A stretch of 64,000 bases of DNA, taken from the NCBI GenBank assembly GCA_026706595.1, contig JAPOYL010000009.1, positions 86,687 to 150,686 of the forward strand, in the 5' to 3' direction. A program made the translations under genes and the position numbers. The notes beneath the pieces were generated by a model that was given only the letters and a program-made list of their open reading frames with translations, did no database searches and had not been told where the DNA came from. This document shows positions 1 through 64,000 of this stretch, in pieces (positions within the stretch are counted from its first letter, which is position 1; each line of letters starts with the position of its first letter). The DNA is from Gammaproteobacteria bacterium. Lineage in GTDB: Bacteria > Pseudomonadota > Gammaproteobacteria > UBA4575.

Positions 1-43
1 TGCCTGCGGTATAGCGGCAATGAATGGGTAAGGCTCTCATCAC

Positions 44-808
44 TCACTGCTTCAGACGGTAGCCGGTTTTGAAAATCCACCAGATGATTGCCAGACAGAT
101 GGCTGTGAACAGCAGTACCATCAGCAAGCTGATTCCGACACCGACATCGGCTACCTCATAAAAACTCCAGCGAAAACCACTGACCAAGTAGACCACCGGA
201 TTGAACAGGCTAACCGTCTGCCAGACAGGGGGCAGCATGTCGATGGTATAAAAGCTTCCTCCCAGGAATACCAAGGGTGTGATCACCAGCATCGGGATCA
301 ACTGCAGTTTTTCGAAGTTGTCGGCCCAGAGGCCGATAATGAATCCGAGCAGGCTGAAAGAAATGCAGGTCAGGATCAGGAAGCCGAGCATCCAGAAGGG
401 ATGGGTGATGTTCAGCTCGACGAAAAAACCGGAGGTCGCAAGAATGATCATGCCAATAATGAAGGATTTGGTTGCAGCGGCTCCGACATAGCCCAGCAGG
501 ATCTCCACAAAGGATATGGGAGCCGAGAGCACCTCGTAGATTGTCCCTGTGAATCTCGGGAAATAGATCCCGAACGAGGCATTCGCAACACTTTGTGTAA
601 GCAGGGCAAGCATCACCAGGCCCGGCACAATAAATGCCCCGTAGGAGACGCCCTCGACAGTCTCAATACGGCTTCCGATAGCAGAACCGAAAACGACGAA
701 ATACAGCACGGTGGAGATAATCGGCGAGACAAAGCTTTGCATGATCGTGTTCCATGCACGCAGCATCTCGTACTTGTAGATGGTCTTGGCGGCCTGTGTG
801 TTGATCAT
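44..808 (-). CDS. ABC-2 type transporter permease (YadH-like)
   Basis: Membrane subunit of an ABC exporter, 254 residues. About six hydrophobic segments are visible, starting near residue 25 and ending at the C-terminus, with the layout of the ABC-2 permease family (YadH, NodJ). The start MINTQA is chosen because its ATG overlaps the stop codon of the ATPase gene by four bases (ATGA), which implies translational coupling; a longer reading frame upstream lies inside the ATPase gene in another frame and looks like noise. With the ATPase it should form a two-gene exporter in the inner membrane. The substrate cannot be read from sequence; YadGH-type pairs are poorly characterised. The last codon lies 43 bases from the window edge, and nothing is visible in those bases. 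Confidence 0.9.
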
Positions 809-1734
809 TCCGTGCCCACCAGGCTGATGAAAATGTCTTCCAGTGAGCTTTGCGATGTACTCACGTCCTTGAGCAACAACCCTGTACTGTTTACCGCATC
901 CAGCAACCCGGAAATCCCGGTATGTTCGCTGTGGCTGTCGTAGGTGTAAACGAGTTGCCGGCCTTCGCCGGAAAGCTCCAGCGACCACCCGGACAGGGAG
1001 TGCGGCACCGATGCAATCGGCTGCTCCAGTTCTATGGTCATCTGGCGTTTGCCGAGCTTGTGCTTCAGGGCCTGTTGATCATCGATGACCAGTAATTCAC
1101 TTTTGTGAATAACGCCCACCCGGTCTGCAATTGCTTCGGCCTCTTCGATGTAGTGAGTGGTCAGGATGATGGTGACTCCCAATTTCTTGAGCCCTGCAAC
1201 GAGGTTCCACATGCCCTTGCGCAACTCCACGTCGACACCGGCAGTCGGTTCATCCAAAAATAAGACAAGAGGCTGATGGGACAGCGCCTTGGCGATCAGC
1301 ACACGTCGCTTCATGCCTCCAGACAAGGTGCGGATTGCGCTGTCCTTTTTATCCCATAAGGACAAGTCCCGCAAAAGCTGTTCCAAATAGGTGGGATCAG
1401 GCTCCTTGCCAAACAACCCCCGGCTGAAACATACGGTATGCCATACCGTGTCAAACGAGGGCAGCGTCAGTTCCTGGGGGACCAGCCCAATCATGGCGCG
1501 CGTGATCCGGTAATCCTGCTCGATGTCGTAGCCGCTGACTGTGACGGAACCTTCGCTCGGATTTACGATTCCGCAGATAATGGAGATCAGGGTGGTCTTT
1601 CCTGCACCGTTGGGTCCTAGCAGTGCGAGGACCTCGCCTGAATGGATGTTCAGGGTGATGTCGTGAAGTGCGCGGTGTCCATTGCCATAGACCTTGGACA
1701 GACCAGCAACAGAAATGATGGGATTCATGTCCAT
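805..1734 (-). CDS. ABC transporter ATP-binding protein (YadG-like)
   Basis: Cytoplasmic ATPase subunit that powers the permease encoded just downstream. In 309 residues it shows a Walker A loop GPNGAGKT (residues 41-48), the Q-loop region (PQELTLP), the ABC signature LSGGMKRR, Walker B ending in [10 protein letters not shown], and the H-loop TTHYIEEAE. The about 80 residues after the nucleotide-binding domain match the C-terminal extension seen in export ATPases of the YadG/CcmA/DrrA type. ATG at 1734 is used; a second in-frame ATG two codons later is equally possible. It is first of two genes and is divergent from aroQ, 274 bases away. Confidence 0.92.
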
Positions 1735-1909
1735 ATTTGGAAGGGCCAGCAGCGGGGCACGCCATGCAGACTAAAAGATATCATCAAATCCCTTGCAGCT
1801 GTCTCGCCCACATGTTTTCCGGGTGCTTACAGATAGAATTTTGTTAATTTTCGTGATCTTGCCTCTATCATGCAAGGAAAATTCTTTAAATTCATAGAAA
1901 TACATAATT

Positions 1910-1939
1910 TTGGATAAAATGCAGGAATCTGGGTATAGT
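1910..1939 (+). promoter_or_regulatory. Candidate sigma-70 promoter for aroQ-accBC
   Basis: In the AT-rich stretch between the divergent ABC ATPase and aroQ there is TTGGAT (1910-1915), an 18-base spacer and TATAGT (1934-1939). The -10 matches five of six consensus bases, the -35 only the TTG. Initiation would fall near 1946, about 60 bases before the aroQ start. No other candidate of similar quality was seen on this strand in the gap. Confidence 0.4.
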
Positions 1940-2008
1940 GTGTGTTAACTGAATGTGTTCGAGGCGCACTGCCTGCGCTTTTTACGCATTTTGAAACAGG
2001 ATACATCC

Positions 2009-2452
2009 ATGGCTAAGATTTTGCTTCTGAACGGCCCCAACCTCAATTTGCTGGGCCAGCGGGAACCCGAAGTATACGGGCATGAGACGCTCGCGGAAGT
2101 TGTTCGTTGCGCACTTGATACAGCAACGCAACTGGGTCATCAACTGGATGACTTCCAAAGCAACGCAGAGCATGAGCTGGTGGACCGGATTCACCAGGCC
2201 AGCCAGGAGGGTGTCGCCATGATCATATTCAACCCGGGCGCTTTCACCCATACCAGTGTTGCCTTGCGCGACGCTCTGCTGGGAGTGGCCATCCCCTTTA
2301 TCGAAGTGCACTTGTCCAACGTATTTGCACGGGAAGACTTCAGACAGCATTCTTTCCTGACAGATGTTGCGGCCGGCGTGATATCAGGGCTGGGCATCAA
2401 AGGCTATATCCTTGCAGTTGAAGCTGCACATTACAAACTGTCTGCGAGCTAG
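2009..2452 (+). CDS. aroQ: Type II 3-dehydroquinate dehydratase
   Basis: Third step of the shikimate pathway: dehydration of 3-dehydroquinate to 3-dehydroshikimate, in the cytosol. The 147-residue length and the N-terminal motif [15 protein letters not shown] are diagnostic of the small dodecameric type II enzyme. The catalytic Tyr loop (EVYG), the [10 protein letters not shown] segment and the IEVHLSN segment with its conserved His are all present. ATG at 2009 is chosen because the family begins with this motif three residues later; an upstream in-frame start would add 18 residues without similarity. It stands two bases before accB, the usual gammaproteobacterial order aroQ-accB-accC. Confidence 0.96.
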
Positions 2453-2454
2453 GT

Positions 2455-2907
2455 ATGGACATACGCAAAGTAAAGAAACTTGTCGAGTTGTTGGAAGAGT
2501 CTGGGATTGCAGAAATTGAAATCCACGAGGGTGAGGAGTCCGTTCGCATCAGTCGCGGTGTACCCATGGCCACAGCCGGCCAGGTCGCCACACCCCAGGT
2601 ATCCGTGGTAGCTGCCCCGGAAACACCTGCTCCTCCCAGTACCGCATCTGAGCAAGAACCCGAGTTGCCCAGCGGTCATGCGGTCAACTCGCCCATGGTA
2701 GGTACGTTTTACGAAGCATCTGCACCGGGGCAGAAGCCGTTTGTCGAGGTGGGGGATTCCGTGCAGGCAGGTGATACCCTGTGCATCATTGAAGCCATGA
2801 AGATGTTAAACCAGATCGAGGCGGACAAGGCCGGGACGATCAAGGCCAGACTGGTCGAAAATGCACAACCGGTCGAGTATGGACAGGCCTTGTTCATCAT
2901 TGATTGA
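2455..2907 (+). CDS. accB: Acetyl-CoA carboxylase biotin carboxyl carrier protein
   Basis: Carries biotin between the carboxylase and transferase halves of acetyl-CoA carboxylase, the first committed step of fatty acid synthesis. Length 150 residues, close to the E. coli protein. The N-terminal helix ([13 protein letters not shown]) is followed by a Pro/Ala/Thr-rich linker at about residues 38-75 and a C-terminal biotinyl domain with EAMKM, in which Lys116 is the biotinylation site. It lies two bases after aroQ and 23 bases before the chosen accC start, so the three genes are almost certainly co-transcribed. Confidence 0.97.
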
Positions 2908-2930
2908 TTTTCTGCTCAGGCAGTTTCCCC

Positions 2931-4271
2931 ATGCTTGAAAAAGTTGTTATTGCTAACCGTGGTGAAATTGCGCTACGCATACTGCGCGCATGCCGGGACA
3001 TGGGCATCAAGACAGTCGCCATCCATTCTGAAGCGGACCGGGATCTGATGCATGTGGGCATGGCAGATGAATCGGTTTGTGTAGGTCCTGCACCCTCGGC
3101 CGAGAGCTACCTGGACATTCCTGCGATTATCAGTGCAGCAGAAGTGACCAACGCCACAGCCATACATCCCGGCTACGGATTCTTGTCAGAAAATGCCGAG
3201 TTTGCCGAAATCGTCGAGTCCAGCGGGTTTATTTTCATAGGACCCAATGCAGAAACCATCCGCCAAATGGGTGACAAAATTACTGCTAAAAGAGCTATGC
3301 AGGCGGCCGGAGTCCCCTGTGTGCCAGGAGGCACGGAGTCCATCGGCGAAGACCATGACGAAAATACGCGAATGGCCAGGGAAATTGGCTATCCGGTCAT
3401 CGTAAAGGCTGCGGGCGGCGGCGGCGGTCGTGGCATGCGCGTAGTGGAGGAAGAAGACAAGCTGGACGAGTCGATTTCACTGACCCGAACAGAGGCCAAG
3501 GCAGCGTTCAATGATGACCGCTTGTACATGGAGAAATTTTTGCAGGCTCCCAGGCATGTTGAATTCCAGGTGTTGGCAGACACGCTGGGTAACGTGATCC
3601 ATCTGTGCGAGCGTGATTGCTCCATGCAGCGCCGTAACCAGAAAGTCGTGGAAGAGGCGCCTGCATTCGGTATCAGTGAAGAGCAGCGCCATAGCATCGG
3701 CGAGCGCGTGAAGCAGGCCTGTCGCGAAATCGGCTACCGGGGCGCAGGCACCTTCGAATTTTTATACGAAAACGGCGAATTCTATTTCATTGAGATCAAT
3801 ACACGTGTCCAGGTCGAGCACCCGGTGACAGAAATGATCACTGGCATCGACATCGTGAAGCAGCAGCTGCTGGTGGCCTCCGGAGAGCCATTGTCCTTTG
3901 TTCAGGACGATGTCAAGGTCAGCGGGCATGCCATTGAATGCCGGATCAATGCAGAAGATCCCTACTCGTTTATCCCGTGCCCAGGCACGGTAACCCATTT
4001 TCACTGTCCTGGTGGACCGGGCATACGGGTTGATACACACCTCTACAACGGCTACACCGTGCCACCGTATTACGACTCGATGATTGGCAAGCTGCTGGCC
4101 TTGGGGCACAGTCGCTCAGGAGCGCTGACCCGAATGAAAGGCGCCCTGCATGAAATTGTCATTGACGGAATCTCCACCAATGTTCCACTGCTGCTGGAAC
4201 TGATGCAGGACCCTGTGTATATCAATGCCGAGCATAACATTCACTACCTCGAGAACAAGCTCAAAGGGTGA
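2931..4271 (+). CDS. accC: Acetyl-CoA carboxylase, biotin carboxylase subunit
   Basis: ATP-dependent carboxylation of biotin on AccB. The 446-residue protein begins [14 protein letters not shown], which fixes the start. The ATP-grasp domain has the Gly-rich loop [11 protein letters not shown], the EEAPAFG segment, the metal-binding [16 protein letters not shown] and the C-terminal biotin carboxylase domain. Length matches the E. coli enzyme (about 449). It is the last gene of aroQ-accB-accC here. In many Gammaproteobacteria prmA and dusB follow; here a 508-base gap leads directly to fis. Confidence 0.97.
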
Positions 4272-4779
4272 GTCCCCGTGGCGCTTAGGCCCTAGGGCGT
4301 AGCCGCGGCATCTTGGGTCGAGAGGCTCCTTTTTCTACATGTCAGGCCACTGGCTTGGCCAGGCGGGAACATGTATCTGCGGCAAACCGGATTGTGCGAT
4401 TATTCTCCAATCCAGAATGTGCCCGTCAGCTACTCGGGACGTAAAAAAGTCTTGGCATTTGCAAGGCCAAATGCGATCATAACAAGTCAAGCAGCGCGGG
4501 GAATTTCCAGGACTGAATCTGGCAAATTGCCTCAAAAATAACAAGACGTTGCCCACGCACTCTTGAAAGAAATCAGAAGCGTTGAAACACGCGTCAACGG
4601 CATTATTGCCTGACGGGTGCAAGTGGGTATTTGCACTGCTTGACACATGTCGCTTGGCGCCTGGAATTGCATATCGTGACATTAAAAATATCTTGATGCA
4701 GACGGATCATGTCCCGCACAACGAACATTATTAACAAGACTTTTTGGTACCTGCCAGCCTAAAACATGGAGTTAACTGC
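4272..4779 (+). other. Gene-free 508-base gap between accC and fis
   Basis: No credible coding region on either strand; a minus-strand reading frame of 115 codons here has no recognisable motif and a non-coding look. The first 50 bases hold the hairpin listed separately. A CTGGC-TTG-GCCAG hairpin lies near 4349-4361. The last 120 bases before fis are AT-rich with a perfect TTGACA hexamer near 4640 but no convincing -10 at the right distance. This is the place where prmA and dusB stand in many relatives. Confidence 0.6.
4276..4318 (+). other. Nested inverted repeat just after accC
   Basis: CCGTGGC (4276-4282) can pair with GCCGCGG (4312-4318) with one G-T pair, and the enclosed loop contains the perfect 10-base palindrome GCCCTAGGGC (4289-4298). 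It starts four bases after the accC stop codon. A T-run (TTTTT) occurs only about 12 bases downstream of the stem, so this is a weak candidate for a transcription terminator or mRNA-stabilising end of the acc operon. Confidence 0.3.
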
Positions 4780-5061
4780 ATGAGCGCATCGCCTTCTACC
4801 GCTGAGGTGACAGACCTGCGCCGTGAACGCAGCAAGCATTCTCTGCGTGAAACGGTGACTAGTTCCCTGCATCTTTATTTGAACCAGATGAGTGATCACG
4901 AACCTGAGGGCCTCTATAAACTGTTCATCGAGGAAGTGGAGCGCCCGCTTCTAGAACTGGTTATGCAATATTGCAAGGGCAACCAGACAAAAGCAGCAAA
5001 ATACCTGGGTATCAATCGAGGTACCCTCAGGAAAAAGCTCAAAATGTACGGGCTCAATTAG
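4780..5061 (+). CDS. fis: Fis family DNA-binding protein
   Basis: Nucleoid-associated, DNA-bending global regulator. The 93-residue protein has the Fis layout: a variable N-terminus, a core dimerisation helix ([20 protein letters not shown]) and a C-terminal helix-turn-helix ([20 protein letters not shown]) ending in MYGLN as in E. coli Fis (98 residues). ATG at 4780 is used, with a weak GGAG sequence upstream; a more upstream start would add 12 residues of no similarity. It lies 26 bases before the proposed purH start, a neighbourhood common in Gammaproteobacteria. Confidence 0.95.
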
Positions 5062-5087
5062 CCACCATAACCCCTTGGATCATCCCC

Positions 5088-6662
5088 TTGGCTAATCCCA
5101 AACGGCAATCTGTTTGCCGTGCGCTGATCAGCGTTTCCGACAAATCGGGTGCGGTTCAACTGGCACGCGAACTGCATGATCTGGGCATCGAAATCCTGTC
5201 TACCGGGAACACCGCAAAACTCCTCAGCGAGCACGGACTTGATGTTATAGAAGTTTCCGACTACACGGATTTTCCGGAAATCATGGGCGGCCGTGTCAAA
5301 ACACTGCATCCTAGGATCCACGGTGGAATTCTTGCACGCCGTGGCCAAGACGAGTCGGTTATGCGTGAGCATGATATCTCTCCAATTGACCTGGTGGTTA
5401 TCAATCTTTACCCCTTTGCTGAAGTCACTGCCCGACCCGGCTGTCTGCTGAAGGAGGCCATAGAGAACATCGATGTAGGGGGGCCTGCGATGATTCGCGG
5501 GGCGGCAAAAAACCATGAGCACGTAGCGGTGGTTGTCGATCCTGAGGATTACTCGATAATTGTTGCCCGTTTGAGGGAAACGCAGGGTGTACTGGACGCC
5601 GCCCTGAGATTTGATCTTGCGGTGAAGGCTTTTGAGTACACCGCCCGTTATGACGGCATGATTGCCAACTATCTGGGGAAGCATCTCCCCGACGGGAGCC
5701 CTGTGTTCCCGCGCACACTCAATTTGCAGTTTCAGCAACAGCAGGTCTTGCGCTATGGAGAAAATCCGCATCAACAAGGAGCTTTCTATACGGAAACGGA
5801 TCTTTCTGAAGCCTGCATTGCGGGCGCCGTAATCATTCAGGGCAAGAAGCTGTCGTACAACAATATTGCGGATAGCAATGCCGCACTGGAATGCGTGAAA
5901 CAATTTGAGACCCCGGCATGTGTGATTGTCAAGCATGCCAATCCCTGCGGGGTGGCAACGGGCCTGGACATCCTGCAGGCGTATGCACATGCTTTTCAGA
6001 CCGATCTGACTTCCGCATTCGGTGGCGTGATCGCCTTCAATCGTGAGCTTGATGGCGAGACTGCGAGCCAAGTCATTGAGAAACAATTTGTCGAAGTGCT
6101 GATCGCACCTGTGGTTTCCAATGCAGCGCGCGAGGTGCTGGCAGATAAAAAGAATGTCCGTGTTCTCGAATGTGGGAACTGGGAACCGGCAGTCGCGGCA
6201 TTTGATTTCAGGCGAGTGGTTGGTGGCCTGCTGGTCCAGGATCGTGATCTGAGCGTTATGGCCGAGGGCGAACTGGATATTGTCTCCAAGCGCCCCCCCA
6301 CAACACGTGAACTGGAGGACTTGTTGTTTGCCTGGAAGGTGGTCAAATTTGTGAAGTCCAACGCGATCGTGTATGCGCGTGACCAGCGCACGATGGGGAT
6401 CGGTGCAGGACAGATGAGCCGGGTATACTCAGCAAGGATTGCTGCGATCAAGGCGCATGACGAGGGCATGGACATTACCGGCTCGGTGATGGCATCCGAT
6501 GCATTTTTCCCGTTTCGCGATGCCATTGAGGCGGCGCATGAGCATGGAATTACTGCGATCATCCAGCCTGGCGGCTCCGTCAATGACGAGGAAGTGATTG
6601 CAGCAGCCGACGAGTACGAAATTGCAATGGCATGTACGGGGATGCGTCATTTCTGCCACTAG
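5088..6662 (+). CDS. purH: Bifunctional AICAR transformylase / IMP cyclohydrolase
   Basis: Last two steps of de novo IMP synthesis. The N-terminal methylglyoxal-synthase-like cyclohydrolase domain ([36 protein letters not shown]) is followed by the formyltransferase domain with [14 protein letters not shown] and the catalytic Lys-His pair in KHANPCG near residue 282. No ATG or GTG lies in frame between the fis stop codon and the conserved N-terminus. TTG at 5088 gives [15 protein letters not shown] and 524 residues, against about 529 in E. coli, so it is my choice, but no strong ribosome binding site precedes it. Translation may depend on coupling with fis. Confidence 0.93.
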
Positions 6663-6730
6663 GTTTGCATGTGGGCTAATACGTGCCCTCAGGCATCAAT
6701 TGGTTTTTTGATCAAAGTCTAGGTGTCACG

Positions 6731-8020
6731 ATGAAAGTTCTGGTTGTAGGTGGAGGCGGGCGCGAACACGCGCTGGCGTGGAAATTGTGCCAATCGGCTC
6801 ACGTCTCAGAGGTATTTGTGGCCCCCGGAAATGCGGGGACAGCGGCTGAACCAAAGACAAAGAATGTCGAGATCGGTGCCGAAGACATCTCGGCGTTGCT
6901 CGATTTTGCAAAGCGGCAAAATGTTGACCTTACCCTGGTAGGGCCGGAGGGCCCACTGGTAGGAGGGATTGTCGACCAGTTCAAAGATGAGCACCTGCCG
7001 ATATTTGGTCCGGTCGCTGCGACAGCCCGGCTTGAAGGATCCAAGTCCTTTGCCAAACAGTTCATGCAAAAACACCGTATTCCGACGGCAGACTATGCGG
7101 TGTTTACGGATTTTGCAGAGGCGCATGACTATATTGTGTCCAGACCTGTACCCATGGTGGTCAAGGCAGACGGACTGGCTGCAGGTAAAGGCGTCATCAT
7201 TGCACTGGACCACGCACATGCGCTGGACAGTGCCCGGCAAATGCTAAGCGGAGAACGGTTTGGAGACGCGGGGAAAAGCATTGTTGTGGAAGAATTTATC
7301 CAGGGTGAGGAAGCCAGTTTCATCTGTATGGCGGATGGCGAGCATGTATTGTCGATGGCTACCTCCCAGGACCACAAAAAACGCGACGTGGGCGATGTAG
7401 GACCTAACACTGGCGGTATGGGCGCATACTCGCCTGCCCCGATCGTGAGTGAAGCATTGCACCAGCGCATATTGGAAAAGGTAATCTATCCCACAGTCCG
7501 CGGATTTGCCGAACAAGGAACCCCCTATATCGGGTTTCTCTATGCCGGTTTGATGATTGATGCTCAGGAAAATCCGCATGTGCTTGAATTCAACTGCCGT
7601 TTCGGGGATCCGGAGGCACAGCCAATCCTGATGCGCATGCAGTCGGACCTTGCAGAGCTTTGTCTTGCAGCATTGGCCGGACAGCTGGATCAGCATGTCA
7701 TCCAATGGGATACACGAACGGCACTGGGGGTGGTATTGGCTGCCGGCGGATACCCGCTTGACACCTGTGAGAAAGGAGCGGCGATTCAAGGCCTGTCTCA
7801 GTCCCGGGAGACGCCTGCACAGAAAGTCTTTCATGCCGGGACCTGTGAACGTGATGGGAGAGTATTGACCAACGGCGGGCGTGTTTTATGTGCCACGGCA
7901 CTGGGAGACACGGTACTGCAGGCACAGCAACGTGCCTACAGGCTTGCACAGCAGATTTCATGGCCGCAAATGTTCTACCGCACGGACATCGGCCACCGAG
8001 CTGTCAGTGACAACCGGTAG
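6731..8020 (+). CDS. purD: Phosphoribosylamine-glycine ligase (GAR synthetase)
   Basis: Second step of purine synthesis: ATP-dependent joining of glycine to phosphoribosylamine. The 429-residue length equals the E. coli enzyme. It starts MKVLVVGGGGREHALAW, has LVGPEGPLVGG, the ATP-grasp loop KADGLAAGKGV, the segment DVGPNTGGMGAYSP and LEFNCRFGDPEAQ with metal-binding residues. ATG at 6731 fixes the start by similarity. It follows purH by 68 bases and probably shares its transcript. Confidence 0.97.
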   Translation: MKVLVVGGGGREHALAWKLCQSAHVSEVFVAPGNAGTAAEPKTKNVEIGAEDISALLDFAKRQNVDLTLVGPEGPLVGGIVDQFKDEHLPIFGPVAATARLEGSKSFAKQFMQKHRIPTADYAVFTDFAEAHDYIVSRPVPMVVKADGLAAGKGVIIALDHAHALDSARQMLSGERFGDAGKSIVVEEFIQGEEASFICMADGEHVLSMATSQDHKKRDVGDVGPNTGGMGAYSPAPIVSEALHQRILEKVIYPTVRGFAEQGTPYIGFLYAGLMIDAQENPHVLEFNCRFGDPEAQPILMRMQSDLAELCLAALAGQLDQHVIQWDTRTALGVVLAAGGYPLDTCEKGAAIQGLSQSRETPAQKVFHAGTCERDGRVLTNGGRVLCATALGDTVLQAQQRAYRLAQQISWPQMFYRTDIGHRAVSDNR

Positions 8021-8134
8021 CGGCCGGTACGGTAGTCCGCATTATTACCGGCTCGGGATTTTTGCTCCGGGTAAACCTCGGCCCTGTTTCATTGCCTGTG
8101 ACAAGGAGAGGGGCCAGCAGCATGTAAAATAGTG

Positions 8135-8157
8135 TCATGGGGGTTCAATCCCCATGA
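8135..8157 (+). other. Perfect 8-bp stem-loop between purD and the NDUFA9-like gene
   Basis: TCATGGGG (8135-8142) and CCCCATGA (8150-8157) pair perfectly around the seven-base loop GTTCAAT. It lies in the 171-base gap after purD. There is no T-run after it, so it is not a classical intrinsic terminator. The loop resembles a tRNA T-loop, but no acceptor, D or anticodon arms are present. It could end the pur transcript or sit in the leader of the next gene. Confidence 0.4.
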
Positions 8158-8191
8158 ACAAGCGATGTGACAAACATTGGCAGGTCACTGT

Positions 8192-9127
8192 ATGAGCGTA
8201 TCAGCTATTTGTGTTCTTGGTGGAAGCGGCTTCGTGGGTCACCGGCTATGTGCGGAACTAGTGAAACGCGGCCATCGAATCAGGATTCTTTCCCGCCACA
8301 GGGAGCGGTGTCGGGATTTACTGGTATTGCCAGGCACCCAGATTGTCGAATGTGATGTTCACGATATGTCTCGGCTGGGCGACTGTGTTCGCGGTTGCAA
8401 GGCAGTGATCAATCTAGTCGGCATCCTTAACGAGAACGGCCACAAGGGCGAAGGGTTTCGCAGGGCCCATGTAGAGTTGACTCACAAAGTCATCGAAACA
8501 TGCCGTAGCCATAAAGTTCCAAGACTTCTTCACATGAGTGCCCTCAATGCAAGCCTTGAAGGGAAGAGCTTTTATTTGCGTACCAAGGGCGAAGCCGAAA
8601 ATTATGCGCACGCTGCCGGGAAGCAGATTGCAGTCACCAGTTTCAGGCCGTCCGTAATATTTGGCCCGCATGACAATTTCCTGAACCGTTTTGCAGTTCT
8701 TCTCAAACTGGTTCCCGGGATTTTCCCTCTCGCATGTGCGGATGCAATGATGGCTCCCGTTTATGTGGGCGATGTGGCAAGGGTCATGGCGGATGCGCTC
8801 GATGATCCAGAGACCTTTGGGGCTCGAATCGATCTGTGTGGCCCAAAAAAATACACTCTCAAGCAACTTGTGGGCTACACGGCAGAACTGAGCGGCTCCA
8901 AAACAAAAGTGCTGGGCTTGCCAAAAGGTTTGTCGAAATTGCAAGCCTATTTTTTCGAGTTTGTCCCCGGAAAACCGTTCTCCGTAGACAATTTTCATTC
9001 CTTGCAGACCCACAGTACTTGTCCGGGAGAGGAGCATTGTCCGACGCCGTTGGAAGCAGTTGCCCCAAGCTACCTGTCGGACCAGTCAAGACATGTGCAT
9101 TATGACCGGTTTCGCAGCAAGCGCTGA
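8192..9127 (+). CDS. NDUFA9-like atypical SDR, NAD(P)H-binding protein
   Basis: Atypical short-chain dehydrogenase of the complex I NDUFA9 subfamily, 311 residues. The N-terminal dinucleotide-binding motif is CVLGGSGFVGHRL (residues 7-19); NLVGILNE and the segment FRPSVIFGPHDNF are typical of this subfamily, which lacks the classical SDR catalytic Tyr-Lys pair. Relatives are found beside cca in many proteobacteria, as here. Molecular role in bacteria is unproven; quinone or lipid metabolism has been suggested for the family. ATG at 8192 is chosen; an in-frame TTG five codons upstream is less likely. Confidence 0.85.
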   Translation: MSVSAICVLGGSGFVGHRLCAELVKRGHRIRILSRHRERCRDLLVLPGTQIVECDVHDMSRLGDCVRGCKAVINLVGILNENGHKGEGFRRAHVELTHKVIETCRSHKVPRLLHMSALNASLEGKSFYLRTKGEAENYAHAAGKQIAVTSFRPSVIFGPHDNFLNRFAVLLKLVPGIFPLACADAMMAPVYVGDVARVMADALDDPETFGARIDLCGPKKYTLKQLVGYTAELSGSKTKVLGLPKGLSKLQAYFFEFVPGKPFSVDNFHSLQTHSTCPGEEHCPTPLEAVAPSYLSDQSRHVHYDRFRSKR

Positions 9128-10171
9128 TCAGCACTGCTGTGACACCTCAAGTGCCGATTGGCGTTCTTTTGCGGTCAGCTTTGAAATTTCTTCTGAACGA
9201 AGGTAAAACTTCTCGAAATCGCTGCCGCACGCCAGAAATAGCTGTTTGAAAAAAGGGACCTGATCCCGATACACAGCGATGACTCCCAGTTGCGCATTGT
9301 TCAATGGGCCCAACATCCATTTTTCGTAGCGTTGCAACAGATTGTTTGACTGTTTCAGGTTTTCGAAACGCTGCTGGAGAATACTGATCAGTTTTTGTTT
9401 TTCACTGCGCATCATCTCAACGGGAAGGCCGCTTTCATAAAGTTCATGGAATTCCTGTCTCGTATCAAGAATCAAGTTTGCGAAGGCCGCTTTCTGGGTC
9501 AACCAGTTTTCATACCTCAGCAGTTCATCTTGCCTTCCCTGTTGTTGCAGCCAGTGACGTATACCCAGTTCCTCTACCGCAGTAGCAAAGGATTCGTTGA
9601 AGGTAGAGTTGCTGTGCACATACAATTGCTGGTGTGCCAGTTCATGAAAGATGTAGGATGCTGTCGCGATTTCACCTTGGTTGAGCATGCTGCTGACCAG
9701 CGGGGCCAGAGTAGAGTAGGCTGGCACACCTGCTACGTATACATCCTGCCCTGTAGCCGCAAGCTTTGCGGCATAGGCCCTGGCCTTGTGTTTGTCAAAG
9801 TACCTGCGATACTGCATGCAGTCGACTGCCAGAAAGCACCATTTCTGTAGCGTGACCGAAAACTCGGGTGCGGCGAAAACATGCCATGCGACATAGCGTC
9901 TTTCCAGCTGGATATAACTGCGGTAACTCTCGTTTTCTGGAAGCATGAGATCGGTGCTCGCAAAGGTGCGCAGTTCCTGTGCTAGCACTAATTGTTCGAT
10001 AAGTTTTTTGTCGCGTGTAGAATCATTTACGATGTCGGCAATAGGCTCTTGTTTGGCCAGCAGGGCCAGGTGACCAGCAGTAGACTGGTGATAAAAGCCG
10101 ACCGTGCTGCAGCCTGTGAAGAAATTGACCAGTAAAACCAGAGTGAGCAACCGGCCGGAATTTGTCATCAT
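9128..10171 (-). CDS. Predicted zinc aminopeptidase lipoprotein (COG4324 family)
   Basis: A 347-residue protein with an N-terminal signal segment and a lipobox-like FFTGC (Cys21), so probably an envelope lipoprotein. HELAH (residues 176-180) followed by FNESFATAVEE (Glu193) is the gluzincin-type zinc site of the predicted aminopeptidase family PF10023. The remainder is mostly helical. Peptide substrate is unknown. It faces the NDUFA9-like gene tail to tail with no gap and is divergent from cca, 33 bases away, so the two start regions share a very short promoter region. Confidence 0.82.
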   Translation of the reverse strand: MMTNSGRLLTLVLLVNFFTGCSTVGFYHQSTAGHLALLAKQEPIADIVNDSTRDKKLIEQLVLAQELRTFASTDLMLPENESYRSYIQLERRYVAWHVFAAPEFSVTLQKWCFLAVDCMQYRRYFDKHKARAYAAKLAATGQDVYVAGVPAYSTLAPLVSSMLNQGEIATASYIFHELAHQQLYVHSNSTFNESFATAVEELGIRHWLQQQGRQDELLRYENWLTQKAAFANLILDTRQEFHELYESGLPVEMMRSEKQKLISILQQRFENLKQSNNLLQRYEKWMLGPLNNAQLGVIAVYRDQVPFFKQLFLACGSDFEKFYLRSEEISKLTAKERQSALEVSQQC

Positions 10172-10204
10172 GCATTCACGTTATCACAAACAACGGATGT
10201 GATT

Positions 10205-11368
10205 ATGGAGGTTTATCTAGTGGGCGGCGCTGTCCGCGATGAACTGTTGGGGTTGCCTGTCAAGGAACGGGACTGGGTAGTCGTCGGCTCCAGTGCCGAG
10301 GAAATGCTGAGTTTGGGATATCGCCAAGTCGGAAGGGATTTTCCGGTGTTCCTGCATCCGGAAACTGGTGAGGAATATGCTCTGGCCCGTACTGAACGGA
10401 AAAAAGGCCGCGGGTATTATGGATTTGAGGTGCATGCATCACCAGACGTCAGCCTGCAGGAAGACCTGCTCCGCCGTGACCTGACGATCAACGCCATGGC
10501 AAAAAGCCAGTCAGGAGACATCGTCGACCCCCATGGGGGACAATCGGATTTGAGAGCCCGGAGACTTCGCCACGTTTCTGCTGCATTTGTCGAGGACCCA
10601 CTTCGAATCCTGCGGGTTGCCCGTTTCGAGGCCAGGTTTGCAAGGCAGGGATTTGATATCGCGGATGAAACCATGCAGTTGATGCGCAGCATGGTCGGGA
10701 CGGGTGAGTTGCGGGAGATTTCTGCGGAGCGTATCTGGGACGAAACGCTGGGGGCGCTGGCTACAGACTCGCCTGGGATATTTTTTGTCACCCTGCACCG
10801 CCTGCAGGCGCTGGAGCAAATTCTTGGGGAGGTCGGGCTTGCATTTTCTGTCGAGTCCGCGCGCAACTCGGCATTGTTGGCACTGGAACGGATTTCCTCA
10901 TCGACGGACAAGCCGTGCGTGCGGCTTTCATCCCTGGTTGGAGGCCTCTATTTCCATCGGCGTGACGAGGACACGCAAGGGGTTTCGTACCTAGCCAGAC
11001 AGCCTGGGTTGCCGAGCGCGTGCAGGGAGCTGCTTGAACTCACCGTCGAGCTGCAGCATGCATGTCACGGTGTATTTGAACTGAATGCAGAGGCCTTGCT
11101 GGTCCTGTTGCGCAGGCTTGATGAGAGAAGAAGGCCGGAGCGATTTGCTGATCTGCTGCAGATATTTTCAGTGATTTTTATGAGTCTGGAGAAGGAAAAC
11201 CAGTACCCCCAGGCAGACTGGCTGCAGCTCGCATCAAAGCGAATCGAGGGGATTGATGTGCGCCAGTGGATCAGCGATGGAGTCAGGAAAGGAGAGGTCG
11301 CGGACAGGCTGGAACATGTCCGGTTGCAACTGTTACAGGAAATGATTGATGCAAGAGCTTTGTCCTGA
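10205..11368 (+). CDS. cca: CCA-adding tRNA nucleotidyltransferase
   Basis: Adds or repairs the 3' CCA end of tRNAs. A 387-residue class II enzyme: nucleotide-binding GGAVRDELLG (residues 7-16), metal-binding Glu21 and Asp23 in KERDWVVVG, and RDLTINAMA and RILRVARFEARF segments. Length is close to the short gammaproteobacterial form (412 in E. coli), but I see no clear C-terminal HD phosphohydrolase motif, so only the nucleotidyltransferase activity is predicted. ATG at 10205 is preceded in frame by a GTG two codons earlier. It converges with uppP, with 12 bases between the two stop codons. Confidence 0.94.
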   Translation: MEVYLVGGAVRDELLGLPVKERDWVVVGSSAEEMLSLGYRQVGRDFPVFLHPETGEEYALARTERKKGRGYYGFEVHASPDVSLQEDLLRRDLTINAMAKSQSGDIVDPHGGQSDLRARRLRHVSAAFVEDPLRILRVARFEARFARQGFDIADETMQLMRSMVGTGELREISAERIWDETLGALATDSPGIFFVTLHRLQALEQILGEVGLAFSVESARNSALLALERISSSTDKPCVRLSSLVGGLYFHRRDEDTQGVSYLARQPGLPSACRELLELTVELQHACHGVFELNAEALLVLLRRLDERRRPERFADLLQIFSVIFMSLEKENQYPQADWLQLASKRIEGIDVRQWISDGVRKGEVADRLEHVRLQLLQEMIDARALS

Positions 11369-11380
11369 TTCGGTTTGCTC

Positions 11381-12181
11381 TCACCAGTAAGCGTACAGCA
11401 GCACCATACCCAGCAACACCCTGTACAGCACGAACGGCAGCATGCCGATCTGGGCGATAAATTTTATAAACCAGTGTATGCAGAAAAAAGTCACTATGGC
11501 TGAGCATGCCAGAACGCCAAAACCAAAACTCCACCGGACGCTCGCTGCCCCCAGCACCGCTTGGTAAATGCCAAATACAGAGGCTGCAAAAATGGTCGGA
11601 ATGGCCAGCAAGAAAGAAAATCGTGCCGCTTCAACCCGTGTCAACCCAAGCCACATGGCTGCTGTTATGGTCACGCCTGAGCGGGAAGCTCCCGGAATGA
11701 GTGCGAAAGCCTGTGCAAAGCCTATCAGCAGGGCATCTGTCTTAGTCAATTGTCTCGTCATGCGCGTTTGACTGCCACGCCAATCGGCCAGCCATAGCAG
11801 CAGGCCGAAAAATATGGAGGTCACGGCAATGACAATTGCATCACGACTGTACTGGATCACGTAGGCATGGAAAAAAAGTGCCAGGACCAGGATGGGGAGC
11901 GTAGCCCACAGCAACAGCCAGGCGAGGTCTCTCGCCTCGCCATTTTCACCAGGCGTGCTGGCAGGTACGAATGCTTGCCCAAGCAGCTTGCCTAGGTCGT
12001 CGCGAAAATAGAACAGTACTGCCAGCAGGCTGCCAAGGTGCGCTGCGACGTCGATCACCAGGCCTTGGTCCTGCCAATCCATGAGGATAGGCAACAAGAC
12101 CAGGTGAGCGGAACTGGATATCGGCAGGAATTCTGTGAGGCCCTGTACTACGGCAAGTAAAAATGCGTGCAGGATTTCCAT
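11381..12181 (-). CDS. uppP: Undecaprenyl-diphosphatase
   Basis: Integral membrane enzyme that recycles undecaprenyl diphosphate, the lipid carrier of peptidoglycan synthesis. The 266-residue protein has seven to eight hydrophobic segments and both BacA/UppP motifs: QGLTEFLPISSSAHLVL near residue 13 and PGASRSGVTITA in the second half. Length agrees with the family (about 270). It lies 14 bases downstream of the MidA-like methyltransferase gene on the same strand, so the two are probably co-transcribed. Confidence 0.95.
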   Translation of the reverse strand: MEILHAFLLAVVQGLTEFLPISSSAHLVLLPILMDWQDQGLVIDVAAHLGSLLAVLFYFRDDLGKLLGQAFVPASTPGENGEARDLAWLLLWATLPILVLALFFHAYVIQYSRDAIVIAVTSIFFGLLLWLADWRGSQTRMTRQLTKTDALLIGFAQAFALIPGASRSGVTITAAMWLGLTRVEAARFSFLLAIPTIFAASVFGIYQAVLGAASVRWSFGFGVLACSAIVTFFCIHWFIKFIAQIGMLPFVLYRVLLGMVLLYAYW

Positions 12182-12195
12182 GACCTTCTGCCTGC

Positions 12196-13374
12196 TTAAA
12201 GCCGTGTGCGCATGTCGCGCAGGGTAAATCGGTCTGGCCCGTACTCAATGCCCTTGCCCAGAACCATGACCTGAAAACGTTCGCCCACTGCCGAGCCTAA
12301 AGTGAGCTGTTTCAGTTGTGCTATCTGTGCGACTTGCTCGGCTTGTGTTTCTCCAGCCGGTCTCCAGTCAAGCAGGTGGTTGGCCAGCATGAAATTTCGC
12401 TGTGAGCTGAAGGAAAGCACCCCCATCTGCAGGCGACCCGCTGCTTGGGCCAATGCAGAGAAATCTACATCGGCTGTGATGTCTTGGAGCCCCGGGTAGG
12501 CAAACAGGTTCTCTGCAACCCGATGCCGGAAATAGCTGCGCAACGTTCCCATGTGGCGTTGCGGGTGATAGTACTCACTTTGCGGGTAGCCGTAATCAAT
12601 CAGAAACATGATGCATTGCTCACAGCAACCTGACCAGGCCGCCAGTGTTTCTCCCAACTGGAGGCAGATTTCACTGCAATAGAGTTCACCGGCTGGCGGA
12701 CTGTCTAGCATGACCGTGAGATAGTCCAGTGCCACATCCAGCTCATAGGAGGGCTCTTGCACATGCCAGTCCAGCTCTCCTTGGTCCGTCAAGGTTACGC
12801 ATCGTTCATTGATGTGTCGCAAATCGGACACAAAACATTTGACCGGCAACGCATCCAGTACTTCGTTTGCGATGACAATGGCACTGCCGAGCTCTGCGTG
12901 CAAATCTGGCAGCCATTCCACTACGGACATGCTCTCGGGCATATGCTCCTCAAGCAGCTCTCGTTGGGCATTCCTCAGCGTCTCACTGGGTTCGAAAATA
13001 TAGTACTTGTGGGGTGCAGTTCCCCACACATGCAAGTAGCGGAGCATATCCAGTGCGAGCTGTCCGCGTCCCGCTCCTATCTCCAGAATGTTGCGTTGTT
13101 CATCATCCTGGATCAGCCCTGCACAGGCATGTGCAATGCAATATGCAAGATGGACCGATGAATCGGGTGCTGTGACGAAATCCCCATGCTTGCCGAAAAT
13201 AGGCTGCTGGGTGTGGTAGTAACCCACGGCAGGGTCGTGCAGTACCAGTTGCATGTACCGGTCAAAACCTATGCTTCCTCCCTGTGCATCAATTTCCTGG
13301 CCGAGGCGCTCCATACAGTTTTCGGTATGTTGCCGTTGTTCGGCGCTGAGTTCAGAAAAGGTTGGACGAGGCAT
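12196..13374 (-). CDS. SAM-dependent methyltransferase, MidA/NDUFAF7 family
   Basis: A 392-residue COG1565 protein. The N-terminal signature GSIGFDRYMQLVLHDPAVGYY and the segment FGKHGDFVTAP are typical of MidA (human NDUFAF7, which methylates an arginine in a complex I subunit). The SAM-binding motif is ILEIGAGRGQLALDML. In bacteria the target is unproven. The start MPRPTFSELSA at 13374 is chosen; upstream residues look non-coding. It is divergent from the pteridine reductase gene, with 57 bases between. Confidence 0.85.
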   Translation of the reverse strand: MPRPTFSELSAEQRQHTENCMERLGQEIDAQGGSIGFDRYMQLVLHDPAVGYYHTQQPIFGKHGDFVTAPDSSVHLAYCIAHACAGLIQDDEQRNILEIGAGRGQLALDMLRYLHVWGTAPHKYYIFEPSETLRNAQRELLEEHMPESMSVVEWLPDLHAELGSAIVIANEVLDALPVKCFVSDLRHINERCVTLTDQGELDWHVQEPSYELDVALDYLTVMLDSPPAGELYCSEICLQLGETLAAWSGCCEQCIMFLIDYGYPQSEYYHPQRHMGTLRSYFRHRVAENLFAYPGLQDITADVDFSALAQAAGRLQMGVLSFSSQRNFMLANHLLDWRPAGETQAEQVAQIAQLKQLTLGSAVGERFQVMVLGKGIEYGPDRFTLRDMRTRL

Positions 13375-13431
13375 TCTGTCTGTCCCGGTCAGGTATGCTA
13401 GAGTTCGCCGTTTGAACGGGTGTGAAGGATT

Positions 13432-14172
13432 GTGGTGGAAAATTCCAGGGTGGTCATGATTACAGGGGGTGCACGACGCATCGGTGCGGAACTTGTACGG
13501 CACCTACACCGCTCCGGCATGCGCATCATTCTACATTATTGCAATTCAGAAAGAGATGCCCGGCTACTGGCCGAAGAACTCAATGCGGCGCGTGCCGAGT
13601 CTGTGCAAATGCTGCAAGGCGACTTGACGGAATACTCAACCATACCGGACCTGATTGCCCAAGCCAGGGCATGCTTTAACCGCTTGGATGTTCTGATCAA
13701 CAATGCTTCCCTCTTTTGTCCGACAAGGGTCGATGAAATCGACGAAAACATCTGGGAAAAACTGGTTGGAATCAATCTTAAGGCGCCTTTGTATCTGACT
13801 CAGGCCATTGCCCCCCACCTGAAAGCCGTACGGGGCAGCATCATCAACATCGTTGACATTCATTCGGAGCGGCCTCTCAAGGGCCATTCTGTATATTCAA
13901 TCTCCAAAGCCGGACTGACAATGCTTACAAGGTCCATGGCACGCGAGCTGGCGCCGGAGATACGTGTCAACGGTATCGCACCGGGTGCAATCTTGTGGCC
14001 GGAAGGCGAGCATGATGTGACGATGCGCCAGGAAATCATCTCGCGTACTGCACTGAAGCATGAGGGCAAGCCTGGGGATATTGCAGATGCTGCATTGTTC
14101 TTGATCGAGCATGCGGACTACATCACCGGGCAAATCATTCCGGTAGACGGCGGGCGCACACTGAGTAACTAG
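13432..14172 (+). CDS. Pteridine reductase-like SDR (FolM type)
   Basis: Short-chain dehydrogenase of 246 residues with TGGARRIGAELVRHL, the TGxxRRxG variant typical of pteridine reductases, then NNASLF, catalytic YSISKAGL and a C-terminus ending in GGRTLSN. It probably reduces dihydromonapterin or dihydrobiopterin with NADPH. Start is uncertain: GTG at 13432 and GTG at 13435 are adjacent, the second having the better distance from AAGGA at 13425-13429; ATG at 13456 is also possible. Confidence 0.85.
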   Translation: MVENSRVVMITGGARRIGAELVRHLHRSGMRIILHYCNSERDARLLAEELNAARAESVQMLQGDLTEYSTIPDLIAQARACFNRLDVLINNASLFCPTRVDEIDENIWEKLVGINLKAPLYLTQAIAPHLKAVRGSIINIVDIHSERPLKGHSVYSISKAGLTMLTRSMARELAPEIRVNGIAPGAILWPEGEHDVTMRQEIISRTALKHEGKPGDIADAALFLIEHADYITGQIIPVDGGRTLSN

Positions 14173-14194
14173 AACCCCAGAGAAATCACGCAGG

Positions 14195-14938
14195 CTACCA
14201 GTAACTTTCCGTTGTGATATGCCCGGGACTGCGACGTAGATTTTTCTCGAGTCCTTTCTCTTTTAATGCGTTGCGCGTATCTACGAGCATGTCCGGGTTT
14301 CCGCAAAGCATTGTCTGTGAATACGCCGGGTCAAGTCCAAAACCCACTTTCTCTACCAGCATACAGTTCTCAATTGCTGCAGGGATGCGTCCTGACAGGG
14401 CAAAATCTGTATCCTCCCGGCTAACGAACGGAACCATCTGAAAACGACCATCAAATCTTTCACTGAACTTTTGTATGGTCTCCTGGTAGGTCAATTCCTT
14501 GGCAAAGCGAACCGCATGTACTAGCACGACCCGCTCGAACCGCTGCCAGACTTCATCGGATTTCAATATGGACAAAAAGGGGCCAAGCCCGGTACCTGTT
14601 GCAAACATCCAGATGTCCCTGCCGTCGGGTACTTCATTCAGGGTGAAGAATCCGTTTGCACGTTGATCAATCCAGACAGAATCGGATTCCTGCAAGGAGA
14701 ACAGCTTGGTTGACAGGGGGCCATGGCGGACTGTAATCGAGTAAAACTCATGGGTGTGTTCATGAGGGGCATTTACAAAGGAGTAGGGGCGCCCCACGAT
14801 CTGCTCATCGATTTCTAGGCCAAGGCGGCCATACTGGCCTGCAATAAAGGGGTCAATATCCGCTTCAACATGAAGCGAATATAGTACATCCGTCCAGTGC
14901 TTGTTTCTGACAACTTTGCCTTCGATCCAGTTGCTCAT
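14195..14938 (-). CDS. fpr: Ferredoxin-NADP(+) reductase
   Basis: FAD enzyme that moves electrons between NADPH and ferredoxin or flavodoxin. The 247-residue protein shows the FAD motif RPYSFVN, the NADP-binding GTGLGPFLSI and a C-terminus ITTESYW like E. coli Fpr (248 residues). The Rieske ferredoxin gene lies 62 bases upstream on the same strand and could be its redox partner. It converges with the pteridine reductase gene, 22 bases away. Confidence 0.93.
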   Translation of the reverse strand: MSNWIEGKVVRNKHWTDVLYSLHVEADIDPFIAGQYGRLGLEIDEQIVGRPYSFVNAPHEHTHEFYSITVRHGPLSTKLFSLQESDSVWIDQRANGFFTLNEVPDGRDIWMFATGTGLGPFLSILKSDEVWQRFERVVLVHAVRFAKELTYQETIQKFSERFDGRFQMVPFVSREDTDFALSGRIPAAIENCMLVEKVGFGLDPAYSQTMLCGNPDMLVDTRNALKEKGLEKNLRRSPGHITTESYW

Positions 14939-15000
14939 GTGATCCGGTGGTCAGGTTGATTTGTGGACGTAACATAGGGACTTGATACGGAAAAATCAAC

Positions 15001-15336
15001 TTATGAATCCTTGATGCTGTCCAGGCAGATTTCGATGCGGTCTTGGTTTATACGGACAGGGTATCTGCGCAGTGCTTCTGTGGCAGGTTCTTCCATCGGT
15101 TGCCCGCTACGGACGTTAAAACGGCTTCCATGCAGGGTGCAACTGACCAGCTCGCCTTTCAGGCAACCGAGGGAAAGTGAAGAGTCTTCATGCGTGCACA
15201 TATCATCAACGGCATATATTTTGCCTTCGACATTGGCAAGTAGAATGTCACCACGGTCAGTCATCACCTTTAAGGTATGTCCGGGCAACACCTGGGCAAG
15301 TGATGCAACATCAATATACTTGGCTTGCGAATCCAT
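15001..15336 (-). CDS. Rieske-type [2Fe-2S] ferredoxin
   Basis: A 111-residue soluble Rieske protein. Cys47-x-His49 and Cys66-x2-His69 (CTHEDS and CTLHGSRF) are the cluster ligands, with the FNVRSG segment that follows in ring-hydroxylating-dioxygenase ferredoxins. No oxygenase gene is nearby, so it may serve another electron-transfer job. Start MDSQAK at 15336 is chosen for family length. It is divergent from the small gene at 15384. Confidence 0.88.
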   Translation of the reverse strand: MDSQAKYIDVASLAQVLPGHTLKVMTDRGDILLANVEGKIYAVDDMCTHEDSSLSLGCLKGELVSCTLHGSRFNVRSGQPMEEPATEALRRYPVRINQDRIEICLDSIKDS

Positions 15337-15383
15337 GGAATTCAGGATCTGGAACGAACTGCTACACTGTGGAAAGACCAATC

Positions 15384-15623
15384 ATGCCGTACTTTGTTTA
15401 TAAAATCACATCCGGATCTGCCGGTGGGATCAAGGATCTTGAACTCATCGACAGCTTCGACGAATTCAAGCCGGCAAAGAAATTTGCACGGGAACAAAGA
15501 ACCGTTGTCGGCCAGGACAGCAGGACCGCAATCAAGATGATTTTCGCCAAGGATGAACTTGAGGCGGAACAGAGACTGCGTGAGCCACGCCATGCCCCCA
15601 TATTAAGGGAATGGGAGAAGTAG
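15384..15623 (+). CDS. Conserved hypothetical small protein, 79 residues
   Basis: Begins MPYFVYKI and is rich in charged residues, with an amphipathic helix in its C-terminal half (KDELEAEQRLRE) and no signal peptide or membrane segment. It looks like a soluble cytosolic protein. I do not recognise a characterised family. It starts 47 bases from the divergent Rieske gene and is followed after 60 bases by another unknown gene, then by the UDG-like gene, a run that may be one transcript. Confidence 0.65.
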   Translation: MPYFVYKITSGSAGGIKDLELIDSFDEFKPAKKFAREQRTVVGQDSRTAIKMIFAKDELEAEQRLREPRHAPILREWEK

Positions 15624-15683
15624 CCAGTCCGCAGCCCGTTTTTTCTGTAGCCGTGACCCGCCAGCAGCAGGGGAATTTGCTCA

Positions 15684-16166
15684 ATGGATGAATACCAGTA
15701 CAGAACCACGTACGAATCCATCAATCCCTACCGCTGCGTGTTCGAGAAGGCAATCAACTCACGTGTTTGCAGTTGCAGTAGGTCACATCGCTTCAACCTC
15801 GCGGACCGTGAGGGAGTAGCCTGCAATTCCCTGCCTCGAATGGAACGCTGTAACCACTTGCTGACCGAATTGCGCAAAAAGGCAAGATTTGCATTGCGTC
15901 GCCGCGAAGTGAGCCAGACACTGGCGCATGCAGATGAGATCAAGATACAAAACGGGGGCATGCTGGGACTGCAGTTGCAGGTTGACCAAAGTCATACACA
16001 GACCGTGAAGGACATAGACTCGTTGATCCACCGGGCGGAAAGTCAGTTTGATGGAATCAATGGTTTCCCGTACTCGCAACTCATGCAGGGGATCATCGCA
16101 TACCGCGCCCGCTCACATCGCCACCGCTCCCGGACACGGAAAAAAAGCAAGGATCCTGTGGACTGA
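15684..16166 (+). CDS. Hypothetical protein, 160 residues
   Basis: A basic, mostly helical soluble protein. The N-terminal third has several cysteines (Cys18, Cys29, Cys31, Cys47, Cys56) including CSCSRSH, then a helix-rich segment with many Leu/Arg (ELRKKARFALRRREV) and a very basic tail (RSHRHRSRTRKKSK). The tail and the one-base overlap (TGATG) with the following UDG-like gene suggest a nucleic-acid-associated role, but that is inference. The family is not recognised. Confidence 0.65.
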   Translation: MDEYQYRTTYESINPYRCVFEKAINSRVCSCSRSHRFNLADREGVACNSLPRMERCNHLLTELRKKARFALRRREVSQTLAHADEIKIQNGGMLGLQLQVDQSHTQTVKDIDSLIHRAESQFDGINGFPYSQLMQGIIAYRARSHRHRSRTRKKSKDPVD

Positions 16167-16756
16167 TGGCAAGGGCCACGAGACTGGACAGGTTGCTGGC
16201 AGAAGTCAGGGCCTGCCGCGTCTGTGAGCCTGAGTTGCCATTGGGTCCGAAGCCGGTCTTGCGAGCCAAGCGCAGTGCACGGATACTGGTGATGGGCCAG
16301 GCGCCTGGCATTAGGGTGCACAAGACCGGCATACCCTGGAATGATGCAAGTGGCAAGCGCTTGCGTCAGTGGATGGATCTCGACGAGAGTGTGTTCTACG
16401 ATGCACAGAGGATTGCCATAATCCCAATGGGTTTTTGTTATCCTGGCACCGGTCGGTCAGGTGATTTGCCGCCGCGCAAGGAATGTGCGGAATTATGGCA
16501 TCAGCGGCTGTTGTCCCTGTTGCCGAAAATCCAGCTTGCACTGTTGGTCGGGCGGTATGCGCAAAAACACTACCTGACGGATCTTTGCCCCACGCTTGCT
16601 GAAACCGTTCGGCAAAGGGAAAGATACGGTCCCCTGTATTTTCCACTTCCGCATCCTTCACCGCGAAACATCGGGTGGCTGAAGAAAAACCGCTGGTTCG
16701 AGGCCGAGGCGGTTCCACAATTACGCAAGAAAATCCAGGCGGCCTTGCGCAGCTAG
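16166..16756 (+). CDS. Uracil-DNA glycosylase superfamily protein
   Basis: A 196-residue member of the UDG superfamily. The first motif is MGQAPGIRVHKTGIPWND (catalytic loop region) and the second HPSPRN, the pair that flanks the uracil pocket in COG1573-like families. Cys17 and Cys20 (CRVC) sit where iron-sulfur UDGs have their first cysteines, but the later pair is not obvious, so cluster binding is unsure. It probably acts in base excision repair; in-vivo substrate is unknown. It is translationally coupled to the preceding gene and converges with the CbbQ-like gene. Confidence 0.82.
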   Translation: MARATRLDRLLAEVRACRVCEPELPLGPKPVLRAKRSARILVMGQAPGIRVHKTGIPWNDASGKRLRQWMDLDESVFYDAQRIAIIPMGFCYPGTGRSGDLPPRKECAELWHQRLLSLLPKIQLALLVGRYAQKHYLTDLCPTLAETVRQRERYGPLYFPLPHPSPRNIGWLKKNRWFEAEAVPQLRKKIQAALRS

Positions 16757-16811
16757 AATATGGCCAACCGGACGGGAGACCGGACTGTCAGTTATTGATG
16801 GATTGATAACG

Positions 16812-16828
16812 CACCGGAAAGTCCGGTG
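16812..16828. other. Inverted repeat between convergent UDG-like and CbbQ-like genes
   Basis: CACCGGA (16812-16818) and TCCGGTG (16822-16828) pair perfectly around AAG. It lies in the 84-base gap between two convergent stop codons, the usual place of a bidirectional terminator. Neither side has a T-run, so the terminator reading is weak. Confidence 0.3.
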
Positions 16829-16840
16829 GCGCTGGATGTT

Positions 16841-17653
16841 TCAAAATACAGAAGAACTCAATTCGTTTACTGCGATCAGCATTTCTGTGTCATCCGTAAG
16901 GGCCTGTGATATGGAGCTTGCACAGGCAGTGACCGGCGCTACCCCTTGCACCATGAGCTTTGCGGCATGGACGAGCAGGCGTGTACTGGCCCCTTCATCC
17001 AAGCCTCCGCCCTTGAGATTGCGCGTCATCTGGGCAAATTTAACGAGCTGTTTGGCAGTCTCGCTGTCCACACCGGTTTCCTTCTCGACAATTTTCTGTT
17101 CGACGGCGGCATCCGGGTAGTCAAATTCAAGTGCGACAAATCGTTGACGTGTGCTCTGCTTCAAATCTTTCAGAACGCTCTGATAGCCTGGATTGTATGA
17201 AATGGCCATGCAGAACTCGGGGGGTGCTTCGAGCAGTTCTCCCAGTTTTTCCATCGGCAACACACGGCGGTCATCACATAAGGGATGAATGACCACGGTC
17301 GTGTCCTTTCGTGCTTCAACAATCTCGTCGAGGTAACAGATACTGCCCGCGCGAACAGCACGCGCAAGCGGCCCGTCCACCCACACCGTCTCGCCTCCGG
17401 TGACGAGGTAGCGGCCCACCAGGTCAGAGGCCGTCAGATCGTCATGGCATGACACGGTTATCAGCGGGCATTTGATTCGCCAGCTCATGTACTCCATGAA
17501 GCGGGTTTTACCGCAGCCTGTGGGACCCTTGAGCAGGACGGGAAGCTGGTTGTTGTAAGCCGCCTCGAATACCTCAATCTCTTTGCCGATGGGCTCGTAA
17601 TAGGGTTCTTTCTCGACGAAATATTCTTCTGGCTTGAAGGACTTTGCTTTCAT
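16841..17653 (-). CDS. CbbQ/NirQ/NorQ-type AAA+ ATPase
   Basis: MoxR-class AAA+ ATPase of 270 residues. Walker A GPTGCGKT (43-50), the pore-region segment DLVGRYL, Walker [11 protein letters not shown] (105 on), sensor 1 ISYNPGYQ (151 on), the arginine finger region STRQRFVAL and the C-terminal [11 protein letters not shown] segment are present. Relatives with a VWA partner (CbbO, NorD) remodel RuBisCO or nitric oxide reductase. Here it lies 150 bases after aprA on the same strand, so APS reductase or another sulfur enzyme is a plausible client. No CbbO/NorD gene is adjacent. The start [11 protein letters not shown] at 17653 is chosen by family similarity. Confidence 0.88.
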
Positions 17654-17803
17654 TGGGATAGAAGGACCTGATCCTGCGGAAGGGACTGACCCTACCGGTT
17701 CTCGGACCAGTTCGCAAGCATCTAAATTCCGTCGGCACACACAAGTCGCAGGCACGACCTGTGTGTCCAGGAGGAAACGATTCTGACGGACTTGGCGGGT
17801 TGC

Positions 17804-19648
17804 CTAGTCGATTATGTGGTGAACGGGTGCTTTCTCCATGTCCCAGCTGTCAGATTCCTTGTCATAGCGGGACAAGGTGAGGCAGTGCCAGTTCTCGTCG
17901 TCGAGTTTCGGATGATCACCACGGTAATAATATCCCGGCCAGCGTGTCTCCTTGCGGAACAGCGTATGGTGAGCCACGGACTGTGAAGCTATAAACCGGT
18001 GCTGGAGTTCCCATGCCCTTTGCAGTTGATGAAGGTCTTCGGCCCCAATGTGATCAAGGTCTTCCTTCAGCATATCCAGCAACTCCAGACCACGAGTGAG
18101 CAAGGGTTCATTGGTCATGTAGTTGGTACTGATTCCACCCACATATTCATCCATGATCTTTTCAAGGCGCTGGAGACCATGAATCGGGAGAATATAGCTT
18201 GGCGAGACGGTCCCCGCCACGATCTCGTTACGACCAACCTCGTAATTTTCCAAAGGCTGGTAGATCACTTTTTTCAGATCTTCGTACTGTTTCTCGCTGA
18301 CCCGAAGTTTCTCACTGTTCATGTCGTTTACGTACTTCACTGCAGCCTTGGCCGCAATTCGACCCTCGGTATAGGATCCTGACGAGAACTTGTGCGCACT
18401 GCCGCCGATTGTGTCACCTGCACCAAACAATCCCTCGACAGTCATCATTCGGTTGTAGCCCCACTGATAGTCAGAAGGTGCAACGTCCTCGGGGCCACTG
18501 GCCCAGGCACCCGAGCAGGTCGCATGAGAGCCCATGACGTAGGGTTCGGATGTCGTCAGCTCCGGGTTGATGTGCTTGGGGTCGATGTTTTGCGATGCCC
18601 AAACCACGGCTTGGCCGATGGTCATGCCAAGAAAGTTCTCCCAGCCGACAGTTTCTTTATGCGGATCCTGGAAGGCCTCCTTGGTCACCATGCGGATAGG
18701 ACCTCTGCCTGCTTTCAGTTCTTCAAGAAAAGCATGGTTGCGCAGGCAGGTCGGGGTCGGGTGATGGTCGATGTAATCGCCTACGAGTTCCTTCGTTTGT
18801 TCATACCATTTGGACTCGTATTCCTCGCCATACGCATTCTCTGTGTACGTTTTGAGGTGCAGGAAATAGGCACCGACAGGGCCATAGCCATCCTTGAACC
18901 GGGCAAGAACGATCCGATTCTCCATCTGTGTCATCTTGGCACCGACGAGAATGGGCAGTGCGTAGGCCGAGGCACTGCTCCAGGGGGCATACCAGGTGCG
19001 TCCCATGCCTTCTCCCACAGAACGTGGCTTGTAGATGTGTGATGCACCACCGGCACAAATGATCACTGCCTTGGCACGAAATACATGAAAATCACCGGTG
19101 CGGACATTAAAGCCGACAGCACCCGCTACCCGGTTTGATTTCGCCTCGTCCATCAGCAGGTGGGTCACCATGATCCGGTTATAGACTTCATCCGCCGCCT
19201 TGCGTGCAGCCTCGGCGACAATCGGCTTGTAGCTTTCGCCGTGAATCATGATTTGCCATTTGCCCTCACGCTGATAGCGCCCAGTTTCCGGGTCCCGCAT
19301 CATGGGAAGACCCCATTCTTCAAACTTGTGCACTGCAGAATCGACATGCCGGGCGATGTCGTAGCCCAGGTCCTCCCGTACAAGCCCCATGAGGTCATTG
19401 CGCGCATAGCGCACATGATCCTCCGGTTGATTTTCGTTCCACTGCATGCCCATGTAGCAGTTGATTGCATACAGGCCCTGTGCCACCGCACCACTGCGCT
19501 CGATATTGGCTTTTTCGACACAGACCACCTTGAGGTCGCGGCCCCAGTATTTGGATTCGTACGTGGCACCACAGCCGGCCATGCCACCACCTACAACGAG
19601 CACGTCGCAATCTTCAAAAACCGTTTTTCTTCGATTAAACCACCCCAC
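17804..19648 (-). CDS. aprA: Adenylylsulfate reductase, alpha subunit
   Basis: FAD-containing catalytic subunit of APS reductase, which in sulfur oxidizers runs in reverse, joining sulfite and AMP to APS. The 614-residue protein has the FAD loop VVGGGMAGCGATYESKYWG near residue 18, CVEKANIERSGAVAQGLYAIN and the C-terminal WPGYYYRGDHP segment characteristic of AprA. The start is GTG at 19648: GGAG stands seven bases upstream, and the codon overlaps the aprB stop by one base. A longer open frame only reads through aprB. Gene order aprM-aprB-aprA is that of one lineage of sulfur oxidizers. Confidence 0.97.
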   Translation of the reverse strand: MGWFNRRKTVFEDCDVLVVGGGMAGCGATYESKYWGRDLKVVCVEKANIERSGAVAQGLYAINCYMGMQWNENQPEDHVRYARNDLMGLVREDLGYDIARHVDSAVHKFEEWGLPMMRDPETGRYQREGKWQIMIHGESYKPIVAEAARKAADEVYNRIMVTHLLMDEAKSNRVAGAVGFNVRTGDFHVFRAKAVIICAGGASHIYKPRSVGEGMGRTWYAPWSSASAYALPILVGAKMTQMENRIVLARFKDGYGPVGAYFLHLKTYTENAYGEEYESKWYEQTKELVGDYIDHHPTPTCLRNHAFLEELKAGRGPIRMVTKEAFQDPHKETVGWENFLGMTIGQAVVWASQNIDPKHINPELTTSEPYVMGSHATCSGAWASGPEDVAPSDYQWGYNRMMTVEGLFGAGDTIGGSAHKFSSGSYTEGRIAAKAAVKYVNDMNSEKLRVSEKQYEDLKKVIYQPLENYEVGRNEIVAGTVSPSYILPIHGLQRLEKIMDEYVGGISTNYMTNEPLLTRGLELLDMLKEDLDHIGAEDLHQLQRAWELQHRFIASQSVAHHTLFRKETRWPGYYYRGDHPKLDDENWHCLTLSRYDKESDSWDMEKAPVHHIID

Positions 19649-20094
19649 TAGACTGCTCCTTTCCACACAGGCAGCCCGCCGTCGATGTTGAGTGCATCCG
19701 GTTCGTGAGCGAGTTCCTGTGATTGCATCGCTTCTGCACTGGGCGTCTCCAGGTCCGCCGGCGACGGAATAGTCCCCCACTTGGTCGTCCGTATCGGCGA
19801 GACAAAATTCTTTTCGCGTCCGTCACGAAACAGGATCTTCCAGGAGATCGTGCCTTTTTCTTCCTCACGAAGCGCTCTCACGCTGTGACCGAGAGGTGCG
19901 AAGTCAGCGTATCCACGTGCATCAATCGCGTTTTGCGGGCAAGCCTTTACACAGGAGTAACACTCCCAGCACATGTTGGGCTCGATGTTGTAGGCACGAC
20001 GATAGGTCTTATCGATGTGCATGATGTCCGAAGGACAGACATCCACGCAGTGACCACAACCATCGCAGCGAGTCATATAAACGAAAGTGGGCAT
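19648..20094 (-). CDS. aprB: Adenylylsulfate reductase, beta subunit
   Basis: Electron-transfer subunit of APS reductase. In 148 residues it has two [4Fe-4S] motifs, Cys10-Cys13-Cys16-Cys20 and Cys42-Cys45-Cys48-Cys52, then the extended C-terminal tail (SWKILFRDGREKNF and onward) that wraps around AprA in known structures. It is directly upstream of aprA with a one-base overlap and 85 bases downstream of aprM. Confidence 0.97.
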   Translation of the reverse strand: MPTFVYMTRCDGCGHCVDVCPSDIMHIDKTYRRAYNIEPNMCWECYSCVKACPQNAIDARGYADFAPLGHSVRALREEEKGTISWKILFRDGREKNFVSPIRTTKWGTIPSPADLETPSAEAMQSQELAHEPDALNIDGGLPVWKGAV

Positions 20095-20179
20095 GCTATT
20101 CTGTCATCTCCTGTTGTTGGGTAATGATTATTTTCTTGGGGATCAAATGATGGCCTGACCAGGTATTGACCAGGCTGAT

Positions 20180-20959
20180 TTAGTAATTCGTTGGCAGTCC
20201 GCGCGCCGAACCGAATGTTTCAGGCTTGTCCGCCGGTGCCGGCAGATTGCTTCTTGAGCCAGCGGCCTCTGCAACCCTTTTCTGCAAGGCAGCGGAGGGT
20301 TTGAAGAACATGTGCGCAAACTTGGACCAGGGAATGGAACCAAAGAGTATAGTGGTCGCAAGCACATATAACCCGAAAAACAACCACCCGATGATCGACG
20401 TCGGCAGCCATGACCACAGCAAGGCCAGTGTTGTACTCGCAACCAGTGAGAGTATGAACAGGTCAGCCTGCACAATGCGAAACGGCGAATAGCCCTCGGC
20501 CGTAACATCGACCCGAATGAAGAACCAGAACCAGTAGCCGCCGATACAAACCATCAGCGCCCCGAGGTTCCACAGCAACGGCCACAGTACCGGTGTCGGA
20601 CTGGCGGGGGTTGGATACCCGAATACCATGATGGTGGTGGCAACGAGATAAATGACGAAGCCGTACATCGTCAGCAGATGGGCGATCCTGCGCCGGGCGG
20701 AACAAAATTCCGATGACGTCAGCACCTCACTTGCCATGGTTTGAACCGCCATGGCCATGACTTCTCCACTGCCAACCTGCCTTGTCCCCTTGCTTTTCGA
20801 CTTTTCCCAGTCTTCAAAAAAGTACTTGGCACTTTTTTTGTGTATGACATCGATCAGTGTGCCTGCCACGACCAGGATAAACATGACTACGACGTAGACT
20901 TGTGCCACGACGCTGGGGATGTGGGTCGAAAGCTCAGCAAAGGGATTGCCGGTGAACAT
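20180..20959 (-). CDS. aprM: APS reductase membrane anchor AprM
   Basis: A 259-residue integral membrane protein with about five hydrophobic helices (near residues 18-38, 92-112, 127-150, 165-185 and 190-210). Position and size match AprM, the proposed quinone-linked anchor of APS reductase in sulfur-oxidizing bacteria that lack the Qmo complex. It is first in aprM-aprB-aprA, so electrons from sulfite oxidation would go AprA to AprB to AprM to quinone; this path is known for the family only as a proposal. Confidence 0.9.
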   Translation of the reverse strand: MFTGNPFAELSTHIPSVVAQVYVVVMFILVVAGTLIDVIHKKSAKYFFEDWEKSKSKGTRQVGSGEVMAMAVQTMASEVLTSSEFCSARRRIAHLLTMYGFVIYLVATTIMVFGYPTPASPTPVLWPLLWNLGALMVCIGGYWFWFFIRVDVTAEGYSPFRIVQADLFILSLVASTTLALLWSWLPTSIIGWLFFGLYVLATTILFGSIPWSKFAHMFFKPSAALQKRVAEAAGSRSNLPAPADKPETFGSARGLPTNY

Positions 20960-21433
20960 ATTCTAGGGTCCAGGCTGTTTTTGTAACGCTCAAGTGTGAT
21001 GGCGATACGGTGATGATTCAACCAAAATATAGTTATGGTAGTTTAAAGCGGCCTTATACCATTTCGGAAGTTTTGCGGGTGCGAAGAAAGCATGATCTTG
21101 AGCAAAGTCAGCGGTCTGGTTTTTCTGCCCGACAACTGCGTTTCTTGGCTCTTGATGCAACTGCTTCTCAATTACACTCCAGGATCCGTCCTTGCTGCAT
21201 GGCTCGATATGATCGATGCTCGAACGTGTTTGAAAACGCCACGCCGTCAGCACCGGTATACATCCCGCCCAAACATGTCCCGGCGCATCCATTTCCAGGG
21301 CTTGGTGGCATAGCAGGGGCCTGCCTCCAGTTGGCAGCCTAATTGGTTTAACGATATAGTCATTGGCTTAATGACTTCCATCTTTGACTCCTAAAGTATC
21401 ATGCAACCTGCTTGGCTAATCGAGGAGGATGCT
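20960..21433. other. Divergent 474-base regulatory gap between aprM and the ilvB-like gene
   Basis: No credible coding region. On the plus side it holds a good promoter with an inverted repeat, listed separately. On the minus side, AT-rich sequence at about 21020-21060 (for example TATATT and TATAAG read toward aprM) could hold the apr promoter, but no -35 at proper distance was found. Confidence 0.55.
21331..21376 (+). promoter_or_regulatory. Promoter with overlapping inverted repeat before the ilvB-like gene
   Basis: TTGGCA (21331-21336), an 18-base spacer and TATAGT (21355-21360) match five of six bases each of the sigma-70 consensus. A perfect inverted repeat AGTCATT-GGCTT-AATGACT (21358-21376) covers the end of the -10 and the expected start point near 21367. 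This geometry suits a repressor operator. The regulator is unknown. Confidence 0.5.
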
Positions 21434-23251
21434 GTGCCTCATCCTTTGGCTGGGACCACCATGCTGGGGTCGGAGATCATCATGCATGTACTTGCCCAGG
21501 AAGGTACCGAGGTCATATTCGGTTACAGCGGCGGCGCTATCCTCCCGACTTATGATGCAGTGTTCCGCTTCAATGCGGAAACCGATGAATCCATGCCGCT
21601 GATTGTTCCTGCCAATGAACAGGGTGCCGGTTTCATGGCATCGGGGTACGCACGTGCCAGCGGCAAGGTGGGTGTTGTGATGGTGACCTCGGGCCCCGGG
21701 GCTACCAATACGGTCACTCCGGTACGCGACTGCATGGCGGACTCCGTCCCCATCGTGGTAATCAGCGGTCAGGTGCCGACGCCAGCGATTGGCAGTGATG
21801 GCTTTCAGGAGGCTCCCGTAGCCAACATCATGGGCGCGGTGGCAAAGCACATTTTTCTGGTCACTGATCCCGAGAAGCTTGAAGCGACGGTTCGCACGGC
21901 ATTTGAAATTGCGCGCACCGGGCGCCCGGGGCCCGTTGTGATCGATATTCCCAAGGATGTACAAAACTGGGAGGGTGTATTTCGTGGCAAGGGGAAATTG
22001 CTGATCCGGGGTTACCGCGAGCGCATCTCCGAAGTGGCCGAAAATTTGTTGTCGGACGAGAAATGCGGTCTTTTGTTTGATGCCCTTGAGAGATCAGAAC
22101 GGCCGCTGCTCTATGTCGGTGGGGGTGTGATCAACGGGAATGCAGTCAATGAGGTTCGAGCATTTGCGGATCAATTCAAGATCCCGGTGGTGACAACGCT
22201 GATGGGGATCGGCACCTACGACACGACGCGAGAGCGCTCCCTGCACATGCTCGGCATGCATGGCACTGCGTTTGCGAACTATGCTGTCGAAGACTGTGAT
22301 TTGCTGATTGCCATCGGTGCGCGTTTTGATGACCGTGTGGCCGCCGTGCCGGACAAGTTTGCCCCCCAGGCAAGGTTTATCGCCCATCTCGATGTCGATC
22401 CTTCCGAGATACACAAGGTAAAAGCAGTGGATTGGTACCATGTTGGCCTGTTGCCACAGGCGACGAAAAAACTGCTGGATTACGGGACCCAGACCCGCAA
22501 ATTCACCAAGGACTACACGGCCTGGGATGCACATATCGCGGAGCTGAAAAGCACGTACGCCATGAACTATGACAGGCAAAGTACGCTGATCCAGCCCTAT
22601 GCCGTGATCGAGGAAATCAACCGCTACACGGAAGGCAGGGCGATCATCAGTACGGGCGTCGGGCAGCACCAGATGTGGGCCGCGCAGTATTTTGATTTCA
22701 GGTCCCCGCGCCTGTGGTTGACCTCGGGCAGCATGGGCACGATGGGTTTTGGTCTGCCGGCAGCAATCGGTGCCCAGTTTGCTCAGCCGGACCGTGTGGT
22801 GATTGACATCGATGGAGATGCCAGCATCCGCATGAACCTGGGTGAGCTTGAGACGGTAACGACCTACGAGCTGCCGATCAAGATCGTGGTGCTGAATAAC
22901 CTGGGCGACGGCATGGTGAAGCAGTGGCAGAAACTGTTCTTCAAGGGCAGATTGTCTGCCAGCGACAAGTCTTTGCACAAAAAGGATTTCATCAGGGCAG
23001 CACGGGCGGATGGCTATGAGTATGCGGTGCGGCTGGAAAGAAATGCAGACCTCCAGCGAGTCATCAAGGAATTTATGGAATTCAAAGGTCCCGCCTTCCT
23101 GGAGGTCATGATCGACCCCGATGCCGGGGTTTACCCCATGGTCGGGCCGGGAATGAGTTACGATCAGATGATCACGGGTGACTACATTCCCTCGCGGGAC
23201 CAGGCAGAGGATGACTCGAAAACGGATGTCGATGCATCGGAGATGTTCTAG
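21434..23251 (+). CDS. Acetolactate synthase large subunit-like ThDP enzyme
   Basis: ThDP-dependent enzyme of the acetolactate synthase family, 605 residues. The N-terminal PYR domain has YSGGAILPTYDA and the catalytic Glu in PANEQGAGFMASGYARASGK; the middle domain has RFDDRV; the C-terminal domain has the ThDP motif starting GDASIRMN and ending VVLNN, with GDA in place of the usual GDG. GTG at 21434 is chosen because GAGGAGG lies five bases upstream; ATG at 21401 is the alternative. No ilvH small-subunit or ilvC gene follows, so it may be an unlinked biosynthetic synthase or another carboligase. Confidence 0.85.
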   Translation: MPHPLAGTTMLGSEIIMHVLAQEGTEVIFGYSGGAILPTYDAVFRFNAETDESMPLIVPANEQGAGFMASGYARASGKVGVVMVTSGPGATNTVTPVRDCMADSVPIVVISGQVPTPAIGSDGFQEAPVANIMGAVAKHIFLVTDPEKLEATVRTAFEIARTGRPGPVVIDIPKDVQNWEGVFRGKGKLLIRGYRERISEVAENLLSDEKCGLLFDALERSERPLLYVGGGVINGNAVNEVRAFADQFKIPVVTTLMGIGTYDTTRERSLHMLGMHGTAFANYAVEDCDLLIAIGARFDDRVAAVPDKFAPQARFIAHLDVDPSEIHKVKAVDWYHVGLLPQATKKLLDYGTQTRKFTKDYTAWDAHIAELKSTYAMNYDRQSTLIQPYAVIEEINRYTEGRAIISTGVGQHQMWAAQYFDFRSPRLWLTSGSMGTMGFGLPAAIGAQFAQPDRVVIDIDGDASIRMNLGELETVTTYELPIKIVVLNNLGDGMVKQWQKLFFKGRLSASDKSLHKKDFIRAARADGYEYAVRLERNADLQRVIKEFMEFKGPAFLEVMIDPDAGVYPMVGPGMSYDQMITGDYIPSRDQAEDDSKTDVDASEMF

Positions 23252-23338
23252 GCTGGCCTGCCAGGTCAGGGCCGTACAACCCAGCCCCCAGGTTCATTGC
23301 CGGTGCCGCCCCCGGCCCACCCTGTACGTACCGCTGTC

Positions 23339-23929
23339 ATGAACAGATTTGCCATACAGGTCCGTGGCCTGCTGGCCTTGGGTGGTATCGTTCTAATTTC
23401 TTCTTGTGCAGCGTTCTTGCTGAACGGGCATCTGAGTCACGGCTACTATATTTCTCCGGACCAGACGTTCAAATGCAAGTTGCCGGGGGGTGCATTGAGC
23501 AGGCAACTTCACATCTGGGATCAAAGAAGTGCATCGGGAGCGACGGTCACGTTCATGCTTGGATCCCGCCTGCTATGGCGCGTGGATCATCTGCATCTGA
23601 GCCGGCTCAAGCTGGAAGACCTGGACAAGGACAAGGAGAGGAGGGCACAGCTTGAGAGAGGCAAAGAGCACTACTTCAGATATTACCTGCTGCCTAGTTT
23701 GGGTCCTGCAGAAATCAAGTGGGAACGCTATGAGCGTGCAGGTGAAACAGAAGTGCTGATTGCCCACACATACCTGAAATCGGACGGCATGGAAGGTATC
23801 CGCGAACTGCTGTTTTCAGTGGATGGCGTTTACCTGAACGTGCTGCACCATGCCCAGGGCATTTCCGAAAATCTGGAAAACATTATTCCTGGATCCCTTG
23901 CCCTGTATAGAAGCTGTGAATTTGAATAG
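23339..23929 (+). CDS. Hypothetical lipoprotein, 196 residues
   Basis: Starts MNRFAIQVRG with a hydrophobic stretch ending in a lipobox ISSC (Cys23), so it is probably a lipid-anchored envelope protein. The rest is a soluble domain with alternating strands and one charged helix (LEDLDKDKERRAQLERGKE). No family is recognised. It converges with pfp; the 50 bases between hold TGCCGG and CCGGCA that could pair but no clean terminator. Confidence 0.7.
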   Translation: MNRFAIQVRGLLALGGIVLISSCAAFLLNGHLSHGYYISPDQTFKCKLPGGALSRQLHIWDQRSASGATVTFMLGSRLLWRVDHLHLSRLKLEDLDKDKERRAQLERGKEHYFRYYLLPSLGPAEIKWERYERAGETEVLIAHTYLKSDGMEGIRELLFSVDGVYLNVLHHAQGISENLENIIPGSLALYRSCEFE

Positions 23930-23979
23930 CAGTTGCCGGCCCTGAATCACGGATCCGGAAATCAGACCGGCAGATTTGC

Positions 23980-25242
23980 TCAGGTCTGAAATTCGGTATC
24001 CAATCTTCTCGGTACTGGGACATTCCTGAGCCGAACGTAGTCGGGCAGGCCATTTTTGTAAGGCGGGTAGGCTTCGCCCCGGATCAAGGGAGCAAGATAA
24101 GTGCGGCACCGCTGGGTGATGCCAAAGCCGTCCTTGGTGATGTAGTTCCGCGGCATCATCTTTTCCCGGTTGGCCACCCTTGCCAGTGAGGTGCTGCCAA
24201 TTTTCCACCGGTACGGCTTGTTCGAGGTTCGCACGATGACCGGCAGGACCGCAGTCTTGCCCTGCAATGCAAATTGCACGGCAGCCTTGCCCATGGCATA
24301 GGCCTGCTCGACATCCGTCTTGGAGGCAATGTGCCTGGCTGCCCGCTGCAAATAGTCTGCCACGGCCCAGTGATATTTGTAGCCGTGCGCCTGCTTGATC
24401 ATGTCCGCAACGACCGGCGCGACTCCGCCCAGCTGCTTGTGGCCGAACGCGTCCGTACTGCCCGCATCTGCCAAGAATTTGCCGCTTTTAAACCGTGCAC
24501 CCTCGGAAACGCAGACCACACAGTAACCGTACCGGTCTACGCATTTTTTGACCCGACTCAGGAACCGTTTCCGTTCAAAGGCAATTTCAGGGAACAGTAT
24601 TATGTGGGGCGCATCCCCTTCGTCCTCCCTTGCAAGTCCGCTTGCCGCTGCAATCCACCCGGCATGACGTCCCATGACCTCCATAACGAACACTTTGGTC
24701 GAGGTTTCAGCCATGGATTTCACATCGAAGGCCGCTTCCCTGATCGAGACGGCCACGTACTTCGCCACCGACCCGAATCCAGGACAGTTGTCGGTTACGG
24801 GCAGGTCATTGTCGACGGTCTTGGGGATGCCGATGCACTGGATCGGGTAGCCCATTTTCCTGCTGAGCTGTGAGACCTTTTGCGAGGTATCCTGCGAGTC
24901 TCCGCCACCGTTGTAAAAGAAATAGCCGATGTCGTGAGCCCTAAAAACCTCCATCAGTCGCTCGTACTGGGCACGGTTTTCCTCGATACTTTTCAGCTTG
25001 TACCTGCAGGAGCCGAAGGCCCCGGAAGGAGTGTGTCTCAGTGCGGCAATCGCACGCGCGGACTCCCTGGAGGTGTCGATCAAGTCTTCCGTTAATGCCC
25101 CGAGGATTCCGTTGCGACCGGCGTACACCTTACCGATCCTGCCCTTGTGCTTGCGTGCGGTCTCGATCACTCCGCACGCCGTAGCATTAATTACCGCGGT
25201 CACGCCGCCTGATTGCGCATAAAATGCATTGCGTTTTTCCAT
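23980..25242 (-). CDS. pfp: Pyrophosphate-dependent 6-phosphofructokinase
   Basis: Reversible phosphorylation of fructose 6-phosphate, here predicted to use pyrophosphate. The 420-residue protein has QSGGVTAVINAT at the N-terminus, GGGDS (112-116) in the phosphate-binding loop and PKTVDND, in which Lys141 stands where ATP-dependent enzymes have Gly; that Lys is the accepted marker of PPi use. MGRHAGWIAAA and SEGARF follow as in the family. The start MEKRNAFYAQ at 25242 is chosen by similarity. It is divergent from adk, with 279 bases between. A reversible PPi enzyme fits an autotroph running sugar metabolism in both directions. Confidence 0.92.
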   Translation of the reverse strand: MEKRNAFYAQSGGVTAVINATACGVIETARKHKGRIGKVYAGRNGILGALTEDLIDTSRESARAIAALRHTPSGAFGSCRYKLKSIEENRAQYERLMEVFRAHDIGYFFYNGGGDSQDTSQKVSQLSRKMGYPIQCIGIPKTVDNDLPVTDNCPGFGSVAKYVAVSIREAAFDVKSMAETSTKVFVMEVMGRHAGWIAAASGLAREDEGDAPHIILFPEIAFERKRFLSRVKKCVDRYGYCVVCVSEGARFKSGKFLADAGSTDAFGHKQLGGVAPVVADMIKQAHGYKYHWAVADYLQRAARHIASKTDVEQAYAMGKAAVQFALQGKTAVLPVIVRTSNKPYRWKIGSTSLARVANREKMMPRNYITKDGFGITQRCRTYLAPLIRGEAYPPYKNGLPDYVRLRNVPVPRRLDTEFQT

Positions 25243-25491
25243 ACCATCCTCTGTTTCAATCATTCAGGTGTTTGGACCGGAATTTCCCGGGCAGGCGCCG
25301 TAGCGCATGCTGTCGTGACCAGTCCGCTAGATTTCTTCCGGACCCATTCTCTATCGGCTATCCATTTTTTCAAAGAAGCCGCGTTCATCCTCTGTATAAT
25401 CCGGGCCGGAGTTCATGGCTTGTCTGGGGGTGTCGCTGGGATTTGTGCCAAGTGTATCGGAATCTGCAGGCAGGTGTGGCGCCGGTTCTGA

Positions 25492-26178
<687 letters not shown>

Positions 26179-26255
26179 AGGCTCTGCACCCCGGAACGTT
26201 TTGCAGGCCGTACCGTGGTGTTGCCGGCCGTTTTACCGGATGTCCTTGAGAAGTT

Positions 26256-26891
26256 TCAGGATGCCTGTGCGGCGGGGCCGTTGGCTTTTTGCTGCGGGGC
26301 ACGATGTTCGGAGACCTCCCACTGCCCGGCGCTGACTGACATGTGCAGGCAGGACGCACCACCCCGGGTGCGGGATTTTCCAGCAGCCCCCGGGTTCAGC
26401 ACCCAGGGCCTTGCCTCCTGGTCGCAAACCAACATGTGGCTGTGTCCGTAAACAATGGCAGTGGAATCCGCGAAGTGTTGCCGCATTTCTGCGTGTCGCC
26501 GACCAGGCATGCCGTATGCATCTCCATGCATCAGCACGATGCTGCCACCTGGTAGCTTGATTTCGGCAAGCTTGCCGATACCCATGAGTTCCTGGTGCTC
26601 CTGTGCGGGCCATTTCTCGGTACAGTCGTTGTTGCCCTGCACAGCAATGACGTTTTCACAGATTTCCCTCAGCTGGTGCAGTACACGACTGGAGCCAATG
26701 TCCCCGGCATGCAGGATCAGGTCGCAGCCCTCGAGTTGGCTGCATATGTCCGGGTCAATGTACCCGTGGGTGTCTGAAACGACACCGACCTGCAGGCGCT
26801 TGCAGTGGGTAAAGTCATGATGGGTGTCCGGGGCGACAGGGCGGGTGACGGTGGCAGTTGCGGGCATGGGGATGTCTTGGGGGTGTCGCAT
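26256..26891 (-). CDS. Metallophosphoesterase, YfcE/MJ0936 type
   Basis: Binuclear-metal phosphodiesterase of 211 residues. The motifs appear in order: VVSDTHGY, HAGDIGS, GNNDC, MHGD and GHSHM. It has an N-terminal extension of about 30 residues before the first motif and an alanine-rich tail. The substrate is unknown; YfcE-like enzymes hydrolyse phosphodiesters in vitro. ATG at 26867, eight codons in, is an alternative start. It converges with adk, 77 bases away. Confidence 0.85.
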   Translation of the reverse strand: MRHPQDIPMPATATVTRPVAPDTHHDFTHCKRLQVGVVSDTHGYIDPDICSQLEGCDLILHAGDIGSSRVLHQLREICENVIAVQGNNDCTEKWPAQEHQELMGIGKLAEIKLPGGSIVLMHGDAYGMPGRRHAEMRQHFADSTAIVYGHSHMLVCDQEARPWVLNPGAAGKSRTRGGASCLHMSVSAGQWEVSEHRAPQQKANGPAAQAS

Positions 26892-27021
26892 GGTTTACGG
26901 GCCGACAAAATACTGGAACCTGGTCCGGGGTGCAAGCCGGTGTTCCCGATGACCTATTGTCTGCCAAAGCCTTTTGGGTTATGTATCTTCATCATGAGCG
27001 AAGTACGGATGCATTCACGGC

Positions 27022-28074
27022 ATGTCATTTGAGGTTCGGCTGGCAACCTCCGGGGAACGCTTTCATGCAGAAGCGCATGAATCGATCCTTGATGCGGCCA
27101 TTCGTGCAGGAATTCCCCTCAACTATGGCTGCAGCAACGGCAATTGCGGCCTGTGCAAGGCGAAAATCGTGAGTGGCAACACCAAGCTGTTGCGCACCCA
27201 TGACTTTGTGATTCGGGAAGCCGAGAAAATCCAGGGTCATGCCCTGATGTGTTCGAATGCCTGCCAGAGTGATGTGGTGATTGACGCGGAGATTGCAGAG
27301 GTTCCTGACGATATCCCGGTGCAGGAGCTACGTGTCAAGGTGCGAAAAATCGACCGTATCAGCGATGATCTTGTGATCATTACTGCCCAGGTTCCACGCA
27401 GCATTCGCCTGAGATTTCTGGCAGGCCAGTACATGCAGGTAACGGATGCCCAACAGGAGTCACATCACTATGCCATCGCCAGTTGTCCGTGCGATGCGAA
27501 AAGACTCGAATTTCATGTGCGCAAACAGGAAGGCGATCCGTTTTCCGATACGGTTTTCAACCGCTTGAGCGTAGGGGCATGGCTGGACATACACGGGCCC
27601 TACGGGGACTTCATAATCGATGAGTCCAAAGACAACCCGCTGGTGATGATCGCCTTCGACACCGGTTTTGCGGCAGTCAAGAGTCTGATGGAACACGTCA
27701 CGGATCAGGACAGCGAGCGCCCAATCTACCTGTACTGGCTGGGGTGCGGGGCAGAAGGGCTGTACATGCATAATCTTTGCCGCTCATGGGCCGATGCCCT
27801 GGACCAGTTGACATATGTTCCCATTCATCTGCAGGAAGATATTGTCGATGACCGTTACGAAGGGCTGCTGGGCATAGAGGAGAAACTGTCTTTGGCCCTG
27901 CAGCAGATCGAGCATCTCGAGGATGCGGATGTGTTCACGGCTTTGCCCGATCTGATCACCAAGCTTGTCCGTCAACTGCTCATGCAAAAGGGGTTCCAGT
28001 CCCGCCAGCTTCATCATGAACCGATTCGAGGGAATCCCGATCTGAAATGCATACATCCCGAGGCTGGCACATGA
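27022..28074 (+). CDS. [2Fe-2S] ferredoxin-flavin reductase-like protein with altered nucleotide sites
   Basis: A 350-residue protein with an N-terminal plant-type ferredoxin domain (Cys37, Cys42, Cys45, Cys77) followed by FAD- and NAD-binding-like domains as in phenol hydroxylase or CDP-6-deoxyglucoseen reductases. The usual FAD motif RxYS reads HHYA (148-151), the NAD loop GGTGxAP reads FDTGFAA (212-218) and the C-terminal CGPP motif reads TALPD. Cofactor use may therefore differ. An insert of about 40 residues precedes the last motif. It overlaps the next gene by four bases (ATGA) and may form an operon with the rhodanese gene. Confidence 0.82.
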   Translation: MSFEVRLATSGERFHAEAHESILDAAIRAGIPLNYGCSNGNCGLCKAKIVSGNTKLLRTHDFVIREAEKIQGHALMCSNACQSDVVIDAEIAEVPDDIPVQELRVKVRKIDRISDDLVIITAQVPRSIRLRFLAGQYMQVTDAQQESHHYAIASCPCDAKRLEFHVRKQEGDPFSDTVFNRLSVGAWLDIHGPYGDFIIDESKDNPLVMIAFDTGFAAVKSLMEHVTDQDSERPIYLYWLGCGAEGLYMHNLCRSWADALDQLTYVPIHLQEDIVDDRYEGLLGIEEKLSLALQQIEHLEDADVFTALPDLITKLVRQLLMQKGFQSRQLHHEPIRGNPDLKCIHPEAGT

Positions 28075-28478
28075 CGGACTGCAAATGCAGCTTTGCAGCG
28101 ACCATGATCCGGGAAGACTATGCCTGCGAGAAGGCGCGCATGGTAACCCGTCGGTCGGGTCCGGATATTGCCTGTAGTTCCGAGAATGCGAGTCGCTTGT
28201 GCAGGGATGTGCTGGAAAGGTTCAAGCAAGTGGGGCTGCCCGCATTCGATGCCGAAGATGACCTGCTGAAAACACCGCACAGCGTGTATGTCAAAATCCA
28301 GTACGGAGGGCTGCTGGGGCTGACCCGTGATGTGATGCATACGCCTGCAGGACATGTTGAAAACATTTTCCAGTCGGTCACCCAGGCCGTGAAGCACTAT
28401 CACTCTATTGAGGAGATCCCCTGCCAAAACTATGTGCAGAGCATGAAGAAATTTAAAGTCGGGCGTAAAAGAAGATAA
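28071..28478 (+). CDS. Hypothetical protein coupled to the ferredoxin reductase
   Basis: A 135-residue soluble protein that starts MTDCKCSF and has cysteines at 4, 6, 18, 34 and 43, then a helical C-terminal half (NIFQSVTQAVKHYHS). The N-terminal cysteines could bind metal, which is inference. The ATG overlaps the reductase stop by four bases, so the two proteins are probably made in step and may interact. The family is not recognised. Confidence 0.7.
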   Translation: MTDCKCSFAATMIREDYACEKARMVTRRSGPDIACSSENASRLCRDVLERFKQVGLPAFDAEDDLLKTPHSVYVKIQYGGLLGLTRDVMHTPAGHVENIFQSVTQAVKHYHSIEEIPCQNYVQSMKKFKVGRKRR

Positions 28479-28510
28479 ACTAAACACCCGAACTGGCGGA
28501 GGGACCCCTG

Positions 28511-29359
28511 ATGGGCTACCACACAATAATCTCGACGGAAGATCTGTCTCGAAACCTGGATCAGGAAAACTGGTTTATCTTTGACTGCAGGTACCTCCTC
28601 AAGGAACCTGAAGGCGGTCTGAACAAGTTCAGAAAGGGCCATATCCCCGGCGCACAGTATGCAGACATGGATCAGGACCTGTCTTCCCCAATGTCACAGA
28701 CATCAGGGCGTCACCCGCTGCCAGGTGCAGACAGTTTCGTGGAGAAGCTGTGTGTGTGGGGCGTGCAGAATGACTCCCAGGTAGTTTGTTACGATGATCT
28801 CTCAGGTGCCTTTGCCGCGCGTATGTGGTGGTTGCTCAACTGGGTTGGCCATAAAAACGTCGCAGTGCTGGATGGTGGAATCAAGAAGTGGATGGCTGAG
28901 GGGCGAGTACTTGAGACGGTGACCCGGGACAGACCGCGCAGCTCATTTGCTGGCCAGGCCGATGCGGCGATGTGTGTGGATATAGAATTTGTACAGCAAC
29001 AGCTTGAACAGGAGGAAATCCGCCTGCTGGATGCCCGGTCTGCCGAAAGATTCACAGGCAAGGACCTGAAAACCGACCCGGTGCCCGGGCATGTGCCCGG
29101 GGCCACCAGCTGCCCCTTTGCAGGTAATCTCGACCAAGAGAAGGTATTTTTGACTGCCGCCGAGTTGATGCGCCGCTATGAGCCCTGGTTCTCAGAACGT
29201 CAGCCGGAGCAGATTATCAACATGTGTGGTTCGGGCGTTACGGCCTGCCACAACATCCTTGCAACGAGGATTGCAGGGCTTCCCTGGACACGACTGTATG
29301 TCGGCTCATGGAGCGAGTGGATAAAAGATCCCGCACGACCTGTCGCGACTGGAGACTAG
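28511..29359 (+). CDS. Tandem-rhodanese sulfurtransferase (SseA-like)
   Basis: Two-domain sulfurtransferase of 282 residues. The N-terminal domain carries no catalytic Cys loop (CYDDLSGAFAARMWW), the C-terminal domain has the active-site loop CGSGVTA with Cys229, the pattern of 3-mercaptopyruvate or thiosulfate sulfurtransferases. GGAGGG stands seven bases before the ATG. It follows the reductase-linked hypothetical gene by 32 bases and precedes a NUDIX gene by 25. A role in handling sulfane sulfur fits the organism, but donor and acceptor are unknown. Confidence 0.9.
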   Translation: MGYHTIISTEDLSRNLDQENWFIFDCRYLLKEPEGGLNKFRKGHIPGAQYADMDQDLSSPMSQTSGRHPLPGADSFVEKLCVWGVQNDSQVVCYDDLSGAFAARMWWLLNWVGHKNVAVLDGGIKKWMAEGRVLETVTRDRPRSSFAGQADAAMCVDIEFVQQQLEQEEIRLLDARSAERFTGKDLKTDPVPGHVPGATSCPFAGNLDQEKVFLTAAELMRRYEPWFSERQPEQIINMCGSGVTACHNILATRIAGLPWTRLYVGSWSEWIKDPARPVATGD

Positions 29360-29384
29360 TGGCTTCTCTGGATGAGGTGATCGT

Positions 29385-29948
29385 TTGAAATTTTGTAGCA
29401 GTTGTGGTTCTGCAGATATTTCGTTAACCGTACCCGATGGCGACAACAGGCCGCGTTTCGTGTGCACGTCCTGTCAGGAAATTTTTTATCACAACCCGAA
29501 AATTGTTGCCGGGTGCATCGCAGAGTGGCAGGGCCGCATCCTGATGTGCAAACGAGCCATCGAACCACGCTATGGGAAGTGGACATTGCCGGCGGGGTTT
29601 ATGGAGAATCAGGAAACCACCCTTGAGGCCGCTGCACGTGAAACACATGAAGAGGCCAAGGCAGAAGTGGTGAATCTGAGCCTCTACAGCCTCTACAACC
29701 TTCCCCATATCAATCAGGTGTATCTGATATTCCGCGGTGTCCTCGTAGAAGGGCGTGCAAGCCCGGGTGCGGAGAGCCTGGAAGTCGCATTGATGGACGA
29801 GTCAGACGTTCCATGGCAGGACATTGCCTTTCCGGTGATCCGGGAAAGTCTGGAGCTGTATTTCGACGACAAGCAGAATAACAGCTTCCCGCTACACTAT
29901 GGCGATATGCGCAGGCTGGGCCACAATTATGAAATCACCCGTTATTGA
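29385..29948 (+). CDS. Zinc-ribbon NUDIX hydrolase
   Basis: A 187-residue NUDIX protein. Cys4, Cys7, Cys27 and Cys30 form a zinc ribbon; the NUDIX box runs from AGFMENQE to ARETHEEAKAE with all catalytic glutamates. Family members are commonly annotated as NADH pyrophosphatase-like or ADP-ribose hydrolases. The start is TTG at 29385, giving MKFCSSCG as in relatives, with GAGGTGA upstream at good distance. It seems to be co-transcribed with the rhodanese gene. Confidence 0.88.
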   Translation: MKFCSSCGSADISLTVPDGDNRPRFVCTSCQEIFYHNPKIVAGCIAEWQGRILMCKRAIEPRYGKWTLPAGFMENQETTLEAAARETHEEAKAEVVNLSLYSLYNLPHINQVYLIFRGVLVEGRASPGAESLEVALMDESDVPWQDIAFPVIRESLELYFDDKQNNSFPLHYGDMRRLGHNYEITRY

Positions 29949-29978
29949 CAGTATCGGCGACGCCAAAGACTGAGGCGC

Positions 29979-30356
29979 ATGGGCGCTGAAAAATCGCTGC
30001 TTTCGATCGTCGAGCTGGGTGGGTATCCTGATTTTGTTCCGCTTTACAAGCGTTACGGGTACACAACCCGCGTGGTATTCAGCATGCGCAAGGCACTGGT
30101 GGCGCTGAAAAAGCTCAAGCCGCATGTGGTGGTTGCAGAGTTCAACTACCAGTCCGATTTCAGGGACCGCACCAGCAGTCTGGAATCACTGATTGCGGTA
30201 GCCCAGCAAAACCCGCAGATGCACCTGATCGTGTTCTATGAACATGAATACGCCCACCAGCTGGACAAGCTGTGCGAGCGGTACCGGTTTTTTGCAACGT
30301 TCCAGTACCCCATCGAGGAGGCGCATATCCAATCCGCGCTGGACCGCCTGGGGTGA
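29979..30356 (+). CDS. Hypothetical receiver-like protein, 125 residues
   Basis: The order of hydrophobic strands (LLSIVEL, HVVVAEFNY, MHLIVFYEHE, FFATFQYP) and helices resembles a response-regulator receiver domain, but the phosphoacceptor Asp position reads Glu (VVVAEFNY) and the conserved Lys-Pro is Tyr-Pro. I therefore read it as a possible pseudo-receiver, or simply a similar Rossmann-like fold. GAGG precedes the ATG by four bases. It is 30 bases after the NUDIX gene and converges with bolA. Confidence 0.65.
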   Translation: MGAEKSLLSIVELGGYPDFVPLYKRYGYTTRVVFSMRKALVALKKLKPHVVVAEFNYQSDFRDRTSSLESLIAVAQQNPQMHLIVFYEHEYAHQLDKLCERYRFFATFQYPIEEAHIQSALDRLG

Positions 30357-30370
30357 GGATATCCGGGGTG

Positions 30371-30688
30371 TCAGCCGGCTTTTGACCCGCCCATGCACGG
30401 CGGGGATTTCCTGATTTCGCCGTTCTTGGACTGCCATTCTTCGGGGGTGTATGTGTGCAGCGACAAGGCATGCACGGTACCCGCCAGCTCTTCTGCGAGC
30501 AGCCGGTTCAAAATGCGGTGTCTGGCCACCGGCAGCTTGCCGTCAAACTCGCGACTGACTACGGTCACCTTGAAATGTGATTCTGATCCGGGCGCCACGT
30601 TATGCATGTGGCTTTCGTTTGCCACTTCGAGGAAGACAGGCTGCAGCGCACCCTGGATCTTGTGTTCGATGCTTGTCTGTATGACCAT
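30371..30688 (-). CDS. bolA: BolA family protein
   Basis: A 105-residue BolA protein with the class II KH-like fold. ESHMHN and GSESHFKVTVVS carry the conserved histidines; the hydrophobic FDGKLPVARHRILNRLL and the HALSLHTYTPEEW segment are family hallmarks. BolA works with monothiol glutaredoxins in iron-sulfur homeostasis and affects morphology and biofilm in E. coli. It is last in a minus-strand run trhO-tatD-bolA, 53 bases after tatD. Confidence 0.93.
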   Translation of the reverse strand: MVIQTSIEHKIQGALQPVFLEVANESHMHNVAPGSESHFKVTVVSREFDGKLPVARHRILNRLLAEELAGTVHALSLHTYTPEEWQSKNGEIRKSPPCMGGSKAG

Positions 30689-30741
30689 TTCGTACCTATA
30701 GCAGTCGTGGGGTACTCAGGCCATATCCAGTTTGAGAGAAC

Positions 30742-31542
30742 CTATCCGATCGAAAAGAAATCCTTGGCCGTTCGGGTCGTTTCCATTGCGGCCTGCGTTT
30801 CAGAGATTCCCCGGCAGTCTGCCACGGTACGCAAAATATGCGGCAGGTATGCCGGCTCATTGCGCCTGCCCCTGGGCTTTGGAAAAGTGGCATCGGCAGG
30901 CAGATTCCTGGGCAACAGGTAGGGCGCATCGGTTTCGATCATCAGACGGTTGGCAGGAATACGCGGGATGATTTCGTGCAAATGCCGACCCCGTCGTTCA
31001 TCACAGATCCAACCAGTAATGCCGATATGGCAGTCCAGGTCAATATAGCAGTCAAGTTCGTTGGCAGAGCCGGTGAAACAGTGTGTTACCACACGTGTGA
31101 GCCGATCGCGGATTCGGGTCAGTATTCTGGCAAAGTCCGCATGTGCGTCCCGCTGGTGCAAAAACCCAGGCAGTGCAAGTTCAGCAGCCAGTTCGAGCTG
31201 GGCCTGAAACGCTGCTTTTTGCTGGGCCGGGCTCGAATAGTTGCGGTTATAGTCCAGTCCTGTCTCGCCGATGGCTGAGACCTTCTCATGCGCTGCAATT
31301 TGCTGCAGCCGATGGAGGGATTCATCCGAAAATTCCCTTGCCAGATGAGGGTGGATACCAGCTGTGGCCGAGGCGTCCTCGTACTGTGCACAAAGCCGTA
31401 TCGCATGCTCGCTGTCCGCCACGCTCGATCCCGTGATGACAAAATGCCGAACGCCTGCCTGCCGTGCACGTTCGACCACCTGCGCTTCATCGTTTCGGAA
31501 GGTGTCGCTGGTGAAGTTGAAACAGATGTCGACGAGTTCCAT
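30742..31542 (-). CDS. tatD: TatD family metal-dependent DNase
   Basis: A 266-residue TIM-barrel hydrolase. Like E. coli TatD, and unlike YcfH/YjjV, it lacks the N-terminal HxH (it reads VDICFNFTSDTF) but has the metal-binding segments TAGIHPH, AIGETGLDYNRN, THCFTG and IETDAPYL. It should be a 3'-5' exonuclease. The start MELVDIC at 31542 is one base after the trhO stop. Upstream in-frame residues lie inside trhO and are noise. Confidence 0.92.
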   Translation of the reverse strand: MELVDICFNFTSDTFRNDEAQVVERARQAGVRHFVITGSSVADSEHAIRLCAQYEDASATAGIHPHLAREFSDESLHRLQQIAAHEKVSAIGETGLDYNRNYSSPAQQKAAFQAQLELAAELALPGFLHQRDAHADFARILTRIRDRLTRVVTHCFTGSANELDCYIDLDCHIGITGWICDERRGRHLHEIIPRIPANRLMIETDAPYLLPRNLPADATFPKPRGRRNEPAYLPHILRTVADCRGISETQAAMETTRTAKDFFSIG

Positions 31543-31543
31543 G

Positions 31544-32368
31544 CTACGTCTGGCCTGCTGCTTCAGGCTGGCTGCAGGAGGTGCACAGTTGCATCTCATC
31601 CACTTCCAAAACGGTCTGGCAGATGCGACAAAGCCTGGTGAAAGTTGGCCTGAGCATACAGTCAAGACTGACACGCTCGTCGAACACAAAACAGTCTCCG
31701 TGCCAGTACTCGTCCTTGAATTTTTTAAGATAGTCCAGCACTCCCCCCTTGAGCTGGTAGACCTCCTTGAAACCTAGGCTGGCAACGTAGGGGGCACCCT
31801 TTTCGCAACGGATTCCCCCCGTACAGAATGTGACCAGAGGTTTTTCTTTCGCCAGCCTTGCAAGCCTGGGAGTGGCACTTTTCAATTCCCTGAAATGCCG
31901 TAACCCGAGATGTGTCGCATGGTCAAAGGTCCCGAGTTCATATTCAAAGCTGTTGCGCAAGTCCAGCAAAGTGATTTCACGCCCGGCACTGAGCCACCTT
32001 CTGAGTTCGTCACTGGTGATGTAGGAAGAATGTACGGGACCCTGATCGCGTGCAGGCCCATCTGGCTCAGGGTCCGGCACCAGCTGCCTGCGGGTTTTCA
32101 CCAGCAGGCGTTTAAAGGGGATCGTGTCTGAATGGGTGGCACTCAGTAGCAGACGATCAAAGCCACAAACCGTGCCCAGCTGGTCCAGTGCATAGTCAAC
32201 ATCGGTTGCAGATCCTGCCAGGCTCAGGTTGATTCCTTCCGGGCTGACAAACACGGTCCCCTTCAGGTGGGTTCGTGCGCACAAGGCCTGCACTTGCATG
32301 TGCACAGTGCTGACATCCGCCACAGTTTTGAACTGATAGCCTGCAATGTTGGTGATCGAATTTGTCAT
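31544..32368 (-). CDS. trhO: tRNA uridine(34) hydroxylase, rhodanese family
   Basis: TrhO (formerly YceA) installs the 5-hydroxyl of uridine-34 in some tRNAs. The 274-residue protein has the N-terminal acylphosphatase-like domain (LKGTVFVSPEGINLSLAG) and a central rhodanese domain with active loop CTGGIRCEK (Cys182, Cys188). A C-terminal Cys-rich segment (CRICQTVLEVDEMQLCTSC) may bind zinc. It is first in trhO-tatD-bolA and divergent from pepN, with 73 bases between. Confidence 0.92.
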   Translation of the reverse strand: MTNSITNIAGYQFKTVADVSTVHMQVQALCARTHLKGTVFVSPEGINLSLAGSATDVDYALDQLGTVCGFDRLLLSATHSDTIPFKRLLVKTRRQLVPDPEPDGPARDQGPVHSSYITSDELRRWLSAGREITLLDLRNSFEYELGTFDHATHLGLRHFRELKSATPRLARLAKEKPLVTFCTGGIRCEKGAPYVASLGFKEVYQLKGGVLDYLKKFKDEYWHGDCFVFDERVSLDCMLRPTFTRLCRICQTVLEVDEMQLCTSCSQPEAAGQT

Positions 32369-32441
32369 GTGCAGTGGGGGCGATGAAATTCATCCGGGTT
32401 TTGCTTATGCTGTGCGCTTCACCAGGACTCCCGCAGGCATT

Positions 32442-35096
32442 ATGAAAGAAGGTCATCCTCAGCCGATATACCTGAAGGATTATACACCCCCGTCTTATCT
32501 GATTACGCATGTTCACCTGGCGTTTCAGTTCGGTGAGGAGTCCACGGTAGTCACCTCCAAACTTCAGGTGGTTCGCAATCCGGACATGGCAGGCTCGGAT
32601 ACAGCGCTGGTGCTGGATGGTGAAAACCTGGAACTGAACCATGTTGAACTTGACGGGCAACGCCTGCCCGCCGGACAGTTCACGCAGACTAGCCGGACCC
32701 TGCTGATCTCCGAGGTGCCGGCAAAGTTCGAACTGGGCATTCAAACGACGATCACCCCGCAAACCAATACCTCCCTGGAAGGCCTGTACAAATCCAGCGG
32801 GAATTTCTGTACCCAGTGCGAAGCTCAGGGATTTCGAAAGATCACCTATTTTCTGGATCGTCCTGACGTGATGTCGGTCTATACCGTGCGCCTGCAGGCG
32901 GACAAGGCCCGCTACCCGGTCTTGCTGGCCAACGGCAACCCGGTGGAGCAGGGTGATTGCGATGATGGCCAGCATTTCGCAGTGTGGGAAGATCCTTTCC
33001 CCAAACCCTGTTATCTGTTTGCCCTGGTTGCTGCAGACCTGGTGTATTTGCAGGGCAGCCACCGCACCGCATCGGGCAAGGACATCGTCTTGCGCATCTA
33101 CACGGAAAAGCATAATGCCGACAAATGTGCACATGCGCTTCGCTCCTTGCAAAAAGCGATGCATTGGGATGAACAGCGTTTCGGACTTGAATGCGACCTG
33201 GATATCTACATGATCGTGGCTGTGGACGATTTCAACATGGGGGCCATGGAGAACAAAGGGCTCAACATCTTCAATTCGAGTTGTGTTCTTGCCCGTCCTG
33301 ATACCGCAACCGATATGGACTACATGACGATTGAGGCCGTGGTGGCGCATGAGTACTTCCACAACTGGACAGGGAACCGCGTGACTTGCCGGGACTGGTT
33401 CCAGTTAAGCCTCAAGGAAGGGCTAACCGTTTTCAGGGACCAGGAGTTCACCGCGGATGTAACCTCAAGGGCGGTGAAACGTATCCACGACGTGCGTTAT
33501 TTACGCACTTACCAGTTTGCAGAGGATGCTAGCCCCATGGCACACCCGGTACGACCGGCTTCCTACCTGGAAATCAATAATTTCTACACCCTCACCGTGT
33601 ATGAGAAAGGTGCTGAGATCGTACGCATGTACCAGAGCATGTTTGGCACGGATGGATTCCGCAAGGGCATGGACCTGTACTTCCAGCGTCACGACGGCCA
33701 GGCGGTGACCACGGATGATTTCGCAGCGGCGATGGCCGATGCCAACGCTGCAGACCTGACACAGTTCAAGCGCTGGTATGAGCAGGCAGGCACACCGGTT
33801 CTGGAAGTGGATGATCTGTGGGATGGCACATCCTGTACATACAAACTCATTTTCAGGCAGTCCTGTCCACCTACCTCGGAAAGCGAGTCGAAACAGCCTT
33901 TTGTAATCCCCGTCAAGTTCTCGTTGCTGGACTCCTCAAGTGGCGATGTCCTTTCTCTGGAATCCGGTGTGCATGGCCTTGGCGGTGGTGCAAGCACTGT
34001 ATTGCTTGTCGATGATTCGCAGCAGACCTTCGTATTCAGAAACATAGAAAAGAAGCCGGTGCCTGATTTGCTGCAGGAATTTTCTGCACCGGTACGTGTG
34101 CGCTTTGACTACAGCAACGCGCAGCTTGCCTGGCTTTTGAAGCACTCGCCGGATGCCTTCAACCGCTGGAATGCGGGTAACCGGCTGGCACTGAACGTGT
34201 TGCTGGAGTGGGTCACGGGCTCAAAAAGTCCTGAAGTTTCGGATTCCGTTTCTGAATTGAAACAGGCGCTGGAGCACACGATACAGGCTGACACGCCAGA
34301 CCTGAGTTTTCTGGCCGAGTTGCTTATTTTACCGAGTGAGAGGGATGTGGAAGAACATCTGGACGAGGTCGACATGCAAAAAGTTGTATCTGCATGTGAT
34401 CAGTTGTCGCTGTCTGTGGCGCGGTATCTGGAACAGGATCTGCTCAGGATTTACCAGGCTTGCCACAGGGAGGATGAATACCGCTACAGTACGGAGGAAA
34501 TGGCACGCAGACGGTTACAGAATGCCTGTTTGCAATTGCTGACTACCCTGGACGAGGACGAATACAGGAGGTTGGCACTAAAGCAGTTTGTCAGGGCGAG
34601 TAACATGACCGAGCAGGCGGGCGCCATCAGGGCCTTGCTGCATCGGGAATGCGATGAACGCGAGCAGGTGCTTTCCTCATTTGAGCAGCAATGGTCACAT
34701 GATCCGCTGGTCATGGAAAAATGGTTTGCATTCCAGGCGCTTTCGAGAGTCCCGGGTGTGCTGGAGAACGTCAAAAGCCTGATGGGACACTCCCTGTTCA
34801 GCTTGCAAAATCCCAACAAGGTGCGTGCTCTGATCGGTGTGTTTTCGGGAAACCCCTGTGCATTCCATGAACCCGATGGCAGCGGGTATGCGTTTGTTGC
34901 AGAACAGGTACTGGCTTTGGACAAGCTCAATCCCCAGGTTGCCTCACGCCTGGCCCGCTCATTGATGCGCTGGCGAAAGTACTCCACTCCCTGCAGGCAT
35001 AAGATGCATGAACAGCTGGAGCGTATTGCAGCACACCGGAACCTTTCAGGGGATGTGTATGAGATCGTTTCAAAGAGCCTGAAGTCTGCGCAATGA
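32442..35096 (+). CDS. pepN: Aminopeptidase N
   Basis: M1 zinc aminopeptidase of 884 residues that removes N-terminal residues from cytosolic peptides. MGAMENKGLN is the exopeptidase GAMEN-type motif; HEYFHNWTGNR with the downstream Glu in LKEGLTVFRDQEF is the HExxH-x18-E zinc site. Length is close to E. coli PepN (870). The start MKEGHPQPIYLKDY at 32442 is chosen by similarity; 32 further upstream residues in frame have none. A CDGSH gene follows by 49 bases. Confidence 0.96.
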   Translation: MKEGHPQPIYLKDYTPPSYLITHVHLAFQFGEESTVVTSKLQVVRNPDMAGSDTALVLDGENLELNHVELDGQRLPAGQFTQTSRTLLISEVPAKFELGIQTTITPQTNTSLEGLYKSSGNFCTQCEAQGFRKITYFLDRPDVMSVYTVRLQADKARYPVLLANGNPVEQGDCDDGQHFAVWEDPFPKPCYLFALVAADLVYLQGSHRTASGKDIVLRIYTEKHNADKCAHALRSLQKAMHWDEQRFGLECDLDIYMIVAVDDFNMGAMENKGLNIFNSSCVLARPDTATDMDYMTIEAVVAHEYFHNWTGNRVTCRDWFQLSLKEGLTVFRDQEFTADVTSRAVKRIHDVRYLRTYQFAEDASPMAHPVRPASYLEINNFYTLTVYEKGAEIVRMYQSMFGTDGFRKGMDLYFQRHDGQAVTTDDFAAAMADANAADLTQFKRWYEQAGTPVLEVDDLWDGTSCTYKLIFRQSCPPTSESESKQPFVIPVKFSLLDSSSGDVLSLESGVHGLGGGASTVLLVDDSQQTFVFRNIEKKPVPDLLQEFSAPVRVRFDYSNAQLAWLLKHSPDAFNRWNAGNRLALNVLLEWVTGSKSPEVSDSVSELKQALEHTIQADTPDLSFLAELLILPSERDVEEHLDEVDMQKVVSACDQLSLSVARYLEQDLLRIYQACHREDEYRYSTEEMARRRLQNACLQLLTTLDEDEYRRLALKQFVRASNMTEQAGAIRALLHRECDEREQVLSSFEQQWSHDPLVMEKWFAFQALSRVPGVLENVKSLMGHSLFSLQNPNKVRALIGVFSGNPCAFHEPDGSGYAFVAEQVLALDKLNPQVASRLARSLMRWRKYSTPCRHKMHEQLERIAAHRNLSGDVYEIVSKSLKSAQ

Positions 35097-35145
35097 GTTG
35101 TTGGATTGGATCAATCCCAAGGATTCGCCTGCCTGGAGGCCGATC

Positions 35146-35565
35146 ATGAGTCAGGGAAACAGGATCACTTCCATTGTAGACGGCCCTTTGCACATCACGG
35201 GTCAGCTTGAGCTGTTTGACAGCGAGGGTGAGTTGCTGGAGAAGAGCGAAGAGCTGTACCTGTGCCGTTGTGGAAATTCCAAGAACAAACCCTATTGTGA
35301 CGGGCAGCACGAGGTTACCGGATTCCGGGATGACGGCAAGTTCGTGACTCCGCCCGTGTCACAGGACGACCTGGTCAGCAGCGGGGTTCTGGAAATCAAG
35401 GTGCAGGCCAATGGCCCGCTGATCTTCCGCGGTGTGGCCTGCATCCAGGATACGAAGCAGAAAGAGATCTTGCGCAAGGTCGGGGGGTTATGCCGCTGTC
35501 AGCACAGCAATAACCGTCCGTTTTGCGACGGCACGCATGCGAAAATTGGCTTTACAGACAACTAG
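35146..35565 (+). CDS. CDGSH iron-sulfur protein with two clusters
   Basis: A 139-residue protein with two CDGSH motifs: CRCGNSKNKPYCDGQH and, 80 residues later, CRCQHSNNRPFCDGTH. Each gives the 3-Cys/1-His ligand set of a [2Fe-2S] cluster; the second cluster is in the C-terminal zinc-finger-like domain. Function in bacteria is unclear, with redox or electron-transfer roles likely. ATG at 35146 is chosen; TTG at 35098 would extend the reading frame almost back to the pepN stop. Confidence 0.82.
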   Translation: MSQGNRITSIVDGPLHITGQLELFDSEGELLEKSEELYLCRCGNSKNKPYCDGQHEVTGFRDDGKFVTPPVSQDDLVSSGVLEIKVQANGPLIFRGVACIQDTKQKEILRKVGGLCRCQHSNNRPFCDGTHAKIGFTDN

Positions 35566-35660
35566 CCCTGTAGACGGACCCTAAAAGGCTCGTTGAGCCA
35601 CGCAAGCAGGTTGTCAACAGTTCAGCCTGGACGCTTCATCCCGGATCGTCTCGCAACCTG

Positions 35661-38087
35661 TCAAAAATACATACGTGCAGTAACGCCAAAGGTGCGGGGC
35701 TGCCCTACCCGGTAACCTAGACGAGCCCTGCCTCCTCGTTCGCGATCAAAAGACAGCTTCGGGTTCTCGTCCGTGATGTTTTTTGCAAAAATCGTGAGTT
35801 CCAGCGCTTCGTACACAAGGCCTGCAGACAGATTGAACAAATGGTATGAGTCGAGAGTCAGGTCAACTTCCGTAGTCTGGTCGGCAGGGGTCCCTGCATA
35901 AGGGAAATTGGTGTCGAAGATGTCTTCATCCGGAACCTGGTCACCGGGTTGCGTGATGCTGGTGTCCACGTATTGCCAGGACGCTGTAATATAACTTTCG
36001 TCTGCGCTCAGAACGCCAGGGAGCATGTAGGTAGCCGATCCGGATAGTTGCCACTCGGGTACCGAGGGTATGCGGTTGCCATCCTCGATGCCGTGAAGCA
36101 CGCTGCCATCTACCGCTGTGACCGTGGAATCGAACTCTGCCTCCACATAGCTTCCGGCAAAGGTGACGTGCAGGACGCTGGTCGGGCGGGCAGAAATTTC
36201 AAGTTCAGCTCCTGTGGTGTGGGCTTCCGGTACGCTGATGGTGACACGCGATGAACACGGACCTGCGTCGATATTTACGCCTAGGTCCTCTATGTCGGAG
36301 TAAAACACCGAACCGTTGACGGTCAATTTCCCAAACGAAGACTTGAAACCAAGCTCGTAGTTCCAGAGGGTTTCATCGTCGAATTCCTGATAGTCCTTGT
36401 AGTTGTCATACGCGGCCCCGCAAAGTGGCTGGTTCAAGGGGTCATTCACCCCTCCCAGGCGGAACCCCTTGGAAACCTGTGCGTTTACCCGGGTGTTTTC
36501 GCTGGCCTCGTAACTGACCATGAAACGGGGATTGTATCCGTCGGAAGATACCTTTTCGTCCTGATGCTGTGCTGAAGAATTCGAGAAGGGCCCTCCCGAT
36601 GTAAAAGTCTTGTCTTCTTCCCAGTCATACCAGCGCAGTCCGGCCGTCAGTCCCAGCCGGTCTCCCAGCATGTATGTGGCCTCCCCGAACAACGCAGTCT
36701 GCCTCAGGTCATAGGTCAGGTCCGAAAGATAGGGCGAATCCACGGCATCCGGAAAATTGTTATCGGCTGATGGAGCGAACGCATCATATCCTGGTGTGGG
36801 AAGCCGCTGGGAATAGTCACGCTCCACATCTGAGTAGAATATGCCGGCGAGCCACTGCAGCTTACTGCCGTCATCACCTGAACTGAAACGCAACTCATGC
36901 GTGACTTGCTCAAGGTCTGTAGTGTCGCGCAGGTTGGAGGGGCGCAATGCGTCTTCATCCGAAAGATTCAAGGGAATATTGGGGTCAATGCTCACGCTGC
37001 CGGTTAGCGCACTGGCATCACGGCTGACTAGAAGGTCGCGGCGGATATAACTGGCAGTATAGGTCATGTCCAGGGAGTCCTTGATGCCCCACTCGACGAC
37101 TGTATCCAGAATCAGGGTCTCGTCCTCGAACGCCTCATCCAGCAGCAAGAACTGCTCTCTCCTGTCAAGGCTGACAGGGGCGATGATTGCAGGGTCGGTA
37201 TAGGGGCTTCTGAACAGGTTGTATACTTCTTCGCGGTTGAATCCACCCAGATCGATGTCCTGATAGACTATGCGCGGGGTGATGGACAGGTTCTCAAGCG
37301 GCTCCCACAACAGAGCAATGCGCCCGCCGAAACGGGTGCCGTCATTGACATCTTCTTCGGTAGACCCATCTTCTCTGAGTGCATCGATGAATCCGCCGTA
37401 CCCCGTAAAGTAAGCTACTGCCCGTGCCGCAGCCGAATCTCCCAGGGCTAGGTTGCTGGCCAGTTTGAAATGCTCTCCGTGCGAACCATCATCGATCTGG
37501 TTTGCGTCCAACTCAATCTTGGTTTCATTTACACCCAGCAGTGGCTGGTTGGTGATGTAGCGCACCGTGCCACCGATCGAACCGGATCCGAACAGCGTTC
37601 CCTGCGGTCCCCTCAGGGTTTCCACCCGGTTCAGATCAAACAAGTCGATGTCTGGAGTGAACAGGGACAAGGAAATCGGGGTTTCATCGAGATAGACACC
37701 GACTTGCTCCTTGATTCCAGGTTGGTCGCGCACGATTTGGCCCGAGGAAATGCCGCGGATGCTTACCACGCTTTGTCCGGGGCCTAGGTTCTGGATGGTA
37801 AGTCCGGCAACATTGCGGGAAAGATCTTCCAGGTTTGTAGTGTTCAGGCGCTCGATGTCCGCCTCCGACTGGACATTCAGGGAAAAGGGCACCTCCTGTT
37901 CAGGCTGGAGGCGTTTGGTCGCGGTTACGAAAATCCCGGGAAGGGCATGGCTGCTGCCTTGTGACGAGGCCTCCGATTCGGTCTCTCCTCCCTGCTGGGC
38001 ATGTGCACCCTGAGCGAGAGCTGCAAGACCAATGGAAAAGATAAAAAATGTCCGTGCCAATGCATGTCGGCTGCAAGATCGCTGCAT
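35661..38087 (-). CDS. TonB-dependent outer-membrane receptor
   Basis: An 808-residue outer-membrane beta-barrel. A Sec signal peptide ends after AQGAHA (about residue 30); the plug domain starts FVTATKRLQPEQEVPFS and includes RGISSGQ and VETLRGPQGTLFGSGSIGG; the barrel ends in Phe808 (TARMYF). AGGAGGG lies seven bases upstream of the ATG. The VTATKR plug places it in the large iron-complex or glycan receptor group, so the ligand cannot be named. No TonB, ABC transporter or regulator gene is adjacent. It converges with the CDGSH gene. Confidence 0.93.
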   Translation of the reverse strand: MQRSCSRHALARTFFIFSIGLAALAQGAHAQQGGETESEASSQGSSHALPGIFVTATKRLQPEQEVPFSLNVQSEADIERLNTTNLEDLSRNVAGLTIQNLGPGQSVVSIRGISSGQIVRDQPGIKEQVGVYLDETPISLSLFTPDIDLFDLNRVETLRGPQGTLFGSGSIGGTVRYITNQPLLGVNETKIELDANQIDDGSHGEHFKLASNLALGDSAAARAVAYFTGYGGFIDALREDGSTEEDVNDGTRFGGRIALLWEPLENLSITPRIVYQDIDLGGFNREEVYNLFRSPYTDPAIIAPVSLDRREQFLLLDEAFEDETLILDTVVEWGIKDSLDMTYTASYIRRDLLVSRDASALTGSVSIDPNIPLNLSDEDALRPSNLRDTTDLEQVTHELRFSSGDDGSKLQWLAGIFYSDVERDYSQRLPTPGYDAFAPSADNNFPDAVDSPYLSDLTYDLRQTALFGEATYMLGDRLGLTAGLRWYDWEEDKTFTSGGPFSNSSAQHQDEKVSSDGYNPRFMVSYEASENTRVNAQVSKGFRLGGVNDPLNQPLCGAAYDNYKDYQEFDDETLWNYELGFKSSFGKLTVNGSVFYSDIEDLGVNIDAGPCSSRVTISVPEAHTTGAELEISARPTSVLHVTFAGSYVEAEFDSTVTAVDGSVLHGIEDGNRIPSVPEWQLSGSATYMLPGVLSADESYITASWQYVDTSITQPGDQVPDEDIFDTNFPYAGTPADQTTEVDLTLDSYHLFNLSAGLVYEALELTIFAKNITDENPKLSFDRERGGRARLGYRVGQPRTFGVTARMYF

Positions 38088-38365
38088 GATTGTCCCTCCT
38101 GCAAGGTCCCTGGCTTATCTCCCAAAACCAGATTGTCGTTCTAATTCCAAGTTTAACAAAGATTCAGGGAAATGCATGCCACCGGGGTCGTCGCTTGCTT
38201 GGGTTCCTCTGGGTTGTTTCCGGCCATTTGCCGGTATCCATGGGCGGATTCTGCATGCAGGATGCTCTGCGGTTTTTCAGCTCCCCTTTCCGTCGGCCTG
38301 TCAGCCGGTCTTTACGGGGCCGGGTACAAGGTCTCGAGGTCGCTGTACACTGCCGTAAGCGGTTT

Positions 38366-38881
38366 TCAGAAACCTTCAGTAGAAAGAAATAGTCCGACCC
38401 GCAGGTCTTTTGCAACGTAGATCGTTCTTCCATCCACAGACATCGTGCCATCCGCAATGCCCATGGCGGCACCACGCTTGACGATTCTCTTGATATCCAG
38501 TCGGTAATCGACCCGATTTGCATCCGGCAACACCTGGCCTGTGAAGCGGACCTCATTGACCCCGAGAGCCCGACCGCGGCCAGGCACGCCACTCCATGCG
38601 ATAAAAAATCCCAGCAATTGCCACAGTGCATCCAGTCCCAGACATCCGGGCATGACAGGATCTCCTGCAAAATGACAATCGAAAAACCATAGATCGGACT
38701 TGATATCGAGTTCGGCTTCGACCTCACCACGTCCGTACTGCCCTGTATCGTCCATGATTTTTGTGATTCGATCGATCATCAGCATGTTGGGCAGGGGCAG
38801 CTGTGCATTCCCCGGCCCGAACATTTTGCCATGACTGCAGGCCAGCAACTCCTCGTAAGAATATGAGTTTTTTCTAGACAC
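38366..38881 (-). CDS. fabA: 3-Hydroxydecanoyl-ACP dehydratase/isomerase
   Basis: Introduces the double bond for unsaturated fatty acids by dehydrating 3-hydroxydecanoyl-ACP and isomerizing the product. The 171-residue length and catalytic residues His70 ([14 protein letters not shown]) and Asp84 (GLDALWQ) match E. coli numbering exactly. The start is GTG at 38881 with AAGG nine bases upstream. The usual neighbour fabB is not adjacent. The TonB receptor gene lies downstream on the same strand after 278 bases without a gene. Confidence 0.96.
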
Positions 38882-39333
38882 GTGTCATGCCTTCCAGGTC
38901 ATGACCCTATAGATTGATTTCATGTGGGCAGGAGTTGGGTGTGTAGAGATGGTATTGTTCTCTAAGTGTAGCAAAAAACACTCTTGCCCGGGGTTCAGAG
39001 CGAAACCATGTTGACGGGTTTTGGCCAACGACCTGGTCCTTTTACGTAAATGGGAAGCTGTTTTCCTGCGACACCCGGGCCCGTGGTTTTGCTTTGCCAC
39101 ACAGTCGAGAAAGTTGTATAAAGAAGCTGCTTCCAGCGCGGGCAAGCGAGCACCGATGTGGTGGCGTGCTGCGCATTGACACTGAATGTGCCAAAAGGAA
39201 GATGGTGCAAGTGCTCCACAACCACCATGTCCCATATGCCTTGACCGCTGCGGACTCAGAGATCTTTTTGAATACGTCGTCTTTACTGGTCGTCAGGTCC
39301 GAAATACTGGCATGAACTGCAGGGGTAAAACTG
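38882..39333. other. Divergent 452-base gap between fabA and the gene at 39334
   Basis: No credible gene. Near fabA there is a perfect 10-base palindrome GGTCATGACC (38897-38906), 16 bases from the fabA start codon, and TATAGG read toward fabA just upstream of it. Toward 39334, TTGACC near 39241 has no convincing -10. Short reading frames here have no recognisable content. Confidence 0.5.
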
Positions 39334-40044
39334 GTGGTTGAAAAATTTGATCCTACCCGGCAACCCCTTCACGATGCCATGAGTGCGTTCCAGTCTGCAG
39401 ATGAGCGCGTCTGGTTTGAAAACAAGCTGCTCGAGTGCCGCCAAAAGTTGCGGGACCTTCCCCGGGAGGCAAGTAATTTCCAGCGTGCGCAACTGGAACT
39501 CGAAATCGCAGAGGCACTGATCGGGTTAAACCGGCTGGAGGAGGCTTGGTCGTGTGCCCGGCCCCTTGTCGAACTGTTTATTGCAGAACAAGAGTTCGAG
39601 CATGCAGTAAAGACCTGCCGGGTGCTGTATCAGGCCAACCAGGAAGATTCAATCGTCGCGCTGGGGCAGGGCTGCTGGCTTGCCGTCACTTATCCGGTAG
39701 ATCCGGGCCTGTCCATCGAAATGCTCCACAACATCGTGGATGAAACCCCGGAGCAGTCCGATGGTGCGGCAGTCGCTGCCATGGCGGCACACTACATTGC
39801 CGATGTGCGCGCGAAAGAGCAGCATGAAAACCTGACCTTCCTTACCATGCAGATCCTTGCAAAAGTGGCCAAGCGCCACCGCGGTATTGAAGATGAAGAA
39901 TCCATCAGGATGTGGATTGAAATTCTGGAGCTGAATGACACGGACAAGCTCTTCAATCGACTGGCGAAAATAGTCGATGTAATGACGGGTGACTCATGGT
40001 GGTTCGACCGCGACCACTTGCGCGCGCAACTGCCGGTCAATTAA
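39334..40044 (+). CDS. Hypothetical helical-repeat protein, 236 residues
   Basis: A soluble, acidic, almost all-helical protein. Residues 45-115 show spaced Ala/Leu/Tyr patterns like tetratricopeptide repeats (ELEIAEALIGLNRLEEAWSC, then FEHAVKTCRVLYQAN), suggesting a protein-interaction scaffold. GTG at 39334 is the start used, with AGGGG eight bases before. No characterised family is recognised. It lies 337 bases upstream of the Mo/W oxidoreductase operon on the same strand; that gap has its own promoter, so co-function is only a guess. Confidence 0.7.
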   Translation: MVEKFDPTRQPLHDAMSAFQSADERVWFENKLLECRQKLRDLPREASNFQRAQLELEIAEALIGLNRLEEAWSCARPLVELFIAEQEFEHAVKTCRVLYQANQEDSIVALGQGCWLAVTYPVDPGLSIEMLHNIVDETPEQSDGAAVAAMAAHYIADVRAKEQHENLTFLTMQILAKVAKRHRGIEDEESIRMWIEILELNDTDKLFNRLAKIVDVMTGDSWWFDRDHLRAQLPVN

Positions 40045-40218
40045 GGGATTGCGAATTGCAACATGCCATCCGCCACCCTGTGAATACGGCCTGCGGTTAC
40101 AGCCCGGGTAGCAGCGGGATAGTCTATTGATAACACAGGGTGCATCATCCATGGGTACGATTTGCCAAGGGGCTGACTGCTGCGGTCGGCCACCTGAAAA
40201 TTTCTGGCCTGGCCGCGA

Positions 40219-40244
40219 ATTTGCACATGCAAATGCCTTATAAT
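40219..40244 (+). promoter_or_regulatory. Palindromic operator candidate beside a TATAAT box
   Basis: ATTTGCACATGCAAAT (40219-40234) is a perfect inverted repeat with 7-base arms and a 2-base centre. Four bases later comes the exact -10 hexamer TATAAT (40239-40244). The palindrome occupies the -35 and spacer region, where no good -35 hexamer exists. This fits a site for an activator that replaces the -35, or a repressor. Transcription would start near 40251 and leave a leader of about 130 bases. Confidence 0.5.
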
Positions 40245-40298
40245 CCGCACGATAAACCGCTTTATGGCAAAGACTTGGGCTGGATATGCAGACCCGCC

Positions 40299-40355
40299 GG
40301 ATCACACATTAGAATAGAAGGACCGGCAGCTGGCGTCCTGCCATGGAAGTGATCC
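40299..40355 (+). promoter_or_regulatory. Potentially structured leader of the Mo/W oxidoreductase mRNA
   Basis: GGATCAC (40299-40305) and GTGATCC (40349-40355) pair perfectly and enclose GGCAG (40325-40329) with CTGCC (40338-40342). Upstream, ATAAA and TTTAT (about 40252-40265) can form a further small hairpin. The element ends about 15 bases before the ribosome binding site. It could be a regulatory leader; it does not match a riboswitch class that I can identify by eye. Confidence 0.3.
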
Positions 40356-40381
40356 GCTGAACAGAGTGGGAGGCACTGGCG

Positions 40382-42676
40382 ATGCAAACCGACAAGATCA
40401 AAGCACCCGAGGGGCATTCTGTTCATCATGTGACATGCCCTCACGATTGCCCGGATTCGTGTTCAATGCTGGTCACCCGCGATGACAGCACCGGCCGTGC
40501 GGTGCGTATCGAGGGCGACCCGACCCACCCGATTACCCGCGGCTATTTGTGCAACAAGGTCAACCACTATCTCGATTTCGTCTACAACGACAACCGTGTG
40601 CTCTACCCGCACAAGCGGGTAGGCCCGAAAGGGCCGGGCGCCAGGTTCGAACGTATCAGTTGGGATGAGGCACTCGATACGATCACCGGCAACTTCAAGC
40701 ATGTGATTGACGTGTATGGAAGTGAGGCCGTACAGCCTTATTCCTATTCAGGCACCATGGGCATGGTGGGTTACTGGACCATGGATTCCCGCTTCTGGAA
40801 CAAGATGGAAGCGGCTGGGCTGATCCAGTCCATCTGTATCTTTGCGGCCATGTGGGCAGGATTGCATACCTATGGCATGGCGCACCCGAACATGTCCGTT
40901 CACGAGGCGGCCGAAGAAGCGGACCTGATGATTCTGTGGGGGGCCAACCTGGTGAGCACGGGAGTCCATGCCATCCCGTTTATACGTGAAGCCAAAGAAC
41001 GCGGCATGAAGCTCGTGGTGATCGACCCCCGGGTTACGCGTACTACCATGATGGCGGACTGGCATATCCAGCCCCGGCCAGGAACCGATGCTGCATTGGC
41101 GCTGGGCATGATGAAAGTGATTGTCGACCGCGGCTTGCATGATCTGGAATTTCTCAAGGAGCAAACCAATGGCTGGGAAGCCCTGCTGGAAACGGAATTG
41201 CCCAAGTACCCGCTGGAAAGGGTGGCCGAAATCACCGGGCTTACGACTGCAGAAATTGAAAAATTTGCCCTGGAGTATGCCTCGACGAAGAAATCCTACA
41301 TACGTGCGAACTACGGCTTGAACCGTCATCAGAACGCAGGCCAGATGTGCCGCTCCATTCTCGTTCTTCCCTGCATCACCGGAGCTTGGCGCGAGTCCTG
41401 CGGCGGTGCCTGTTTCGGCAACCTGGAGGAGATGTGGCTCCGTTGGGATCTGGACAAGCTGCACCGCACGGATCTGGGCACGCGAAAGCGTTCAATCAAC
41501 ATGGTCCAGCTCGGTCGTGCACTGTCGGATCATATTGATGCGGAAGGCAAGACGATGGACCCCCCGATCAAAAGCCTGTTCGTTTACAACTCGGATCCTG
41601 CCAACTGTGCACCGAACACCAATAACGTCCGCAAGGGCCTGATGCGCGATGACCTTTTCGTTGCAGTGCATGAAACATTCTGGACGGATACCTGCCTGTA
41701 TGCGGATATCGTGATTCCGGCAGACACGCAACTGGAGCGTACGGACATGGTGGCCACCTACGGAAACTGGTACTACACCATGAACCGGCCCGTGATCGAA
41801 CCGCTCGGGGAGAGTGTCAGAAATTCCGAACTGTTTCGCATGCTGGCCCAGCGCATGGGCTATGTGGAAGAAGGAGACAACGCCTTCACGCAAACGGACG
41901 AGGAGATCATTCGCGACGTCATGTTTGACGAGGGCAAGCACAATCCCTTGATGGAAGGCATCACCTATGAGGATATCCTGAAAGACGGCTTCGTCAGGGC
42001 CAATACCGACTCCGAGCGAAGAAACTTCCTAAAAAACGGCTGGCCAACGGATTCGGGGAAAATTGATATCTGGTGCGAAAAACTAAAGGAAGAGGGCATC
42101 AACCCCCTGCCTTCCTACGTGCCGGAAATCGAAGGACAGGAAGACCCGAAACGCAAGGACTATCCATTGCAGGTGCTGAGTAGCGCCGCACACTATTTCA
42201 TTGGTGATTCATTCCAGTCGGTCCCGCGCCTGCAGGCCATGATGTCAAGGCCCACTGTGGAACTGAATCCTGAAGATGCCAAGGCACGTGGCATCGAGGA
42301 TGGTGATCTTTGCTGCATGTACAATGATCGTGGGGAAACCTATGCGTATGCTGTCATTATCGATGGGCTGTTGCCCGGTGTCTGTTCTACACAGAAGCAG
42401 TTCAAGGGCAGCAACACGCCGAATGGCGTGAATATAAATGCGCTGAACTCGGAAATGCTGACTGATTTCGGGACCAGTCCGACTTTCTATTCCTGTCTCG
42501 TGGAAATCAAGAAAGCCAGCGAGGACATGCGCAAGCAGACTCTGCTGAAAGAGTGGGGAGGGCTGCAGGGCTACATCAGGAAGTGGCGCGAGGATCCGCG
42601 CAATGACGGTATCGAAGCCACGGATGATGAAATCATTGCGTTTGCAAAAGAACAGCACCCGGGAGTCTTTGGCTGA
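40382..42676 (+). CDS. Molybdopterin (Mo/W-bis-PGD) oxidoreductase of unknown substrate
   Basis: A 764-residue member of the DMSO reductase superfamily (COG0243). N-terminal Cys19, Cys23, Cys27 and Cys57 bind a [4Fe-4S] cluster. SGTMGMVGY and ILWGANLVSTGVH are pterin-binding segments, and Cys152 (QSICIFAAMWAG) is in the position where related enzymes have the metal-ligating Cys; that assignment is inference. A C-terminal molydopterin dinucleotide-binding domain follows (VELNPEDAKARGIEDGD). No twin-arginine signal is present, so it is cytosolic. It is followed after 41 bases by a flavo-iron-sulfur reductase, likely its electron partner. Substrate unknown. Confidence 0.88.
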   Translation: MQTDKIKAPEGHSVHHVTCPHDCPDSCSMLVTRDDSTGRAVRIEGDPTHPITRGYLCNKVNHYLDFVYNDNRVLYPHKRVGPKGPGARFERISWDEALDTITGNFKHVIDVYGSEAVQPYSYSGTMGMVGYWTMDSRFWNKMEAAGLIQSICIFAAMWAGLHTYGMAHPNMSVHEAAEEADLMILWGANLVSTGVHAIPFIREAKERGMKLVVIDPRVTRTTMMADWHIQPRPGTDAALALGMMKVIVDRGLHDLEFLKEQTNGWEALLETELPKYPLERVAEITGLTTAEIEKFALEYASTKKSYIRANYGLNRHQNAGQMCRSILVLPCITGAWRESCGGACFGNLEEMWLRWDLDKLHRTDLGTRKRSINMVQLGRALSDHIDAEGKTMDPPIKSLFVYNSDPANCAPNTNNVRKGLMRDDLFVAVHETFWTDTCLYADIVIPADTQLERTDMVATYGNWYYTMNRPVIEPLGESVRNSELFRMLAQRMGYVEEGDNAFTQTDEEIIRDVMFDEGKHNPLMEGITYEDILKDGFVRANTDSERRNFLKNGWPTDSGKIDIWCEKLKEEGINPLPSYVPEIEGQEDPKRKDYPLQVLSSAAHYFIGDSFQSVPRLQAMMSRPTVELNPEDAKARGIEDGDLCCMYNDRGETYAYAVIIDGLLPGVCSTQKQFKGSNTPNGVNINALNSEMLTDFGTSPTFYSCLVEIKKASEDMRKQTLLKEWGGLQGYIRKWREDPRNDGIEATDDEIIAFAKEQHPGVFG

Positions 42677-42717
42677 ATCCTGACAGCATTTTTTCCGGCC
42701 TCTAGTGCACGGACATC

Positions 42718-43845
42718 ATGAACGCGATGCAAAAGAACTTTCACGATCCATTTGACCACTACATCCGGGAACTGCCTGTCCCGGATCCTGAAATCAAAGG
42801 CCGAAGGGTGCGGATCAACCAGGGCACCATCAAGAGCATTACACGCCTCACGCATGACACGCTTGAACTGGTCGTCCGATGTGACCCGGCCAGCCAGCCA
42901 CTGGACGGATCCGCGGGGCAGTATGCCACGCTCAAGGTGCCGGGGATAAGGAAATCACGCTCCTACTCGTTTGCCAAAACCCCGGAGGACGAGAACCCGG
43001 GTGAGCACACTTTCTACATACGCCTGGTGCCCGGCGGGGAGCTGTCAGGCTGGCTGGCGGAAGGGGATCGCGCTGGCGAGCATGTCGAGCTTGCAGGGCC
43101 ATTGGGGACGTTCGGGCTCGACGCCTCGGATGACACCATGGTCTGCATTGCAGGCGGCAGTGGCATGAGTGCGATCGCAGCCATCGTCAAGCATGCCGCC
43201 AACCTGGGTGTCGCCAGGGACTGTTTCTTTTTCTATGGCGCACGCACACAAAAGGACCTGTACTGTCATGAGGAGATGCGGGCAGTGGGTGAGCGGTGGA
43301 ACTCGGCGCACAGTTTTGAATTCATTCCGGTCTTGTCGGAGGAGCCTGAAGACAGCGACTGGAGTGGCCCCCGCGGACTGGTGACGGCTTTTGTCAAAAA
43401 CGAGTACCTGGACCAGGGCAGGCTGCCGACTCACGGGGTCAAGGCTTATTTTTGTGGCCCGCCTCCGATGATAGACCATGGAGTCGAGGTATTTGCAGGT
43501 GCCGGACTGGGGGATGAAAACATCTATTTTGACAAGTTCGAAGACGCAAGTTCGCCGGCACCGGTGGTTGACAACACCAAGTGTGTCCTGTGTGATGAAT
43601 GCCTGCTGGTGAAGCCGGTTGCCAACTGTCTGGTGGAAGCAACAAATTTCAAGATAAATGGCGACGACTTTGCCTTTTCTTTTGAACAGGTACAGCCTGC
43701 ACGCACCTCAGGGCTGTACTACAACTCCCTGTATATCGATGAGGGCGAGTGTGTACGTTGTTTTGCATGTGTTGATGCCTGTCCCCACGATGCAATTTCC
43801 GTGGACTATGACAGAACACCCAAAACGCTGAGGATGTATACATAG
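42718..43845 (+). CDS. FAD/NAD-binding reductase with two C-terminal [4Fe-4S] clusters
   Basis: A 375-residue protein with a ferredoxin-reductase core and a ferredoxin-like tail. The core has RSYSFAK (FAD), IAGGSGMSAIAAI (NAD(P)) and CGPPPMID. The tail has two cysteine sets, CVLCDECLLVKPVANC and CVRCFACVDACP, the second a classical [4Fe-4S] motif. This order (reductase, then two clusters, with no plant-type ferredoxin) is unusual. It is probably the electron-transfer subunit linking the adjacent Mo/W enzyme to NAD(P)H. Second gene of that operon. Confidence 0.85.
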   Translation: MNAMQKNFHDPFDHYIRELPVPDPEIKGRRVRINQGTIKSITRLTHDTLELVVRCDPASQPLDGSAGQYATLKVPGIRKSRSYSFAKTPEDENPGEHTFYIRLVPGGELSGWLAEGDRAGEHVELAGPLGTFGLDASDDTMVCIAGGSGMSAIAAIVKHAANLGVARDCFFFYGARTQKDLYCHEEMRAVGERWNSAHSFEFIPVLSEEPEDSDWSGPRGLVTAFVKNEYLDQGRLPTHGVKAYFCGPPPMIDHGVEVFAGAGLGDENIYFDKFEDASSPAPVVDNTKCVLCDECLLVKPVANCLVEATNFKINGDDFAFSFEQVQPARTSGLYYNSLYIDEGECVRCFACVDACPHDAISVDYDRTPKTLRMYT

Positions 43846-44073
43846 CCGGCTTGCCGCCCGCATGTGCTCTGCTGGAGGAATTTAGCGTTAGGATGACACT
43901 TCCCGCGTCGACGTAGAGGTTTTAAGGGAATCCGGCCAGGGCGTGAACATGGTCGGCAGTTTCTTTGAAGCCGGCAAGAGGCCAACAGCCAAGCGAGCGA
44001 TGGTCCGCGGAATAAATGGTGCTGCACACGTCCCGTTTCTGATCAATAACCCATCCGTAATTCTGGAACCACT

Positions 44074-45273
44074 ATGAAAAAGATTGTAATTGCACCGGAC
44101 TCGTTTAAAGGCAACCTCACTTCGCTGGAGGTTGCCGTAAGCATCGAGAAGGGTATCCGACGAGTCTTGCCCAATGTGACATGCGTAAAAATACCCATGG
44201 CAGATGGAGGCGAAGGGACCGTACAGTCACTGATCGATGCAGCAGGAGGAAAGCTGGTGAGAAAGCGGGTCAAGGGCCCCGCAGGAAAAATTGTAACAGC
44301 GTGCTACGGCTGGTTACCCGGTAAGAAAACGGCAGTCATTGAAATGGCAGAAGCTTCCGGGTTGCCCCTGGTCGACGGACACACCAAGAACCCGCTCAAA
44401 ACCACAACGTACGGCACCGGCCAATTGATACTGGATGCGCTCGATCGCGGCGCTGAAAAAATCATTCTCGGCATTGGAGGATCCGCGACCAACGATGGAG
44501 GGGTAGGTATGGCTCAGGCATTGGGTGTGCGGTTCATGAATGCCCGCGGCAGAGGAATAAAAGAGTCTGGTTCTGGGGGAATGCTGGCGAAAATTCAAAC
44601 CATCGATGCCACTGGCCTTGATGCCCGGGTCAGCAAGGTAAAAATCCTTGTGGCCTGTGATGTAAAAAATCCCCTGCATGGGAAACAAGGCGCTGCGCAT
44701 GTGTTCGGCCCGCAAAAAGGCGCCACCCCGAAGATGGTTGCAGTGCTGGATGCAAACCTCAAGCATCTGGGTCGCTTGATCAAGCGTGACCTTAAAAAAG
44801 ATGTAGCCCGCATGCCAGGCGCGGGAGCTGCCGGCGGTCTGGGTGCTGGATTGGTCGCCTTTGCAGGGGCCACTCTCAAGAGTGGTGTCGACATTGTGCT
44901 AAGGACAACCGAGCTAGAGAAATATGTGAAGGGCGCCGACCTGGTTATCACCGGGGAAGGCAAGGTGGATTTCCAGACTGCATTCGGGAAGACCCCCTCC
45001 GGTGTCGCAAGGGCAGCCAAAAAACATCGGGTGCCGGTGGTGGCTATCGGCGGAGCGTTATCCGATGACGCACATAACGTGTTTGCACATGGAATTGACG
45101 GGATCGCCAGTGCGGCTGCCAAGGACATGACACTGGATGAAGCATTGCGGGACTCAAGACCACATCTGGAAAATGTCGCAGAGCGTGTCATTCGCATGAT
45201 TCTTATCGGCAAGAAAATGGCAGAGAAAAAACACAGGATGAAGGCCCGGTCCGGGCCAAGAAAGTCACGGTAG
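44074..45273 (+). CDS. Glycerate kinase, type I
   Basis: Phosphorylates glycerate, forming 2-phosphoglycerate in this family. The 399-residue protein has the family N-terminus IVIAPDSFKGNLTS, MADGGEGT, GIGGSATNDGG and ITGEGKVDFQT motifs. The C-terminus ends in a basic tail of about 20 residues (KKMAEKKHRMKARS...) beyond the usual end. In an autotroph it can return glycerate from 2-phosphoglycolate salvage to central metabolism. The 228 bases upstream hold no gene. Its end overlaps the end of the convergent gene by nine bases. Confidence 0.92.
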   Translation: MKKIVIAPDSFKGNLTSLEVAVSIEKGIRRVLPNVTCVKIPMADGGEGTVQSLIDAAGGKLVRKRVKGPAGKIVTACYGWLPGKKTAVIEMAEASGLPLVDGHTKNPLKTTTYGTGQLILDALDRGAEKIILGIGGSATNDGGVGMAQALGVRFMNARGRGIKESGSGGMLAKIQTIDATGLDARVSKVKILVACDVKNPLHGKQGAAHVFGPQKGATPKMVAVLDANLKHLGRLIKRDLKKDVARMPGAGAAGGLGAGLVAFAGATLKSGVDIVLRTTELEKYVKGADLVITGEGKVDFQTAFGKTPSGVARAAKKHRVPVVAIGGALSDDAHNVFAHGIDGIASAAAKDMTLDEALRDSRPHLENVAERVIRMILIGKKMAEKKHRMKARSGPRKSR

Positions 45274-46071
45274 AACTTCTATCTGGATGCCTCCTTCCGT
45301 CAGTTCCCAGATTTCATCCATGTCGCTTTGACTTGCCGCGACACTTCCTTTCGTTGCGCCCCATAACCCGGTGATCTGCCACGCCCAGCCCATCCTGTTC
45401 GGGTAGGACTGGATTACAAAGTGTACCTGCGAGCTGGTTGCAGCTTTTGAGGCGGGAGCCTGATCCGGTGCCCCCGAATATGTGGCGTGCATGGACTTGC
45501 GGCCCTTGCTGTCTTCATCCCTGGCACCCAGCAGGTAGGTTCCCTGTGGGATGCCTCCAACACCCGGATGCTGGTGGCTTGCCCCCAGCCTGACGTGATA
45601 GCTGCGGTACGGTTTGCCACTTTTGATCAGGTAGAACTTGCCCTCGCCTTTTTTGAGAAATGCGGAGTCTGCTGCCAACAGGTTGACCAGACCGGAAGTT
45701 TCCTTGCCCATGGCATACGTTCTCACTCCCCATTGCTCTCCGTGGGCGTTGAAATATTTCCAGATACCGTCCTTGTCGCCATCGGCATACTGGCCTGCAA
45801 TGTGCATATAGCCCCCGTCCCATGCCTGCCACTCACCGTGCTTGATTCCGTCCCTCTCGCAGAAAACTGCAATCCCAAGCTTGCTCCAGACTTCGCGTTT
45901 TTCCACTGCACCTTCGATGCACTGGAGGTTGACCTTGGCCACAGCACTCCGGGTCTTGCTGTACTCATGCTCCATCATCCATCCGATCCACAAGGGGCTT
46001 GTCAGCAAGAGCAGCAAGCCAAGGGTAATGAACATGACGATCGCGGGCTCGGAAAGTTTTTTAAGTTTCAT
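45265..46071 (-). CDS. Degenerate L,D-transpeptidase-like protein with MORN-like segment
   Basis: A 268-residue envelope protein. One transmembrane or signal-anchor helix (residues 10-32) is followed by a MORN-like stretch (KHGEWQAWDGGYMH, then GDKDGIWKYFNAHGEQ) and a C-terminal domain that reads like an L,D-transpeptidase: GIPQGTYLLGARD, FVIQSYPN, then WQITGLWG and KGSVAASQSDMDEIWEL. The catalytic His position of the IHG motif is Thr234, and the catalytic Cys of the GC(V/I)A motif is Ser243. It should lack transpeptidase activity and may bind peptidoglycan. Divergent from the DUF2905 gene. Confidence 0.75.
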   Translation of the reverse strand: MKLKKLSEPAIVMFITLGLLLLLTSPLWIGWMMEHEYSKTRSAVAKVNLQCIEGAVEKREVWSKLGIAVFCERDGIKHGEWQAWDGGYMHIAGQYADGDKDGIWKYFNAHGEQWGVRTYAMGKETSGLVNLLAADSAFLKKGEGKFYLIKSGKPYRSYHVRLGASHQHPGVGGIPQGTYLLGARDEDSKGRKSMHATYSGAPDQAPASKAATSSQVHFVIQSYPNRMGWAWQITGLWGATKGSVAASQSDMDEIWELTEGGIQIEVLP

Positions 46072-46183
46072 TTGGCTTTCTTCTCAGGCTGAACGTTATT
46101 GAAAAACGCGATGATTGGTGTCAGGCTCGAATGTACTGTCGGATGTCACATGGTCCGGGCGTGCGAAGGGCGCTACACCAAAG

Positions 46184-46384
46184 ATGAACAAAATTCTGGT
46201 TGCTATCGGAATCACTATTTTAATTGTTGGATTGCTTTGGCCTGTAATCAGCAAGGTGCCTTTTGGGAAACTGCCGGGTGATATCGCTATCAAAAAAGAA
46301 GGATTTCACCTGTATTTCCCGATCACCACCATGATTGTAGTCAGTATCGTCGTATCCGCGGTGTTATGGTTTTTTAAAAAGTAG
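46184..46384 (+). CDS. DUF2905 small membrane protein
   Basis: A 66-residue protein with two hydrophobic helices (MNKILVAIGITILIVGLLW and ITTMIVVSIVVSAVLWFF) joined by the conserved loop KLPGDIAIKKEGFHLYFP, the hallmark of the DUF2905 family. It is predicted to be an inner-membrane hairpin. Function of the family is unknown. The start at 46184 removes an upstream extension of 23 residues without similarity. Confidence 0.88.
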   Translation: MNKILVAIGITILIVGLLWPVISKVPFGKLPGDIAIKKEGFHLYFPITTMIVVSIVVSAVLWFFKK

Positions 46385-46430
46385 AGAATTCATTGTCCCA
46401 GTCGCAAAACGTCCAGCACACCACTTTTCA

Positions 46431-46856
46431 ATGACTTCTGGCAAGACACCCGAGTATATCCTTCTGTCTGTGCTAATCAGCAAGCTGGAAAACAACGATT
46501 ATTATCGTGTTTTTGCCAAATCCTTGGCAAGGACAGCCTGTCCCGCAGGCTCTTTGCCTCCTGACGATGAGCTGGTCAGGGAAATGTTCTATTACTTTAT
46601 TAAAGAGAACGAACTGCCGATCCGCTATGAGGGGTCAGAGGCATCTTTGGATTTTGTCGAATCGGAAATTCAACGCAGGGCTGCTGCAAAAGCCGTTTCC
46701 GACGAGGATCTTGAGCGTACCAGGGAGCTTGAAAAAAAACTTGTCTGGGAAAAGGAGATCAGTATCAGGGTGCAGGACCTGAGGAAACTGTACGCCAACA
46801 AATGCATCGTGTTTCCGAAGTCATTGCTGGCTGAGAAAAATACAAGCAGTGCATGA
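46431..46856 (+). CDS. Hypothetical protein, 141 residues
   Basis: A soluble, charged, helical protein with no signal peptide. A long charged helix is likely at residues 75-120 (RRAAAKAVSDEDLERTRELEKK). It starts 46 bases after the DUF2905 gene and converges with gltD, 27 bases away. I do not recognise a family or function. Confidence 0.65.
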   Translation: MTSGKTPEYILLSVLISKLENNDYYRVFAKSLARTACPAGSLPPDDELVREMFYYFIKENELPIRYEGSEASLDFVESEIQRRAAAKAVSDEDLERTRELEKKLVWEKEISIRVQDLRKLYANKCIVFPKSLLAEKNTSSA

Positions 46857-46883
46857 AGGGCGCCGCCTGTACACCGTGAAGAC

Positions 46884-48329
46884 TCAGTCAAGCGGTGCCG
46901 GCAGGTCAGAATCCCCCATCAGGTACCGGTCTATACCTCGCGCAGCGCTGCGACCTTCGGCGATCGCCCACACGATAAGGCTTTGCCCGCGCTGCATGTC
47001 GCCGGCAGTAAACACTCCCTCCACGTCAGTCATCCAGTTCTTGTCGCGAACCACATTGCCACGACTGTCCAAGGCCACACCCAGCTGTTCAAGCATGCCG
47101 GGCTTTTCCGGCCCCAAGAAACCCATCGCCAAAAGTACCAGATCACAGGCCAAGGTCTGCTGACTGTCAGCGACCTCGTCGAAGCTGAGTCTTCCATTTT
47201 CATGGTTCATCTTGACGGTCACCAGCTCCAGCGCTTTGACATTGCCGGCCCCGTCATCGATAAACCGCTTGGTAGAGACGGAATACACTCTCTCCACTCC
47301 CTCCTCGTGGGCGGAGGCTGTGCGGAAAATCTTGGGCCATTCGGGCCACGGGTTGTCTGCAGCCCGAACCTCAGGAGGTTTCGGCATGATTTCCAGTTGA
47401 TGCACGGATTTGGCTCCCTGCCGGTTGGCCGTGCCCAGGCAGTCGGCGCCGGTGTCGCCACCACCGATGATCACGACATGCTTGCCGGCAGCATTGATGA
47501 AGTGTTCCGGCTCCGGATCCCCTTCACATATCCTGTTTTGCATGGGCAGGTATTCCATGGCCTGGTGAACACCTTTCAGGTCACAGCCCTCAACGGGCAG
47601 GCCACGCGCAGCACACGCCCCCCCGGCCAATAGCAAGGCATCATACTCGCCGCGGATATCGTCCACTGCCACGGTATCGCCCACGTGGGCATTGGTCCTG
47701 AATGTGACGCCCTCGGCGCACATTTGCTCCAGGCGACGGTCCAGCACGCGCTTTTCCATCTTGAATTCAGGGATGCCGTAACGCAGCAGGCCACCAATAC
47801 GGTCGGCACGCTCGAACACGGTCACGTCATGTCCGGCACGCGCGAGTTGCTGGGCAGCCGCAAGCCCGGCTGGCCCCGAGCCGATGACGGCCACTTTTTT
47901 TCCTGTTTTCCTGCTCGCAATTTCGGGGCGTACCCAGCCGTTTTCCCATGCCTTGTCAATGATGGTGAGCTCTACACCCTTGATGGTAACAGGGTCATCA
48001 TTGATCCCCAGAACACAGGAGCCCTCGCAGGGCGCCGGGCAAAGTGTACCGGTAAATTCCGGGAAATTATTGGTCGCGTGCAGGCGCTGGATGGCATCCT
48101 TCCACTGGTCGCGGTAGACCAGATCGTTCCAGTCCGGGATCAGGTTGCCCAGTGGACAGCCCTGATGGCAAAAGGGTATGCCGCAGTCCATGCAGCGTGC
48201 GGCCTGCTCTTTGAGCGGGTCGATGTGCCAGGGGGCCATGACCTGGTGCCAGTCGAGCAGGCGTTCCTCGACCGGACGGTAGGGCTGCTTGGCACGGCCA
48301 TACTCCATGAAGCCCGTGATCTTAGCCAT
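46884..48329 (-). CDS. gltD: Glutamate synthase small subunit
   Basis: NADPH-oxidizing, FAD-containing subunit of glutamate synthase, 481 residues. The N-terminal cysteines Cys46, Cys49, Cys54 and Cys58 belong to an iron-sulfur domain; [23 protein letters not shown] is the FAD loop region and [13 protein letters not shown] the NADPH site; [14 protein letters not shown] is the C-terminal FAD contact. Its start overlaps the end of gltB by eight bases, so translation is coupled. Confidence 0.97.
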
Positions 48330-51300
48330 GGGCGGCCTCCATCACGGCCTCGTCCACGGAGGTGCCCTCGACCTTGGCTTTTTTGATTGCCGCAAGGACA
48401 CGCTTGTAGTCCTTGGGCATTACCTTGACAAAGCGGTGCTGGTACCGGCTCCAGTTGTCCAGGATGTTTCCGGCAACGGTGCTGCCCGTGTATTCGAGGT
48501 GACGCGTGAGCATGGTCGCAACCTGATCCCTGTCCTCGTCTTCCAGGTCCTCAAGGTCCACCATGTCCTGATTGCACAGAATTCCGAACTTCTCTTTTTT
48601 CGCAAGCACGTAGGCGATCCCGCCCGACATGCCGGCGGCAAAGTTTCTGCCCGTATCACCAATGATGACGACACGCCCACCCGTCATGTATTCACAGCCA
48701 TGGTCACCCACCCCTTCGACCACGGCGTTTACTCCGCTGTTGCGCACGCAAAAGCGTTCTCCTGCAATCCCCCGGATGTATGCTTCACCGGAAGTCGCCC
48801 CGTACAGCACCACGTTTCCGACGATGATGTTTTGCTCTGCAACAAATGTCGAATGGCGCGGAGGGTAGACGATGAGCTTGCCACCGGACAGGCCCTTGCC
48901 CAGGTAATCGTTGGTATCGCCTTCCAGAATGAGCGTCACACCTTTCGGTACGAAGGCGCCAAAGCTCATTCCCGCAGAACCATTGAAGTGAACGCGGACA
49001 GTGTCTTCCGGCAGTCCTTCGGCGCCGTGGCGCTTGGTGATGTGATAGCCAAGGATCGTGCCAACGGTTCGGTGGATGTTGCGAATCGGCAAAATGATAT
49101 CGACCGGTTTGCGTTCCTCGATCGCGTCTTTGCACAGGGGAACCAGCGTGGTTACATCCAGGGATTTTTCCAGCCCATGATCCTGCTTGGTGGAACAGTA
49201 CACATCAAAACCCGGTCGCGATTCGGGTTTGTGCAGTATCCTGGAGAAATCCAGTCCGTGCGCCTTCCAGTGGTCAACGGCTTTTTTCACGTTCAGCCGA
49301 TCGACCTGTCCAATCATCTCGTTGACCGTTCTGAATCCAAGTGCCGCCATGTATTCGCGAACTTCCTCAGCGATGAACTTGAAGAAATTCTCCACGAATT
49401 CCGGCTGGCCAGTGAATTTCTTGGTCAGTTCAGGGTTTTGGGTGGCCACGCCGACGGGACATGTGTTCAGGTGGCAGACACGCATCATGATGCAGCCCAT
49501 GACCACCAGCGGTGCTGTGGAGAACCCAAACTCCTCTGCACCGAGTAGAGCCGCGATCACCACGTCACGTCCGGTTTTCAGTTGCCCGTCCGTCTGTACG
49601 ATGATGCGATCGCGCAGCCCGTTCTGCACCAGGACCTGTTGTGTTTCCGCCAGGCCCAGTTCCCATGGAAGGCCTGCATGCTTCAGGGAGCTCATGGGAG
49701 ATGCCCCAGTGCCGCCGTCATAGCCAGAGATCAGGACCACGTCCGAGTGGGCTTTGGAGACGCCCGCTGCCACAGTGCCCACACCTACTTCGGCGACCAG
49801 CTTCACGTGTATGCGAGCCTCAGGGTTGGAGTTTTTCAAGTCATGTATCAGCTGCGCCAGGTCCTCGATCGAATAGATATCGTGGTGTGGCGGGGGAGAG
49901 ATCAGCCCAACACCAGGAGTTGAATGACGCACTTTGGCAATCCACGGATAGACTTTCGTGCCCGGCAACTGGCCTCCCTCGCCGGGTTTTGCACCCTGCG
50001 CCATTTTGATCTGCAGGTCGTCAGCATTTACCAGGTACTCGCTAGTCACCCCAAAGCGCCCGGAGGCGACCTGCTTGATGGCACTTCTCCTTGAGTCCCC
50101 GTTTTCATCCGGGATGTAACGGTCCGGATCCTCGCCCCCTTCGCCGGTGTTGGATTTGCCGCCAATGCGGTTCATGGCAATCGCCAGGGTCTCGTGTGCC
50201 TGCTTGCTGATGGAACCATACGACATGGCACCGGTTGAAAACCGTTTCATGATATTTTCAATGGGCTCCACCTCTTCCAGAGGAACCGGTTCCTTTGCGG
50301 ACCTGAATTCAAACAGTCCTCGCAAGGTCGCAAGATTCTCGTTCTGATCATCAACCTTGTCGGTATATTCCTTGAACAGCTTGTACTGGCCCGACCGCGT
50401 GGAGTGTTGCAGCTTGAAAACCGTCTCGGGGTTGAACAGATGGTATTCGCCGTCACGCCGCCACTGGTATTCGCCGCCCCATTCCAGGTCCGGCAGCTTT
50501 GCAGGGCGCCCGGGGAAGGCAGTGTGATGGCGCACGCTGATTTCCTCGGCAATTTCTTCCAGCCCAATCCCGCCGATGCGCGATGCCGTCCATGTGAAGT
50601 ACCGGTCTACAAATTCCTTGTTAAGGCCGATGGCTTCAAAAATCTGCGCCCCCCGGTAAGACTGCACGGTTGAAATCCCCATCTTCGACATGGTTTTGAT
50701 CAGGCCCTTGTTGACCGCTTTGACGAAATTCTTGATCGCGGCCTCATGCTGCATTTCCGGCAGGTGTCCTTTGCCGATCATGTCACCCAGGGACTCCAGT
50801 GCAAGATAGGGGTTGACCGCTTCAACTCCATAGCCGATGAGCACGGCAAAATGATGCACTTCACGTGGTTCGCCCGATTCAAGCACCAGCCCAACCCGGG
50901 TACGGGTGCCTGTGCGTATCATGTGATGATGCACGCCTGCAGTGGCAAGCAGTGCAGGTATGGCGGCAAGCTCTTCGTTTATACCCCGGTCGGAAAGGAT
51001 GATCATGGTGTATCCCTGCCCGATGGCCGTGTCGACCTGTGCGCAAACTTCCTTCAGTGCGCGGTCCAGACCAGTGCCTTTTTCCGCAACCGGATACAAG
51101 ATGGGAATGGTCCTGGTTTTGAAGTCGGGGAGCTCGACGTCGCGTATCCGCGCCAGCTCGCCATTGGTCAAAACGGGCGAGGAGATCCTGATACGCCTGC
51201 AGCTTTCAGCATCGGGATGCAGGAGGTTTTTTTCGGGCCCGATGGTCGTTGCCACCTGGGTGACAAGTTCCTCACGAATTCCGTCAAGCGGGGGATTGGT

Positions 51301-52881
51301 GACCTGCGCAAAGAGTTGCTTGAAATAGTCGTACAGCAAACGCGAACGGTCGGATAGCACGGCCAGCGCGGCATCTGTGCCCATCGAGCCAACCGGCTCA
51401 AGCCCGTTGGTCGCCATGGGTGCCATCAGTATCCTTAACTCTTCATGTGTGTAACCAAATGCCTGCTGTCTTTGCAGCAAGGTGTCCTTGTCCGAGCCAT
51501 GAATTTGTCTGGGACTGGGCAGGTTCTCAAGCGCAACCAGATTTTTTTTCAGCCAGTCCGAATAAGGGTTTTCTTCAACGAACTCTTTCTTGATCTCCTC
51601 ATCGTCAATGATCCTGCCTTGCTTGGTATCGACCATGAATATGCGGCCTGGATGCAGCCGGTCCTTGATCAGGATGTTTTCCGGCGGGATTTCCAGCACG
51701 CCGACTTCCGAGGCCATCACGACCATGTCGTCCTTGGTCACGTAGTAGCGCGAAGGTCGCAAACCATTTCGGTCCAGCACTGCACCGATGACCTCGCCGT
51801 TTGTGAAGGCGATCGAAGCCGGGCCGTCCCAGGGTTCCATCAGACATGCATGGTATTCGTAGAATGCCTTGCGGCCTGCATCCATGGTTTCATGGTTGCT
51901 CCATGCCTCCGGGATCATCATCAGGACTGCATGCGGAAGCGGCCGCCCGCACATGTGCAAGAATTCCAGCACGTTGTCAAACGTCGCGGAGTCACTGCCG
52001 TTTTCGATAACGGTCGGGAAAAGTTTTTGCAGGTCATCACCAAACAGTTCAGACCTGCACAATGACTCACGTGCACGCATCCAGTTGATGTTGCCGCGCA
52101 CGGTGTTGATTTCACCGTTGTGTGCCAGGTAGCGAAACGGGTGCGCCAATTCCCAGGAAGGGAAGGTGTTCGTTGAAAACCGTTGATGCACCAGCGACAT
52201 GGCCGATTCGAAATCGGGCTCGTTGATGTCCGGGAACATGGGCTCGAACTGCGAGCCGGTCAGCATGCCCTTGTAGACACAGGTCCGATACGAGAGGGAA
52301 GGGATGTAAAAACTGCTACGCTGCGAGAGATCGGAACCGTAGATCACGTGTTCGATGCGCTTTCGAATCACGTAAAGCTTGCGCTCAAAGGCAGCCTCAG
52401 TTTCGATATCATCGCTTCGGCCGATGAAAATCTGCTTGAAGGCAGGCTCACCCGATCTGGCGGTCTCCCCCAGCAAGGTATCGTCGGTCGGCACATCGCG
52501 CCAGCCGAGGACCTGCTGGCCTTCTTCTTCCACCACCTGGTGAAACCGGTCGATGCAGGCTTGCTGCTGGGCAGCGTCTGTTGGCAGGAATACCATGCCG
52601 GCACCGTAGTGGCCGGATTCCGGCAAGGTGATCCCTAGCTCTGAACAGACCCTCGTGAAAAACTTGTGGGGCAACTGGGTCAGCATGCCCACACCATCGC
52701 CGGTGTTTTCCTCACAGCCGCAGGCCCCCCGATGGATCAGGTTTTTGAGGATGGTGAGGGAATTTTCGACAATCTTGTGCGACTTGCGGCCCTTGATATC
52801 AACTACGAAACCCACCCCGCACGCATCATGTTCTGTGCTGGGCTCGTACAGGCCCTGTGAAGGCATTTTGTTGGTACTCAT
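48322..52881 (-). CDS. gltB: Glutamate synthase large subunit
   Basis: Catalytic subunit of glutamate synthase, 1519 residues. A 20-residue propeptide ends before Cys21 (EHDACGVGF), the N-terminal nucleophile of the glutaminase domain. FMN-binding synthase domain ([22 protein letters not shown]), the [3Fe-4S] motif [13 protein letters not shown] and the C-terminal GXGXG beta-helix ([21 protein letters not shown]) follow. ATG at 52881 is chosen for the expected short propeptide; the ribosome binding site is weak. gltB and gltD form one unit. Confidence 0.97.
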
Positions 52882-53221
52882 AATCAGTGAAGACGGGGGA
52901 GGTGTATGTCTGGTATATATTGTAATTGTTCTACGCGAAATACTATCTATTGCACACGGGTTATTCCAGAATAGATTGACAACCCACTGGCGAGCTGCTC
53001 CAAGCAGGTTTGACAAAAACGCCGCAAATTATAGTGCAGAGGAATCAAATGCTCTAGATTGCAGAGCAGATTCCATCATTTCGAGCTTGCTATCGGACCA
53101 ATGGCCCCTTGAGGTGTGCAGCCCAGTTTTTACAACCTGTTTGGCTTGTGTACACATCTTGGACTGTGCTGTCCGACGGTTTAGGCATGCAGCCTTGTGG
53201 ACCACAATCCTGGAGATTGAT
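52882..53221 (-). other. Gene-free 340-base region upstream of gltB
   Basis: No coding region. It holds a TATAAT box and an imperfect long stem overlapping its -35 region, listed separately, and AT-rich sequence close to the gltB start. The predicted untranslated leader is about 140 bases. Confidence 0.6.
53028..53074 (-). promoter_or_regulatory. gltB promoter candidate overlapped by a long inverted repeat
   Basis: Read on the minus strand, GGAATC-TGCTCT (53074-53063), a 7-base loop, AGAGCA (53055-53050), three bases, and GATTCC (53046-53041) give 12 paired bases. TATAAT follows at 53033-53028. The repeat covers the place of the -35, where no good hexamer is seen. This suits control by a dimeric regulator, or an RNA hairpin if transcription begins further upstream. 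Confidence 0.45.
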
Positions 53222-54073
53222 CTATCGGCTACGTGCCCCGATTCTTGGCAGTGGAAAAATTGCAGACGTGGAGGCCTGGTAGTCGCGATACGCAGGGTAT
53301 CTGGATACCGAGATCGATTCCGTCAGTCGTGTCGACGGGATGAACAGTAGTGTGAGCAGGACGAATCCGAGTCCTGTCCAGTGCAGCCACTGTCCGGAGG
53401 CAGACACTGCAAACAGGTAAAACACCCACCACATGGCAATCTCGCAAAAGTAATTTGGATGCCTGCAATAGTGAAAAAGGCCGGTCGTGATGAAAGGTGT
53501 GTCGATGTCCTGGCCTGTTGCAATGCGTTGTTTCTTGTCTTGCTGGAATCGCCACATTTGCTCATCGGCAATGGCCTCGACGACAAACAGCATCAAAAAC
53601 AGTACAGCTGCGACTGCGTCCAGCCAACTCAAGGGCGTCTGTTGCCATGACCATGCCTGGTGAACAGGAGAGGTGAATAGCCAGACCAGCAGCATTTGCA
53701 CAGGTGCGATGAAGGCGATGTTAAGCAGTTGGAATCCAACTGGTCCGAGCTGTTGCTTGATGACGATCCACCGGTAATCCTCGCCACCTTTGTTGAAGCC
53801 CCCCTTGCGGGCATAGTTGAACGTCAGTCGTGCCCCCCAGAGGAAGACAAGCGCTGTCATGAGATTTACACGCGCTGAACCGAAGTCGTTGGCACTTGCA
53901 ACCAACAGGCAGTACAGCACAGGGCATATCGGCCAAATCCGGTCCACCCAGGAGTATTCGCGTGTCAGGACTGAAAGCAGCCAGGCGGATACTGCGAGAA
54001 CAATGCACAAGTCAAGGGCCGAGCCATAGGGTGTTCCTGTCAGCGGGTGATTGAAAAAATTGAGGATCTCCAC
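53222..54073 (-). CDS. DUF1295 membrane protein (steroid 5-alpha reductase-like)
   Basis: A 283-residue integral membrane protein with about seven hydrophobic helices. The C-terminal part has FHYCRHPNYFCEIAMWW and SRYPAYRDYQ, the conserved core of DUF1295 and of isoprenylcysteine methyltransferase/steroid reductase relatives. It probably binds a nicotinamide or SAM cofactor and acts on a lipid. It lies 35 bases after cysG on the same strand, so it may be the last gene of the Sel1-MoxR-VWA-DsrS-CysG operon. Confidence 0.85.
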   Translation of the reverse strand: MEILNFFNHPLTGTPYGSALDLCIVLAVSAWLLSVLTREYSWVDRIWPICPVLYCLLVASANDFGSARVNLMTALVFLWGARLTFNYARKGGFNKGGEDYRWIVIKQQLGPVGFQLLNIAFIAPVQMLLVWLFTSPVHQAWSWQQTPLSWLDAVAAVLFLMLFVVEAIADEQMWRFQQDKKQRIATGQDIDTPFITTGLFHYCRHPNYFCEIAMWWVFYLFAVSASGQWLHWTGLGFVLLTLLFIPSTRLTESISVSRYPAYRDYQASTSAIFPLPRIGARSR

Positions 54074-54108
54074 TCTCTAGATATCCTCATGCAGGAGCAT
54101 TCCGGCAC

Positions 54109-55542
54109 TCAAGTTCTTGCTCCAAAGAACCGCACGGCGGACGCCGTGACATCTTCTTCGGGGTTGAACCAGCGCAAGGTGTCGTGCAACTGTACGACAT
54201 CGCCAACGATCACCAGTGTGGGGGGTTTAACATCATGTTCGTCTACCAATGCCGGCAAGTTGTCCAGGTTCCCCATGATCACTTTCTGTTGAGCCGTGGT
54301 TCCCTGCATGATCAAGGCGGCAGGGGTGGCAGGCGCCAGCCCATGTTTTTTTAGGTTGGTGCAGATGACTTCCAGGCCCTGCAATCCCATGTAGAAGACC
54401 AGGGTCTGGTTTTCGTGCGCCAGCATCTCCCAGTTCAAGTTCACGGTTCCGTCGCTCAGGTGACCGGTCGCAAAAATCACGGCTTGCGAGTGCTGGCGAT
54501 GAGTTAGCGGGATGCCGGCATAGGCGGCACACCCTGCTGCGGCAGTGATCCCGGGGACCACCTGGAAAGGTATTGCCTCATCGATCAATGTGCTGATTTC
54601 TTCCCCGCCGCGACCGAAGACGAACGGATCGCCGCCCTTGAGGCGCAGGACACGTTTGCCTTCTTTTGCCAGGCGCACCAGCAACTGGTTGATGCTTTCC
54701 TGGGGCAGCGCATGCTGCGCACGTTCTTTACCCGCGTATATGAGTTCTGCATCCTTGCGGATCAAGTCCATGATTTCCCGGGAAACCAGGCGGTCATACA
54801 CCACGACGTCAGCCTGTTGCATCAACCGCAATGCGCGAAACGTCAGCAGGTCAGGATCACCTGGGCCGGCCCCGACCAGGTACACTTCTCCCTGTGGCAA
54901 ATCCCGATGATCCTCATGTTCTATTGCCTCCTGCAACAATTTTTGTGCAGCATCCATCTGTCCTGAAAAAACGAGTTCAGCTACAGGGCCCTGGATGATT
55001 TTTTCCCAGAATTTTCGCTTTTGCTCCGTGCTGGAAAACTTCTCCTTTACCCTGAGTCGGTTGTCCTCGATCAGTTTTGCCAACCGCCCGTAAGCGGCGG
55101 GCGTACAGTTTTCGAGTTTTGCGCGCAGCGTTCTGGCCAGCACCGGCGATGCGCCACCAGTGGAAACTGCGATCTGCACAGGGGAGCGATCAATGATGGA
55201 GGGCAGGATGAAGTTGCAGCTGTGAACATCGTCGGCTGCATTGACCCAGATGTTCCTTTGTTTGCACTGTGCAGCAATTTCAGCATTTACTTTCCGGTTG
55301 TCCGTAGCCGCCATGACAAGTTGATAATCTTTAAGGTCATCTGCAGAGAAACGCTTCTGCCGCCAGGTCACCGCACCATCGTGGGCCTGGTCATGGATCT
55401 CAGGCGTGATTTCCGGTGCGATGACGGTAATTTCAGCCTGTGCCCGAACCAGCAATGAAATTTTGCGTGAGGCGATTTGCCCGCCGCCGATTACCAGGCA
55501 AGGCTTGTTCTTGATGTCCAGAAATACGGGCAGGTAATTCAT
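54109..55542 (-). CDS. cysG: Siroheme synthase (trifunctional CysG)
   Basis: Converts uroporphyrinogen III to siroheme, the prosthetic group of sulfite and nitrite reductases. In 477 residues there is an N-terminal dehydrogenase/ferrochelatase domain (LVIGGGQIASRKISLL, STGGASPVLAR) and a C-terminal methyltransferase domain (YLVGAGPGDPDLLT, LRLKGGDPFVFGRGGEE). It begins MNYLPVFLDI at 55542, 13 bases after the DsrS-like gene and on the same strand. In this setting siroheme for DsrAB-type sulfite reductase is the likely main use. Confidence 0.96.
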   Translation of the reverse strand: MNYLPVFLDIKNKPCLVIGGGQIASRKISLLVRAQAEITVIAPEITPEIHDQAHDGAVTWRQKRFSADDLKDYQLVMAATDNRKVNAEIAAQCKQRNIWVNAADDVHSCNFILPSIIDRSPVQIAVSTGGASPVLARTLRAKLENCTPAAYGRLAKLIEDNRLRVKEKFSSTEQKRKFWEKIIQGPVAELVFSGQMDAAQKLLQEAIEHEDHRDLPQGEVYLVGAGPGDPDLLTFRALRLMQQADVVVYDRLVSREIMDLIRKDAELIYAGKERAQHALPQESINQLLVRLAKEGKRVLRLKGGDPFVFGRGGEEISTLIDEAIPFQVVPGITAAAGCAAYAGIPLTHRQHSQAVIFATGHLSDGTVNLNWEMLAHENQTLVFYMGLQGLEVICTNLKKHGLAPATPAALIMQGTTAQQKVIMGNLDNLPALVDEHDVKPPTLVIVGDVVQLHDTLRWFNPEEDVTASAVRFFGART

Positions 55543-55555
55543 GCAGGCAAGCGCA

Positions 55556-56665
55556 TCACGTCTGAAGCAGGCGGATATATCCGGCAATGGGCTGGGTCAC
55601 AGGTTCAATCTTCTTTCTCATCACTGTTCCAATGGCATCGGTCATGCCGAAAATCGGATCCACAAGACTCTCGCTCACCATGGACAGGCTCAGGAGTGCA
55701 TCCAGCTGGGGCTGCAAATCCGGATCAATCGACAGAATTTTTTCAAGTTTCGGATCATCGCTGAATAGTACGCCAACATGATTCGACAAGGACTGCATGT
55801 CGCGGCAGGTCCGGGTGCCGGTTTTCTCACATTCAAAGTATTTCCCGATTGCATTCAGCAGTGCCACCACGGCCTCCTGATCATTGGGCTTCTGCAATAC
55901 CAGGTCGGCGACATGTAAAAAAGCCTGGCCCGAGTGGCCCAGTGTTCTGCAAAGCAGCTTGGCATACTCGTTGCCACAGTCCACTTCAGGCTTCAATACC
56001 CTTGCGGCAGCTCCCCATTTCTCGTGGGGTGTTGCATCTATCGGCAAATTATCCGGGGTCTGTTGCAGAAAGCCCACATAATAGGAATTTTTTCTTTTGC
56101 CCCGCTTCCAGATACCGCGGCGAGTCTCATTGTCGATCAGGCCGGGCTGCAGGACCAAGCGAACACTGTCGATAATGGCTTTCTGTTCTTCCTCAAATGG
56201 CAGGAACTCAACCAGGAACTGTGCCAGCTCCTTTCCCATATTGCCCTTTACGACGTTTTCTTTTTCAAGCATGCGCCGTGCGTTTTCGGCATTGGTTGAG
56301 GTCCACCAGGCACGTCGTGCCAACTCATTTGTCAACCCCGACGCATGGACGACGGCAACCACGGCCTCCGGCTCACCGATCAGCAGCAGCTTCTCCAGGC
56401 TGTCATCGCGCGCCTGACCCATTCGGGTCCAGCGCCTTAAAAACACCGGGTATCCGCCGGGTGAACCCAGATAATGTGTTGACAAGAACTGCTGGATGAG
56501 ACGGATATATTTTTCATCCTTGCAAGTGGGGTTCAGGTCGATGCTGGCTTCCCCTTTTTCAGATAGTGCATGGACCCGCATGCGGGACTCATCAATGCGA
56601 ACCGCTTGCAGGGACTGGGCAACCAGAACATTCAATCGCAGTTGGTCTTCGTGAGAGAGTTGCAT
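55556..56665 (-). CDS. dsrS: DsrS-like sulfur oxidation protein
   Basis: A 369-residue soluble, helical protein that resembles DsrS, the last gene of the dsr cluster in purple sulfur bacteria. Recognised segments are the N-terminal HEDQLRLNVLVAQSLQAVRID, GGYPVFLRRWTRMGQ, EPEAVVAVVHASGL and LARRAWWTS. Role is not established; it is linked to sulfur-globule oxidation by gene neighbourhood in the family. It starts one base after the VWA gene stop and is followed 13 bases later by cysG. Recognition is from memory of the family and was not verified by search. Confidence 0.75.
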   Translation of the reverse strand: MQLSHEDQLRLNVLVAQSLQAVRIDESRMRVHALSEKGEASIDLNPTCKDEKYIRLIQQFLSTHYLGSPGGYPVFLRRWTRMGQARDDSLEKLLLIGEPEAVVAVVHASGLTNELARRAWWTSTNAENARRMLEKENVVKGNMGKELAQFLVEFLPFEEEQKAIIDSVRLVLQPGLIDNETRRGIWKRGKRKNSYYVGFLQQTPDNLPIDATPHEKWGAAARVLKPEVDCGNEYAKLLCRTLGHSGQAFLHVADLVLQKPNDQEAVVALLNAIGKYFECEKTGTRTCRDMQSLSNHVGVLFSDDPKLEKILSIDPDLQPQLDALLSLSMVSESLVDPIFGMTDAIGTVMRKKIEPVTQPIAGYIRLLQT

Positions 56666-56666
56666 G

Positions 56667-57887
56667 TCAATTCAGCTGCACACGCTGCCCCCAGGGAACG
56701 GCCTGTTTGCCCTTGACGAGCCAGATCACAGGATAGCCCGGGGGTGTTCCGGGAAAGGTTCCCTGGGCGTCTGTAAAGTAGACCAGTAGATCGGGAGTCT
56801 GGTCCTGCCCATCCAGCCAGTCAAACACAGGGCAAAAGCTTGTGCCGCCTCCGCCTTTCAGGACCCGTGGCATTTCAATGTCTTCCCAGGGCTCGAAAAT
56901 CCAAGGCACGCCTTCGGCCAGTTCTGCATCGCATGGAAGCAGGGTAATCCGTGCACGCATGTTGCCCTTGATGGCATCGACTTCGGACAGGAATTCATTC
57001 ATGTCCTTGTCATCGACAGAGCCGCTGATGTCGAGGCCCACAGCCACGTTGATCTGAGTACTGCGCAGGCTGGGGAAAATTGCCGGGTCTCCCCGGCGAG
57101 AAGAGGGCCGGGAATAACTGTAGTCATCCCGTGCGCTGGCCGTCATATACTTTGCCAGCAACATCCGCCAAGGGAGCTTCGGCTGCAACATGTAGTCGAC
57201 CATGCGTGCCATGGAACCCCCAAGCTTTCCGGCCTGCATGGCTTGCTGGGCAGCACCTGCCAGACGTTGTTGCCACTGGATGGACAACTCTTCCTGTTGC
57301 TGTGCCGTCAGCTCGGCAGGCTGTCGTGCAAGTTCCTGGGTTTCCTCGTTTTCATGATCGGGTTCGGGCCTGCTGGATTCCTGTGGAGGCGGGCTTTGCC
57401 CGTTTTGCTGCGGCCCGTGGCTTCCTTCATCACCGAGGCTGTCGGACGGCTTTTCGAACTCGCTGGTTTCATCATCAAATTCATCAATGCAGTGGTATAT
57501 TTCCTCGGCGGTCATGCCTTCAAAATTTTCTTCCACCGGGGTACCCGGGGGCGGTTTCAGGCCATCGTGAATCAGCAGCGGATTGACCGCATAGTCACAT
57601 GCCAGCTCCCAGCGTGACCGGATCCGGTGGTGCCTTCTGGCAAAATGCGACAAGGCGCAATGCAAAGCCTGCTTTGCGAGGACAAACTGCGTCTCCTGGA
57701 TATCCAACGACCCGACATATTCCGGATTGAAGTACAGCTTGCGTGCGTCGGTGCTGGCGGTCTTGCACCAGCCGGGATCCGCCGCCACCAGGGGCAGGCG
57801 CAGTACCAGCGCGCCAAGGAAGGGCTTGTCCAGGATCAGGCGGGTTCTTGCGGAGGCAAGCTTGTTTTGGGTTTTGGGCCTGCTCAC
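56667..57887 (-). CDS. DUF2201/VWA-like protein, partner of MoxR ATPase
   Basis: A 406-residue protein. Residues 1-125 resemble the DUF2201 metallopeptidase-like domain (LYFNPEYVGSLD, ELACDYAVNPLLI), then a disordered Pro/Gln/Glu linker at about 140-205, and a VWA-like domain whose MIDAS begins DISGS (Asp286, Ser288, Ser290) with GGGGTSF and FTDAQG later. The usual HExxH of DUF2201 reads KQALH (72-76), so catalysis is unlikely. The start is GTG at 57887. It lies 21 bases after the MoxR gene and one base before dsrS, which points to a MoxR-VWA chaperone acting with DsrS. Confidence 0.88.
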   Translation of the reverse strand: MSRPKTQNKLASARTRLILDKPFLGALVLRLPLVAADPGWCKTASTDARKLYFNPEYVGSLDIQETQFVLAKQALHCALSHFARRHHRIRSRWELACDYAVNPLLIHDGLKPPPGTPVEENFEGMTAEEIYHCIDEFDDETSEFEKPSDSLGDEGSHGPQQNGQSPPPQESSRPEPDHENEETQELARQPAELTAQQQEELSIQWQQRLAGAAQQAMQAGKLGGSMARMVDYMLQPKLPWRMLLAKYMTASARDDYSYSRPSSRRGDPAIFPSLRSTQINVAVGLDISGSVDDKDMNEFLSEVDAIKGNMRARITLLPCDAELAEGVPWIFEPWEDIEMPRVLKGGGGTSFCPVFDWLDGQDQTPDLLVYFTDAQGTFPGTPPGYPVIWLVKGKQAVPWGQRVQLN

Positions 57888-57908
57888 TGGCGTTTGTCAC
57901 AAGACGTG

Positions 57909-58958
57909 TCAGGCGTGATCATAGATCATGATGTCAGCGATCTTGTCCGCCCATGTGGTGAACTCCGGCAAGCCGAAAAGATCCTCACCGATTGCCCGGT
58001 GCATGTCTGAAACCATCATGACACCCATCTCACGTTGCGGGAACCGGCCTGCGTAGTTCAGGATATTGCCGTGCACATGACCGGCATCCTCCGTTTGCTT
58101 GGCGCGGATGGCATGGCCAACCAGCGCAGAGGCGACCGCATACTGCAAATCGATTTCCTGCGGTGCGGCGATGTCGTCTCCACGTACGATTGCTTCTAGG
58201 TCAGGCATTTGGTCCAGGTTCGCGATGAAGGCATTGAGCTCCACACCCGCTGCAGGTCCGACACAGGCTTGCAGCGCACCGGTCAGCAGATCGGGCCGAT
58301 CCGAGAATTTTTGCAGGGCCCGGTGGGCAAATTCCCAGGAACGGGGCGAAGGGAAGGCGACCGGGTTGTGTGCAGGATCGAAATCAAACAGCAGGTCGGG
58401 CCGAAAACGCAAGAAGGCGATGATCTTGTCGTCAATGTGATTGGCATAGGCCCAGGCCACCCAGTCGTCCAGATTGATATCCACCTCGAAATGAGAAAAG
58501 CGGTTGGCCAGCGGAGCCGGCATCGAATAGGTCACGCCGCGGTCCCCCTGGCGGTTGCCTGCCGCGAATATGGCCCACCCTTCGGGCACGCGGTACTGCC
58601 CGAGCCGCCTGTCCAGAATCAACTGATAGGCAGCTGCGGATACACTCGGCGCGGCCGAGGTAATCTCGTCCAGAAACAAGATCCCGTTCTTACCATGCCG
58701 GTCCTCATCCGGCAGCATCGCGGGGATGGCCCACTCTACGGTGCCAGCGTCACGGAAGGGGATACCCCGAAGGTCACTGGGTTCCATTTGAGACAGGCGG
58801 ATGTCAATGACTTCCACACCGTTTTTTTCTGCTACCTGCGCAACCATCTGTGACTTGCCTACGCCGGGCGGCCCCCACAGCATCACCGGCGTGTGGTGCC
58901 CGAAGGCAGCACCTAAAAACTCTTTCTCAAGTACGATGATAAGGTGGGCGGGTCGCAT
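57909..58958 (-). CDS. MoxR-type AAA+ ATPase
   Basis: AAA+ ATPase of 349 residues. Walker A GPPGVGKS (29-36), Walker B ILFLDE (93-98), sensor 1 FAAGNRQ (131 on) and the arginine-finger region LANRFSHFE are all present, with a helical lid domain at the C-terminus. MoxR-class ATPases act with VWA proteins in assembly or activation of enzyme complexes. It is second in the Sel1-MoxR-VWA-DsrS-CysG run, 17 bases after the Sel1 gene. Confidence 0.92.
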   Translation of the reverse strand: MRPAHLIIVLEKEFLGAAFGHHTPVMLWGPPGVGKSQMVAQVAEKNGVEVIDIRLSQMEPSDLRGIPFRDAGTVEWAIPAMLPDEDRHGKNGILFLDEITSAAPSVSAAAYQLILDRRLGQYRVPEGWAIFAAGNRQGDRGVTYSMPAPLANRFSHFEVDINLDDWVAWAYANHIDDKIIAFLRFRPDLLFDFDPAHNPVAFPSPRSWEFAHRALQKFSDRPDLLTGALQACVGPAAGVELNAFIANLDQMPDLEAIVRGDDIAAPQEIDLQYAVASALVGHAIRAKQTEDAGHVHGNILNYAGRFPQREMGVMMVSDMHRAIGEDLFGLPEFTTWADKIADIMIYDHA

Positions 58959-58975
58959 CGGGGCCAGTCGGTCGC

Positions 58976-59437
58976 TCAGGTTTCATCGGAGGAGAACCCG
59001 GCCTTGCCGTACCACTGTTTGGCTTTTTCCAGGTCCTGTTCAATGCCGCGGCCTTCTTCATACATCAGGGCAAGCGTGGTCTGCGAACCCTGCAACCCCT
59101 GTTCCGCCGCCCGGGTAAACCACTTCACCGCCTCTTCACCATTTCGTTCGGCGCAGTCCCCCTCCATGTACATGAACCCCAGTCCATGCTGGGCCAGTGC
59201 ATGGTCTTGCTCGGCAGCAGTTTTCATCCACCGATAGGCGGCATCCGGGCTGGCCACCGTTCCCAGACCGTTCTGGTACATGATGGCGCACCGGTACTGG
59301 GCATCGGCATCACCTTTTTCCGCGAGCTGAGAGAGAATCTGCAGTGCCCGGGAAAAATGTTTGGCCTCGAATGCCATGATGCCACTGGCTAAATCCATAT
59401 CGTCGTCTGGCATGTCATCTCCAAGCGGGACAGTCAT
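58976..59437 (-). CDS. Sel1-repeat protein
   Basis: A 153-residue protein with three to four Sel1-like repeats: DAQYRCAIMYQNGLG, ALAQHGLGFMYMEGD and SQTTLALMYEEGRG are the repeat cores. It has no signal peptide and is predicted to be a cytosolic scaffold. The start at 59437 is used (MTVPLGDDMP); ATG at 59413 is an alternative. It appears to be the first gene of the operon leading to cysG. A perfect palindrome CGAATATTCG (59467-59476) lies 30 bases upstream. Confidence 0.82.
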   Translation of the reverse strand: MTVPLGDDMPDDDMDLASGIMAFEAKHFSRALQILSQLAEKGDADAQYRCAIMYQNGLGTVASPDAAYRWMKTAAEQDHALAQHGLGFMYMEGDCAERNGEEAVKWFTRAAEQGLQGSQTTLALMYEEGRGIEQDLEKAKQWYGKAGFSSDET

Positions 59438-59692
59438 CGGGATTGACTTGTGATCCTTATGATACGCGAATATTCGAAACCGGACGAATAGCCCGATGGA
59501 ATACCAGGGTGTCCCGATGCGCTGATCCCGCGCTGGTGTATTACTCTGGGACGTAATGAAGAAAGCGCATTCGCGTGTCTGCAAGACATCAGGGCTTGGA
59601 CAGCCCAAGCAGGTTCTCTCTATAGGGGTATATTAGGGAGATTGCGGCATTTTATATCCTGCCCTGTCACGCTTGAAGCGGCCCTGTAGAAG

Positions 59693-60829
59693 ATGTCAAG
59701 AAAACAACAACCGATAAACCCGGATGCGAAGCTCGCCATGCGCTCCTACATTCAGCGCGTAGCGACGGGGCCTGAATACAGCAAAGACATCTCTTTCGAG
59801 GAGGCTCGAGACGCCATGGGTCATATCCTGAGTGGCGCAGCGGATCCGGTTCAGGCAGGAATCTTTTTGATTGCCCTGCGAATGAAGCGAGAGACCCTGG
59901 ATGAGAACGGTGGCTGCCTGCAGGCAATTATAGACGCTTCGAACATCGCAACGGCGGATGCGGACCACATTGTGGACATTGCTGATCCCTACGACGGATA
60001 CACACGCGGCTTGCCGGTTTCTCCCTTCCTGCCGGCCGTGCTGGCCGCTTGCGGAGTGCGGGCGGTTTCGCACGGGGCGGAGGCCGTGGGACCCAAGTAT
60101 GGAGCCACCCACAGAAAGGTTTTGCGGGCCGCAGGCATCAACGTCGATTTGACCCTGCAGCAGGGAGTACAGCAGATCAACCGCGAGGAGGTGGGGTGGT
60201 CGTATATAGACCAGCGCCAGATCTGTCCGGCACTTCACGACCTGATTGCCTTGCGGACCCAGATCGTGAAAAGGCCGGTGATCACCACGGTAGAGGTATT
60301 GATCGGCCCCGTGCGGGGAAAGCTCGGCACGCATCTGATGACCGGCTATGTGCACAAGCCTTATCCGCCCGTATACGAACATCTGGCACGCCTGTCCGGT
60401 TTCGAGTCTTCGGTGTTCGTGCGCGGGGTTGAGGGAGGGGTCACGCCTTCCCTGAAGCAGCCCTCGAAGTATTTTGAGTTTCGAGATGACGGGGCGCTGA
60501 CCGAAGTGGAAATCGAACCCGAGCAGGCAGGCATCGACCAGGATGTCCGTGCCGTACCTTTGCCGGAACTGGAACCGTCCAAGGTTGCCGGAGACGACAC
60601 GGCGGCAAAGTATGACATTGACCAACTTGCCCATGAGGCGGCACGGATGGGACTGTCCGCATTGCAGGGAGAAGAGGGACCCGGGCTGGACAGCTTGGTT
60701 TATTCCGGGGCAATCATGCTCGTGCATCTCGACATTGAGAAAAACCTTGCGAGTGCTGCCGAGAAAATCCGGACCGCGATTGGCTCAGGCAAGGCATACG
60801 CTCATTTCCAGAAAAACAAATTACAGTAG
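59693..60829 (+). CDS. TrpD-fold phosphoribosyltransferase-like protein lacking the PRPP motif
   Basis: A 378-residue protein of the anthranilate phosphoribosyltransferase/nucleoside phosphorylase fold. The helical N-terminal domain has LSGAADPVQAGIFLIALRMK as in TrpD. The expected PRPP loop GTGGDG reads ADPYDGYTRG (97-106), and the KHGNR...SGSAD segment reads SHGAEAVGPKYGATH (126-140). Binding of PRPP is therefore doubtful and the true substrate is unknown. It is divergent from the Sel1 gene (255 bases) and 14 bases before a 64-residue gene. Confidence 0.82.
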   Translation: MSRKQQPINPDAKLAMRSYIQRVATGPEYSKDISFEEARDAMGHILSGAADPVQAGIFLIALRMKRETLDENGGCLQAIIDASNIATADADHIVDIADPYDGYTRGLPVSPFLPAVLAACGVRAVSHGAEAVGPKYGATHRKVLRAAGINVDLTLQQGVQQINREEVGWSYIDQRQICPALHDLIALRTQIVKRPVITTVEVLIGPVRGKLGTHLMTGYVHKPYPPVYEHLARLSGFESSVFVRGVEGGVTPSLKQPSKYFEFRDDGALTEVEIEPEQAGIDQDVRAVPLPELEPSKVAGDDTAAKYDIDQLAHEAARMGLSALQGEEGPGLDSLVYSGAIMLVHLDIEKNLASAAEKIRTAIGSGKAYAHFQKNKLQ

Positions 60830-60843
60830 ACTAAGGAGAAAAC

Positions 60844-61038
60844 ATGGACCAGCTATACAGAGATACAGTGACCAAATTGGAATCCGCGGGGGTGGACCCG
60901 GAATATGTTCTGGGCTGGCAAGGCGGCTACCTCGGGCATCCCGAACGTGAAGAACAAAGGGTCACCGAAGCCTATACGGCGGGGTACGAAGACGGTCAGG
61001 AGAAAAATACCGACAACTTCGAGAAATGGAAGAAGTGA
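60844..61038 (+). CDS. Small acidic protein next to the TrpD-like gene, 64 residues
   Basis: Starts MDQLYRDTVTKLE with AAGGAG seven bases upstream. The body has GWQGGYLGHPEREEQR and AYTAGYEDGQ, and the end is rich in Lys/Asn. It is soluble and has no known fold by eye. Being 14 bases behind the TrpD-like gene it is almost surely co-transcribed and may be its partner subunit. Confidence 0.75.
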   Translation: MDQLYRDTVTKLESAGVDPEYVLGWQGGYLGHPEREEQRVTEAYTAGYEDGQEKNTDNFEKWKK

Positions 61039-61145
61039 CTGTACCTCCGGTTACCTCAACCCCGGCAGGTGATGCGCATGCAACAGCAAGGCCCGCGCCC
61101 CTGGTGCAGTCAGTCTGATTTCCTGCCAAGGCCCCGCTGAAGCAC

Positions 61146-61835
61146 TCACTCCTCTCCCCAGACACCGGATTCCGGGATCGGAGGCGGAGAGAAATCTGCT
61201 TCATCCAGCGAGGCTTTCTGTCCCCTGAAGACTTTTTTCAGGCCCAGCAACAGCTTGGGGATTTCAGAATCGATTACGTAGTCCGGGATCCACTTGTTGT
61301 CTTTTTCACCCATGACCGCCTGCACGTGATTGGCGGCCAGTCGTCGCATCGGAAACCCGGGCCCGTGCTCTTCTGAATAGCTGCACTGGCAGAACTCATC
61401 CATCCTGCAGTTCAGGAGATCGATAAAATCCTTGCGGTAGTTTCCAGTGCCACAGGCCTCCTCGCGGTTGGTTTGCATCGTGTTTGCAAGATGCTGTCCC
61501 AGCGAGTTGATAAACAATTCCCGTTCAGAAGCGGTCATGGTGTCAAACACCATCCGGTCTGCAACATGGGCGCCCAGTGCCGTAAATTCCGCGATTACAT
61601 CGAGGCGCTGGGATTGCGATCGGGTCTCAAACCCCTCGTTTTCCAGGAACAGGCACGAATCTGCAGCCAGCACCCAAAGATTGAAGGCAATCACACTTGC
61701 CACGTCTTCGGGACTGCGCTGTCGCTCCTGCAGGTTCCATTTGGTTTTCAGTCTAGCCACTGTTTTCAAGCACCTTGCCGGTCCGTCTTGTCTCCCTTTC
61801 CGATCATAATACAACTCGTCGTATAATATGCCCAT
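61146..61835 (-). CDS. Hypothetical protein, up to 229 residues
   Basis: A soluble, helical protein with several cysteines in the middle (CRMDEFCQCSY) and a Pro-rich C-terminus (SPPPIPESG). Family not recognised. The ATG at 61835 would overlap the start codon of the divergent gene (both use the CATG at 61833-61836), leaving no promoter room; a TTG or GTG 22-25 codons further in, after the TATTAT-like sequence, is possible. The gap to the preceding gene is 107 bases. Confidence 0.65.
   Translation of the reverse strand: MGILYDELYYDRKGRQDGPARCLKTVARLKTKWNLQERQRSPEDVASVIAFNLWVLAADSCLFLENEGFETRSQSQRLDVIAEFTALGAHVADRMVFDTMTASERELFINSLGQHLANTMQTNREEACGTGNYRKDFIDLLNCRMDEFCQCSYSEEHGPGFPMRRLAANHVQAVMGEKDNKWIPDYVIDSEIPKLLLGLKKVFRGQKASLDEADFSPPPIPESGVWGEE
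61822..61827 (+). promoter_or_regulatory. TATAAT box directly before a start codon
   Basis: TATAAT (61822-61827) lies seven bases before ATG 61834, so transcription would begin at or next to the start codon. ATAATAC and GTATAAT flank it as an imperfect inverted repeat (61806-61827), and the minus strand reads TATTAT within the same repeat. No -35 matches. A divergent promoter and operator is plausible. Confidence 0.35.
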
Positions 61836-62877
61836 GACCACCCAAGCCGAACTTCTTTGTGCGACCGTGCAGAAGAACTGTGACATTTCGGATGCGCGCA
61901 ACGCCGCCAACTACACGCTCTGCGTCTATCTGTTGAAGATGCGTGAGTACTTTCGCTGGGAAAATGGCTACACGTTTGATGAGGCCCTGCCCAAAGAGGA
62001 AGTGGGGGACTGGGTACAGGATCGCGAACATCTGTGGGAGACGCTCGAAGAGGAAAGTTTTTTGCCGTTGCGGATCGATGGCAAGGAATTTGACCCGTTT
62101 GATACCGAAAACATCAACGCGGCGCTGTTGCCCAAGCATTATGTGTACAGCGGAGGCATCGGTCTTCGTGCAGAGCCGAATTTTTTTCTGGCACGGCTTG
62201 AGTCAAGGGAGGTCTATAACGATTTCACGATGTACGTGGCTGCAGACGAATGTGCCAGGGACCTTACCGCCCCGCCAGCCATGACCCAGGGCAAAAACGT
62301 CTTCATTCGCAGGGAATCATTGAGCTGGCTGTTATGGGAGAAATACCAGGAGTGGCAGTGGCACAAGAATGAAAATGCCATGGCAAAGGCATTGTCGTTC
62401 TATGAATTCGACAAGGGTGTTTCGTACGCGTTGGATCGGATGACAGAAAACGAGCTCGAAGCCGTCACCCTGCATGAAATCGGCGAGTTCATTGCTTCCA
62501 AGGAACTTGGGGACGGCTGGCGCGAAATGGTCATGAATCTGCCACGCTCCAGGGCGGAAATCATGGCCAGGGCTGTCAAGGACCTGCTTGCGGACTGCTT
62601 CTCGACGTTGCCGGGGCTGATTGAGAACTACAACCCCGCCTCGTTGCACTTCTATGCCGCCAACCTCACGGCCATGCGCAAGGAATTGTTCCCCGGCTTT
62701 CAGAAGGCGTACCAGGCATGGGTGGACACGGACAATCTGCAACCGCTGAAGAGGCTGGTTGCAAGTGGTGTGCGCCACTGGTCGTCGGTGGCAAGCGACA
62801 TGCTTGCATGCTATGAGCAACAGGATGATGCAAGCTTGTCCAAGCTGGAAAAGATAGTCGCAGAAAACCCTCTTTGA
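61834..62877 (+). CDS. Hypothetical protein, 347 residues
   Basis: A soluble, mainly helical protein with no signal peptide. It contains LHEIGEFIASKELGDGW, whose HExxE pattern is not a complete metal site, and an N-terminal region with ANYTLCVYLLKMREYFRW. ATG at 61834 is used; ATG at 61828 lies two codons upstream. I do not recognise the family. It is divergent from another unknown gene and followed two bases later by a 2OG-Fe(II) dioxygenase gene, so these may be one operon. Confidence 0.7.
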   Translation: MTTQAELLCATVQKNCDISDARNAANYTLCVYLLKMREYFRWENGYTFDEALPKEEVGDWVQDREHLWETLEEESFLPLRIDGKEFDPFDTENINAALLPKHYVYSGGIGLRAEPNFFLARLESREVYNDFTMYVAADECARDLTAPPAMTQGKNVFIRRESLSWLLWEKYQEWQWHKNENAMAKALSFYEFDKGVSYALDRMTENELEAVTLHEIGEFIASKELGDGWREMVMNLPRSRAEIMARAVKDLLADCFSTLPGLIENYNPASLHFYAANLTAMRKELFPGFQKAYQAWVDTDNLQPLKRLVASGVRHWSSVASDMLACYEQQDDASLSKLEKIVAENPL

Positions 62878-62879
62878 CT

Positions 62880-63497
62880 ATGATCCAGGGTCACGCAGAT
62901 CACAGGGCCGAACAGCCCCTTCAAACCATCCGCGAAATCAAGCCCGGCAGCTTTATTTTCGAACAACCCGGATCCCTCCCTGCAGATTTCTGCGCCGAGG
63001 TCATTGAGCACTTTGAGCAGGCCACGGAAGAACAGTACGAAGGACGCATCGGTCAGCTTGCCGACAGGGATTCCAGTATCAAGAAATCCACAGACCTCGT
63101 CGTAAGCGGCAAGGCGCACTGGAAGGATACGGACCGGGCCCTTTTCCGGGCACTGGGCCTGGCAATCCGGGAATTTCGTGAAAGCTACCCCTTTTTCAAG
63201 GGCCCTTTCAAGGACATGGGATATGGCATACAGAGAACCCGGGCGGGCGAGTATTATCACTGGCACGTCGATGGCGGCAGCCATGACTTCAGCCACCGCC
63301 AGTTGGTAGCGATCTGGTACCTGAACGATGTGGCAGGCCCAGGGGGAGAAACGGAATTCTTGTTTCAGGGAGTAAAGGTCAGGCCCGAAGTCGGGAAGCT
63401 GATACTGTTTCCGCCGTTCTGGACGCATGAGCACCGGGGCATCCTGTTGGAGCAGGGAGTGAAATACATTGCCACGACCTGGGTTGTGTTTGCATGA
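62880..63497 (+). CDS. 2-oxoglutarate/Fe(II) dioxygenase
   Basis: A 205-residue prolyl-hydroxylase-like dioxygenase. His129-x-Asp131 (HWHVDGG) and a distal His in THEHRG (183-186) supply the iron ligands, with Arg186 as a candidate for the 2OG carboxylate. LVAIWYLND and GGETEF are typical barrel segments. Substrate unknown. ATG at 62880 is used, two bases after the previous stop codon. Confidence 0.88.
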   Translation: MIQGHADHRAEQPLQTIREIKPGSFIFEQPGSLPADFCAEVIEHFEQATEEQYEGRIGQLADRDSSIKKSTDLVVSGKAHWKDTDRALFRALGLAIREFRESYPFFKGPFKDMGYGIQRTRAGEYYHWHVDGGSHDFSHRQLVAIWYLNDVAGPGGETEFLFQGVKVRPEVGKLILFPPFWTHEHRGILLEQGVKYIATTWVVFA

Positions 63498-63504
63498 GGA
63501 TCAC

Positions 63505-63939
63505 TTGATCCAGTACAGACCGCCGCTTGCCCCTGGGGAATTTGCAGAATACTTTTCGTTCCGGTGGGCACAACTGCGCGAGCCACTGGGCCTGCCTTGC
63601 GGCAGCGAAAGGGACTCGCTGGAGCAGACAGCATTTCATATTGCAGCCTACGACGGGCCGTCCATCATAGGGGTGGGCAGATTGCACATCGAGTCCGACG
63701 GTACGGCACGAATACGCTATATGGCGGTGCATGCCGATTACCGGCACAAGGGCATCGGTCGTTCAATTCTCAGAAAACTTGAACAGTACGCCAACGATCA
63801 TCACGTGCGGGTCTGCTGGCTGCACGCACGTGAAGAAGCCGTGAGGTTCTACAAGAAGAACGGCTACGTGGTATGCGGTGCCTGCAAGAGCGAGCTTCCA
63901 TCGGTGCCTCACAAAAGAATGGAGAAGGTGCGGGATTGA
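63505..63939 (+). CDS. GNAT family N-acetyltransferase
   Basis: A 144-residue GNAT protein with the acetyl-CoA loop YRHKGIGRSIL preceded by RIRYMAVHADYR, and a C-terminal ARFY-like segment (AVRFYKKNGYVV). The start is taken as TTG at 63505: GAGGA lies four bases upstream and no ATG stands in frame near the conserved N-terminus. Its start is seven bases after the dioxygenase stop. Substrate unknown. Confidence 0.85.
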   Translation: MIQYRPPLAPGEFAEYFSFRWAQLREPLGLPCGSERDSLEQTAFHIAAYDGPSIIGVGRLHIESDGTARIRYMAVHADYRHKGIGRSILRKLEQYANDHHVRVCWLHAREEAVRFYKKNGYVVCGACKSELPSVPHKRMEKVRD

Positions 63940-64000
63940 CCCGGCTGTCGCACACATCCCGGGGCACGGCAGGAAACGGCCCTGCCAATTGCACATGCAC

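Follow-up and report, generated by a model that had tools for sequence, protein, structure and literature searches.

Can a protein that keeps the fold of an L,D-transpeptidase, and has lost the residues that make it an enzyme, still be of use to the cell? This question is raised by a gene for a 268-residue protein in the 64,000-nucleotide stretch of DNA that was analysed (the window). An earlier note had described the product as an envelope protein in which a MORN-like stretch precedes an L,D-transpeptidase-like (YkuD) domain with both catalytic residues replaced. The source genome is a draft of 1.56 Mb in 32 contigs with a completeness of 92%. The features of the locus are collected in Table 1.

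Table 1. Features at the locus of the 268-residue protein, in window coordinates.
Feature	Position	Strand	Basis or remark
Complete gene, 268 residues: membrane helix, MORN-like domain and degenerate YkuD domain	45265..46071	-	ORF list; full-length orthologs in the four other genomes of the genus
N-terminal helix, residues 8-45, with a presumed single membrane segment after MKLKK	45937..46050	-	AlphaFold2 model
Cys51	45919..45921	-	Ortholog alignment; invariant in the five orthologs
Probable MORN-type antiparallel beta domain, residues 56-120	45712..45906	-	Models, Foldseek, structure aligner
Cys71	45859..45861	-	Alignment; invariant in the five, also in L023, L033 and L034, which have no YkuD domain
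Degenerate YkuD domain, residues 133-268	45268..45675	-	Alignments, AlphaFold2 model, structure comparison
Gln221, at the catalytic His position	45409..45411	-	Alignment with canonical relatives, profile columns
Thr234, in the variable loop ahead of the Cys motif	45370..45372	-	Alignment; His position of the earlier note
Ser243, at the catalytic Cys position	45343..45345	-	Alignment with canonical relatives, profile columns
Glycerate kinase gene	44074..45273	+	Convergent, shares 9 bases with the 3' end of the 268-residue gene; neighbour in all five genomes
DUF2905 gene	46184..46384	+	Divergent from the 268-residue gene; neighbour in all five genomes

The C-terminal domain and its catalytic positions

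The relationship of the C-terminal domain to the L,D-transpeptidases stands on homology and on fold. A protein search of whole genomes gave sequence matches to canonical YkuD relatives with E-values down to 1e-17. The AlphaFold2 model, for which a 38-row alignment was the input, has a mean pLDDT of 80.1 and a pTM of 0.65; pLDDT falls below 50 in residues 1-3, 167-171, 202-214 and 233-236. When the model was compared with the PDB using Foldseek, L,D-transpeptidases came out on top (best E 1.1e-5, with a TM-score of about 0.33 over the whole query). A second structure aligner placed residues 134-268 on YkuD (1y7m) with a Z-score of 14.5 and 2.2 Å over 100 residues, and gave a Z-score of 14.2 to LdtMt1 (5e51). 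In Pfam, the 268-residue protein had no match at E ≤ 1, the YkuD profile PF03734 included, and the other four orthologs match this profile at the same threshold, weakly, the best with 3.6e-5. Of the marks of PF03734 membership, the fold and the homology are present, and the catalytic Cys and the His of the HG motif are absent. Nor was there a match at E ≤ 1 to the DpaA/LdtF/YafK equivalog NF040599, which requires 365 bits and to which a canonical relative (L027) scores 44.6 bits. Two other NCBIfam families, lmo0954 (E 0.015) and the LIC20035 adhesin (E 0.023 over residues 80-124), were rejected, as both lie far under the cut-off.

The catalytic pair of YkuD enzymes consists of the His of an HG motif and the Cys of a GC motif. 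The earlier note had assigned the lost Cys to Ser243, which is correct: in the alignment with canonical relatives, WT-x-GCIA is matched by ATKGSVA (residues 239-245). Its assignment of the lost His to Thr234, on the other hand, was a misalignment and is ruled out by the same comparison, in which canonical MIHG is matched by VIQS (219-222), with Gln221 in place of the His and Ser222 in place of the next Gly. Judged by profile columns, both residues are missing in all five orthologs of the genus, where the His/Cys pair is replaced by Q/S, Q/S, K/S, F/R and L/S. The same substitutions recur in part, with Ser for Cys in four of the five and Gln for His in two, but the other replacements differ. 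The possibility that a different Cys might serve the domain is likewise ruled out, since Cys is found only at positions 51 and 71 in all five orthologs, which leaves the YkuD domain without any.

Outside the fused group, the pair is kept by 107 of 111 relatives; these were part of the listed profile matches, so that rarer dead relatives may be missed. The first set held 70 rows, 24 of which were left out before counting, namely overlapping duplicates of genes already in the set and a sequence from G005 (L053) whose His is visible and whose Cys is cut off by a run of N. This left the five orthologs and 41 others, and all 41 distinct non-fused relatives have both residues in the profile columns. 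Both are also kept by the ten further relatives from a search of the phylum (10/10). A third set consisted of 60 lower-ranked profile matches, and 56 of these showed H-G/A followed by G-C, here by motif reading and not by columns. Of the four exceptions, one gene has a TGA in frame in place of the Cys codon, and the other three are broken remnants, two of them short with the Cys retained and one without an ORF hit. The loss of both residues in five genomes out of five in the genus is beyond chance. It is well supported that the domain is a pseudoenzyme, with activity predicted to be absent from the residues it carries, even though one of the two positions had been misassigned.

Some of the other YkuD relatives deserve mention in their own right. 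A canonical YkuD relative in G654, another genome of the phylum (L146:281-832; C7:302780-303331), is interrupted by one in-frame TGA, which falls exactly on the codon of the catalytic Cys, in the context DWTDG-TGA-VAVTN. The same genome has SelB (C60:15978-17867, 412.6 bits) beside tRNA-Sec (C60:15841-15932, 77 bits), both above cut-off; among 14 control genomes, SelB was above cut-off in two and tRNA-Sec in five. The protein is a candidate selenocysteine L,D-transpeptidase, albeit a doubtful one. Against it, none of the five nearest family relatives has a stop in the matched frame, and the Cys codon is TGT or TGC in four of them; folding of the RNA downstream of the TGA is not better than that of shuffled versions (185 of 200 folded at least as well); and 10 other codons lie one step from TGA. 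A plain nonsense change or a read error is possible. In genus g374, three genomes (G444, G640 and G424) contain short C-terminal YkuD remnants with the Cys motif (L170, L171 and L172), which have the appearance of pseudogenes derived from the canonical enzyme, and a fourth, G491, has an intact YkuD copy (L092).

The N-terminal half and the strength of selection

The helix at the N-terminus is strongly conserved, with the segment LLLLTSPLWIGW (residues 20-31) invariant in the five orthologs. The chain that follows it would lie on the periplasmic side, as suggested by the positive N-terminus and the two conserved Cys residues, and Cys51 and Cys71 may be joined in a disulfide.

The MORN-like stretch that the earlier note had placed before the domain is found at that position, and the model gives it a MORN-like sheet, but its identity is likely only, since the scores are modest. 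Modelled alone, the N part (residues 40-130) reached a pLDDT of 90.9 and formed seven strands. Its top Foldseek match was SET7/9 with an E-value of 6.1e-3, no match fell below 0.001, and structures of MORN1 and MORN4 appeared among the matches. Superposition on SET7/9 (1h3i) gave a Z-score of 7.6 over 88 residues, and no Z-score exceeded 7.9, which the tool rates as middling. The sheets of Borrelia OspA and of the TarM type score almost as high as the MORN structures, and for this reason a MORN-type sheet is considered likely, not proven. The Pfam MORN_2 profile (PF07661) had no match in the 268-residue protein; the relatives L023 and L033 match it under cut-off (E 0.0098 and 0.0021). The first of these, from G032 (L023:1396-1770, contig C10), has 125 residues; it is a membrane-MORN protein that shares the two Cys residues and lacks a YkuD domain.

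The two halves of the gene change at different rates. Identity to the orthologs of G003, G002 and G004 amounts to 77, 76 and 76% over the N half and falls to 57, 49 and 43% over the C half. The corresponding dN values are 0.12-0.16 and 0.30-0.58, so that at non-synonymous sites the YkuD half evolves approximately 2.5-3.5 times as fast as the membrane-MORN half. In the same three comparisons, the pN/pS ratio of the C half was 0.36, 0.49 and 0.59, with bootstrap intervals ending at 0.46, 0.63 and 0.76; the synonymous sites are almost saturated, which inflates these ratios and does not lower them. The G000/G001 pair has too few changes in the C half for a selection test, and its interval has no upper bound. 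All five frames are open, with no stop or frameshift. Both halves are under purifying selection, the C half less strictly held. The faster change of the C half could mean decay and not a new role. An intact canonical YkuD protein shared by G001 and G003 served as a control; its two versions are 67% identical, and the halves of the fused gene are 78 and 56% identical in the same pair of genomes. Since an intact YkuD relative also changes fast, the view that the C half is relaxed has to be tempered.

The substrate pocket and possible roles of the protein

How much of the substrate pocket is left was judged from positions that are the same in 12 or all 13 of the canonical relatives compared. There are 46 such positions, 23 of which are retained in the 268-residue protein and nine in all five orthologs (D135, K141, L148, Y158, G177, Y179, A245, E253 and W255). 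These nine are taken from the alignment as the presumable fold core and were not mapped on the model. Near the motifs, the 268-residue protein has Asp171 changed to Val, Thr174 to Ile, Gly215 to Gln, Gly222 to Ser, Asp238 to Gly and Trp239 to Ala. Beside these, H221, C243 and the G-x-K loop, which is deleted here and in G001, P199 is changed as well. The G004 ortholog retains the lysine together with the G-x-K and P-E-G loop. Some features are common to the five orthologs: an ED-x-x-GRK stretch (186-192) is invariant among them, and their invariant residues that depart from the most frequent canonical one include E186, G190, R191, K192, Q232 and G235. In an alignment with 8ikr, we mapped the canonical loop lysine by its K-x-x-Q spacing to Lys83 of E. 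coli DpaA, with Gln86 as the Gln of that spacing.

Taken together, the explanation that we lean towards is an inner-membrane-anchored periplasmic pseudoenzyme that acts as a non-catalytic adaptor. The N-terminal helix would tether the protein to the inner membrane. The MORN-type sheet is the most constrained part and would probably make the main contact; that it changes most slowly suggests that this lead is the main functional surface. The dead YkuD domain, with its fold kept, would have a non-catalytic part, either in docking a partner or as a structural support of the lead. We infer this role, as we do the disulfide and the periplasmic topology of the 268-residue protein.

A less probable reading, which nevertheless has to be taken seriously, is that the function lies entirely in the membrane-MORN half and that the YkuD domain is a vestigial passenger, the relic of a fused gene in the course of being lost. 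The roughly 2.5- to 3.5-fold faster non-synonymous change of the C half, the existence of the 125-residue L023 protein without a YkuD domain, the retention of nine out of 46 conserved positions in all five orthologs, and a Pfam YkuD match that is weak in four of them and absent in the 268-residue protein would all be explained in this way. However, the domain is still full length, in frame and under purifying selection in the three comparisons that could be tested, and the canonical intact pair, as described above, itself shows no greater identity than 67%.

The earlier note had inferred a peptidoglycan-binding protein, in which the dead domain would grip stem peptides and so anchor the protein to the wall or sense it. 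This appears unlikely, and the claim finds no support in the pocket, where positions conserved in 12 or 13 of the 13 canonical relatives are changed. It is true that the YkuD fold is kept, that the G004 ortholog still has its loop, and that a similar speculation has been published for the dead second YkuD domain of LdtPae1, in the available part of that paper (PMC10434034). However, the loop with the equivalent of DpaA Lys83, a residue of loop L1 that contacts mDAP, is deleted in the 268-residue protein and in G001, and further positions that do not vary among the 13 canonical relatives have changed; in E. coli DpaA, the K83A mutant has no activity according to the available text of PMC10653827. 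Because the pocket is largely changed, the Lys83 equivalent included, a stem-peptide grip through the ancestral pocket is unlikely.

The other role inferred in the earlier note, that of a regulator, may apply. By analogy with what EnvC and NlpD do for LytM enzymes, the membrane-tethered dead YkuD domain might bind and control an active enzyme of the L,D-transpeptidase type, an idea to which we give little weight. The source genome encodes two YkuD proteins of other types (contigs C11 and C23), which are above the Pfam cut-off and have motifs that look intact, and these are possible partners of the dead domain. An enzyme of altered chemistry with Ser243 as the nucleophile is highly improbable. 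Ser does stand at the Cys position in four of the five orthologs, but the fifth has Arg, the His position reads Q, Q, K, F and L, and the Gly before Ser243 is retained in two of the five (Gly242, here and in G001) and lost in the other three. Finally, a sequencing error at these codons or a fresh pseudogene, which the draft state of the assemblies might suggest, is excluded by five open frames, shared synteny and a pN/pS below 1 for the C domain in three distant comparisons, the five assemblies agreeing on the loss with replacements that differ and neighbours that are conserved.

Genomic setting, origin and known systems

The gene order is conserved in all five genomes of the genus and runs from glycerate kinase (PF02595, 496 bits) through the gene for the 268-residue type of protein, DUF2905 and a 141-residue ORF to two further ORFs, which we take to be gltD and gltB. 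A 375-residue ORF lies ahead of the glycerate kinase gene in all five, as does a 764-residue ORF in the four assemblies long enough to show it, that of the source genome included. None of the neighbour genes in the five genomes suggests a link to the cell wall. Promoter and terminator signals at the gene were in no excess over shuffled sequences. The 141-residue ORF (46431-46856, + strand) has no significant family match; its relatives occur in nine of the family's 19 genomes, among them all five of the genus. In G014, which does not belong to the genus, a long distance separates the homolog of this ORF from that of GltD.

Of 143 genomes searched with the protein, 24 gave matches, the source genome included. 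Full-length matches were confined to the five genomes of the genus, where the four other proteins are 97, 67, 62 and 58% identical to the 268-residue protein, and the remaining matches covered the C part only, except for one N-part match in G032 (L023). The family, which among the genomes examined equals the whole order, comprises 19 genomes; of the 14 outside the genus, 13 match the YkuD profile (one is partly masked by N) and none does so at full length. A profile of the N domain matched nine of 369 genomes of the class, one of them the source; in the frames inspected, the loci of the eight others encode MORN-type proteins or short ones, and none showed a YkuD part fused to them. A full-length profile matched 95 of 398 genomes of the phylum, with a full-length match in the source genome only; among the phylum matches listed, the others cover the C part, save one N-part match (G290). 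The class and phylum sets are samples, and among the sampled genomes, the membrane-MORN-YkuD fusion is seen only in the source genus.

In a tree, the five dead domains form one clade (support 100/99) on a long stem (1.05). An origin from the canonical copy of their own family was mildly rejected (AU p 0.026 for the own family and 0.018 for the genus copies). The dead domain may stem from another YkuD lineage; the long stem and possible long-branch attraction make its placement unsure. Within the genus, a canonical YkuD copy is found in G001 and G003 only, where it adjoins MFS and ParA-like genes. The copy of G014 also lies near MFS and ParA-like genes, with one ORF between it and the MFS gene. 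In G004 (L134:5943-7333, C18), the MFS and ParA-like neighbours are present with a 352-residue ORF in place of the canonical YkuD. Neither a canonical L,D-transpeptidase nor the MFS gene was found in G000 and G002, which may be due to assembly gaps. As it stands, the dead gene is present in five of the five genomes and the live one in two.

The canonical single-domain YkuD proteins of the GCIA type (L009, L011 and L027) are homologous to the C domain, with 24-36% identity and the same end, EIW..V..GTPIEI. In contrast to the 268-residue protein, they retain both the His and the Cys, lack the membrane-MORN lead and measure some 160-220 residues. They occur in Gammaproteobacteria and other Pseudomonadota. 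The MORN domains of SET7/9, T. brucei MORN1 and MORN4 have an antiparallel strand meander that the N part probably resembles, whereas the 268-residue protein differs from them by its two conserved Cys residues, its membrane anchor and the absence of a Pfam MORN_2 match. The degenerate LytM factors EnvC, NlpD, ActS and DipM are cell-wall enzyme folds that have become non-catalytic regulators; their fold, LytM, is a different one.

In the available parts of the open-access literature, no paper was found that joins YkuD with MORN or L,D-transpeptidase with pseudoenzyme, and no dead L,D-transpeptidase appeared in the available text of PMC12729407. The solved structure closest by sequence to the family profile A3 is that of E. 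coli DpaA/LdtF/YafK (PDB 8IKR, E 1.6e-10), with which the canonical relatives share the lysine of loop L1. According to the available text of PMC10653827, DpaA is an active amidase with Cys143 and Lys83, whereas the 268-residue protein has neither the His, nor the Cys, nor that lysine. The one YkuD domain without a catalytic Cys met in print, as far as the accessible texts go, is the second domain of P. aeruginosa LdtPae1 (QLGKIR), for which peptidoglycan binding was speculated (PMC10434034). A dead YkuD domain thus has a precedent. The occurrence of such a domain, anchored to the membrane, throughout a genus offers a clean natural case for the role of the YkuD fold after catalysis. In LdtPae1, the dead domain stands in tandem with an active YkuD domain, whereas in the 268-residue protein it follows a membrane-MORN lead.
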